Source of the DNA: a virus
Direction: 5' to 3' (one strand)
Length of the DNA: 37,857 bases
Virus record (IMG/VR): IMGVR_UViG_3300021467_000016
Location: 1 to 37,857 of that record
In this document: positions 1 to 37,857 of the stretch, one piece after another
Layout: each line of letters begins with the position of its first letter
How positions within the stretch are numbered: the first letter of the stretch is position 1
The notes under the pieces: generated by a model
What the model was told of the DNA's origin: nothing
What the model saw: the letters and a program-made list of their open reading frames with translations, nothing else
Database searches by the model: none
Program-made: the position numbers and the translations under genes

Positions 1-206
1 ATAAATATAATTAATTTTTTTTATTTTTTTTTTTTTATTAAAAAAAAAATAAAATCAATGAATTAGGGCTAAAAAACAAGTAAAAAAAAAGTAAAAAACT
101 TGATTACTTTTACCAAAAATCAATTACTTACACCGCAAAACAAGTATGATCGTAATTACTTTTTTTTTGTAGACAAAATTATCTTTTTTAATTATTATAT
201 TAGTAT
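1..206. repeat. AT-rich leader with short repeats upstream of terS
   Basis: No gene is seen here. The stretch has long A and T runs (about 10-55), then three copies of ATTACTT at 103-109, 123-129 and 155-161, with AAGTA elements in the opposite sense near 78-95 that could pair with the first copy. Short repeats just before a small-terminase gene can be packaging-recognition or operator sites. That role is inference only; AT-rich DNA produces such matches easily. No convincing -35/-10 pair was found. Confidence 0.25.
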
Positions 207-614
207 ATGGGTGGCGCAAAAAAATCTATTAAAAAGCAATTTAAAAATAGTAGGGAAAAAAGTAATGCGAACCTTCGACCAAAGCCTTGGAAGCCTGGAC
301 AGTCCGGAAACCCTAAAGGGCGACCAAAAAAAGGCGAGGCAATCGCACCGATATTAAGAGAACTTCTTGATGCTGATACTGTTACATTGACAATTAAGAA
401 AGGTAGAAAAAAAAAAGATTTGACAATAAGGTGTGATTTGCCATTGAAATACGCTATATGTATTGCACAAATAGATAAGGCATTGTTGGGTGATACGAAA
501 GCGTTCAAGGAAATAGTTGACAGAGTGGATGGAAAGGCAAAACAATTCATGGCGCTGGATACCGAGACACCATTACAAACATTTATCATAGGTGATAAAG
601 AAATTGTCTTCTAA
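207..614 (+). CDS. DUF5681-type protein, putative terminase small subunit
   Basis: This 135-residue protein carries near residues 27-41 the motif KPGQSGNPKGRPKK, the hallmark of the DUF5681 family, which is commonly encoded beside large terminases. The N-terminus is strongly basic (lysines at 5-20), fitting DNA binding, and the rest looks helical. A small terminase would recognise the packaging site and load the large subunit; that role is inferred from position, as the family itself is only named by domain. The ATG at 207 has no clear Shine-Dalgarno. The gene ends at a TAA one base before the preferred ATG of the large terminase, indicating translational coupling. Confidence 0.75.
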   Translation: MGGAKKSIKKQFKNSREKSNANLRPKPWKPGQSGNPKGRPKKGEAIAPILRELLDADTVTLTIKKGRKKKDLTIRCDLPLKYAICIAQIDKALLGDTKAFKEIVDRVDGKAKQFMALDTETPLQTFIIGDKEIVF

Positions 615-615
615 A

Positions 616-1950
616 ATGAAAACTGAGAATTTATTCACAGCATTTAGTGAACAGAAAAAATTTGCCGATGCTGTGTTTAGCGGTGTATATAAATGGTTAT
701 TATTAGCGGGTGATATACGTTCCGGGAAAACAATAATTTGTTTGGCTATATTAGTAATGTTATGCAAAATATATTCAGGTTCACGCTGGTGTGTCATTCG
801 TAAAGACCTGCCTGTAATAAAAAGAAACACACTCCCTACGTTTTTTAAATACTGTTGCCCACAAAATTTTTTACTGAACTATAATAAAGCTGAGTTATTA
901 ATTAAATTCAAAAACCAATCTGAAATATTCTTTTTGTCAGAAAACGCACAGGACGATCCGGAAGGTTTGAAATTTCTTGGCCTTGAAGTAAATGGATGTC
1001 TTTTTGAACAGCTTGAAGAGTGCCAAGAGAAAACGTTCGAAATTATGAAATCCAGAACCGGGCAATGGAAAATAGACCCAATGCCACCACAGCTTATTGT
1101 TGCAAACTGTAATCCTGCTGACAATTGGGTAAAAACAACCTGGTTTGATAATTGGTCGGCCGGTAAATTGGAACCGCCTTATTATTTTCAGGAAGCGGAC
1201 ATCCGTAAAAATCCATATATTGACGAAGATTATATCAAAACACTAATGGAAGATTGGCCGGATGCATTACGAAAGAGGTTTTTGGAACGCCGCTGGGAAT
1301 CTATGGATAACGAATGGCAATTGGTTTCGTGGAATTGGATATACAACTGCCAGAAAAGGCTGCCGGGAAAAAAATCGAAAACAAAATACCTTGGGGTCGA
1401 TGTCGGCCGTCAAGGAAGCGATCCGTCAGTATGGGTGATGGCTATTGATGACAACATAGAAAAAATAAATACTATACCCAAAACTGATATTGATGAGGTT
1501 TATGACATAACGAAAAATATGATTGTGAGAGAAGGGATAAGCCCACAGAATGTATGCATTGATTGTGTAGGTCTTGGTGCCGGTGTTGGTGATTTTCTTT
1601 ACAATAAAGACAAAATGCGGGTAATACGATTTTTTGGAGGCGAGGGGTGTGAAGAATATCTCGAAAACACATCGTTTAAATTCAAAAATCTCCGCTCGTG
1701 GAGTAACTGGGTAGCAGCCAATGAATTAAAAAATAATAATATTGGCAATTTTGTTGACAGTAAATTAGTTTCAGAAGCTGGGGCTATGAAGTATGCTATA
1801 AACAACGACAAAGAAATTGTTATTATGTCAAAAGAAGATTTTAAGAAAAAAATGAAACGTTCCTCTGATTATTGGGACGCATTTACATATATGGTATGGG
1901 CGAAGCGAAACCGTGAGTTGGTGCCCAAGCCTGGGTTGGTAGCGATATAA
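616..1950 (+). CDS. terL: Terminase large subunit
   Basis: DNA-packaging motor, 444 residues from the ATG at 616. Visible ATPase features are a Walker A-like P-loop GDIRSGKT (32-39) and a Walker B-type segment CLFEQLEE (128-135). The C-terminal half has the RNase H-like nuclease acidic residues: D262 in GVDVGRQGSD, D316 in CIDCVGLGAG and D421 in DYWDAFTYMV. The enzyme would translocate DNA into proheads through the portal and cut the concatemer. A GTG start at 592, inside the preceding gene, would add eight residues; I prefer the ATG that directly follows the upstream stop. Family assignment is firm; the packaging type (cos, pac) cannot be told from the sequence. Confidence 0.95.
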   Translation: MKTENLFTAFSEQKKFADAVFSGVYKWLLLAGDIRSGKTIICLAILVMLCKIYSGSRWCVIRKDLPVIKRNTLPTFFKYCCPQNFLLNYNKAELLIKFKNQSEIFFLSENAQDDPEGLKFLGLEVNGCLFEQLEECQEKTFEIMKSRTGQWKIDPMPPQLIVANCNPADNWVKTTWFDNWSAGKLEPPYYFQEADIRKNPYIDEDYIKTLMEDWPDALRKRFLERRWESMDNEWQLVSWNWIYNCQKRLPGKKSKTKYLGVDVGRQGSDPSVWVMAIDDNIEKINTIPKTDIDEVYDITKNMIVREGISPQNVCIDCVGLGAGVGDFLYNKDKMRVIRFFGGEGCEEYLENTSFKFKNLRSWSNWVAANELKNNNIGNFVDSKLVSEAGAMKYAINNDKEIVIMSKEDFKKKMKRSSDYWDAFTYMVWAKRNRELVPKPGLVAI

Positions 1951-1990
1951 AACAGTTGCCCGATGATGGAATTACAGAAAGGAATTAGCC

Positions 1991-4252
1991 TTGGGTAAAG
2001 TCATAAAAGAAACAGAAAAAAAAATTACTATATTAGATAGATTATTTAAGGCTATGGGTTATGCCAAAACGGTAAAGGCCGATACGCAGAAAAAAAACAA
2101 TGTGTCGGCAGAACAGATTACAGGTGCGCCTATATTTAATTATTCGAACGGGATAAGCCAGCAGGTAGATTATTCAACGCTGGTTAATAATTATAAATAT
2201 TGGGTGTATACGTGTATTGACAAATTGTCAACGTACATATCATCATTACCGCTGGAGTTATATGTTTACAAAATGGGCGATACAAAACTAAAAGGGTTGA
2301 CAATAAAGAATGACCTGCGACAATTAAAAAACAGGAGGGAGAGGGAATTATATTTAAAAGAGAAAAATATCGAAAAAATCAAAATATCAAATCATCCATT
2401 TCTTGACCTGATAAACAATCCTAATATGATGATGACGCGGTTCACATTGTGGAAGAATATAGTTATCAGGTTGGAGTTGGCTGGTTATTGCGGTGTTTAC
2501 ATGCCACCAAATGGTTTAGGGCTGCCTGGGGAATTGTGGCCACTGCCGCTAACCAGCACTGGTTCAATACGTGTTATTCCAGACAGACAAAATGTTATAT
2601 CCGGGTTTTTGTATGTTGATGGGCAATCAAGGCAGAGATTAGAGCTTGACGAAGTAAACTACATATATTATCCTAATCCACGCGATCCATTCAAAGGCCA
2701 ATCTGCTCTAATGGCACAAGATTATCCATACGATATTGACCTTTACCTAATGCAACAACAATATAATTTTTTACGCAACAAAGCAACAGTAGGTAACGTT
2801 TTCACAACCGAATCGCGGTTAATGGCCGACGAAGTCGATGAAATCAAAAAACAAATAAATGAACAGTACGCCGGTGCTGTTAATTCCGGCAAGCCGATAA
2901 TTGTTCATAGTGGATTAAAGCTTGACAACCGTGGATTGTCTCAGACAACGAAAGATATGATGTTGGCCGAGACTGAAAAATACGCTCGCGAAAAACTATT
3001 CGCTGCCTATGGAGTAAGTGCTGGGAAGATGGGGATGGTGGATGACGTTAACCGCGCCAACCTGGAAGGGCTGGAAAAAGCATATGTCAAGGACAATGTC
3101 ATACCTAAAACCATGTTAATAGAAGAGTTCTTCGAAAAAAATACCCTCCCGAAATATTCTGAATATCTGACAATGGATTTCAAGACTCCCGATTTTAGCG
3201 AGCGGGAACTTGACTTAAAAGAGCGCGAAACTAATTTGAAATATGGCTATAAAACCATTAACGAGTGTAGAACTGAGGAAGGGCTTGAACCTGTGCCGTG
3301 GGGTGATGAGCCGTGGTTTGCATTTAATTTAGTACAGCCTAGTGCCGCCGGTACGGCAGGGGAAGGTGAAAAATCACATAAAACGAAGTATTTCCCGGTG
3401 AAAATGAAATTGTTATCACAGGGTTTCTGGACTGAAGAGCGGAAACAGTTATATAACGAGCGATTTAAGCAGCACACTGAAAACATGGAAAAGCCATTCG
3501 TCACTGTTATGGATAAGCATTTTGACAGGCAAAAAAAAGAAACTATTGACCGGCTTTACAAAGAAGGAAATAAAATACTTGGTCATGTTAATGGTTGGAG
3601 CCATAAAAAGGTGCGCATGTGGGTTAAAACAAACAAGAATAAAATAGATAAAATTAATATTGACGTTGATGATGAGGCCGAAATATTAGCCGCTGATTCA
3701 ATCCCGGTATACAAGAGTGTGCTAAAAGAGGCAGGGGAATCTATACTGGCCGAGCTTGGCGTTACTGCCGAATTTATAGTAAGCGATCCGGAGGTAGAAA
3801 AATGGTTATCCAGGAGAGTAAAAAAGTTTACAAAAGGAGTAGAAGAAACCACATATAAAAAATTAAATGCAATTTTGCGGGATGGGTTCAACGAAGGAAT
3901 GCCATTATCCAAGATAGCCGATAATATTACTGAGGCATTTAGTGGGTTTAAAACATATAGGTCACAGACGATAGCAAGAACAGAAACATTGGGTGCAAAT
4001 AATTTCGCCGAGCTTGAGGCAATAAAGCAGGAAAAGCTTGACGGCACCCTTGAAAAATTTTGGATTGCAGAAGTTGACGCAAGGGATACACACGCGCGTG
4101 CGGCAGATGTTTACAATGAATCATCGCCGATACCTATCAATGAAAATTTTATAGTCGGTGCGGATGAAATGCCAGCGCCGGGAAATGGTACTAAAGCAGA
4201 AGAAAACATAAATTGTCGTTGTAACTTGGGATACGTGGAACGAAAAAAATAA
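1991..4252 (+). CDS. Portal protein fused to C-terminal MuF-like head protein domain
   Basis: A 753-residue fusion. Residues about 1-440 are an HK97-type portal: a CIDKLSTYISSLPLELY helix near 79-95, then the clip/stem region with acidic helices. Portals form the dodecameric DNA gate at the capsid vertex. Residues about 500-753 are a phage Mu F-like (minor head) domain, shown by TIARTETLGANNFAE, WIAEVDARDTH and the closing INCRCNLGY. MuF proteins sit inside the prohead near the portal. Translation starts at TTG 1991 with AAAGGAA well placed upstream; the next in-frame ATG (2054) has no such signal. No frameshift separates the two halves. The fusion removes the usual separate minor head gene. 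Confidence 0.9.
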   Translation: MGKVIKETEKKITILDRLFKAMGYAKTVKADTQKKNNVSAEQITGAPIFNYSNGISQQVDYSTLVNNYKYWVYTCIDKLSTYISSLPLELYVYKMGDTKLKGLTIKNDLRQLKNRRERELYLKEKNIEKIKISNHPFLDLINNPNMMMTRFTLWKNIVIRLELAGYCGVYMPPNGLGLPGELWPLPLTSTGSIRVIPDRQNVISGFLYVDGQSRQRLELDEVNYIYYPNPRDPFKGQSALMAQDYPYDIDLYLMQQQYNFLRNKATVGNVFTTESRLMADEVDEIKKQINEQYAGAVNSGKPIIVHSGLKLDNRGLSQTTKDMMLAETEKYAREKLFAAYGVSAGKMGMVDDVNRANLEGLEKAYVKDNVIPKTMLIEEFFEKNTLPKYSEYLTMDFKTPDFSERELDLKERETNLKYGYKTINECRTEEGLEPVPWGDEPWFAFNLVQPSAAGTAGEGEKSHKTKYFPVKMKLLSQGFWTEERKQLYNERFKQHTENMEKPFVTVMDKHFDRQKKETIDRLYKEGNKILGHVNGWSHKKVRMWVKTNKNKIDKINIDVDDEAEILAADSIPVYKSVLKEAGESILAELGVTAEFIVSDPEVEKWLSRRVKKFTKGVEETTYKKLNAILRDGFNEGMPLSKIADNITEAFSGFKTYRSQTIARTETLGANNFAELEAIKQEKLDGTLEKFWIAEVDARDTHARAADVYNESSPIPINENFIVGADEMPAPGNGTKAEENINCRCNLGYVERKK

Positions 4253-4280
4253 TAAATTTACAATATACAAAGGAGTAGTT

Positions 4281-5996
4281 ATGTCACAACCTGTTTATAA
4301 AATTTTCAAATCTGACATAAAGTCGTATAATGACGATGATTTGATAATTGAACATTTTATCTCGACTGAATCGGAAGACCGCGCGGGTGACATCATGGAT
4401 GCTGATGGTATGGTGCTTGACGGATGGCCGACAGTATTGAAACAGCATGGTAATGATATCGAAGGCAGCGAACCAATAGCAAAGCCATTGTCAATAACTG
4501 TGGGTACCAATGCTGAAGGGACAAAAGGGATAATTGTAAAAACACAGTACTACGATGGTAGCCACTTAATTCCACCAGACAATACTGGCAGGCGGTTATA
4601 CGAAAAGGCAAAAAATAATTTCATGCCTTATTGGTCAATCGGTTTTTTGGGGCTTAAGATGGCACCGAAGGCCGGTCGCGGAATCCATTACAAAAAATGG
4701 TTATTGGTAGAATATTCTCAGGTTGGCGTTCCTGAAAACGTTGAGGCCGCTACGATAAAATCATACGACAATGAACGTTTGGAAAAAGAAGCCAATAATA
4801 TTATTACATACGCCATTTGTAAATCCGTAATACCATACAAAAAATACAGCTTGGCCGATGAAGATACTCCTTGGGATGGTGCTGCGGAAGTAAAAAAGGC
4901 CGATGTTGCTGACCTGAAAAAAATGTGTGCCTGGTATAAAGGTGACGGCGAAAACAAGGGTGATTACAAACTCCCTCACCACAAGGCGGATGACTATACC
5001 ACCGTATGGAACGGTGTTAAAGCGGCAATGGGTGCTTTGCTCGGTGCACGGGGCGGGGTTGATATTCCCGACTCGGATCGAAAGGGAGTATACAAACACC
5101 TGGCAAAACATTATAAGGATTTTGACAAGGAACCTCCTGAGTTTAAATCTATTGACAAAATAAGAACGAAGGCTAACCCTGATAATGGTGGTACGTGGAA
5201 ATATTGTGTGTGTGATGAATGCGGCTATATCACAGACCACAAGGCTGGTGAACCGTGTGGGAAATGCCCTGATTGTGGTGAACAGATGCACGGTACCAAT
5301 GACAAGAAAAAGAAATCAACACCGGTTGGTGTGCACAAAGATAGAGAAAAAGAAAACTGGTACTATGTCGTTGACGAAGATGGAAATCAAGTACACGTAA
5401 AAAGTGAAGATGGTCTCGTCGTGGTTAGTTCTGATGAAATAAACACCAAACAGGCTGAATTGATTAAAAAATATTTTAAACCTGTTGAAACCGGCTTGAA
5501 ATCAATAGCCGAGCGTGTTAAGGTAGATATTCCTTGGAATGCAATGACTACATTGTTTTTTGCCATGATGGATGAACTGTGGTCATCGGACGGTAGCGAA
5601 CGAACTGTCAAGGCGATCCTGAAAGAGTTTACAGAATTGATTTTCCCGCACATGTTAGCGTTTGCTAGAGCGATGAATGATGATGCAGAATTGAAAACTG
5701 TTATCGGTAAAGTAATAAAAAAATCATTAGAAATGAAAATGTACGATCCAGAAGATGATACCAATGCTGACCCGGCACCATTCGGTATCAAGGATGGTAA
5801 TAAAAATAAACCCCCGGAATCGGACGAAGCCCTGATTAATGCTTTGCTGGAGCTTAAACAGGAAAGCGACCGTAATGATGCAGGCCAGGAGAATTTCATT
5901 GATTCAAAGACGCTTGAGGACTTAACGCCGATAGTTGAATCGGCCGTTAAAGATTCTTTGGGTGCAAAAATTAACGAAATGCTTGGCAGAATATAA
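4281..5996 (+). CDS. Prohead maturation protease fused to KLPHH domain and zinc ribbon
   Basis: A 571-residue multidomain head protein. Residues about 15-165 resemble the HK97 prohead protease: H56 in LKQHGND, S119 in YWSIGFLG and E144 in LLVEYSQVGVP are candidate catalytic residues. Residues about 195-288 form a second conserved region (PWDGAAEV, CAWYKGDG, DYKLPHH, GARGGV, HLAKHY) that I have seen attached to phage proteases. Residues 307-335 are a zinc ribbon with C311/C314 and C329/C332. The acidic, helical C-terminus (about 400-571) could serve as scaffold. It precedes the capsid gene, as expected for a protease that trims the capsid delta domain. ATG 4281 has AAAGGAG upstream. Functions of the second domain and the ribbon are unknown. 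Confidence 0.85.
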   Translation: MSQPVYKIFKSDIKSYNDDDLIIEHFISTESEDRAGDIMDADGMVLDGWPTVLKQHGNDIEGSEPIAKPLSITVGTNAEGTKGIIVKTQYYDGSHLIPPDNTGRRLYEKAKNNFMPYWSIGFLGLKMAPKAGRGIHYKKWLLVEYSQVGVPENVEAATIKSYDNERLEKEANNIITYAICKSVIPYKKYSLADEDTPWDGAAEVKKADVADLKKMCAWYKGDGENKGDYKLPHHKADDYTTVWNGVKAAMGALLGARGGVDIPDSDRKGVYKHLAKHYKDFDKEPPEFKSIDKIRTKANPDNGGTWKYCVCDECGYITDHKAGEPCGKCPDCGEQMHGTNDKKKKSTPVGVHKDREKENWYYVVDEDGNQVHVKSEDGLVVVSSDEINTKQAELIKKYFKPVETGLKSIAERVKVDIPWNAMTTLFFAMMDELWSSDGSERTVKAILKEFTELIFPHMLAFARAMNDDAELKTVIGKVIKKSLEMKMYDPEDDTNADPAPFGIKDGNKNKPPESDEALINALLELKQESDRNDAGQENFIDSKTLEDLTPIVESAVKDSLGAKINEMLGRI

Positions 5997-6029
5997 AAAA
6001 TATTTAACACTTTACAAAAAGGAGTTGTT

Positions 6030-7481
6030 ATGCAAAAATTTTCAACATGGTTTGTCAAACAGTTGTACACATGCCTTATGTTCTGGGTTAGTCCAAGCGG
6101 GAGTGCTGGAGGTAGTGCGTCGGCGGCTGCTGACGACAACAAAAAATTGACTATGGAGGCCGTTAAGGAGATTATAAAAAAAGCGGTTGAGGATGCTACT
6201 GCAAATGAAATCGCAGAGCTTAAAGAGCAGATTAATACGGTTAATCGCAAGGCTGTATTTCCCTATGCAGAAAAAGGCTTCGGTGATGGTGAGGTTGCCG
6301 ATTTGAATCAGGAGTCTGTGCTTGACACAACTTATTTTTCTAAAAATTATAATGGATTGAAAACCGACCGTTTTTCAAAGTTCAAAAGTCTGTCTGCACC
6401 CTGGCTGCCTGAAGGAATGGCACTTGGCCATGAATTGAAAAACAGTGGAGGCCCCTGGAAAAGACTGTCCCCAGAAATGGAAACATTTGCAAAAGCTATC
6501 AAGTGCCGTGGCGATATGGACAAGATGAAATCGCTTGGTATTGACTTGCCGGAACATAACGAAAAAGTAAAGGCAAAAATCAAGCAGGCCGGGATGAGCG
6601 AGGGGGTACTTGCCGATGGTGGCGTTTATGTACCAATTGAATTTTGGCAGGGTACAATTGAGTTCGCCACCCAGCAATCGCCTATCGTAAGTCAAGTGTG
6701 GCGTCTCCAGATGAACAGCAATCTGATGTATCTGCCGCGTCTCGTACAGGCGGCAGGGAGTTATTTCGGAGGTATACAGTTTTACACTCCGGATGAGGGC
6801 GGGCTTAAAGAGGAAACAAAACCTCAATTCGAGCGGCTGCAACTCGAAGCTGCGAAGCTGGTTGCTGTTGTCTATCTTACCGATGAGCTTATCGCAGATT
6901 CCAGTATTAATATTGTCAACTATGTTACCGGTCTATTCGTGCGTGGTTTTCAATACGAGCTGGAGCGTCGGATTATCGCTGGGACAGGTGCCGCGGGTAC
7001 TCCGTGCCTTGGTATTATTAACGATAGTACGATTAACATCGTGGCAAGGCAGACTGCCGGACTGATAGGTTATCAGGATATAATCAATCTTGATAATGCG
7101 ATTGATGAAAATTTCAGTAATCTCACATGGATAACCCGTAAAAGGTCGCAGAATACATTGATGGGTTTACGGGATGCGAACAATCGTCCCATATTTATGG
7201 CTGACTACGGTGTGTTTACCGGTGAACCATTACACCCGCCGACAATGATTACGTACCCGGTATATCGTACCAGGAACGTACCGGCAATGGGTACTCAGGG
7301 CGATCTTATTCTCGGTGACCTGTCGTGGTATTTGCTCGGTATCAGGCAGGACTTGAGAATTGACCAGAGCGAACATGTGAGATTTCTGTACGATGAACAG
7401 ACAATACGTTTTGTGATGAGGTTTGACGGGCTCCCAGCCATCAGTATTGCTTTTGCGATACTTGGTGATGTTGAGAGTTAA
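6030..7481 (+). CDS. Major capsid protein, HK97 fold
   Basis: This 483-residue protein has the HK97 capsid architecture: an N-terminal delta-like region with coiled coil (about 43-75), then the shell domain from about residue 195 (LADGGVYVP, SPIVSQVW, PDEGGLKEETKP, AAKLVAVVYLTDEL, GTGAAGTPCLGI) to the C-terminal strand LPAISIAFAILGD. The upstream protease would remove the delta region. The start at 6030 has AAAAAGGAG. The first 20 residues are unusually hydrophobic (FVKQLYTCLMFWV) followed by a Gly/Ser/Ala linker; this may act in assembly and be lost on maturation. It is the likeliest abundant target for the glycosyltransferase cassette that follows (inference). Confidence 0.93.
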   Translation: MQKFSTWFVKQLYTCLMFWVSPSGSAGGSASAAADDNKKLTMEAVKEIIKKAVEDATANEIAELKEQINTVNRKAVFPYAEKGFGDGEVADLNQESVLDTTYFSKNYNGLKTDRFSKFKSLSAPWLPEGMALGHELKNSGGPWKRLSPEMETFAKAIKCRGDMDKMKSLGIDLPEHNEKVKAKIKQAGMSEGVLADGGVYVPIEFWQGTIEFATQQSPIVSQVWRLQMNSNLMYLPRLVQAAGSYFGGIQFYTPDEGGLKEETKPQFERLQLEAAKLVAVVYLTDELIADSSINIVNYVTGLFVRGFQYELERRIIAGTGAAGTPCLGIINDSTINIVARQTAGLIGYQDIINLDNAIDENFSNLTWITRKRSQNTLMGLRDANNRPIFMADYGVFTGEPLHPPTMITYPVYRTRNVPAMGTQGDLILGDLSWYLLGIRQDLRIDQSEHVRFLYDEQTIRFVMRFDGLPAISIAFAILGDVES

Positions 7482-7507
7482 TCCTTCCTTGTTAAGTATG
7501 AGGAGCT

Positions 7508-7532
7508 GGAACCGGGCAAAATGTCCGGTTCC
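7508..7532 (+). other. Hairpin between capsid gene and glycan cassette
   Basis: GGAACCGG (7508-7515) pairs perfectly with CCGGTTCC (7525-7532) across a 9-base loop. It is followed by TAATTAAAAAAAAA rather than a U-tract, so it is not a classical rho-independent terminator in either direction. It sits 26 bases after the capsid stop and 23 bases before the first cassette gene. It could stabilise the 3' end of the capsid message, act as a processing site or weak attenuator, or mark the cassette boundary. Role unproven. Confidence 0.45.
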
Positions 7533-7555
7533 TAATTAAAAAAAAAGAGGCGGGA

Positions 7556-8632
7556 ATGGAACGGCTTGTTAAATGTGAGGTTTTAGACGCGATATGGAAG
7601 CGTCGTACACCCGGAGGAATAGTTCATCTGTATCTGTCCAAGGCGAGACGATTGGAAGGTCAAGATAAAGTCAGGATAATAGATCCTGTTGCCGATGTAA
7701 TTGAAAAAACAGTTAAGAAATATAAGACTAAGGTTATTACTCCTGACTGTGCCAATTGTTATTTGTCAACAAAGACATTTACGGGTAAAAAAAAATATAA
7801 AATTGCATGGGTACAGGATTATTCCAAGCTGGGCGGCGCTGAACTGAGCAACATGTATTTGGTTGATATCGGTGAAAGGCTGGGTTATGATATAGTTGGT
7901 ATAACACCGAATAATACAAACACTACCATTCTTGAATCTGCTGATTTAATAGTGATAAATAATATTTTCGAATTTACCCCTGAAAGAATGGGGGCAATAT
8001 TAAGATGTATCTACGAAAAAAGAATACCATATGTAAAATACGACCATGACCACCGTGAAATGAGGCGCAAACAATTTGCAAGACAACTGTTCACGATGTC
8101 AAGATTAAATATATTTATATCTCCTATGCATTTAGACAAAATGGTTAGCGTAGTTGGAGAACAAATAAGAAATCATTCGTTATGTTTACCATTGGCAATA
8201 GACACAAAATTATTTAAAATAAATAAAAATTATAAGCGTATAAAAAACAGTGTATTGATTCCTACGTATAAAAAATGTGGTGCAAATGTCAATAAATACA
8301 TCGAAAAAAATGCCGACAAAAGTTATACCTTCCTTGGTAATTGTACATTCGAAAATAACTATAAAGTAAAGGCTGAGATTGTTGAGAAGGTAGAGCTTGG
8401 TAAGATGGTTGAATTATATAACACCCACGAATACATGTTACACGTACCAATGTCATTCTGGGCGGGGGAGCGTGTTTATTTTGAGGCAATGCTTTGTGGT
8501 TGTAAATGTGTGACAAACGAGAATGTAGGTCATGTAAGTTGGAATTTTAATAAACGGAATCTAAGAGGCGTATTAGACAAAGCACCATATCGTTTCTGGG
8601 ATAAAATATCAGAAGTTTTAAAGGGGGTATGA
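7556..8632 (+). CDS. GT4-like glycosyltransferase with N-terminal accessory domain
   Basis: A 358-residue GT-B fold enzyme. The first Rossmann half starts near residue 82 (KIAWVQDYSKLGGAELSN, with the GGAE loop at 93-96). The second half carries the nucleotide-sugar site AGERVYFEAMLCGCKCVT (E305, E310), typical of GT4-like retaining enzymes. Residues 1-75 are a separate small region (EVLDAIWKRRTPGG, LSKARRLE) that resembles short phage proteins encoded just after capsid genes; this resemblance is from memory and tentative. There is no membrane segment, so it should act in the cytoplasm. ATG 7556 has AGAGGCGGG upstream. First gene of the cassette, directly behind the major capsid gene. Donor and acceptor cannot be read from the sequence. 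Confidence 0.8.
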   Translation: MERLVKCEVLDAIWKRRTPGGIVHLYLSKARRLEGQDKVRIIDPVADVIEKTVKKYKTKVITPDCANCYLSTKTFTGKKKYKIAWVQDYSKLGGAELSNMYLVDIGERLGYDIVGITPNNTNTTILESADLIVINNIFEFTPERMGAILRCIYEKRIPYVKYDHDHREMRRKQFARQLFTMSRLNIFISPMHLDKMVSVVGEQIRNHSLCLPLAIDTKLFKINKNYKRIKNSVLIPTYKKCGANVNKYIEKNADKSYTFLGNCTFENNYKVKAEIVEKVELGKMVELYNTHEYMLHVPMSFWAGERVYFEAMLCGCKCVTNENVGHVSWNFNKRNLRGVLDKAPYRFWDKISEVLKGV

Positions 8633-8790
8633 TGGCGTACGATGAAAAATTGTGCGATGAGCGTCATTTGAGAATTGACACAAAACTTGAAGAACAAGGC
8701 AAAAAACTTGACCAAATAATAATATTATTGATAACTACGTTAATATCAATAATTGTTACATTGATAAATCTGAATGTTGTTAATCAATAG
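8632..8790 (+). CDS. Small single-pass membrane protein (XhlA/holin-like topology)
   Basis: A 52-residue ORF (53 if the ATG at 8629 is used). The N-terminal half is charged and helical (DEKLCDERHLRIDTKLEEQG), and residues about 29-48 form a hydrophobic segment rich in Ile and Leu (IIILLITTLISIIVTLI). The layout of short coiled coil then membrane anchor resembles XhlA-type phage hemolysin or holin accessory proteins, but no sequence identity can be claimed. The start overlaps the end of the preceding glycosyltransferase (ATGA at 8629-8632), with AAGGGGG as ribosome site. It could instead tether cassette enzymes to the membrane. Confidence 0.6.
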   Translation: MAYDEKLCDERHLRIDTKLEEQGKKLDQIIILLITTLISIIVTLINLNVVNQ

Positions 8791-8801
8791 TGAAGGCGTG
8801 A

Positions 8802-9569
8802 ATGACGGTAAAAATAATGAAATGCGTTCCTATAACTCCGGAGATGAAAAAATACTACGGAGAGGAAATTAACTTGGCCGAACACAAGGCAAATCGGCTA
8901 TCCAAGGCTAACAAGATACGGATCCTTGGTGAATGTAGTTCTATTAACGAGAACAAAACATCGAAATATGTAGAAAAGCCGCGCAGGCGCAGAATAAATA
9001 ATAAGGCAATTTCTTTGTCGCCTGGGATGCATATTCCAACGGTTATACCATATGCTCCTGAAAAAAAAATAGGATACGCATATAATAACATGATGGAAGT
9101 GATTGACGATTGGGTATTATTTGTGGATCATGATGTGTGGCTTGCCACAAATCCTTTGTGGCATGAAATTAGTGTTAATGCAATAAAAACACTTGGTCAT
9201 GAAGCCGGATGGATAACATGTTATACCAATCGTATCGGATGTAAATTTCAACGGGCACCGAATATTGATACCAAAAATAATGATATTCTTTATCATCGAC
9301 AATATGCACTTAATCTTTACAAAAAGAATAAGGGGAAAATTAAAAATCTCACCAAAGCTCCAGGTGGGAGATTTTCAGGAATGTTTATACTTACCCATAA
9401 GCAAGCATGGCTTGACGCCGGAGGCTTTGCGGAGAACATGGGTTTTTTTGGTGTAGATTGTAATTATTTTACAAAAATAAAACGGGCCGGATATGGTGTT
9501 TATCTGATGCAAGATTTATACGTATATCACGGTTATTTTAGAGAAGTGTTAAAACCATATTTTACGTAG
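8802..9569 (+). CDS. GT-A (GT2-like) glycosyltransferase
   Basis: A 255-residue GT-A fold enzyme. The metal and nucleotide-sugar site is VLFVDHDVWL with D109-H110-D111 as the DxD motif. The C-terminal acceptor half has GRFSGMFILTHKQAWLDAGGF followed by MGFFGVDCNYFTKIKRAGY, a pattern typical of family-2-like enzymes. The first 75 residues are basic and not recognised (EKPRRRRINNK near 58-68). No membrane segment. GTs of this kind transfer one sugar from UDP/GDP/CMP donors; the specific sugar is unknown. It begins 11 bases after the small membrane protein stop, with GAAGGCG upstream of the ATG. Confidence 0.75.
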   Translation: MTVKIMKCVPITPEMKKYYGEEINLAEHKANRLSKANKIRILGECSSINENKTSKYVEKPRRRRINNKAISLSPGMHIPTVIPYAPEKKIGYAYNNMMEVIDDWVLFVDHDVWLATNPLWHEISVNAIKTLGHEAGWITCYTNRIGCKFQRAPNIDTKNNDILYHRQYALNLYKKNKGKIKNLTKAPGGRFSGMFILTHKQAWLDAGGFAENMGFFGVDCNYFTKIKRAGYGVYLMQDLYVYHGYFREVLKPYFT

Positions 9570-9577
9570 GAGGAGTT

Positions 9578-9946
9578 ATGGCGCTTGGAGGTATTAAGCC
9601 TGTTGATGTCACCTGTAAAGAAGATATAAAAATCTTACTTGTGGCACATGGGGTTATATGCGGTAACAAAATGCTTGATTTACAAGAGGCTAAAGTAATT
9701 ATCCCGAAGAATACCAAACTGACGGTAGTTGACTTTAATAAAGTAAATGCAAATATCGTCACTGTTTCATGTGAGGTAGGCGGGCATGATGTAATATTCG
9801 AATTGCCCAGGGAATACTTAGCCGGCGATCTTAAAAGGTTTGATAAGGCCTTTAAAGAATTTCAAGTGAAATTCGCAAAAAAGTGTGCCGAAATGGATAG
9901 AAAGGTGCGCGAAAGAAAACGGGAAAAAAATCGGAAGGTGATTTAA
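9578..9946 (+). CDS. Hypothetical protein in glycan cassette, basic C-terminus
   Basis: Not recognised. The 122-residue protein has a predicted beta-rich N-terminal half (residues about 12-80, with DIKILLVAHGVI and ANIVTVSCEVG) and a highly charged, probably helical tail ending in RKVRERKREKNRKVI. It has one of the strongest ribosome sites in the cassette (TAGGAGGAG before ATG 9578), suggesting more product than its enzyme neighbours. It ends directly at the TTG start of the next gene. A structural or carrier protein is conceivable, including an acceptor for glycosylation, but nothing in the sequence shows this. Confidence 0.65.
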   Translation: MALGGIKPVDVTCKEDIKILLVAHGVICGNKMLDLQEAKVIIPKNTKLTVVDFNKVNANIVTVSCEVGGHDVIFELPREYLAGDLKRFDKAFKEFQVKFAKKCAEMDRKVRERKREKNRKVI

Positions 9947-10864
9947 TTGACTAGTACGATAGTATATTTCAAGCATGGCCTTGGTAATCTGATAATGTTA
10001 ACTCCGGTTATCAAGGCGCTTTCCACGATGGACAAATCTGGAAAAGTTGATATATGCCTAAGCTCTGAGTGGAAGGACCCTCGTCGTCCTGCGTTTGATG
10101 AATTTTTTGAATTGTGGGACGTAGTAGAGGACGTGGTAAATTATCCAAAGGAAAAGTTTACAAAAGAATATACAACTTGGTTTTATACAGGCCATTCGGA
10201 GCACTCTGAGGCGTTTGACTACTTCCGAAAAAAAAATCCAATGTTGTCAGAGTGCCCGGATTGGAAAAGTCGCTTGAAGCATGAATCTTTCTGGTATATG
10301 GATGTATTAGATTCATATGGTTACAACGGCCCTATGTATCACCAGGTAGTGCCTGTTAAACCGATAGAATTTAATCGAAAGCCAAATAAAATTTATATTG
10401 GTATTTGTAATGGCACATACAGTAATAGAATGAAAAACTCTAAACAATGGCACTATTTCCAGGAGTTAGTTGACGTTATAAAAATGAAATATAATAATGC
10501 TGTTATAGTTAAAATCGGTTATGGTGACGAATTGTCCCGGGTAAAAGCAGATATAGATTACGTTAATAAATTATCATTTTGTGAATCTGCCGGAGTTATA
10601 TCAGCGCTTGACTTGTTTATAACTACCGATACCGCTAATATGCATGTTGCGGATGCGCTATTCGTGAAAACCATTGCCCTGTTTGGTGCTACGTTCGTTA
10701 GCAAGAACGGCCCAATAAACAAAACAACAAGGATCGTTACGGCTGGATTAAATTGCCAACCGTGTCAAAGAACACCAAAATTTTATAACTGTGAACATTA
10801 TAATTGTATGACTAAATTGACTGTCGGTGATGTGATGCATGAAGTTGATAGGTTCCTAAAGTGA
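9947..10864 (+). CDS. GT9-like (heptosyltransferase-family) glycosyltransferase
   Basis: A 305-residue GT-B enzyme resembling family 9 ADP-heptose:LPS heptosyltransferases. Evidence is the N-terminal HGLGNLIMLTPVIKAL (9-24), the C-terminal donor site TTDTANMHVADALFVKT then IALFGAT, and the family-typical cysteine cluster NCQPCQ and CEHYNCMTKLTV. Family 9 enzymes add heptose or related sugars; whether this one does is unknown. The start is TTG 9947, immediately after the preceding TAA, with GGAAGGTGA upstream. The gene overlaps the next by four bases (GTGA). No membrane segment is present. Confidence 0.85.
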   Translation: MTSTIVYFKHGLGNLIMLTPVIKALSTMDKSGKVDICLSSEWKDPRRPAFDEFFELWDVVEDVVNYPKEKFTKEYTTWFYTGHSEHSEAFDYFRKKNPMLSECPDWKSRLKHESFWYMDVLDSYGYNGPMYHQVVPVKPIEFNRKPNKIYIGICNGTYSNRMKNSKQWHYFQELVDVIKMKYNNAVIVKIGYGDELSRVKADIDYVNKLSFCESAGVISALDLFITTDTANMHVADALFVKTIALFGATFVSKNGPINKTTRIVTAGLNCQPCQRTPKFYNCEHYNCMTKLTVGDVMHEVDRFLK

Positions 10865-11613
10865 AAATATTAAATTTTACAGAATTTTGTTCAGAAGTAA
10901 AGAAAGCATTTCGTAAGATGGAACCGTGGTCACATATCAGATTCGGTGACGGTGAAGGGATAGTAATGGGTTATCCTGAATATACATCAGAGGGAAAGTG
11001 CAAAAAGAGATGGCATAAATGGCTCGGACATTCTAACTTGGACATAGGTAACTTTGCACTTGAAATCAGGGCCGCGGCAGAGATGGCCGATATAATTGGT
11101 ACACCATGTGATAGACACCAAAAAATAAATCAGGATTGGAGAAATGTTTTAAAATATATGAAACAGTACCATTTGTTAAATGAAGAATCGGTCACGTGCT
11201 GTATGGACTGGACTGTAAAAATGCATTTGAAAAATTGTTATCACGACATATTAGACAATAGGGAGGATGTTACATATATAAGTTGCCGTGACGTTAGGGA
11301 AATATTGAAAAATACATTCAACATTAAAAAAGTTACTGCGATACATCTCCCTCCACAGCACTATCCATGCAAAGGGGATGTGTTACGTAATGAACCACAC
11401 TATCCAGATATTTACAATGAGATAATGGATTATCTATCGGATGACCTGTCAGGTAAAATATTTTTGATAGGTGCAGGCGGCCTTGGAAAAATATATTGCA
11501 ATTGGGTAAAACAACACAATGGCGTTGCACTTGACATCGGTTCACTATTTGATGGATGGGCTGGTTTAGTAACCAGGTCGTACTTAAAAGGCATAAAAAA
11601 AATTAAATTATGA
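10861..11613 (+). CDS. GT-D fold glycosyltransferase, first of tandem pair
   Basis: A 250-residue protein of the GT-D (DUF1792-like) class. The single metal-binding DxE motif of this class is visible as HIRFGDGEG, with D30-G31-E32. The C-terminal nucleotide-binding region reads IFLIGAGGLGKIYCNWV then ALDIGSLFDGWAG, shared with the next gene. GT-D enzymes are a recently recognised fold that extends glycans on serine-rich streptococcal adhesins, so a protein acceptor has precedent. The start is GTG 10861 within a GTGA overlap; the end overlaps the next gene by ATGA. It is clearly a paralogue of the downstream gene. Confidence 0.78.
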   Translation: MKILNFTEFCSEVKKAFRKMEPWSHIRFGDGEGIVMGYPEYTSEGKCKKRWHKWLGHSNLDIGNFALEIRAAAEMADIIGTPCDRHQKINQDWRNVLKYMKQYHLLNEESVTCCMDWTVKMHLKNCYHDILDNREDVTYISCRDVREILKNTFNIKKVTAIHLPPQHYPCKGDVLRNEPHYPDIYNEIMDYLSDDLSGKIFLIGAGGLGKIYCNWVKQHNGVALDIGSLFDGWAGLVTRSYLKGIKKIKL

Positions 11614-12374
11614 AATTATTAAACCATAAACAGATAACTGAATTATTGTGTAAAGCAAGAGATAATAAATATCCATACTCACTTAATCGTTTGGGTGATG
11701 GTGAATTCATGATATTAAAATATCCTACCTATGCGGAAAAAAAACAATGCAAAGAAAGAATTGACAGATGGTTTGATGTTGACAAATTGGATGATTTACA
11801 AATAAATGCAATAAGAAATAACATATTAGTGGCATATAAAAATACGAATATTTTAGGGGTTCCTGATAATATAGAAATTAAAAAATATCCTAAGTGGAAA
11901 AATTTTGTATCAATATGCAATAAATTGGGGCTGTTGAACAAAAATCAAAATCTATTCTATTTCTATGATATAAAACATTTGAATTACAAAAAAATATTAA
12001 ATGGTCAAAAGGTTATTTATTGCATTACATGTAGGAATATAGGAGACAAATTAAAATCGGCATTCAACGTAGGAGGTGTAAAATCGTTTTTAATAGCTCC
12101 GGAAAAATATGCTTTTTTAAAATCATTGAGATCACAATATAGAAAATGGAAAGGCAAAAAGCACTATCCGGATCTGTATAATGAAATATTAAAATGGTTA
12201 TCTGACATAGATGTCGCAGGCAAAATATTTCTCATAGGCGCTGGTGGTCTTGGGAAAATATACTGTAATCATGTCAAGGACAGAGGCGGAATCGGAATAG
12301 ATATAGGTTCATTGTTTGATGCCTGGGCAGGAATATATACAAGGCCATATTTGAAAGATGTGAGTAAATTATGA
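11610..12374 (+). CDS. GT-D fold glycosyltransferase, second of tandem pair
   Basis: A 254-residue paralogue of the preceding gene. The DxE motif falls at the identical position (D30-G31-E32 in NRLGDGEFM), and the C-terminal block IFLIGAGGLGKIYCN followed by DIGSLFDAWAG is almost the same, while the middle has diverged widely. That suggests an old duplication with a change of donor or acceptor. The DNA looks more AT-rich than the neighbouring genes by eye. It is coupled to both neighbours through ATGA overlaps. Cytoplasmic, no membrane segment. Confidence 0.78.
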   Translation: MKLLNHKQITELLCKARDNKYPYSLNRLGDGEFMILKYPTYAEKKQCKERIDRWFDVDKLDDLQINAIRNNILVAYKNTNILGVPDNIEIKKYPKWKNFVSICNKLGLLNKNQNLFYFYDIKHLNYKKILNGQKVIYCITCRNIGDKLKSAFNVGGVKSFLIAPEKYAFLKSLRSQYRKWKGKKHYPDLYNEILKWLSDIDVAGKIFLIGAGGLGKIYCNHVKDRGGIGIDIGSLFDAWAGIYTRPYLKDVSKL

Positions 12375-13210
12375 ATGAGTGTAATAATATGAAAAAATGC
12401 TGTCATTGTGGAACCTATAAGCCGCTATCTGATTTTTATAAATCGGCGAAAACCAAAGATAAAAGATGGCATTGGTGCAAAAATTGCGAACGGTTAGCAA
12501 GAAATCAGAGTAAAGAGATGAAATACTGTTTGTCTTTTTCAGGCGGTAAAGATTCAACCGCATTGTTGATTTTACTTCTTGAAAAAAAGATGCCATTAGA
12601 TAAAATTATCTATTTTGACTGTGAAGAATTTGAGTTTCCAGAAATACATGAACACATTGAGAAAGTAAAATCTGTTTTAGGAGTTGAAATAGAGAAGTGC
12701 TATGCTGTAAAACCATTTATGCAATATATATTAGAAATTGGATGGGCTTCGCCACGCTTGCGCTGGTGTACAAATGAGAAAATAAATTCTATTCGTCGTG
12801 CTCTTCGCTTTTATCGCCCATATACTCAATATATTGGATATGCTGCGGATGAAAAAATAAGAATAAATAGGGCACGAAATAAAAATAATGCAAGACATCG
12901 TGATAAGTTTTTAACTTATTCTTTCCCATTAGTAGATTGGTGTATAACTGAAAAAAAAGCACTTGAAATCTGCTACGCATATGGGTTTGATTTTGGAGGA
13001 TTGTATAAACATTGGAGCAGGGTTTCATGTTGGTGTTGCCCATTGCAAAGTAAAAAGGATTTGACGAAATTGCGCAATATAAGGCCGGAACTATATAAAA
13101 AACTTGTAGAAATGGATAGTTATGCTCCAATTAATTATAAGTTTGGGTGGTGGAGAAGAGTGCCAATCTTATATAAAAAACATGGTCAGGTAAATTATGA
13201 AGTACAATAA
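12371..13210 (+). CDS. PAPS reductase/ATP-pyrophosphatase family protein with N-terminal zinc finger
   Basis: A 279-residue protein with a PP-loop, SFSGGKDS (55-62), of the N-type ATP pyrophosphatase/PAPS reductase family (CysH, CysD, DndC relatives). Further family features are RWCT at 131-134 and a cysteine cluster SCWCCPLQ (C220, C222, C223). Residues 10-39 add a zinc finger (CCHCGTYK and WCKNC) like those on HNH-type proteins. Relatives activate sulfate or reduce PAPS by attacking ATP. With a sulfotransferase-like gene in the same cassette, a sulfate-activation (CysD-like) role is attractive but unproven; thiolation of another substrate is equally possible. ATGA overlap with the preceding gene. 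Confidence 0.8.
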   Translation: MNECNNMKKCCHCGTYKPLSDFYKSAKTKDKRWHWCKNCERLARNQSKEMKYCLSFSGGKDSTALLILLLEKKMPLDKIIYFDCEEFEFPEIHEHIEKVKSVLGVEIEKCYAVKPFMQYILEIGWASPRLRWCTNEKINSIRRALRFYRPYTQYIGYAADEKIRINRARNKNNARHRDKFLTYSFPLVDWCITEKKALEICYAYGFDFGGLYKHWSRVSCWCCPLQSKKDLTKLRNIRPELYKKLVEMDSYAPINYKFGWWRRVPILYKKHGQVNYEVQ

Positions 13211-13922
13211 AATAAACATATTTTTACCGACATATCACCGTGTAAGTAATGGGAAGCTCCCGCGTTTTCTGACATCATGTATTGTCAATGTGTCAAGGAT
13301 GGATAATGTATGCATAACATTTTTGTTAAATAAGAATGATTACGAGACGATAGATTATTTAAATAATGTGCGCGTGCCATTAGAAAGCGAAATGTTGTTT
13401 ACCAATATGTCAAAGCCGCACCTTGGGAAATTTTACAATTATATCTATAACAATACAAGATTTAAGGATGCCGGAACTTTGGTGTCTATGGTGGGCGATG
13501 ATATGGAATGGAGAACAGCAGGATATGACAAAAAAATACTTAATGCGATTAACCGTGTTAATGGATATGGCTTGGTATACTGTAATGACGATTTTGTACA
13601 AGGTGACAAGCTCTGTGTTAATCTGTTTACAACAAGAAAATTCGTTGAGTTAACTGGTAAGCCGTTTATGTGTGAAATGTTCGCAGCATATTATATTGAT
13701 ACGGTCTGGATGGAGGTCGGGGAAAAAACAAATACATTAATATATTTGGACGATGTTATATTGAAACATCATCATTATACGGCAAATCCCAAAAGGGCTG
13801 ACAAAACAAGTATTCGTCTAAAAAAAGAAATGGTTGGTTTTAAAAAAGGCCACTCATTAGTCAATAAATATGTAAACACTGTTATTAAAAATATTAATTC
13901 GAAAGGAGTGTTACATGCGTAA
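13197..13922 (+). CDS. GT-A (GT2-like) glycosyltransferase
   Basis: A 241-residue GT-A enzyme. The N-terminus INIFLPTYHRVSNGKLPRFL is a typical family-2 opening strand and donor loop, and VSMVGDDMEW supplies the DxD-type site (D101, D102). The second half (FTTRKFVELTGKPF, then IYLDDVILKHHHY) fits the acceptor half of this fold. It overlaps the preceding gene by 14 bases and the next by 8, so the three are translationally coupled. Donor and acceptor unknown; no membrane segment. Confidence 0.75.
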   Translation: MKYNKINIFLPTYHRVSNGKLPRFLTSCIVNVSRMDNVCITFLLNKNDYETIDYLNNVRVPLESEMLFTNMSKPHLGKFYNYIYNNTRFKDAGTLVSMVGDDMEWRTAGYDKKILNAINRVNGYGLVYCNDDFVQGDKLCVNLFTTRKFVELTGKPFMCEMFAAYYIDTVWMEVGEKTNTLIYLDDVILKHHHYTANPKRADKTSIRLKKEMVGFKKGHSLVNKYVNTVIKNINSKGVLHA

Positions 13923-14598
13923 CATAATTAGTTTTGCCTTATACGGCAACGATAAAATGTATACCGTTGGTGCGGTCAAAAATGCTGAATTGCAGAAAAA
14001 GATATACCCAGGCTGGAAGTGTAAATTTTTTGCAAATCAAGGTGTAGACAAAACTGTAATTAATGACCTGATAAAATTAGGTGCCGAGGTAAAAATAATA
14101 AAGGCACCGGTAGATTTTAAGTCAAAATTTGTTCGTATGGAGATTGCCGTTGAGCAAGTTGACCGGTTTATAATCCGTGATTGCGACTCACGATTAAATA
14201 GGAAAGAGGCAGATGCGGTCGCGGACTGGATTAAATCAGGTAAACCAGTACACATAATGCGTGACCATAAAAAACACACATCCCCGATGATGGGAGGTAT
14301 GTGGGGTGCTGTTAAAGGATTTATACCGGATGAGGTTTTCCTAAAAGTTTATCGCGAGTGGATAACCGCACTTCGCGCAGAGAAATTTAAGGGTAAGGAA
14401 TATTGTAAAAAAGACGGTAAAAGCGACCAAGGGTTTCTCGCACATAAAATATACCCTCTAGTAAAAGATAGGTGTTTAACTCACACGAGCCACAAAAAAT
14501 TTTCAGATGATGATATTCCATTTCCTAGTTCATTGCGTTATGGTAGATTCATCGGTCAACAGGTGAGGGCCAACGGAACATATGTAAAAGTAAGATAA
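13915..14598 (+). CDS. GT-A-like glycosyltransferase with DCD motif
   Basis: A 227-residue protein with RFIIRDCDSRLNRKE (D89-C90-D91 as DxD) followed by PVHIMRDHKKHTSPMMGGMWG, a conserved block of a glycosyltransferase-like family found in polysaccharide clusters and large viruses. I recognise the pattern but not a named subgroup. It opens with a short Rossmann-like strand, IISFALYG. AAAGGAG lies eight bases before ATG 13915, inside the end of the preceding gene. It is followed by 11 non-coding bases and a methyltransferase. Confidence 0.7.
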   Translation: MRNIISFALYGNDKMYTVGAVKNAELQKKIYPGWKCKFFANQGVDKTVINDLIKLGAEVKIIKAPVDFKSKFVRMEIAVEQVDRFIIRDCDSRLNRKEADAVADWIKSGKPVHIMRDHKKHTSPMMGGMWGAVKGFIPDEVFLKVYREWITALRAEKFKGKEYCKKDGKSDQGFLAHKIYPLVKDRCLTHTSHKKFSDDDIPFPSSLRYGRFIGQQVRANGTYVKVR

Positions 14599-14609
14599 GG
14601 GGAAACGGT

Positions 14610-15167
14610 ATGATATATAACTTTGGTCAAACTACATCAAGCCACGTGCCGGTATTGTTAGAGTATATTGACAAATACGCACCAAGGTCAGTTCTTGAAT
14701 TTGGTGGCGGGGTATTTTCGACATCTATATTTTCCAGGCACATTGACAATATAACTACAATAGAGACACACCATGAATGGGCGGAATATTTACGTGGCAG
14801 GTTTAATCATAAGGTGATATTTTTGGAAAAAGATATGGTTATGCACCATGTTGAACATATCATAAGCAGATTTGACCTGGTATTTATTGATACAGTAAAC
14901 AAATTGCGTAGGCCGTTAATTTTATCCGCTACGAAATTTACTGATACAATAATTTGCCATGATGCGCAATTGCCATTTTTAAGAAAGATCAGGGTTGTGG
15001 GTTTCAAACGTGTTGATTTCAAAAATCCTCCGTTTAAATATAAAAATGGTTTACGTCCATGGACTTCATTATTTACGAGGGATATGAAAGTGTATAATTA
15101 TTTTGTAAATTACGAGGAATCAGAATTGTATAAAAAGCACAGGTTTCCATATGGCGTTGAAAAATAA
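14610..15167 (+). CDS. SAM-dependent methyltransferase
   Basis: A 185-residue class I methyltransferase. Motif I is SVLEFGGGVFST (27-38), the SAM ribose-binding acidic residue is in ITTIETHHEW (E52 region), and motif IV-like FDLVFIDT follows near 94-101. The C-terminal part is specific to this protein and may bind the acceptor. In a glycan cassette the likely product is an O-methylated sugar, but protein or small-molecule targets are not excluded. GGGGAAACGGT precedes ATG 14610; the end overlaps the sulfotransferase gene by 17 bases. Confidence 0.75.
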   Translation: MIYNFGQTTSSHVPVLLEYIDKYAPRSVLEFGGGVFSTSIFSRHIDNITTIETHHEWAEYLRGRFNHKVIFLEKDMVMHHVEHIISRFDLVFIDTVNKLRRPLILSATKFTDTIICHDAQLPFLRKIRVVGFKRVDFKNPPFKYKNGLRPWTSLFTRDMKVYNYFVNYEESELYKKHRFPYGVEK

Positions 15168-15687
15168 AGTTTTTTGCATTGGGATGTTTAAAACCGGAAC
15201 GAAGAGTTTCGGACAAGCAATGCGTGTGCTTGGTTATAAGGTGTTGGATCGCCCATGGTTTATACTCAAAGATAACTGGTACAACAATCCTAAAAAATGG
15301 CCGATATATTTTGACAAGATAAAAGAGCGGGCAAATATGTACGAGGCATTCAGTGATGCGCCCTGGATGTTTCTATTTAAACAGCTTGACGTTTGGTATC
15401 CTAATAGTAAATTCATATTGACGTTGCGAAAGGACGCTCTATCCTTGGCAAAAAGCGACCGCGGCCAGTGGCGTGGGAAGCCTAATACCCCGTCGCTTGA
15501 AAGGTTTATGGATAGGTATAATAAACATAATAAAATGGTGTCGGATTATTTTAAAAATCGTGATAACTTTATGACTATGTGTTTCGAACGTGGTGATGGG
15601 TGGGTAAAGCTGTGTAAATTTTTGGATATAAACAATATACCTCTAATACCATTTCCACATCTTAACAAAGGGAGATATAAAAGATGA
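15151..15687 (+). CDS. Sulfotransferase-like protein
   Basis: A 178-residue protein of the P-loop sulfotransferase superfamily. The 5'-phosphosulfate loop is FCIGMFKTGTKSFGQAM (K14-S19). The 3'-phosphate binding segment is SKFILTLRKDALSLAKS, with R93 and S98/S102 as candidates. DAPWMFLFKQLDVWYPN between them is typical of the family. Such enzymes move sulfate from PAPS to hydroxyl or amino groups of glycans or other acceptors. At 178 residues it is near the short end for the family but has both PAPS-binding elements. It overlaps both neighbours (17 and 4 bases). A phage-encoded one inside a head module is unusual. Confidence 0.8.
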   Translation: MALKNKVFCIGMFKTGTKSFGQAMRVLGYKVLDRPWFILKDNWYNNPKKWPIYFDKIKERANMYEAFSDAPWMFLFKQLDVWYPNSKFILTLRKDALSLAKSDRGQWRGKPNTPSLERFMDRYNKHNKMVSDYFKNRDNFMTMCFERGDGWVKLCKFLDINNIPLIPFPHLNKGRYKR

Positions 15688-16313
15688 TTAAGCGGATAGG
15701 TAGTAAATATGGTGGGTGGTATATCGATCCAAACATCGTACCACAAAACAGTACGACAGATACAGAAAGGTCAAGACCAAGCTTCTGTTATATTATATCG
15801 GCTGGTTTGGGCAATGATATATCGTTTGACCTGGCTATGATTAAGTTGACAAATTGCTTTGTAGTTGGTATTGATCCAACAACATTGGCCGCAAAGACAG
15901 TTAGTAAAATAAAGGAACCAAAATTTGTTTATATAAAAAGGGGACTATTCCCAAATGACAATGGAATGACGATGTCTAATTTAATGACTAATGGTAATTC
16001 TATATATTCATGTGGGAGAATGACAACAAAATTCCATACAATAAGTATTCCAACGTTGATTAAGATGTATAAAAACATTTCCGTATTGAAGATGAATATT
16101 GAAGGGGCGGAATACCCTGTATTGATGCACTTGCCAGAGATAGATATAAAACAGGTATGTATACGTTTCCATCACCGCAAGAAAACCGTACCCTATAACC
16201 TGAAAAATACTGAGAAATGTATATTAAAATTAGTGCGAATGGGATATGAAGTGATGGAGACGAATGCCGGGAATAAAAACGTTGACTACGAGGTATTATT
16301 GTGCAAAAAGTAA
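15684..16313 (+). CDS. FkbM-like methyltransferase
   Basis: A 209-residue protein with features of the FkbM methyltransferase family: an N-terminal KYGGWYID, a SAM-binding region IISAGLGNDISFDLAM with a following acidic strand FVVGIDPT, and the family signature VLKMNIEGAEYPVL near residues 133-146. FkbM enzymes O-methylate sugars and polyketides, which fits a glycan-decorating cassette. AAAGGGAGA precedes ATG 15684, and the gene overlaps its neighbours by 4 and 13 bases. Confidence 0.8.
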   Translation: MIKRIGSKYGGWYIDPNIVPQNSTTDTERSRPSFCYIISAGLGNDISFDLAMIKLTNCFVVGIDPTTLAAKTVSKIKEPKFVYIKRGLFPNDNGMTMSNLMTNGNSIYSCGRMTTKFHTISIPTLIKMYKNISVLKMNIEGAEYPVLMHLPEIDIKQVCIRFHHRKKTVPYNLKNTEKCILKLVRMGYEVMETNAGNKNVDYEVLLCKK

Positions 16314-17089
16314 ACGTGATTATTGGACTGAATGAAAACCCTAATTATTTTAGTATATTGCCGGTTACTGTAGCCGCATACCGCAAATTTTTCCCAGAGG
16401 CGAGGGTTATAATAGGTTTGATTTCCGATAATGATTCATTCAGAATGAAACTCCTGAATATAGCTAAACCTGATTTTATTTATCGGTTCGATCCGATAAA
16501 GGGAATAGACACTGGGAACCAAGCGAAAATAATACGATATTTTTTAGCGTGTAACTATGGTAACAGTATATGTGTAATGAATGATGTTGATATAATACCT
16601 CTATGTCGTAAATATTTTGAAAAGCGATTAAGCCGCAGGGTGCGGGAAAACCTGCTCACAGTCGGTTCAGAGTGGTATGGCAACGGCAAGTTTCCCACTC
16701 CGTGGTGTACCGGTGAGGGGTATTTGTTTAGCCAGTTTGTGAATCCATTATATTTTGAATGGGAACAATTTATAACCTGGACTGGTAATGTGTCAAAAAT
16801 TGACGGCAAGGAAAGTATATCGTTACCATTTGGCAAGTTTTCTGATGAATCATTGATACGTAGCATGTTAAACAGACGTCCAGTCCCGGTAATAAATTTG
16901 AAGAAATATCCAAAAAATAAAATACCGATTTATGCGGTGTCGCGGCACCATGCTGTAAATGTTAAGAGATTGCACGCTGGAAAATATATAGAAGGTCATC
17001 ATCTTTTCCCGTTCAATAAATACGGACATCTATTAATGGAGATAGTAAAATATATTGGATGTGATTTTGATCCGGAGTGGTACAAATGA
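16301..17089 (+). CDS. GT-A-like glycosyltransferase with DVD motif
   Basis: A 262-residue protein beginning with NVIIGLNENPNYFSILPVTV and carrying SICVMNDVDIIPL (D95-V96-D97), a DxD donor/metal site. The TGNQAKIIRYFLAC helix just before it is usual for GT-A enzymes that hold UDP-sugars. The C-terminal region, with KRLHAGKYIEGHH, contains histidines that may complete a metal site. The exact family is not recognised. The start is GTG 16301, overlapping the preceding gene by 13 bases; the end forms an ATGA with the next. Confidence 0.68.
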   Translation: MQKVNVIIGLNENPNYFSILPVTVAAYRKFFPEARVIIGLISDNDSFRMKLLNIAKPDFIYRFDPIKGIDTGNQAKIIRYFLACNYGNSICVMNDVDIIPLCRKYFEKRLSRRVRENLLTVGSEWYGNGKFPTPWCTGEGYLFSQFVNPLYFEWEQFITWTGNVSKIDGKESISLPFGKFSDESLIRSMLNRRPVPVINLKKYPKNKIPIYAVSRHHAVNVKRLHAGKYIEGHHLFPFNKYGHLLMEIVKYIGCDFDPEWYK

Positions 17090-17340
17090 GTATGCGAGAT
17101 GCGGCTGCTGTAAGAACAGTGTGCGAGGTATTACGGGAGATAAATGATTTACACCAGGAAAATACTGAGCATGATAAAATTGTAAGGGTTAAGTTGTGTG
17201 AAGCCGAAGATATGGCTAAAAGAATGTCAAAGAAATTGGTATCATACAACAAAAATGTTTACCGGGGGTGGTGGGAAAAGAATCCTAATTATGCGCGTGC
17301 CGTTAAGCAGAGGCTTGACAAAAAGTATTGTGTGGGGTAA
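17086..17340 (+). CDS. Small conserved-looking phage protein, function unknown
   Basis: An 84-residue helical, charged protein (RDAAAVRTVCEVLREINDLH then EDMAKRMSKKLVSYNKNVY and a Trp-rich GWWEKNP). Not recognised as a named family. The start at 17086 is chosen because it forms an ATGA with the preceding stop; a GTG at 17077 would only add three residues. No catalytic motif or membrane segment. It separates the transferases from the membrane protein that follows. Confidence 0.6.
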   Translation: MSMRDAAAVRTVCEVLREINDLHQENTEHDKIVRVKLCEAEDMAKRMSKKLVSYNKNVYRGWWEKNPNYARAVKQRLDKKYCVG

Positions 17341-17342
17341 AT

Positions 17343-17606
17343 ATGAACAAATTTAAATTTATTTTAGAACAAATAATGGATGTTTTTGATGAACTGATTT
17401 TTATTTTTATTATCTATCCTTTGGGATTATTTTTAACAGTGCTCGGTGCTATTTGGTTTTATAATTATAATCCCAAAACATGTGTTATGGCAGGTTTTAT
17501 GGTTATGTGTTTTGTAGTTGTCGGTATTGTCATTTCCATTGTTTTAATTTTAATTGAAGGCATTAAAACTATTGTTTACAATTACAAAAAACGTTTTGGA
17601 AAATAG
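17343..17606 (+). CDS. Two-pass small membrane protein, possible holin
   Basis: An 87-residue protein with two hydrophobic segments (about 15-40, LIFIFIIYPLGLFLTVLG; and about 48-73, VMAGFMVMCFVVVGIVIS) and a basic C-terminus (YNYKKRFGK). This size and topology fit a class II holin, but no endolysin gene lies nearby, so a membrane anchor for the glycan enzymes is as likely. ATG 17343 is preferred to the GTG at 17328: it follows the upstream TAA by two bases and GTGGGG lies upstream. Confidence 0.6.
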   Translation: MNKFKFILEQIMDVFDELIFIFIIYPLGLFLTVLGAIWFYNYNPKTCVMAGFMVMCFVVVGIVISIVLILIEGIKTIVYNYKKRFGK

Positions 17607-17615
17607 TAAATACAT

Positions 17616-18482
17616 ATGAAAATATTAATATTACAATCAGCCGGTGGACATACTGAAAATAAAGAATATAGAGAATGCCTATGTATGACTCGTGCGCTTA
17701 ATCGTATTGATGGAGTCGAAGCAGTGACATGGGGGGTCGGGCATAAGAATTATAATATCCCATTTCGTAAAATGGAATCCTGGAGTGATGTAATATTTAT
17801 TCTTGAAAATTATTCTCGTAAACCTTGGCTACCGGTTGATGCATTGTCGGCAAGTAAGAAATTGAAAATATTTTGGAGCATTGATTCGCATTGTGCATTA
17901 AATAGACATCAGGCGCTTGCAGTAAACGCGAAGGTGAATATCTTGCTTAATTCAACTTCAAGCTATCTGAAATATTTTAAACCGATAAAGTCAATCTGGT
18001 TTCCTAACTGTTATCCGGATGATTTAATAAAACCTTTACCAATTGCCAAAAGTATAGATGTTGGTTTTTGTGGTAGTAAACTTAATCGCGCGAAGTGGTT
18101 GCAGACACTTTCAAGGAACTTTAACTTCAAGCAAGATATTTTTGTGCTTGGCAATAAAATGGTTTCGGCAATTAATTCTTATAAAATACATTGGAACCGT
18201 AACTATAAAAACGACATCAATTACCGGACCTTTGAAACGATGGGATGTAGAACTTGCCTTGTGACAAACAAAACCGATAAGGTTAATGAATTGTTTGAGG
18301 ACTATAAACATCTCGTTTATTATAATACAATAACTGATTGTATTTACAAAATAAGAAGTCTGTTGAGAAATGAAAAATTATTGAACAATATTGCTCTTAA
18401 TGGATATAATGAAGTAAAAAGTAAACACACTTATTATCATCGCGCATTAAGGCTGGTAAATATAATCAAGGAGTATATATAA
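17616..18482 (+). CDS. CgeB-like GT-B glycosyltransferase
   Basis: A 288-residue protein resembling the CgeB/YkvP glycosyltransferase group. Evidence is the opening MKILILQSAGGH, a strand KIFWSIDSH in the first half, DVGFCGSKLNRAKWLQTL (148-165) and the C-terminal donor site NYRTFETMGCRTCLVTNKT with NELFEDYKHLVYY. CgeB was first seen in Bacillus spore-coat maturation, so protein-shell glycosylation has precedent for the group. It is the last cassette gene; its TAA shares one base with the ATG of the head-tail connector, tying the cassette to the structural operon. Confidence 0.78.
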   Translation: MKILILQSAGGHTENKEYRECLCMTRALNRIDGVEAVTWGVGHKNYNIPFRKMESWSDVIFILENYSRKPWLPVDALSASKKLKIFWSIDSHCALNRHQALAVNAKVNILLNSTSSYLKYFKPIKSIWFPNCYPDDLIKPLPIAKSIDVGFCGSKLNRAKWLQTLSRNFNFKQDIFVLGNKMVSAINSYKIHWNRNYKNDINYRTFETMGCRTCLVTNKTDKVNELFEDYKHLVYYNTITDCIYKIRSLLRNEKLLNNIALNGYNEVKSKHTYYHRALRLVNIIKEYI

Positions 18483-18817
18483 TGGCAACGAATATTACAC
18501 TGGATAAGTTGAAAAATAGTTTAAATTTGGGGAAAACTGATAACACTGAGGATACTGAGTTAACCAGTCTGATAACATACATCGTTAACGAGGCAGTTGA
18601 ATATTTAGACAGGTCAACCATTACCGGGCAAAGTAACATGCCTGCGGCACTTGAGAGAAAATTATTAAAACAGATGTGTTACGAGTGGCGCAGGAGAAAA
18701 GACCCAGGGTTAAGCTCACAAGTGTTCCCGGACGGCTCTGTTAATAAATGGGAAATGAATGAGTGGCTGCCTGAAGTAAAGGCTGCACTCGACCGTAATT
18801 ATAAAATAACTATATAG
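18482..18817 (+). CDS. Head-tail connector (gp6-like)
   Basis: A 111-residue, mostly helical protein with TLDKLKNSLNL at the start, an LITYIVNEAVEYLDRST helix and KLLKQMCYEWRRRKDPG, a pattern of the HK97 gp6-like/DUF3199-type connectors that sit below the portal. Position supports it: it begins the connector-tail module. AAGGAG lies ten bases before ATG 18482. Confidence 0.75.
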   Translation: MATNITLDKLKNSLNLGKTDNTEDTELTSLITYIVNEAVEYLDRSTITGQSNMPAALERKLLKQMCYEWRRRKDPGLSSQVFPDGSVNKWEMNEWLPEVKAALDRNYKITI

Positions 18818-18825
18818 GATATATT

Positions 18826-18978
18826 ATGATAGTAGTTACCTATCTTGATGGAAGCACTGAAATGGTTACATTGGAAGTGGCAAAGACATTGCGGGATAAT
18901 AACAAAATAATTATACCGGATGATGACGGTAAGGCATTGACAATTGAGGATGTGTTTGGGGAAGGGTATGGCGATTAG
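18826..18978 (+). CDS. Small protein between connector and gp10-like genes
   Basis: A 50-residue ORF (starts MIVVTYLDGSTEM, ends FGEGYGD), acidic and probably beta-rich. Not recognised. TAGGATAT precedes ATG 18826, and its end overlaps the start of the next gene by 11 bases, which supports it as coding. A head-closure role is only suggested by position. Confidence 0.55.
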   Translation: MIVVTYLDGSTEMVTLEVAKTLRDNNKIIIPDDDGKALTIEDVFGEGYGD

Positions 18979-19579
18979 AGGCAAAAAGGAAGTTATACAA
19001 AATTTAAAACGTGAAATTAAGCGCATTGAGGAAAGAGTCATACATGTTTTACGAACGCATAGTAGACTATTAGTAACTCATATTCGTGCCAATTATCTTA
19101 CTGGAGGTACAACCAGAACGAGGCTTCGTAAACGTACTGGTAAGCTGTCAAGTTCATTGCAGCCATTACGGGTAAAAAAAATATCGACTGGTTATCGTGC
19201 TGGTGTAAAATTTGGGGCCAAGTATGCGTCTACACATGTAGGCAAAAAAGGAAAGGTGACTACGATACGTCCCAAAAGCGCAAAAATGTTGGCTATACCT
19301 CTTAGTGCTGCTAAGACTGGTAGGGGAGTACCACGCGGTAAGCCGAAGGATAAAAATGTTTTTGGTGATACATTTATCGCTAAATCTAAAAGAGGCAATT
19401 TGATTATTTTTGGTAAACAAAAGCGACAAAAGGGAAAAAATGTTGGCAAGACATTCGGTAATATCGTCCCATTATTCGTTCTTAAAAAGAAAGTAAAAGT
19501 GCGTGCACGGATACATCCGAAACCAATATTAAAATGGGTAAAGCCGAAGATAAAAAAAAGTTTGAAAGGAATCGTATAA
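18968..19579 (+). CDS. HK97 gp10-like tail/head-joining protein
   Basis: A 203-residue very basic protein. An N-terminal helix (LKREIKRIEERVIHVLRTHS) and the C-terminal block VPLFVLKKKVKVRARIHPKPIL match the gp10-like / minor tail protein family of head-tail joining proteins. The region between has the usual GKLSSSLQPLRV and YASTHVGKKG. The ATG at 18968 with GGGGAAGGG upstream is preferred over the ATG at 18944, which lies deep in the preceding ORF. Confidence 0.75.
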   Translation: MAIRGKKEVIQNLKREIKRIEERVIHVLRTHSRLLVTHIRANYLTGGTTRTRLRKRTGKLSSSLQPLRVKKISTGYRAGVKFGAKYASTHVGKKGKVTTIRPKSAKMLAIPLSAAKTGRGVPRGKPKDKNVFGDTFIAKSKRGNLIIFGKQKRQKGKNVGKTFGNIVPLFVLKKKVKVRARIHPKPILKWVKPKIKKSLKGIV

Positions 19580-19580
19580 T

Positions 19581-20039
19581 ATGGCAAGTGTACCAATTAT
19601 AACACATATTATTAATGGCTTTGACATCCTGATAAGCAGTATTCCAGAAATTAATCAGGTAATGATATCGCCGATGCAGCCAGTAGACCGCGAAACGGCA
19701 GTATTCCCGTTTACCGCTATTTACGAGGAACCGCGCGGTTGGGAGTCTCGTAATAGATTAGAGCATAACACTTCGGCGATCATATTGGAAACATATTTTG
19801 TCGTTACCGGTTCGAAAGAAAATTTATATCTCCAGGCAAAATATTTTGAGGCATTAATCCACAAAGCGATAATGACTGAAATATTAACAGGAACTATAAT
19901 AAAACCGTATATTGAAAATTTGCGCAAAAATGTATCTGAATATAATTTTCCCGACAATGAGTTGGGAGCGGTAATACAAGAATATGAAATTGATTATTTA
20001 TATACTTACGGTAATCCATTTACAAAAGAAAACTATTAA
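19581..20039 (+). CDS. Tail terminator/completion protein
   Basis: A 152-residue protein in the position of tail terminators (lambda gpU-like), just before the tube gene. It shows an N-terminal helix and a central EPRGWESRNRLEHNTSAIIL strand region followed by LETYFVVTG, consistent with this fold. The call rests mainly on synteny with weak sequence support. Such proteins cap the tail tube and join it to the head. Confidence 0.6.
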   Translation: MASVPIITHIINGFDILISSIPEINQVMISPMQPVDRETAVFPFTAIYEEPRGWESRNRLEHNTSAIILETYFVVTGSKENLYLQAKYFEALIHKAIMTEILTGTIIKPYIENLRKNVSEYNFPDNELGAVIQEYEIDYLYTYGNPFTKENY

Positions 20040-20065
20040 TTAAATCTAACCATAGGAGGTTGTTT

Positions 20066-20863
20066 ATGTCTAATTCTGCACCAAGTACCGATAATTATCT
20101 TGTTGGGAAAGGAAAACTCTATTTTGACCGGTTTGATGATGATGGGAATCTGACCGGTGAGCTTGACCTTGGGAATGATCCCAGCTTCGCCCTTACCCCT
20201 GAAAACGAGCTATTGGAACATTTTAGCTCGATGGAAGGTGTGAAGAAAAAGGACAAAACAGCGGTAATATCAACTGAGTTAAATGGCAAGTTCACTTTAG
20301 ACGAAATTAACATTGATAATCTTGCACTTGCCTTATATTCAGATGATGTATCATATCTTACCCAGGATGACGGTAACCAAATTAATGCGCCGATAACCGC
20401 GCACTCTGGTAAATGGATAAAACTACCGCACCGTAAACTTGCCACAGGCACAGTCAGCGTTACTAATGTCGCAGGTACTACTCACTACGTAGAAAATACC
20501 GATTATCGGATAGACTACACAATCGGTCGTATATTTATCGTCGTGGGAGGTAGTATCGCAGATGGTCAGACACTGCACGTTGATTATACGTATCAAGCCC
20601 ACTCTTATCCTGTTGTATATCCTGCTACTAATGCAGAGTGTGAAGGATTGCTCAGGTTCGTTGGTAATGCTACGTTTGGGTTTGATTTCGAAGTGGTAAT
20701 GTGGCGTGTAAAGTTATCACTGAATGGGGACATCAATTTTATTTCCGACGAGTGGGCGCAGTTTGAAATCAATTTTGAAGTTCTCGATGATTCTGCAAAT
20801 CACCCTACATCACCATATGGTATGGTAATTGATACCGAGGGTGATGTAGCACCTGAAAGTTAG
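20066..20863 (+). CDS. Major tail tube protein
   Basis: A 265-residue protein with the usual tube features: an opening VGKGKLYFDRFDDDG, a beta-rich body and a following domain with KLATGTVSVTN and VDYTYQAHSYPVVY. ATG 20066 has AGGAGGT six bases upstream, the strongest ribosome site in the tail module, as expected for an abundant protein; a TTG at 20060 falls against that site and is rejected. Position between terminator and chaperone genes supports the call. Confidence 0.85.
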   Translation: MSNSAPSTDNYLVGKGKLYFDRFDDDGNLTGELDLGNDPSFALTPENELLEHFSSMEGVKKKDKTAVISTELNGKFTLDEINIDNLALALYSDDVSYLTQDDGNQINAPITAHSGKWIKLPHRKLATGTVSVTNVAGTTHYVENTDYRIDYTIGRIFIVVGGSIADGQTLHVDYTYQAHSYPVVYPATNAECEGLLRFVGNATFGFDFEVVMWRVKLSLNGDINFISDEWAQFEINFEVLDDSANHPTSPYGMVIDTEGDVAPES

Positions 20864-20897
20864 AGATAATTAATTGACATATACGAAGGGGTAAAAC

Positions 20898-21263
20898 ATG
20901 TCAAAGAAAAAAGTAAAATTGGTAGAGGTAGAATATATTGACAAATATGAAGTAAGGCCGTGGACACTTGAAAAGCTTGAAAAGCTGTTACCGGTATTAA
21001 GCACTTTGGCAATTAAGTTTAAAGAGGCTGGAATAACATTAGAGTCTGCCGAAAAAAAATTTATGTCGGCTGCAACTTTGATTATTCCTCAACTGAAAAC
21101 TATTATAGGTATTACCGTAGGTGTGCCGGAAGATGAAGTTTCGGGACTTGACCTTACGCTAACTGTGAGACTATCTCTTACAATTTTCAAACAAAATGTA
21201 TTAACATTAAAAAACTTACTCGCCCCCGCATTGCAGATAATGAAGGAAATGACGGGGGCCTGA
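20898..21263 (+). CDS. Tail assembly chaperone, short product (gpG-like)
   Basis: A 121-residue helical protein just before the tape measure, the place of lambda gpG. It opens with a strand (VKLVEVEYIDKYEVRPW) and continues as helices. A slippery heptamer near its end (21209-21215) would send some ribosomes into the -1 frame, giving a longer gpGT-like product. GAAGGGG precedes ATG 20898. It would coat the tape measure during tail-tube assembly and not remain in the virion. Confidence 0.8.
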   Translation: MSKKKVKLVEVEYIDKYEVRPWTLEKLEKLLPVLSTLAIKFKEAGITLESAEKKFMSAATLIIPQLKTIIGITVGVPEDEVSGLDLTLTVRLSLTIFKQNVLTLKNLLAPALQIMKEMTGA

Positions 21264-21586
21264 TTGAAGGAGCGGAATTTTTAATATCACGTGGACACCG
21301 GTACCAAGATATCGTGTCCACGTATCCGCTACCATTATTAACTGAGTTTATAAAAATTGCATCACGTAACTATGTTAGAGAACAGGAAATTTTACAAAAG
21401 ATAATAGCATCATCAACCAGGTTAAGCTATCATGCAAGCAACAAAGATTTCAAAAGATTTATGGATGATTACGAATTTAAGGAACGCATACGCACAAGCA
21501 AGGAACGGAGAAGTAAAGTATCAAACGATGGTAAAAAAGCAAAGTCATTTTTCCAAAGGTTAATTCGTCATGGCAATGGATCGTGA
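20898..21586 (+). CDS. Tail assembly chaperone, -1 frameshift fusion (gpGT-like)
   Basis: The long product would use frame 0 to the AAC at 21213-21215, then the -1 frame to the stop at 21584-21586, about 229 residues. The -1 frame is open without a stop from 21152 on, and between the shift and the first in-frame GTG (21314) it encodes sensible protein (GGLIEGAEFLISRGHRYQDI), which a separate gene starting at 21314 would leave unexplained. The T part (TYPLPLLTEFIKIAS) is typical of chaperone extensions. It overlaps the tape measure start by 17 bases. Confidence 0.8.
21209..21215 (+). promoter_or_regulatory. Slippery heptamer A AAA AAC for -1 frameshift
   Basis: In frame 0 the sequence reads TTA AAA AAC TTA, giving the canonical X XXY YYZ heptamer A AAA AAC. 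A backward slip yields AAA AAA then CTT ACT. Other possible slip points (CCC at 21225 and GGG at 21255) lack tandem re-pairing. The site lies 46 bases before the frame-0 stop (TGA 21261-21263). Confidence 0.75.
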
Positions 21587-24179
21587 AATTGGTGATTTAG
21601 TTATATCTCTTCGTGGTGAAATATCCGAATTGAAAAAGGATTTCGGATTAGTTACCAACGAATTAAATAAATTTCAAAAACAGAATAAGAGCGTTTTTGC
21701 TTCGTTAAAGAAAAACTGGTTACTTTACGCTGGTGGAATTACAGCAGTTGTGTATTCGCTAAAAAAATTAACCCAGCCATTTATACAATTTCGGCAGAAA
21801 ATGTTGGAGGTTAATACCCTTACCAATCTTAGCGAACGTAGTTTAAAAAAATTTGAAAATACTATTTTGGAATTAACTGCTAAAGTACCTCAGTCTGCCG
21901 ATGAACTGGCGAATGCTCTATATGATATAGTGAGCGCCGGAGTTGGTGTTGCCGATGCCGCACGCGTATTAGAACAATCGTCCAAGGCGGCTATTGCCGG
22001 TGTCACCAATACGAAAACAGCTGCTAATGCAGGGTTATCTGTTATAAATGCATACGGCAAGAGCATGTCGGAGCTTGGAAATATTTATGATATATTATTC
22101 CAAACAGTAAAAGAAGGTGTAATTACATTCGAACAGCTTGCTGCCAGTGTAGGTACGGTATTACCTGTAGCTTCTGCGGCGGATGAAGATTTCAAAAATA
22201 TCGCTGCGTCAATTGCTGTATTAACTAAGCAGGGTATTGATGCGCGCCAGGCAACTACGTTTTTGCGTTCTGGTATTCTTGCCCTTACCGCACCAACAGA
22301 GCAGGCAAAAGAGGCTATGCGTAAAATGGGTATTGAATGGAAAGGGTGGATACCTACTTTACGACAGATACAGAAGCTTGGTCTTGACCTTGAAGGGCTG
22401 AGGCAGATAATACCAGATGTTAGGGCTGGTCAGGCTATTATTGCATTGACAAATAATTTAGAGGATTTAGAAAGCGTGCTCAGCGAAATGGACGACGCGG
22501 CAGGATCAATGCAAACCGCTTATGGCATTATGATGCAGTCACCGGAAAATCAAATTAAATTGTTATCAAATTCAATAAATTATTTGGGTATTGCCCTAAC
22601 AAGAGCATTCTCACCTGCAATGATTACATTGATTAGGGAATTAACAAACGCATTAAATGATAATGTTATTATATGGCAAAGGTTAAATTACGAACAACGA
22701 CAGAATGCGGCTTACATTGATTATTTTGCAGAACAAATAAAAATATTTAAAATTCGTAGAGATGAACTTGAAAAAGAGCGAGACGTATTAAAATCAGAAG
22801 GTAAAGAAATTACAGCTATTAATGAAAAAATTGAAAGGTATAACAAAGCTATAATAAAAATGGCCAAAATGTCAACTGGCTATTATAAAGAATACAGTGA
22901 CTCATTAAAAAGCATTAAACCGTCTGAAACACCAACTGCGACAGCACCTACGACACCAACTGCGACACCATTTGAAAAAATAGAGGAAGGATCAAAGGCT
23001 GCTGCAATTTCTTTAAAATTGTTTAATGAACAGGTTAAAACTGCTTTTCAAGAGTTGGATAATGCGTATAAAGACGGGGAATTAAGTGTTGAGCAATATT
23101 ATAACGCGCGGCGACAGCTTGCAGAATCAGTATATAATACTGAGATAGACGCACTTAATAACCTGTATGCTAATACAGATGATGAAACAAAACAACGTGA
23201 AATACGTGAAGATATTCTCGTTCGTGAAGTACAGTACGAAAGAGAATTAATAAATCTTAAACGTGAAGAGGCAGAAGCTAACAGTGAACTTGCTTCTAGT
23301 CAAGAACAAGTAAATAAGTTATTATCCGATATTGAATACAGGGCAAAATATGAAAGTGCAAATGAATATCAGCAACAGGTGTTAGAACTTCAACGGCGTC
23401 AAGAAGATGAAAGACAGAATATTATAAAAAATTCATTGAATGTTGAGCGTGACTTACACCGTGCTGAAATAACCTGGCAAAAAGAACAGTCGAGATTACT
23501 AGTTGATTATGAGATGCGAATGCAACAACAGCGATTGGAAGTCGCAACACAAGCGGCGGGAAACATGAAAAATGTTTTCTCCGGATTATATTCTGCCAGC
23601 GGCGAACATGTTGAAGCATTTTTTTACTTGACACAGGCGGCGGCTGCGGCAGAGGCTGCGGTGAATGGTGCCCTGGCAATTACTAAGTCATATACAGTTG
23701 ATCCATATGGGTTTCTGGCTGCTACAATTGCGGCGTCGGTGGGTGTACAAATAGGCAATATTTTAGCCCAAACAATAGCAGGCCCACCGAAAGGTATGGC
23801 ACTCGGAGGAGAGGTTGAGGGGCCTTCTGGGATTGACAAAGTACCAGCGCGGCTTACTCGCGGAGAGTTTGTAGAACCTTTGAATGCAGTAAATTACTAT
23901 GGCAAGGGGGTAATGGAGGCAATAAGGCGACGCGCGATTCCTAAAGAATTGTTTGCAGGTTACGGCAACCTTGCCCCCAGGTCACCCTCCTTTGGTCGAT
24001 ATGCAGAGGGCGGAGTAGCGAAATCCGGCACACCCGGTAAGGATGCTAATTTACAAATAACAAATATAGTTGACCCGAATATATTCGGTCAATATTTGTC
24101 ACAAAAACCCGGTGAAGAAATGATATTAAATATAATAAGTAATAATGCTTACAAAATAAAAAGGAGACTGGGAATATGA
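21570..24179 (+). CDS. Tail tape measure protein
   Basis: An 869-residue protein of the TP901-type tape measure family. Residues about 1-60 are coiled coil; 45-65 include a hydrophobic stretch (WLLYAGGITAVVYSL). The core about 70-330 has family patterns VNTLTNLSERSLKKFENTIL, DELANALYDIVSAGVG, ANAGLSVINAYG and GIDARQATTFLRSG. A Thr/Pro-rich linker (about 455-470) precedes a long coiled-coil region (about 490-690), then Ala-rich and Gly-rich segments. Tape measures set tail length and help channel formation. Its size implies a tail of roughly 130 nm by the usual 1.5 angstrom per residue rule. Confidence 0.93.
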   Translation: MAMDREIGDLVISLRGEISELKKDFGLVTNELNKFQKQNKSVFASLKKNWLLYAGGITAVVYSLKKLTQPFIQFRQKMLEVNTLTNLSERSLKKFENTILELTAKVPQSADELANALYDIVSAGVGVADAARVLEQSSKAAIAGVTNTKTAANAGLSVINAYGKSMSELGNIYDILFQTVKEGVITFEQLAASVGTVLPVASAADEDFKNIAASIAVLTKQGIDARQATTFLRSGILALTAPTEQAKEAMRKMGIEWKGWIPTLRQIQKLGLDLEGLRQIIPDVRAGQAIIALTNNLEDLESVLSEMDDAAGSMQTAYGIMMQSPENQIKLLSNSINYLGIALTRAFSPAMITLIRELTNALNDNVIIWQRLNYEQRQNAAYIDYFAEQIKIFKIRRDELEKERDVLKSEGKEITAINEKIERYNKAIIKMAKMSTGYYKEYSDSLKSIKPSETPTATAPTTPTATPFEKIEEGSKAAAISLKLFNEQVKTAFQELDNAYKDGELSVEQYYNARRQLAESVYNTEIDALNNLYANTDDETKQREIREDILVREVQYERELINLKREEAEANSELASSQEQVNKLLSDIEYRAKYESANEYQQQVLELQRRQEDERQNIIKNSLNVERDLHRAEITWQKEQSRLLVDYEMRMQQQRLEVATQAAGNMKNVFSGLYSASGEHVEAFFYLTQAAAAAEAAVNGALAITKSYTVDPYGFLAATIAASVGVQIGNILAQTIAGPPKGMALGGEVEGPSGIDKVPARLTRGEFVEPLNAVNYYGKGVMEAIRRRAIPKELFAGYGNLAPRSPSFGRYAEGGVAKSGTPGKDANLQITNIVDPNIFGQYLSQKPGEEMILNIISNNAYKIKRRLGI

Positions 24180-25549
24180 ACTATAGAGGACATGATATTA
24201 ACACAGCAACAACACCTCGGCCTTGGGGAGCACGGGAAGAACAATGCTGGAAAGATACATTGGACTCCCTGTATGAAGACACTGTAACAGGCACAAAGGC
24301 CACAACACACGGCCACCATCATTCAAAATTATATAGTGAAACAACTAATAATTTAACTTTACAAATAAATCAGCATGGATTTATAGGAATAAATTGTCAA
24401 CCGGGAAATTGGGATACTGATTTTAAATGCGTAATTGAAATGTTAGGGGCCAGTAATCAAACTAATCATGCAATATCATCTAATAGTGAACAGTTTTATA
24501 TTTCAAGCGGAGTATATTATGATAATACAGATAACAGATGGGAATCAGAAAATGTAAATTCTTTTCACAGAATGATAAGGGGCATTGCAAGTGCTTGGGA
24601 AATAATGGGTAGAAGTTTTGGTGTTGCAGAAGGGGATCAGGTTGATTGGAGTTCAACTTCTGTCAATAGATTAATGATTGACGGGGGAGTAATCGGTACT
24701 GTCATTAATTATAATATGGGGAATTATAATACTATAATACGTGCAAGTGGGAAAGACAATGCTTTTTTTGTAAATGGTGCAAATGGATTTATTGGTATAG
24801 GAACAGATTCTCCTGATAATGAATTAGAAATAGTAAAAGATCAAAACACGCATACTCTTATCAGAGTAATTAATACAACTGATTCTGTCTCGGCAACCGC
24901 TGGAATTGATGCTGTTTCTTATGGTGATAATAGAATTGGTATCTTTGCCTGTCCACCAACATATATTCCTAATAGATTTCAAGACAAGGGGGTATTATTA
25001 TCAGATCAGAATTCAGGACTGATAATCAATCAGGTAGGAAATGAGCCTATTGAATTTCATACAAATGACGCTAATAGAGTAACAATAACAGGAGATGGAA
25101 ATATAGGGATAAACACGAGTGCACCGCTAAATAATATTGTCACGGCAGCAGGCGATTTATCCGGGCTGGGTTTGCATATAAAAAGTGATACCAATGAACG
25201 AGCGTATTTAATTATTGAAGGCGATTCGGTATGGTCAAATGGTTTGTCAACAGCAGCCGCACATATTATTATGGCAGACTATGACACAATATTGCCTGGC
25301 ATGATGGAGATAAGACAATATTCAGACAAATTACAGATACGAACTCTAAATCTGGATACTACAGTAAATAAAACTAATATAAGCATAGATGGAGGTAATC
25401 AGTATATAACTCATCATCATGCTACTGAAGATGTGCAGTTTCAGGATGCTGATGAAGCAACATGGGTCCAAAGTAGCTGGCAAGGTTGGATAAAAATATT
25501 TGTCAATAGTAGTACTTATTATATACCATTTGGTCAACCACCAGGTTAA
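24176..25549 (+). CDS. Fibre-like tail protein with GIxT...P repeats
   Basis: A 457-residue beta-rich protein. It contains the fibre-type motif NGFIGIGTDSPDNELEI and again GNIGINTSAPLNNIV, and a His-rich HGHHHSKLY near residue 44. Such motifs occur in phage tail fibres and their needle-like C-terminal regions. It overlaps the tape measure end by four bases (ATGA), with AAAAGGAG upstream. A fibre gene at this point, before the distal-tail genes, is unusual; it may be a side fibre or a receptor-binding accessory. Confidence 0.65.
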   Translation: MNYRGHDINTATTPRPWGAREEQCWKDTLDSLYEDTVTGTKATTHGHHHSKLYSETTNNLTLQINQHGFIGINCQPGNWDTDFKCVIEMLGASNQTNHAISSNSEQFYISSGVYYDNTDNRWESENVNSFHRMIRGIASAWEIMGRSFGVAEGDQVDWSSTSVNRLMIDGGVIGTVINYNMGNYNTIIRASGKDNAFFVNGANGFIGIGTDSPDNELEIVKDQNTHTLIRVINTTDSVSATAGIDAVSYGDNRIGIFACPPTYIPNRFQDKGVLLSDQNSGLIINQVGNEPIEFHTNDANRVTITGDGNIGINTSAPLNNIVTAAGDLSGLGLHIKSDTNERAYLIIEGDSVWSNGLSTAAAHIIMADYDTILPGMMEIRQYSDKLQIRTLNLDTTVNKTNISIDGGNQYITHHHATEDVQFQDADEATWVQSSWQGWIKIFVNSSTYYIPFGQPPG

Positions 25550-25567
25550 TTAAGGAAAGGATAATAT

Positions 25568-25774
25568 ATGAAAGGCAAAGAAATTTTGGAAACATACGAT
25601 GAGGTCGTCGAATCTTTCAGACATTACATGAATAGATGTAAGTCACATATTGAAAGCTTGAAAACATCTATTAAAAATCATCAGGCCAAATTAGAATATT
25701 ATGAATCGTTATATGACAAACTCTTGAATATGTCTATAGAAAATTTTGCAAAAGAAAGACCTGATAAAACATGA
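25568..25774 (+). CDS. Small coiled-coil protein
   Basis: A 68-residue, highly charged, probably fully helical protein (SHIESLKTSIKNHQAKLEYY in the middle). Not recognised. AAGGAAAGGA precedes ATG 25568. It follows the fibre-like gene and could be a chaperone or trimerisation partner, but there is no sequence evidence for that. Confidence 0.55.
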   Translation: MKGKEILETYDEVVESFRHYMNRCKSHIESLKTSIKNHQAKLEYYESLYDKLLNMSIENFAKERPDKT

Positions 25775-25845
25775 ACAAATATAGAAAAGCTGAATTATTA
25801 TCTTGAGAAGAGTTCAGAGATAAATTTTTAAAATAAGGATTGATT

Positions 25846-26022
25846 ATGGATGAAAACATGACAGAAGAAAAACTAATTAAGGTATTGAAAAACCCTAATG
25901 TGTCTAAAGCGCATAAAGAGAGAGCAAAACAATGGTTAATAGAAATTGACAAATACAAGAAGTCATATGATAAATATATCAATATGACACCACAGGAACT
26001 ATATAAATTAAGAAGGGGGTAG
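25846..26022 (+). CDS. Small helical protein, function unknown
   Basis: A 58-residue helical, charged protein (TEEKLIKVLKNPNVSKAHKE, ending PQELYKLRRG). Not recognised. ATG 25846 has AAGGAT upstream and is preferred to a TTG at 25840. A 71-base gap before it holds no obvious signal. Confidence 0.5.
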   Translation: MDENMTEEKLIKVLKNPNVSKAHKERAKQWLIEIDKYKKSYDKYINMTPQELYKLRRG

Positions 26023-26024
26023 TT

Positions 26025-26429
26025 GTGCGAGTTAACTTTAATGAAGAACTAAGAGATATTACCGGCAAGTGCATTGAAGAAAAAAAACAGGTATACATTT
26101 GTCCAGGGTGCGGTGCCAAAGTTGATTTAGATGGTGGCGTAATTACCGAAGGTACTGGACAAAATGTTAAACTGAAAAATATTTGCATTAATGCACTAAT
26201 GGCAAATAGTCCTGATGAAAAAAACTTGTCTGCCGAAAAGAAATTTTATCGGGCTCAACTTGCCGAAAAAATTTACTTGGAGGGAAAAGGCGCCATTGAT
26301 ATCAGGACAGAAGATATCGTGATGTTAAAAAGCCAGATATCAAAATTATATCCTCCGCTATTGGTATATCGCGCATTTCAGATTCTTGACCCGGAAGTCA
26401 CTGACGATGTTGACGAAAGGGCAAAATAA
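26025..26429 (+). CDS. Small phage protein with CPGCG half-ribbon
   Basis: A 134-residue protein with one CPGCGAKV motif (about 26-33), then KNICINALMANSPDEKNLSA and FYRAQLAEKIYLEGKG, ending in SKLYPPLLVYRAFQILDPE. The latter half resembles a widespread group of short tailed-phage proteins with a helical LAxKI...Y.PL.V pattern, of unknown function. Only one CxxC pair is visible, so metal binding would need a partner chain or other ligands. GTG start at 26025, with AAGGGGGTAG upstream. Confidence 0.55.
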   Translation: MRVNFNEELRDITGKCIEEKKQVYICPGCGAKVDLDGGVITEGTGQNVKLKNICINALMANSPDEKNLSAEKKFYRAQLAEKIYLEGKGAIDIRTEDIVMLKSQISKLYPPLLVYRAFQILDPEVTDDVDERAK

Positions 26430-26431
26430 TA

Positions 26432-27070
26432 ATGGCAATTTACGGAAGCAATTTTGATTATGGTGATTCACACTACAAGGACGAGGGCGATGTCGCCCCG
26501 TCCATTGGTGAATTTTATTTCATGCCGGATTGGAATTATCCAGTTAAATTATCATATTCTTTTGAAACCCCAATATCAATTACACGCAGAAAATATGAGC
26601 AGAGAAAACCATTGAGAAGAATACCATTACGCGAAGAAACATTCACATACACAGGAAATAATAATTATGAGGACGTGTGGAATTATCTTGTTGAGCACCA
26701 CGCAGAAAAAATGACAATTCCGATATTCACAGAACCTTGTTTACCTGTTGGTACCGGTTCGCTCGCGGGCTTAAATTCTATTGAGGTAAATAATATAGCC
26801 GGATATTACAATTTAAAAAATATGACAATATATGTTATTATCATAGACAAACTCGATTTAATCGGTGCTGAAATATTATTAATTGACAATGTGGAAAATG
26901 ACAATACTATCAATTTAATAGACTGTATTACAGGTGAGTTTCCCAGAGAGCGTACTGTAATATACCCTATATTTGAAGCGTATTTAAAATCTCATAGACG
27001 AATAGATAATACAGATACAATGACAACTATTGAATTGACATTTAAAGAACAAAATACATTCGGGTACTGA
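26432..27070 (+). CDS. Distal tail / baseplate protein
   Basis: A 212-residue beta-rich protein (YFMPDWNYPVKLSYSFETPI; then REETFTYTGNNNYEDVWNYL). It is the first of two same-sized proteins leading into a gpL-like, NlpC and hub array, the position of distal tail proteins in lambda/GTA-type tails. The similar pattern in the next gene (strand-rich start, an aromatic centre, segment ending in LILL) suggests a shared fold. The call rests mainly on synteny. Confidence 0.55.
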   Translation: MAIYGSNFDYGDSHYKDEGDVAPSIGEFYFMPDWNYPVKLSYSFETPISITRRKYEQRKPLRRIPLREETFTYTGNNNYEDVWNYLVEHHAEKMTIPIFTEPCLPVGTGSLAGLNSIEVNNIAGYYNLKNMTIYVIIIDKLDLIGAEILLIDNVENDNTINLIDCITGEFPRERTVIYPIFEAYLKSHRRIDNTDTMTTIELTFKEQNTFGY

Positions 27071-27071
27071 T

Positions 27072-27704
27072 ATGGCTAATGACTGGCAGGATTTGACAAG
27101 GACAACAACTGTATTTACCAGGAAGCCTAATTGGGTTGAAAATCCTATTTCAACATTTGACACTAATAGTGAATTTATAAATTACCCCGGTACTCAAATG
27201 GATATATATAATTTAAGTAATTCCATTGGTTACGAAATAACATATAGATATAGTAACTTGACAAAAGATGATGAATATTATATTATAAATTTTTTTATTA
27301 ACCAACAAGGAATGCTGAAAAGATTCTGGTTACCCTGGTGGAAAAATAGTTTTAGGCTTGCTCAAAATGTTTCTATAGATGATTCTGTTATTACGATACA
27401 ACATTGCGGGTACAATAAAATAGACCAAGGGTATGAAAGAATTTTTATCTTACTGGAAACAGGTGATTATATATCACGTAAAGTAGTGGCCGTAGTAGAA
27501 AATTATAATTATGAAAACATTATATTGCAAACACCAATGAATAAAAATATTAATCAGGATGATATTTTGTTTTTTGGCAGATTATTATTAGTCAGATTTG
27601 CAGATGATGAATTGAATCTGGATTTTTCGAATAATAAAATAAGCGATTTGTCAATCAAATACAAAGAACTTCCGAATGAATATGAATTGGAGGAAGAATC
27701 ATAA
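27072..27704 (+). CDS. Distal tail / baseplate protein
   Basis: A 210-residue protein with KRFWLPWWKNSFRLAQNVS, a Trp/Pro-rich pattern seen in distal-tail proteins that contact the tube, followed by SIDDSVITIQHCGYN and a YISRKVVAVVENYNY segment. It lies between another distal-tail candidate and a gpL-like protein. It ends sharing one base with the next ATG. I cannot assign a named family with certainty. Confidence 0.55.
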   Translation: MANDWQDLTRTTTVFTRKPNWVENPISTFDTNSEFINYPGTQMDIYNLSNSIGYEITYRYSNLTKDDEYYIINFFINQQGMLKRFWLPWWKNSFRLAQNVSIDDSVITIQHCGYNKIDQGYERIFILLETGDYISRKVVAVVENYNYENIILQTPMNKNINQDDILFFGRLLLVRFADDELNLDFSNNKISDLSIKYKELPNEYELEEES

Positions 27705-28501
27705 TGAGCATTCAAGAAAAAGATTCGCGAGAACAAATGTGTGATTTTCTTGAAACGTATTATTTTCACAATTCATTAAATGATTATTACTATACTTCTT
27801 ACAGCGAAGATGTTACAATAGATGGAAATACGTATCAAGCGGTACCAATACAGAGAAGTACATTCGACAAAAACCTTGAAGACGGCACTGTAAAAGTGAA
27901 TATTACAGCACCTATTACGACAGCATTTTATCAATTTGTTGCTTCCTTTCCCGTATACCCTACAACAGTAAGAATAAGACGATATTATATGGACGATTAC
28001 ACTGAATTTGCATTAGTATTTAATGGCAAAATAAATGCTATTTCAATAAGTAAACATACTGCAACTGCCGAATGCTTATCTTCAATGAACGAATTGAATG
28101 CAAAAGTGCCGGGTGTATATATACAGTCATATTGCAATAATGTTTTGTATGGTGACGTTTGTCAAGCTCATAAAATAGCAGACCCATATGAAATTATTGT
28201 TGACCCAAATGACAACGCACATCTCACATTAGTTACATCGTCAATTCTACCAGACAATTTTTATACATTGGGAGAGTGTCAATATAATAGTGAACCTAGA
28301 TTGATAACAAAACAAACGGGCAATGAAATTTATTTACATTTTCCATATAGAAATATTAATACCGGAGATACTGTTAATTTATTTGCGGGATGTGACAAAA
28401 CGCCTGAAACGTGTCATAATGTTCATGGTAATATAGATAATTTCGTTGGAATGTATTTTGTTCCCAAACCGCCTAATCCTGTAAATTGGGGTGTTGTATG
28501 A
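27704..28501 (+). CDS. Tail tip protein of the gpL/BR0599 (DUF2163) type
   Basis: A 265-residue protein whose C-terminus reads AGCDKTPETCHNVHGNIDNFVG then VPKPPNPVNW, the signature of the phage BR0599/DUF2163 family, the tail-tip proteins equivalent to lambda gpL. Cysteines C144, C153, C230 and C237 could bind a [4Fe-4S] cluster as described for lambda gpL; this is inferred from spacing. It joins the tube end to the hub. Stop/start overlaps couple it to both neighbours. Confidence 0.8.
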   Translation: MSIQEKDSREQMCDFLETYYFHNSLNDYYYTSYSEDVTIDGNTYQAVPIQRSTFDKNLEDGTVKVNITAPITTAFYQFVASFPVYPTTVRIRRYYMDDYTEFALVFNGKINAISISKHTATAECLSSMNELNAKVPGVYIQSYCNNVLYGDVCQAHKIADPYEIIVDPNDNAHLTLVTSSILPDNFYTLGECQYNSEPRLITKQTGNEIYLHFPYRNINTGDTVNLFAGCDKTPETCHNVHGNIDNFVGMYFVPKPPNPVNWGVV

Positions 28502-28974
28502 TGTCGATATTTTATGATAAGATGATATGGTACCGATTATTAACGGTATTATTAGATTGGTTAGGAACACCCTATGCTCATTTCAAAATGGACAAAAAGC
28601 GAGGGGCAGATTGTGCTCTATTCATTGCAGCATGTTTAAAAGAAATCGGAATTTTAAAAAATATAGCATATAAATATTACCCTAGATTTTGGCATAAATT
28701 TACAGAAACAGAAGTGATATTAAATCATATCACAGGTTCAATAAATGAAAATATAAAAAAAGGATATAGACTTGTAAATGTAAATAAAAATAATTTAACA
28801 AAAGGTGATATTATAATATTTTCTATACGTTCAAAAGTATCTAATCATGTGGCATTATATCTAGGAAATAATTTAATTACACATTCAATAAATGGCAGAG
28901 GGGTTTGTATAGTCCCCTTGTCAAATGAATATAAAAATAGAATAACAAATAATTTTAGAATTGTGAGGGTTTAA
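28498..28974 (+). CDS. NlpC/P60-family tail peptidase (gpK-like)
   Basis: A 158-residue protein with the NlpC/P60 fold. Catalytic candidates are C39 in KRGADCALFIAAC, H117 in VSNHVALYLG and a third polar residue, H129, in LITHSI. The KGDIIIFS strand before the His is typical. These enzymes cut peptidoglycan stems during DNA entry; position before the hub matches lambda K/I/J. ATG 28498 (overlap ATGA) is preferred to a start at 28486. Tyr/Lys-rich and AT-rich. Confidence 0.85.
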   Translation: MMSIFYDKMIWYRLLTVLLDWLGTPYAHFKMDKKRGADCALFIAACLKEIGILKNIAYKYYPRFWHKFTETEVILNHITGSINENIKKGYRLVNVNKNNLTKGDIIIFSIRSKVSNHVALYLGNNLITHSINGRGVCIVPLSNEYKNRITNNFRIVRV

Positions 28975-30843
28975 ATGGGTGTCGATCCTTTGTCTATAAT
29001 AGCATTAGTTCTTGTAGCTGCCGGTGCGGTTGTTGCCGCGGTATATGCGTCTAAAGCCCAAGATGCAATTGCCAGTCTGCCGGACGCAGAACAGCAGACA
29101 ATAAGCGAAATGGAAGTGACAGAATTGTCAGAAGGTAAAGTTGTTCCTTTACTATATGGGTACAATTGTGTTGCTGGAAATATTATATCATGGTACGCCG
29201 ACAAACAAAATAGCGGCGAAGGTGATTATTACAAAATATGTCTATGGCTGGTATTAGGCATGGGAAAGCTGGTTCCGGTTGCAAAATATACTGGGGAATT
29301 GTATAAATATAAATTGTTTGGTTGGGATTGGTGGGATATTATCGAGAAATTAAGCCATGTAGGTATTTATGATGAAGTACAGCATTGGATATTAGACGAT
29401 GAAAGGCCAATAGAAAATCATTTGGATAATTATGGTCAGTCGCCACAAATTGAATTCTCAGATATGCACCCATTACATTATTATCAGTCTGGCGGCGACG
29501 GTGAAAATTATAAGCTGCCATTAACATCACCGACAGGTCACGATATTCTAAACATACCACCGATTAGAGATGTATATACATTGTTTGCTACTAAATTAAA
29601 GGGGATTGCTCATGTTTTTATGTATAATATAGATTTGGATGTTGGCAGAATAAATATACCGAATTATAAATTTAAAGTAAAAAAAATACTTGATACCGGA
29701 TTGCCGTATGACAATATAAAAGTAAAGGAAGAAGGATACTGGTATGCGGCTTATATCGGGAACAATCCTGCGGGTATAATATATGATTTGTTGACTAATA
29801 AACAATATGGATTAGGATTGGATTCAAGCGCAATAAATAAATCCAATTTTATTATTGCTGCAAATTACTTTTACGAAAAGAAAATGGCATTAAATTTTGC
29901 GATTAATACACAAACAAGCGTAAGAGATATAATAAATAAAATCCAAGAATGGACTGATTGTTATTTAATTAAAAATATAGATGACAAATATGAAATTGCA
30001 ATATTACAAGAATCTGATATTAATAATCCCAAGGCAACAATTTACGATAAAGATATAATTGAATTGACAATAAGAAGAAAATCATGGGATGAAACATACA
30101 ACTCATTTACCGCCAATTATAAACCAACTTATCACGTAGACAGCGTAGGCTATGTTTTATATGATAACAACGAAACAAGAACAATGACCGCAAAAAATGA
30201 AGCGAATATATCATTTACAGGTGGAAAACGTGAAAAGGTAGTAGATTTAACTGGTTTTTCGTACCCTCCGGCTGTGGCCTACAGGCTGCACCAAATAATG
30301 AAAAAAGAAAGCTATCCGTTTGCAAATGGTTATTTGAAAACTAATTTGTCATTTATATATTTACAGGTAGGCGATGTAATTATAATTGACAGCGATGAAT
30401 ATAATGCAAGTATGCCATATAGGATTATAAACAAAAATGTAAATAAAATAGATGAAAATATTGTTGAATTTTCATTACTCCAGATGCGAGAAATATATGC
30501 AGATGATTCCTTTACAATAGATGATTATATTACAGGTTCGAGAAATAGAAATTCGCCAGAAATTACAACACCTCCATGTCTCGAAAACTTAACCTTTCCC
30601 GCATTTAGCGCAGTGTCGAATCCGTTATCATATAAATTTCAAGACGATAGTAAGTCAATTGTACATTGGGGAACTGGTCAATTAATGACTGGAAAATTGA
30701 CTTATAATGTTGATTATACTGTAGATGAACACGACAAAATACATCTTAATGAAACCTTATATGCTGATGAAATTATGCATAATTCCAATGGGTTAATGAA
30801 TATAGATGTTTACGAATTGGGATGTCCTTCTGTGGAGAGCTAA
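28975..30843 (+). CDS. Tail hub / tip protein (gpJ-like)
   Basis: A 622-residue protein. It opens with a hydrophobic segment (LSIIALVLVAAGAVVAAVY, residues 6-25), then VVPLLYGYNCVAGNIISWY, the entry of gpJ-like hubs. Later blocks include GIIYDLLTNKQYGLGL, RDIINKIQEWTDCYLI, GDVIIIDSDEYN and MPYRIINKNVNK, as in tail hub domains. Hubs close the tube and bind the receptor or fibres. It follows the NlpC gene directly (TAA-ATG). The N-terminal hydrophobic segment could insert in the inner membrane during DNA passage, as tail-tip proteins can. Confidence 0.82.
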   Translation: MGVDPLSIIALVLVAAGAVVAAVYASKAQDAIASLPDAEQQTISEMEVTELSEGKVVPLLYGYNCVAGNIISWYADKQNSGEGDYYKICLWLVLGMGKLVPVAKYTGELYKYKLFGWDWWDIIEKLSHVGIYDEVQHWILDDERPIENHLDNYGQSPQIEFSDMHPLHYYQSGGDGENYKLPLTSPTGHDILNIPPIRDVYTLFATKLKGIAHVFMYNIDLDVGRINIPNYKFKVKKILDTGLPYDNIKVKEEGYWYAAYIGNNPAGIIYDLLTNKQYGLGLDSSAINKSNFIIAANYFYEKKMALNFAINTQTSVRDIINKIQEWTDCYLIKNIDDKYEIAILQESDINNPKATIYDKDIIELTIRRKSWDETYNSFTANYKPTYHVDSVGYVLYDNNETRTMTAKNEANISFTGGKREKVVDLTGFSYPPAVAYRLHQIMKKESYPFANGYLKTNLSFIYLQVGDVIIIDSDEYNASMPYRIINKNVNKIDENIVEFSLLQMREIYADDSFTIDDYITGSRNRNSPEITTPPCLENLTFPAFSAVSNPLSYKFQDDSKSIVHWGTGQLMTGKLTYNVDYTVDEHDKIHLNETLYADEIMHNSNGLMNIDVYELGCPSVES

Positions 30844-30844
30844 T

Positions 30845-32353
30845 ATGGGTAAACCTGGAATTGTATTAAATAGAAATTATTTTAACGCACTATCTGAATT
30901 GACCAATAGAACAATTATATTCCAAGCGAGTGATTGCGCAACCGACGGACGATTGTTAATAAAACGATGTGATTACGAAGGGCATGCCGGGACAGAACAG
31001 AAGATTTACGAACCTTGTAATGTATCAGTAAATTTTAGATTGTATTCTAATTTAATTGACACTGCACAAGACATCCACACATCCGCTACACCAACATTCG
31101 CGGGATTGAATTTAAACGGCGATCTTATAGGTGCTGGCGGTACTTCTATCACAATGGATACTATGACAATAGCATCCGGCAGCATTATAGATTCAACCGG
31201 AGCAATTACGTTTGGGGACGAAAATTTGTCAACAGCAGGCACATTAACGTTATCAGCATTAACAAGCGGCAGCGTTTTATTTGCCGGTGCCGGCGGGCTG
31301 GTTTCAGAGGATAATGCCAATCTCTTCTGGGACAACACAAACAAAAGACTCGAAATAGACGGCTCGTTTTATCAAAAATCAAGCGCCAAAAGTTATTTTG
31401 GCGGCAATGTAGGTATAATAACCACAAACCCGGATGCATTTTATTCCGCATTCCGTAACTTGGTCGTTGGCACAACCGGAACAGGCAATTCTCACGGTAT
31501 GACTATTTGTAGCGGAACTTCAGCATACGGAACCATAAGTTTTGCGGATTCAACATCAGGTAGCGGGCAGTATGCAGGGTTGATATGGTACAATCACATT
31601 AAAAACCGACTGGAATTTTCTACAAATGGTGTAGGATGGACACCACTTGTAATTATAGACAAAGATGGAAATTTAATGATTAAGAATGACAACAAGAGCG
31701 TTCTATTTGGCCTTTTAAATGATATGAAAATTAATTATGACGGTACAGACGGGAATATTAACACAGCTTGTCGCGCAGCGTCAGATTTGAAAATTACGTG
31801 CGGAGCAAATAAAACCATTGAATTGCAAAATTCTGTTTATGAAGATTTACAATTCACAATTCACACCGGTAAAGTTCCGGCGTCAGACGCACCCACATGG
31901 GAGAATTTAACTGCAAATACAGGAGCCTACGCTTTCGGCGTTAATGATTACATAGATTGTGAGGCAAATGAAATTCCGCATTATTGGAAAGAGACTACAA
32001 CAGGGCATTTACATGTGCATTTCAGTATTAAGAGCGCTCAGAATACAGGTGCAAACAGGTATGTCAAGTTTACAATATGGTTAGCAATGGCGGATACCGA
32101 TGAAACGTTTACGGAAACATCATATACCACCGAATGCACAATACCTGACGGAACGGCAGCATTAACACATTTTTATTTTGACGTTGGAAGTGTTAATTTG
32201 TCAACCTATAAAATCGGCGCTATGGTAATTCCAAGAGTAAGGCGCATTGCCGCAACCGGGGGAACCGAATACGCTGATAGCGTATACATACACCAGATCG
32301 GTATCCATCTGGAAAAAAACACTATGGGATCGAGAACTGAAACGGTAAAATAA
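30845..32353 (+). CDS. Tail fibre-like protein
   Basis: A 502-residue beta-rich protein at the end of the late operon. It has ATPTFAGLNLNGDLIGAGG and GNVGIITTNPDAFYS, fibre motifs shared with the other fibre-like gene, and a C-terminal jelly-roll-like domain from about 370 (VNDYIDCEANEIPHYW, HLHVHFSIKSA). Repeats rich in Ser/Thr/Gly suit a trimeric shaft. ATG 30845 with GGAGAG upstream is preferred to one at 30806 inside the hub gene. Likely receptor contact. Confidence 0.75.
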   Translation: MGKPGIVLNRNYFNALSELTNRTIIFQASDCATDGRLLIKRCDYEGHAGTEQKIYEPCNVSVNFRLYSNLIDTAQDIHTSATPTFAGLNLNGDLIGAGGTSITMDTMTIASGSIIDSTGAITFGDENLSTAGTLTLSALTSGSVLFAGAGGLVSEDNANLFWDNTNKRLEIDGSFYQKSSAKSYFGGNVGIITTNPDAFYSAFRNLVVGTTGTGNSHGMTICSGTSAYGTISFADSTSGSGQYAGLIWYNHIKNRLEFSTNGVGWTPLVIIDKDGNLMIKNDNKSVLFGLLNDMKINYDGTDGNINTACRAASDLKITCGANKTIELQNSVYEDLQFTIHTGKVPASDAPTWENLTANTGAYAFGVNDYIDCEANEIPHYWKETTTGHLHVHFSIKSAQNTGANRYVKFTIWLAMADTDETFTETSYTTECTIPDGTAALTHFYFDVGSVNLSTYKIGAMVIPRVRRIAATGGTEYADSVYIHQIGIHLEKNTMGSRTETVK

Positions 32354-32386
32354 TGGGGTACATATAAAGTACCCCATATTTTTTTT
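32353..32386 (+). terminator. Rho-independent terminator of late operon
   Basis: ATGGGGTAC (32353-32361) pairs perfectly with GTACCCCAT (32369-32377) around a 7-base loop, followed by a run of eight T (32379-32386). It lies directly after the fibre stop and before the convergent minus-strand operon. On the minus strand it is followed by a poor TTATTTTA, so it may act weakly in both directions. Confidence 0.9.
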
Positions 32387-32434
32387 AAGTGGTAAATTTG
32401 CCGGGCTTGGGCTATCAGACACGGAGTCTATGCC

Positions 32435-32629
32435 TTATTCGTTTTGTAGCGACCCTTCGTATTTTTCGACTTCCGAAATAGGATATCTCACAGAGTTTTT
32501 TGATGATTTCCCGAATCTAACATATTTGGGGCCTTTTCCAGATAGTCGCCAGTTTCGCAGGGTATTCGGTGATATGCTCCATCTCTTAGCCAATTGTTTC
32601 GGTGTTATATATTTTTGTTCTTGACTCAT
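32435..32629 (-). CDS. Excisionase/MerR-type helix-turn-helix protein
   Basis: A 64-residue winged HTH protein: YITPKQLAKRWSISPNTLRNW (8-28) is the helix-turn-helix, and RLSGKGPKYVRFGKSSK with RYPISEVEKYE follows as in the HTH_17 excisionase family. It would bind DNA as regulator or directionality factor; no integrase is in the window, so a regulator is likelier. The start at 32629 has AAGGAGGT upstream, though the ATGA overlap also couples it to the ATPase gene. Confidence 0.82.
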   Translation of the reverse strand: MSQEQKYITPKQLAKRWSISPNTLRNWRLSGKGPKYVRFGKSSKNSVRYPISEVEKYEGSLQNE

Positions 32630-34287
32630 GATATAGTACCTCCTTCAATCCAATATGCCAGACCTGAAAATTTTGACAGGTCGGGCATATCTGTTTTTTT
32701 GTCCATTGCAGATACAATAATCGCATTCAAGTCTGATTTAATTAGTATTTTAATCAAATCATTTCTTACGCTCGGTGTGAGTTCATCTGTATCGTCAATG
32801 ATTACAAGCCGCGATTTTAGTTTGGTTGCCACCATTAGCTGTAATAATATCCGTGTACGGTATCGTTCAGATTTTGCGATTAACCGGCCGTATGGGACCC
32901 CCCCGGATAATATCTGACAATTATTATTAATTTCAACAGGTTTCCACCCTGCTTGATCGGTTATCATTTTCATTGAGTTGTTAATCGTTGCATATGCTTT
33001 TGTCAATTTTTTATTGCGTATACCATCCGGGGAAAGGATATTACACAGTTTTTGATTTCTGACTATGTTATTATGCACAGATTGAGCTTCTTTGTATAGT
33101 TTGTATGCGTCATATCTCTCCTGGGCTAGAGTCAATTTACTTTTTGCTTTTTCTATATCCGCATCATTAGCTCTTGTTTTGTTTTTTTCAATAGCAGACA
33201 ATTTTTTCTTTGACTCTTCGCATACTTTTAAGGCGGCCTTTTCTTCCCCGAATGATTTTAACAGCCTGTTATTTTGCGCCTGCAACGATTCAATATTTTT
33301 TTTCAATTGTTCAATTTCCTCTTTGCCCTTTTGGGCTTTTTTGTATTTCTCCTCTGGTATCTTTTTCAATTCGCCATTTGTCAATGTTAATTTCTCATTG
33401 CAAGATGGACACACCAGATTGCGTATTTCCCTAGTGCCTTCCATCATACGGAGAGCAGCCTTTTTACTTGCTAATTCCTTGTCAACAACATTCTGTTGCT
33501 TTACAATATTATCATATTTTTTCTTGACATCGGCAGTATTATTACATATGGCAGTCAGCCTTTCGACCTCAAAGGCTGATATTGCAACATCTTTTGCGGC
33601 GGCTTCATACCATTCTTTCGCTTCATTTAATTCCTCAATTAATTTTTCTTCAGGGATTTTTTCAAGCTCCGGACTCCAAGCGGCTGGTTGGTATTGTTCA
33701 CCAACACGTATACCCCATTTTTTTTGACCGGTAATATATTCCCATTTTGCTTTGAGCTTCACTCCCATTTCTTTCGCTTTTTTGTAGGCATTGTTCCATC
33801 CGTTCAGCGTTATTTCCTCCCATATTTTTACGAAATATTTTGAATTATCGCCTGAAGGAATGATGTTATTATCGGCCAGTTCTTTTTCCAATTCCGCCTT
33901 GGTTGGTAAGGCTTGCATCATGTCAACAACAAAATTGATACGATCATTGGTTTTGTAATCGACAAGGGAATCTATGCCTGATGATATAGTTGACAGCGCA
34001 GGGGGTGTTCCCACTGCCGAATATTCTGCTTTCGGGTAATCTATTCTGCCCTTATTTTCCCCGTCAATTACCTCGACATATCCAGATGGTGTGCCGGAAT
34101 GAACCAGCATCGACATTTCTTTTTTTGTAACATCTGAAAATGGGTTTGGATTACATGCCAAAACAGATCGTATCGCATCTATCAATGATGTTTTGCCTGC
34201 CGCGTTTTTACCGGCAATCATTGTTATTTTTGACAGCTCTATATCCGCGGTTGAAATTGCACGGTAATTTCTAATTCTGAATTTCAT
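32626..34287 (-). CDS. Small Rad50/SbcC-like ATPase with CPSC hook
   Basis: A 553-residue SMC-like ATPase. Residues 1-40 hold FRIRNYRAIS and Walker A GKNAAGKT (26-33). A coiled coil about 205-400 is split by CPSCNEKL (C293, C296), like the Rad50 zinc hook. The C-terminal lobe has SERYRTRI (signature region, 473-480) and Walker B RLVIIDDTDEL (493-503). Such ATPases gate a nuclease at DNA ends; no SbcD/Mre11 is seen here, so the partner may be the upstream Cas4/RecB-like nuclease. I chose the ATG at 34287, with GGAG upstream; a longer reading from 34389 would overlap the bet gene and carries no motif. Confidence 0.85.
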   Translation of the reverse strand: MKFRIRNYRAISTADIELSKITMIAGKNAAGKTSLIDAIRSVLACNPNPFSDVTKKEMSMLVHSGTPSGYVEVIDGENKGRIDYPKAEYSAVGTPPALSTISSGIDSLVDYKTNDRINFVVDMMQALPTKAELEKELADNNIIPSGDNSKYFVKIWEEITLNGWNNAYKKAKEMGVKLKAKWEYITGQKKWGIRVGEQYQPAAWSPELEKIPEEKLIEELNEAKEWYEAAAKDVAISAFEVERLTAICNNTADVKKKYDNIVKQQNVVDKELASKKAALRMMEGTREIRNLVCPSCNEKLTLTNGELKKIPEEKYKKAQKGKEEIEQLKKNIESLQAQNNRLLKSFGEEKAALKVCEESKKKLSAIEKNKTRANDADIEKAKSKLTLAQERYDAYKLYKEAQSVHNNIVRNQKLCNILSPDGIRNKKLTKAYATINNSMKMITDQAGWKPVEINNNCQILSGGVPYGRLIAKSERYRTRILLQLMVATKLKSRLVIIDDTDELTPSVRNDLIKILIKSDLNAIIVSAMDKKTDMPDLSKFSGLAYWIEGGTIS

Positions 34288-34306
34288 GTCGTTTTCTCCT
34301 TTTTTT

Positions 34307-35176
34307 TTAAAATATGTCAAAATCATCATCAGTATCAGAATCTTCTTCCACCTCTGACTCTTGGACGAATATATTTGTCTGTTCATCATCTATCAATGAA
34401 GATTCGTTTACTTCTGGTATTGTATCATCGTTTTCTGCTGGCTGTTCCTCTATTGGTGTAGGTTCGTCGCTTACAATGTCTTTTGCATCTTCAGGCTTTT
34501 CCATTTCTTCACTAATTTTTCCTTCCTCTTCAATTGCCTGGTTGACACGTTCTGCTTCGTCTGGATCATAAACACCGCTCACACCGTATGCAACACGTAT
34601 GCCTTGTATAATTGTCTTGTGGCGTAACATGCGCTTGGTATGTGTATCCCACGGGGACGGATAACTTTTATTCCCATTATAACATTCATCAAGATGTTCA
34701 CGTATTACAATGGGGTATTTACGATCTTTCCGATATATAACTATTTCAAGCCAGGGGTAACACTTTTTCCCTTTTTGAAACGTTATCATATGGGGTACTT
34801 TGTCCCCGTTCTCAGTTGTTTCCTCTGGATAATTAAAAGTGAAACCGTCATGTTGATCGTGACTATTCATTATCTTTAGCCAGCCGTCAATCGTTACTAC
34901 CGGCATGACAACACCCTTTTTGTTACGAAATGCCGTGATTTCACCGGTAAATGGATTCAGCTTATACTTTTCCGCTACTGACAAGAGAGAGGCCATTTCC
35001 GCATCATTTACAGCGTTTCCTTTGTCCATTTTAAAAGAGGTATTCCGCAAAATATTTGGTATATGAGCTTTGGGAATACTATACGTCATTTCCATTTTGT
35101 CAAAAATGGTTTGCAGTATATGCTCTTTTGATTCGATTGTGGCATTTTTTCTGTTCTCGGTTTTTTTTTGTGACAT
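34307..35176 (-). CDS. bet: Bet/RecT-type single-strand annealing protein
   Basis: A 289-residue recombinase of the phage Bet family. Residues about 68-110 read KLNPFTGEITAFRNKKGV then PVVTIDGWLKIM and HDGFTF; 175-210 have WDTHTKRMLRHKTIIQGIRVAY followed by GVYDPDEAERV. These are the core Bet motifs. The C-terminal 80 residues are acidic and low in complexity. It anneals complementary strands resected by the adjoining nuclease. AAGGAGC lies upstream of the ATG at 35176. Fits between a nuclease and an ATPase in one operon. Confidence 0.92.
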   Translation of the reverse strand: MSQKKTENRKNATIESKEHILQTIFDKMEMTYSIPKAHIPNILRNTSFKMDKGNAVNDAEMASLLSVAEKYKLNPFTGEITAFRNKKGVVMPVVTIDGWLKIMNSHDQHDGFTFNYPEETTENGDKVPHMITFQKGKKCYPWLEIVIYRKDRKYPIVIREHLDECYNGNKSYPSPWDTHTKRMLRHKTIIQGIRVAYGVSGVYDPDEAERVNQAIEEEGKISEEMEKPEDAKDIVSDEPTPIEEQPAENDDTIPEVNESSLIDDEQTNIFVQESEVEEDSDTDDDFDIF

Positions 35177-35188
35177 AATAAAGCTCCT

Positions 35189-36016
35189 TTATCGTTGGAA
35201 ATATTTGCAAAAGTCCGTGCCATAAGCGCGGCAATATTTATCGCTACACAATGTTGATTGAGGGTTTGCCTTGAAACAGGCCGGATCCCCTTTAATTTTA
35301 AAATCTTCAACATCGCGTATTAACTGATTTATAACATACCAAGATTCTTTAAGACAGAAATCTACGTCATATTTAATAAATTTAGTGCCTGGATACGATT
35401 TGTCAAGTGACACCCGTGGTATATGTATGATAGCCAAATGCTCCGGCTTGGGATCGCCGTCGGATATTGCCAGATTACCATAACCACCTAGTTGTGTGTG
35501 ATATGGCCGTATTCGTGCTCCAGTTTTAGTGTCGAATATGGTTTTGAATGTCGTGATGTCAATGTGTCCTCGCACTGTATAACCCTTGACCTTGCGTTCA
35601 ACGTCTCGCTCTATGCATTTATCATCAGTCGCAGTCTCCGGAAATTTTAAGTGCGGTTCCACGTCGCGGCGGAAAATTTTTACAAAACGCACAATCTGTT
35701 TATATGCTGCATCGTGTGTTGGTGTTATTTTGTCGTATATAAGCGGTTCATCGGCTTCTTTTACCGATTTGTCATATTCTGCAATACCTGCATCTACATT
35801 GTCTTTTTCTTTATTCGTTTGACCAGTGACAATTTTATATGACAACAGGTTTCTAATTGCTGCATGTGTACCATTACCTACAGCCGTATATATCCCAACG
35901 CGCCTATCGTTTAGACTGTACCCTGCATCAATAATAATATTGTGGAACTGATTTACACACGCACGACGACAGCAGTCCTGCACGTTCGGCAACATAGATA
36001 TTCTAATTGTTTCCAT
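35189..36016 (-). CDS. Cas4/RecB-like PD-(D/E)XK nuclease with Fe-S-type cysteines
   Basis: A 275-residue nuclease. H51 (GTHAA), D153 (GHIDIT), D162-K164 (FDTKTG) and Q175-Y179 (QLGGY) match motifs of RecB/Cas4-type PD-(D/E)XK nucleases. Cysteines near the N-terminus (C15/C16/C20) and C257, C262, C270 at the C-terminus resemble the Fe-S cluster of Cas4 and AddB, though spacing is wider than usual. It should resect DNA ends for the Bet protein. The ATG at 36016 is chosen over 36190, since the latter would overlap almost half of the zinc-ribbon gene; GGAG lies upstream. Confidence 0.85.
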   Translation of the reverse strand: METIRISMLPNVQDCCRRACVNQFHNIIIDAGYSLNDRRVGIYTAVGNGTHAAIRNLLSYKIVTGQTNKEKDNVDAGIAEYDKSVKEADEPLIYDKITPTHDAAYKQIVRFVKIFRRDVEPHLKFPETATDDKCIERDVERKVKGYTVRGHIDITTFKTIFDTKTGARIRPYHTQLGGYGNLAISDGDPKPEHLAIIHIPRVSLDKSYPGTKFIKYDVDFCLKESWYVINQLIRDVEDFKIKGDPACFKANPQSTLCSDKYCRAYGTDFCKYFQR

Positions 36017-36443
36017 AGTATCTAACTCCGAGCATAGATTTGCAATTATACAGGTGCGGAAATTCTTCTTCTGCGCACACGTCGCAATATGTATGTGTGA
36101 AATTTTGGGATTGTACAACCATGCGCTTCCATGTATATCCGTCCGGTTGCAGAATCCTACCACAACGACAACATATACATGCCGAACCACATTCAGGGGT
36201 TTGACACACGCCGTAAATTGTTAACCCGCCACAAAATTTACAACGCGCGAATATATCAGACCTGCCCCATTCCCCGCGCGTTGTAATCAGAACATGATCG
36301 CCGGTACGCGCACGAACACGTGAGAAAATGTCTTTCGTTAACATACGCTCCCCGACCTCTCTGCGGTACGATTTGCGCCACGCTTCAAGCGTGCATTCGC
36401 GCCGCGCTTCTAAAAATGTATTGCCGATTTTTACTTTTGCCAT
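36003..36443 (-). CDS. Multi-zinc-ribbon protein, function unknown
   Basis: A 146-residue protein with repeated CxxC knuckles: CKFCGG, CQTPECG, CICCRCG and CDVCAEE, enough for two or three zinc sites. The N-terminal 65 residues are basic (LEARRECTLEAWRKSYRREV). Not recognised as a named family; a DNA/RNA-binding or adaptor role is a guess. GGAGGA lies 12 bases before ATG 36443, while an ATG at 36455 falls on that site. It ends 14 bases inside the nuclease gene. Confidence 0.65.
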   Translation of the reverse strand: MAKVKIGNTFLEARRECTLEAWRKSYRREVGERMLTKDIFSRVRARTGDHVLITTRGEWGRSDIFARCKFCGGLTIYGVCQTPECGSACICCRCGRILQPDGYTWKRMVVQSQNFTHTYCDVCAEEEFPHLYNCKSMLGVRYYGNN

Positions 36444-36445
36444 GA

Positions 36446-37360
36446 CTATTTCCATTCCTCCAAATAATATTCTGCTTCGATACCGTACGGCGTCGAAACG
36501 GTGACGATTCTTTTTTGTTTGTCAACTTTTATGAGCACCGGGACTTCTCCCCAACACTCGTTGTGTTTAATGACATTAATGTGGTCGTCCTCCAGCTCAG
36601 ACCAAGGGAAACCATCGAGGTTGTGCAAGACGATTTCCCAGTCGATCGGTTCATCGCCCCACCAAATTTCCTCGTTGAGGGGCGTCCCCTCATCATCAGC
36701 GCCGCATGCCGTGAGGATACCCCACGACGACGCGTAACCATCATACCAATTGGGACGATTCCCGACATAATCAGCAAGACGAATTGTTTGTCGATTATCG
36801 GTTATTGATATGGTTGGTATTAATTGTCGGATATAATTTGCCATTTTTCTCCGTGTTGTATTATCAGCACAGGCGGCATGGGCGGCGCAGGAAGCGGCAT
36901 AGGCGGCATGGGTAACATCGACGGCGGCGGCGCGGGCGGCATCGGCAGCGGCATCGGCAGCGGCGGCAGCAGCATCGGCAGCGGCATCGGCATCGGCAGC
37001 GGCATCGGCATCGGCATCGGCAGCGGCAGCGGCAGCGGTAGCGGCATCGGCGGCGGCGGCAGCAGCGCGTGCGTTGTCTACCGATGGATTTTCCAGCCAT
37101 TTTTCAGCGGCTGCGATTGCCTCTTCCGGACATTTGTCCGCCGGGTATTTATTTTTATAATTTTCAATGCATAATTTCGCCGCGTAAGTGGCGATTTTTA
37201 CGCATGTTTTTTTGTTCGGGTTATTGCGCTTGTACAGCCACAGCATCCAATCAGGCCGTTCACATTCATCCCATGCCTGTTGGAGGGTCCGGTCTCCAAC
37301 CCACCTGAGCGCCTCTGCACATGCATCGCTTTTTTTGAGATATTTTTTTAATTCCACCAT
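36446..37360 (-). CDS. Ala-rich protein resembling Imm5-like putative immunity proteins
   Basis: A 304-residue protein. Residues about 1-95 (SDACAEALRWVGDRTLQQAW, ERPDWMLWL, EEAIAAAEKWLENPS) resemble the N-terminus of the putative-immunity-protein (Imm5-like) family, a recognition from memory. Residues about 95-165 are a low-complexity Ala/Asp helix made from GGCATC/GGCAGC-type repeats. The last 130 residues form a separate acidic domain (NWYDGYASSWGILTACGADD) not seen in the partial paralogue. GGAGGAGG precedes the ATG at 37360. It could be a defence or anti-defence factor or a structural helix; function unknown. Confidence 0.7.
   Translation of the reverse strand: MVELKKYLKKSDACAEALRWVGDRTLQQAWDECERPDWMLWLYKRNNPNKKTCVKIATYAAKLCIENYKNKYPADKCPEEAIAAAEKWLENPSVDNARAAAAAADAATAAAAAADADADAAADADAAADAAAAAADAAADAARAAAVDVTHAAYAASCAAHAACADNTTRRKMANYIRQLIPTISITDNRQTIRLADYVGNRPNWYDGYASSWGILTACGADDEGTPLNEEIWWGDEPIDWEIVLHNLDGFPWSELEDDHINVIKHNECWGEVPVLIKVDKQKRIVTVSTPYGIEAEYYLEEWK
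36803..37228. repeat. Duplicated segment, copy 1 (Ala-rich gene)
   Basis: This segment pairs with 37421-37857. Outer flanks (36803-36876 and 37062-37228) are almost identical to those of copy 2, while the GC-rich core (about 36877-37061) is built from different short repeats, mainly GGCATC, GGCAGC and GGCGGC. Read on the minus strand it encodes the Ala-rich helix. Confidence 0.85.
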
Positions 37361-37375
37361 TTTTAACCTCCTCCG

Positions 37376-37857
37376 TTAATTGTTTTTTTGCTCCCTCGTT
37401 ACCAATATCGTCTGTTCGGGTATTGATATGGTTGGTATTAATTGTCGGATGTAATTTGCTATTTTTGCCTGTGTTGTATTATAAGCACAGGCGGCATAGT
37501 AGGCGGAGCGGGCGGCGTAGGCGGCGGCGATGGCAGCGTCGGCGGCGGCGACATCAGCGGCATAGGCGTCGGCGGCAGCGGTGGCGGCGTAGGCGGCGGC
37601 GATGGCAGCGTCGGCGGCAACACGGGCGGCACGGGTAACATCGACGGAAGTGGCGGCAGCGGTCTCCGCGGCATAAGCGGCGGCATCGGCAGCGCGTGCG
37701 TTGTCTTCCGATGGATTTTCCAGCCATTTCTCAGCGGCCGCGATTGCCTCTTCCGGGCGTTTGTCCGCCGGATATTTATTTTTATAATTTTCAATGCATA
37801 ATTTCGCCGCGTAAATGGCGATTTTTACGCATGTTTTTTTGTTCGGGTTGTTTCGCT
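37376..37857 (-). CDS. Partial Ala-rich paralogue, cut by window edge
   Basis: An open frame on the minus strand enters from beyond 37857 and stops at 37376. It has no start within the window (first complete codon ends at 37855). It begins RNNPNKKTCVKIAIYAAKLC, matching residues about 45-64 of the neighbour, then KWLENPSEDNARAADAAA, and ends NYIRQLIPTISIPEQTI before a different, shorter tail. Its Ala-rich core differs in sequence and length from the neighbour, holding a 12-residue unit (AADAAIAAAYAA) twice. It lies 15 bases upstream of the neighbour ATG, in the same operon. Confidence 0.8.
   Translation of the reverse strand, partial: RNNPNKKTCVKIAIYAAKLCIENYKNKYPADKRPEEAIAAAEKWLENPSEDNARAADAAAYAAETAAATSVDVTRAARVAADAAIAAAYAATAAADAYAADVAAADAAIAAAYAARSAYYAACAYNTTQAKIANYIRQLIPTISIPEQTILVTREQKNN
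37421..37857. repeat. Duplicated segment, copy 2 (partial Ala-rich gene)
   Basis: Second copy, truncated by the window edge. The flanks match copy 1 closely, from TATTGATATGG at 37421 and from CAGCGCGTGCG at 37690 to the end. The core includes a 36-base exact direct repeat at 37511-37546 and 37583-37618, which encodes AADAAIAAAYAA on the minus strand. Confidence 0.85.

Follow-up and report, generated by a model that had tools for sequence, protein, structure and literature searches.

A PAPS-type sulfotransferase gene in the capsid-tail operon of an environmental phage and its probable role in virion glycan sulfation

Introduction

Why would a tailed phage carry a sulfotransferase gene among sugar transferases, between its capsid and tail genes? 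The question is raised by an IMG/VR virus record of 37,857 bases (the window, that is, the whole stretch of DNA analyzed). Phage sulfotransferases have been reported before. PMC10580990 notes Sulfotransfer_3 proteins of OM43-type phages and Synechococcus phage S-SRM01 as auxiliary metabolic genes and describes their role as unclear, and PMC8290583 reports phage sulfotransferases from glacier viruses. PHROGs also holds a family, phrog_3347, named "Galactose-3-O-sulfotransferase".

Gene order and the glycan island

The plus strand of the window encodes, in order, terminase (592), portal (1991), and head proteins (4281 and 6030), followed by an island of about 11 kb (7556-18482) rich in glycosyltransferase and methyltransferase genes. 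Downstream of the island, head-tail joining, major tail, tape-measure, and tail-tip genes continue on the same strand up to 32353. RecT and an SbcC-like protein are encoded in a minus-strand block, and no tRNA was found in the 37,857 bases. The closest terminase and portal relatives among cultured phages are only about 25% identical and come from mixed hosts. At the end of the record (36446-37857, minus strand), an Ala/Asp-rich low-complexity protein is accompanied by a partial second copy; the repeats at 36798-37230 and 37416-37857 are 82-83% identical. The features of the island and its borders are as follows (L numbers are our handles for the records compared).

6030..7481, plus strand: major head (capsid) protein, which bounds the island upstream (phrog_10, E 3e-44)
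7556..8632, plus strand: probable GT-B-like glycosyltransferase, a weak assignment (PF13524, E 0.02, below cut-off); kept in L005, L006, L007, and L009
8802..9569, plus strand: glycosyltransferase (phrog_26101, E 2e-10)
9947..10864, plus strand: GT9 (heptosyltransferase-like) glycosyltransferase (PF01075, E 2e-15)
10861..11613, plus strand: GT-D-fold glycosyltransferase, paralogue of the next gene (PF22882, E 8.5e-12)
11610..12374, plus strand: GT-D-fold glycosyltransferase, paralogue of the preceding gene (PF22882, E 5.6e-9)
12371..13210, plus strand: PAPS-reductase-domain (PP-loop) protein with an N-terminal CxxC segment (PF01507, E 1e-11; phrog_424, E 3e-36)
13197..13922, plus strand: glycosyltransferase (phrog_14945, E 8.5e-15)
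13915..14598, plus strand: uncharacterized island protein (BLAST: 37% to L007/L011, 42% to the unrelated L027)
14610..15167, plus strand: putative protein resembling class I SAM methyltransferases, whose gene runs into the start of the sulfotransferase (motif reading; no significant match in Pfam or PDB searches)
15151..15687, plus strand: Sulfotransfer_4 (PF17784) PAPS-type sulfotransferase, 178 aa (Pfam, PDB sequence match, AF2/Foldseek, invariant residues)
15684..16313, plus strand: FkbM-type methyltransferase, sharing 4 bp with the end of the sulfotransferase gene (PF05050, E 1.5e-5)
16301..17089, plus strand: probable glycosyltransferase (sequence reading; no Pfam match), kept in L003 and L007/L011 at 37-49% identity
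17616..18482, plus strand: glycosyltransferase, Glyco_trans_1_2 (PF13524, E 6e-23)
20060..20863, plus strand: major tail protein, part of the tail module on the downstream side of the island (phrog_807, E 3e-53)

These neighbors, together with the terminase, portal, capsid, and tail genes of the record, bear out the first-pass annotation, which had placed the sulfotransferase among sugar transferases within a structural operon. Glycosyltransferase genes lie inside the structural module, the feature that we took to mark a virion-glycosylation system. The tandem GT-D-fold paralogues (10861-12374) are both kept in L005 and L007. The CxxC segment of the 12371-13210 protein resembles endonuclease VII families, and its gene is optional: synteny shows it missing between the same neighbors in L005 and L007, which rules it out as an obligatory partner.

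The sulfotransferase and its predicted fold

The sulfotransferase ORF starts with the ATG at 15151, and its stop codon ends at 15687. It overlaps the upstream gene by 17 bp as well as the downstream gene, and this tight packing indicates an operon-like run. PF17784 matches the ORF with an E-value of 1e-25 and 91.3 bits (cut-off 22.8), and the schistosome sulfotransferase 4mua is matched by sequence (E 5e-11). The fold prediction that had been proposed as a check on this gene yields an AlphaFold2 model with a pLDDT of 88 and a pTM of 0.84 (15-sequence alignment) that matches solved PAPS sulfotransferases. All of the best 19 Foldseek matches in the PDB are sulfotransferases (E 5e-9 to 6e-7), PAP-bound Cpz8 (9kf2) among them. 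The closest solved structure by E-value is SgdX2 (8y9p), an "activating" bacterial sulfotransferase; among viral proteins, a sulfotransferase of a giant virus matches best. A profile built from the phage family gives full-length matches to SgdX2, the schistosome enzymes, and Cpz8 (E 1e-20 to 1e-22). As far as homology goes, the ORF is almost certainly a sulfotransferase, and its initial description as a phage-encoded, PAPS-type enzyme is upheld by family, motif, and predicted fold.

Active-site residues

Residue conservation was evaluated over 23 aligned sequences, 20 viral and three cellular. Gly11, Thr17, Ser19, Asp69, Arg93, Ser102, Phe134, and Phe157 are invariant; position 14 is Lys or Arg in all 23 sequences, and Gly16 is present in 22. 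The FKTGTKS segment (residues 13-19), previously proposed as a PAPS element, corresponds to the 5′-phosphosulfate-binding loop, with Lys/Arg14, Thr17, and Ser19 conserved throughout. Arg93, put forward as a second element, agrees with this pattern and reads as the invariant 3′-phosphate-binding Arg. The serine named as its partner was misidentified: Ser98 is Ser in just 5 of 23 sequences and is ruled out as the 3′-phosphate serine, whereas the invariant Ser102 lines up with the serine at R+8 in homologues of known structure. Arg93 and Ser102 thus fit the family's 3′-phosphate site, an Arg behind the strand and a Ser on the next helix. Sulfotransferases are defined by a basic PSB residue and a PB serine (PMC11625862), and this rule, taken with the 23-sequence conservation, identifies Lys14 and Ser102 as the defining residues of the phage protein.

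Asp69 aligns with Asp91 of SmSULT (4mua chain position 93; the numbering offset of 2 is derived from Pro16, which is chain position 18). The Asp91 side chain is positioned to hydrogen bond with the accepting hydroxyl (PMC4618941), making Asp69 the putative acceptor-side Asp. The phage protein matches PF17784 profile positions 1-106 and 153-212, leaving 107-152 unmatched. Many drug-pocket residues of SmSULT (Val127 to Thr157) fall in that stretch (PMC12414012), so the acceptor site of the phage protein, judged by alignment, is probably more open. A more open site would suit a larger acceptor.

SmSULT-OR (4mua), SgdX2 (8y9p), and Cpz8 (9kf1, 9kf2) share with the phage protein a common profile, fold, PSB loop, R/S 3′-phosphate site, and acceptor-side Asp. 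The phage protein differs in being only about 20-23% identical to them, in its length of 178 aa, and in lacking the pocket segment; the acceptors of the solved enzymes are small molecules. By PDB title, Cpz8 and SgdX2 are natural-product pathway enzymes. SmSULT acts on oxamniquine (PMC4618941).

Placement in related phages

Relatives of the capsid protein occur in other IMG/VR contigs at 37-73% identity. The sulfotransferases of L003 and L007/L011 are 62-64% identical to that of the window. Behind the capsid gene of L007/L011 comes the same island, in which homologues of 14610 and 16301 flank the sulfotransferase; the L003 sulfotransferase immediately precedes homologues of 16301 and 17616 and the tail module. 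The L002 record, being near-identical, does not count as independent, the sister phages L005 and L006 are represented by fragments that stop short of the sulfotransferase position, and the PF17784 family is missing in the sister phage L009 (capsid 52% identical), so the conserved placement rests on three distinct phages.

L009 does encode an ORF (7513-8151) that reads as sulfotransferase-like (PF13469, E 0.004, below cut-off). A relatives search with this ORF found none, and its single-sequence AF2 model, with a pLDDT of 34, is uninformative; we regard it as a lead to another sulfotransferase. The capsid-tail island of L009 also contains a 796-aa serine-rich repeat protein (10418-12808, SASESTSESAS...), which adjoins glycosyltransferases and the sulfotransferase-like ORF and is a possible O-glycosylated virion acceptor. 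L007, whose island lacks the PAPS-reductase-domain gene, encodes a polysaccharide pyruvyltransferase (14231-15253), another route to negative glycan charge.

The wider viral family

One loose scan returned 25 IMG/VR contigs with PF17784, some of them near-copies. None of 50,697 cultured-phage records was matched in tblastn searches with five queries, the protein of the window and four further sulfotransferases or sulfotransferase-like proteins. The first-pass statement that sulfotransferases are rare in phages consequently fits cultured phages but is too strong for environmental ones, given the 25 contigs found with PF17784 alone, the PHROGs family, and the reports in the two papers cited above. 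Within the family tree, cellular and phage rows are intermixed. Six usable pairs of phage relatives have dN/dS values of 0.13-0.28, which points to purifying selection in these relatives; comparisons with the window's own gene are saturated at synonymous sites, and L035/L036 are near-identical and too close to judge.

The 126 genes flanking the sulfotransferase at 18 of these loci include eight epimerases of the sugar-nucleotide type, five DegT aminotransferases, five pyruvyltransferases, four GT25 and three GT2 genes, and further Sulfotransfer_1/2 genes; apart from GT2, these are the most frequent Pfam families there. The T4-like relatives L012 and L027 have the sulfotransferase in glycan islands that adjoin replication genes, and structural placement is therefore not universal.

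PAPS supply and a domain fusion

APS kinase, an enzyme of PAPS synthesis, is encoded within about 4 kb of the sulfotransferase in 5 of 24 records (23 picked as sulfotransferase relatives, plus L009), which represent three lineages. The kinase gene directly follows the sulfotransferase in L025/L026 as a DUF2061-APS kinase fusion (10608-11318 in L026, with a Sulfotransfer_2 gene two genes upstream), lies one gene away in L045, and is about 3-4 kb distant in L035/L036. A tblastn search with the L026 APS kinase found matches in just 5 of 50,697 phage records; as the two counts differ in method and collection, the link is suggestive and not a tested enrichment. No APS kinase was found in the window itself, which may be incomplete.

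A single ORF of L031 (7369-9450) combines a region resembling Stealth_CR2, of sugar-phosphate transferase type (E 7e-7, short of the profile's cut-off), with a Sulfotransfer_4 domain and a further C-terminal part. The fusion is flanked by baseplate/tail-fiber-like and tail genes, as named by sequence reading, and a second sulfotransferase-like ORF lies at 10122.

Discussion

An intact-looking sulfotransferase among sugar transferases, found in the same place in related environmental phages, suggests that the virions are probably coated with sulfated sugars. Our best single reading, based on sequence and models and given a probability of roughly 0.6, is that the protein is a PAPS-dependent Sulfotransfer_4 enzyme that sulfates a virion glycan. 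That the acceptor is a glycan of some kind we consider likely. In the proposed mechanism, Lys14 of the FKTGTKS loop would hold, together with Arg93 and Ser102, the 5′-phosphosulfate and 3′-phosphate of host-made PAPS, and Asp69 would activate the acceptor hydroxyl for attack on sulfur. The acceptor would most likely be a sugar hydroxyl of a glycan made late in infection by the neighboring glycosyltransferases. Attached to capsid or tail proteins encoded beside the island, this glycan would become an anionic, sulfated decoration of the virion and may affect adsorption or particle stability. Several observations count against virion glycan sulfation: the solved Sulfotransfer_4 enzymes use small molecules and not protein-bound glycans, the gene of L012/L027 is near replication genes rather than structural ones, the conserved placement comes from three distinct phages, and the window, possibly incomplete, has no APS kinase.

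Other roles have to be weighed against this one. The enzyme and its island could act on a polysaccharide of the host surface, such as O-antigen, capsule, or exopolysaccharide, and not on the virion; this might, for instance, prevent superinfection or keep phages from re-adsorbing to debris. The GT9, GT25, WbqC, pyruvyltransferase, and nucleotide-sugar genes of the window and its relatives are indeed typical for cell-surface glycans. We nevertheless judge this unlikely, as the island is co-oriented with the capsid and tail genes that enclose it, its promoter- and terminator-like matches are near shuffled expectation, which suggests late expression with the virion proteins, and the island genes scanned include no flippase, polymerase, or membrane acyltransferase. 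Production of a sulfated, glycosylated hypermodified DNA base seems quite improbable. Glycosyltransferase- and sulfotransferase-based nucleotide modification in phages has been proposed computationally (Iyer et al. 2013, as cited in PMC10829341), but no base-hydroxylating gene was identified, the gene is in the structural and not the replication module, and the several glycosyltransferases seem more than one base requires. Tet_JBP had no match in 24 records, which are possibly partial, but this negative is weak, as the controls gave no match either.

The sulfate might also be transient: placed on a small molecule or a sugar nucleotide as a leaving group or passing modification, it would be lost from the final product, as in natural-product pathways. 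The position of the "activating" SgdX2 as closest solved structure fits such chemistry, but the glycan enzymes encoded nearby and the missing SmSULT pocket segment, with the more open acceptor site it suggests, make it very unlikely. Least probable of all is a passenger, a horizontally acquired auxiliary metabolic gene with no virion role: the patchy distribution of the family and its mixed tree speak for it, yet the gene is kept in place at 62-64% identity across phages, including L007, whose capsid protein is only about 60-64% identical to that of the window, and dN/dS is low in phage relatives.

A viral parallel to the proposed virion glycan sulfation is found in Megavirinae. Moumouvirus australiensis encodes a SAT/APS kinase (ma457) and a sulfotransferase (ma461) within a cluster of glycosyltransferase genes whose presumed task is particle decoration (PMC10117803). 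These are giant viruses of eukaryotes with an unrelated cluster, whose role is likewise predicted only; the tailed phage, by comparison, has its island within the capsid-tail operon, and only its more distant phage relatives carry APS kinase. The auxiliary metabolic sulfotransferases reported for phages are also PAPS-type but belong to another Pfam family where this is stated, and the accessible parts of those reports describe no placement in a capsid-tail island. Capsid glycosylation has been suggested for mycobacteriophages such as Maravista, as for our phage, from phage-encoded glycosyltransferases; Maravista has far fewer (two), and the accessible part of the report mentions no sulfotransferase (PMC11256854). 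Our search of the open literature found no description of a sulfotransferase within the capsid-tail operon of a phage. Sulfotransferases of phages have thus been reported, as have sulfation genes from the glycan clusters of giant viruses; the conserved placement in a phage structural module and the link to PAPS supply seem to be new.

More broadly, and at somewhat less than even odds, tailed phages may decorate their own virions with anionic glycans, sulfated and, in sister phages, also pyruvylated, by means of a capsid-tail-operon sulfotransferase, some lineages helping to supply the donor through an adjacent APS kinase. A sulfotransferase conserved in the capsid-tail region, with relatives beside APS kinase or in a Stealth-like fusion, turns the unclear role of phage sulfotransferases (PMC10580990) into a testable claim, namely that phage particles bear sulfate esters. 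If this is true, enzymes would directly control how environmental phages are charged at the surface, how they adsorb, and how stable they are, and cells and giant viruses would no longer be the only sources of sulfated glycans.
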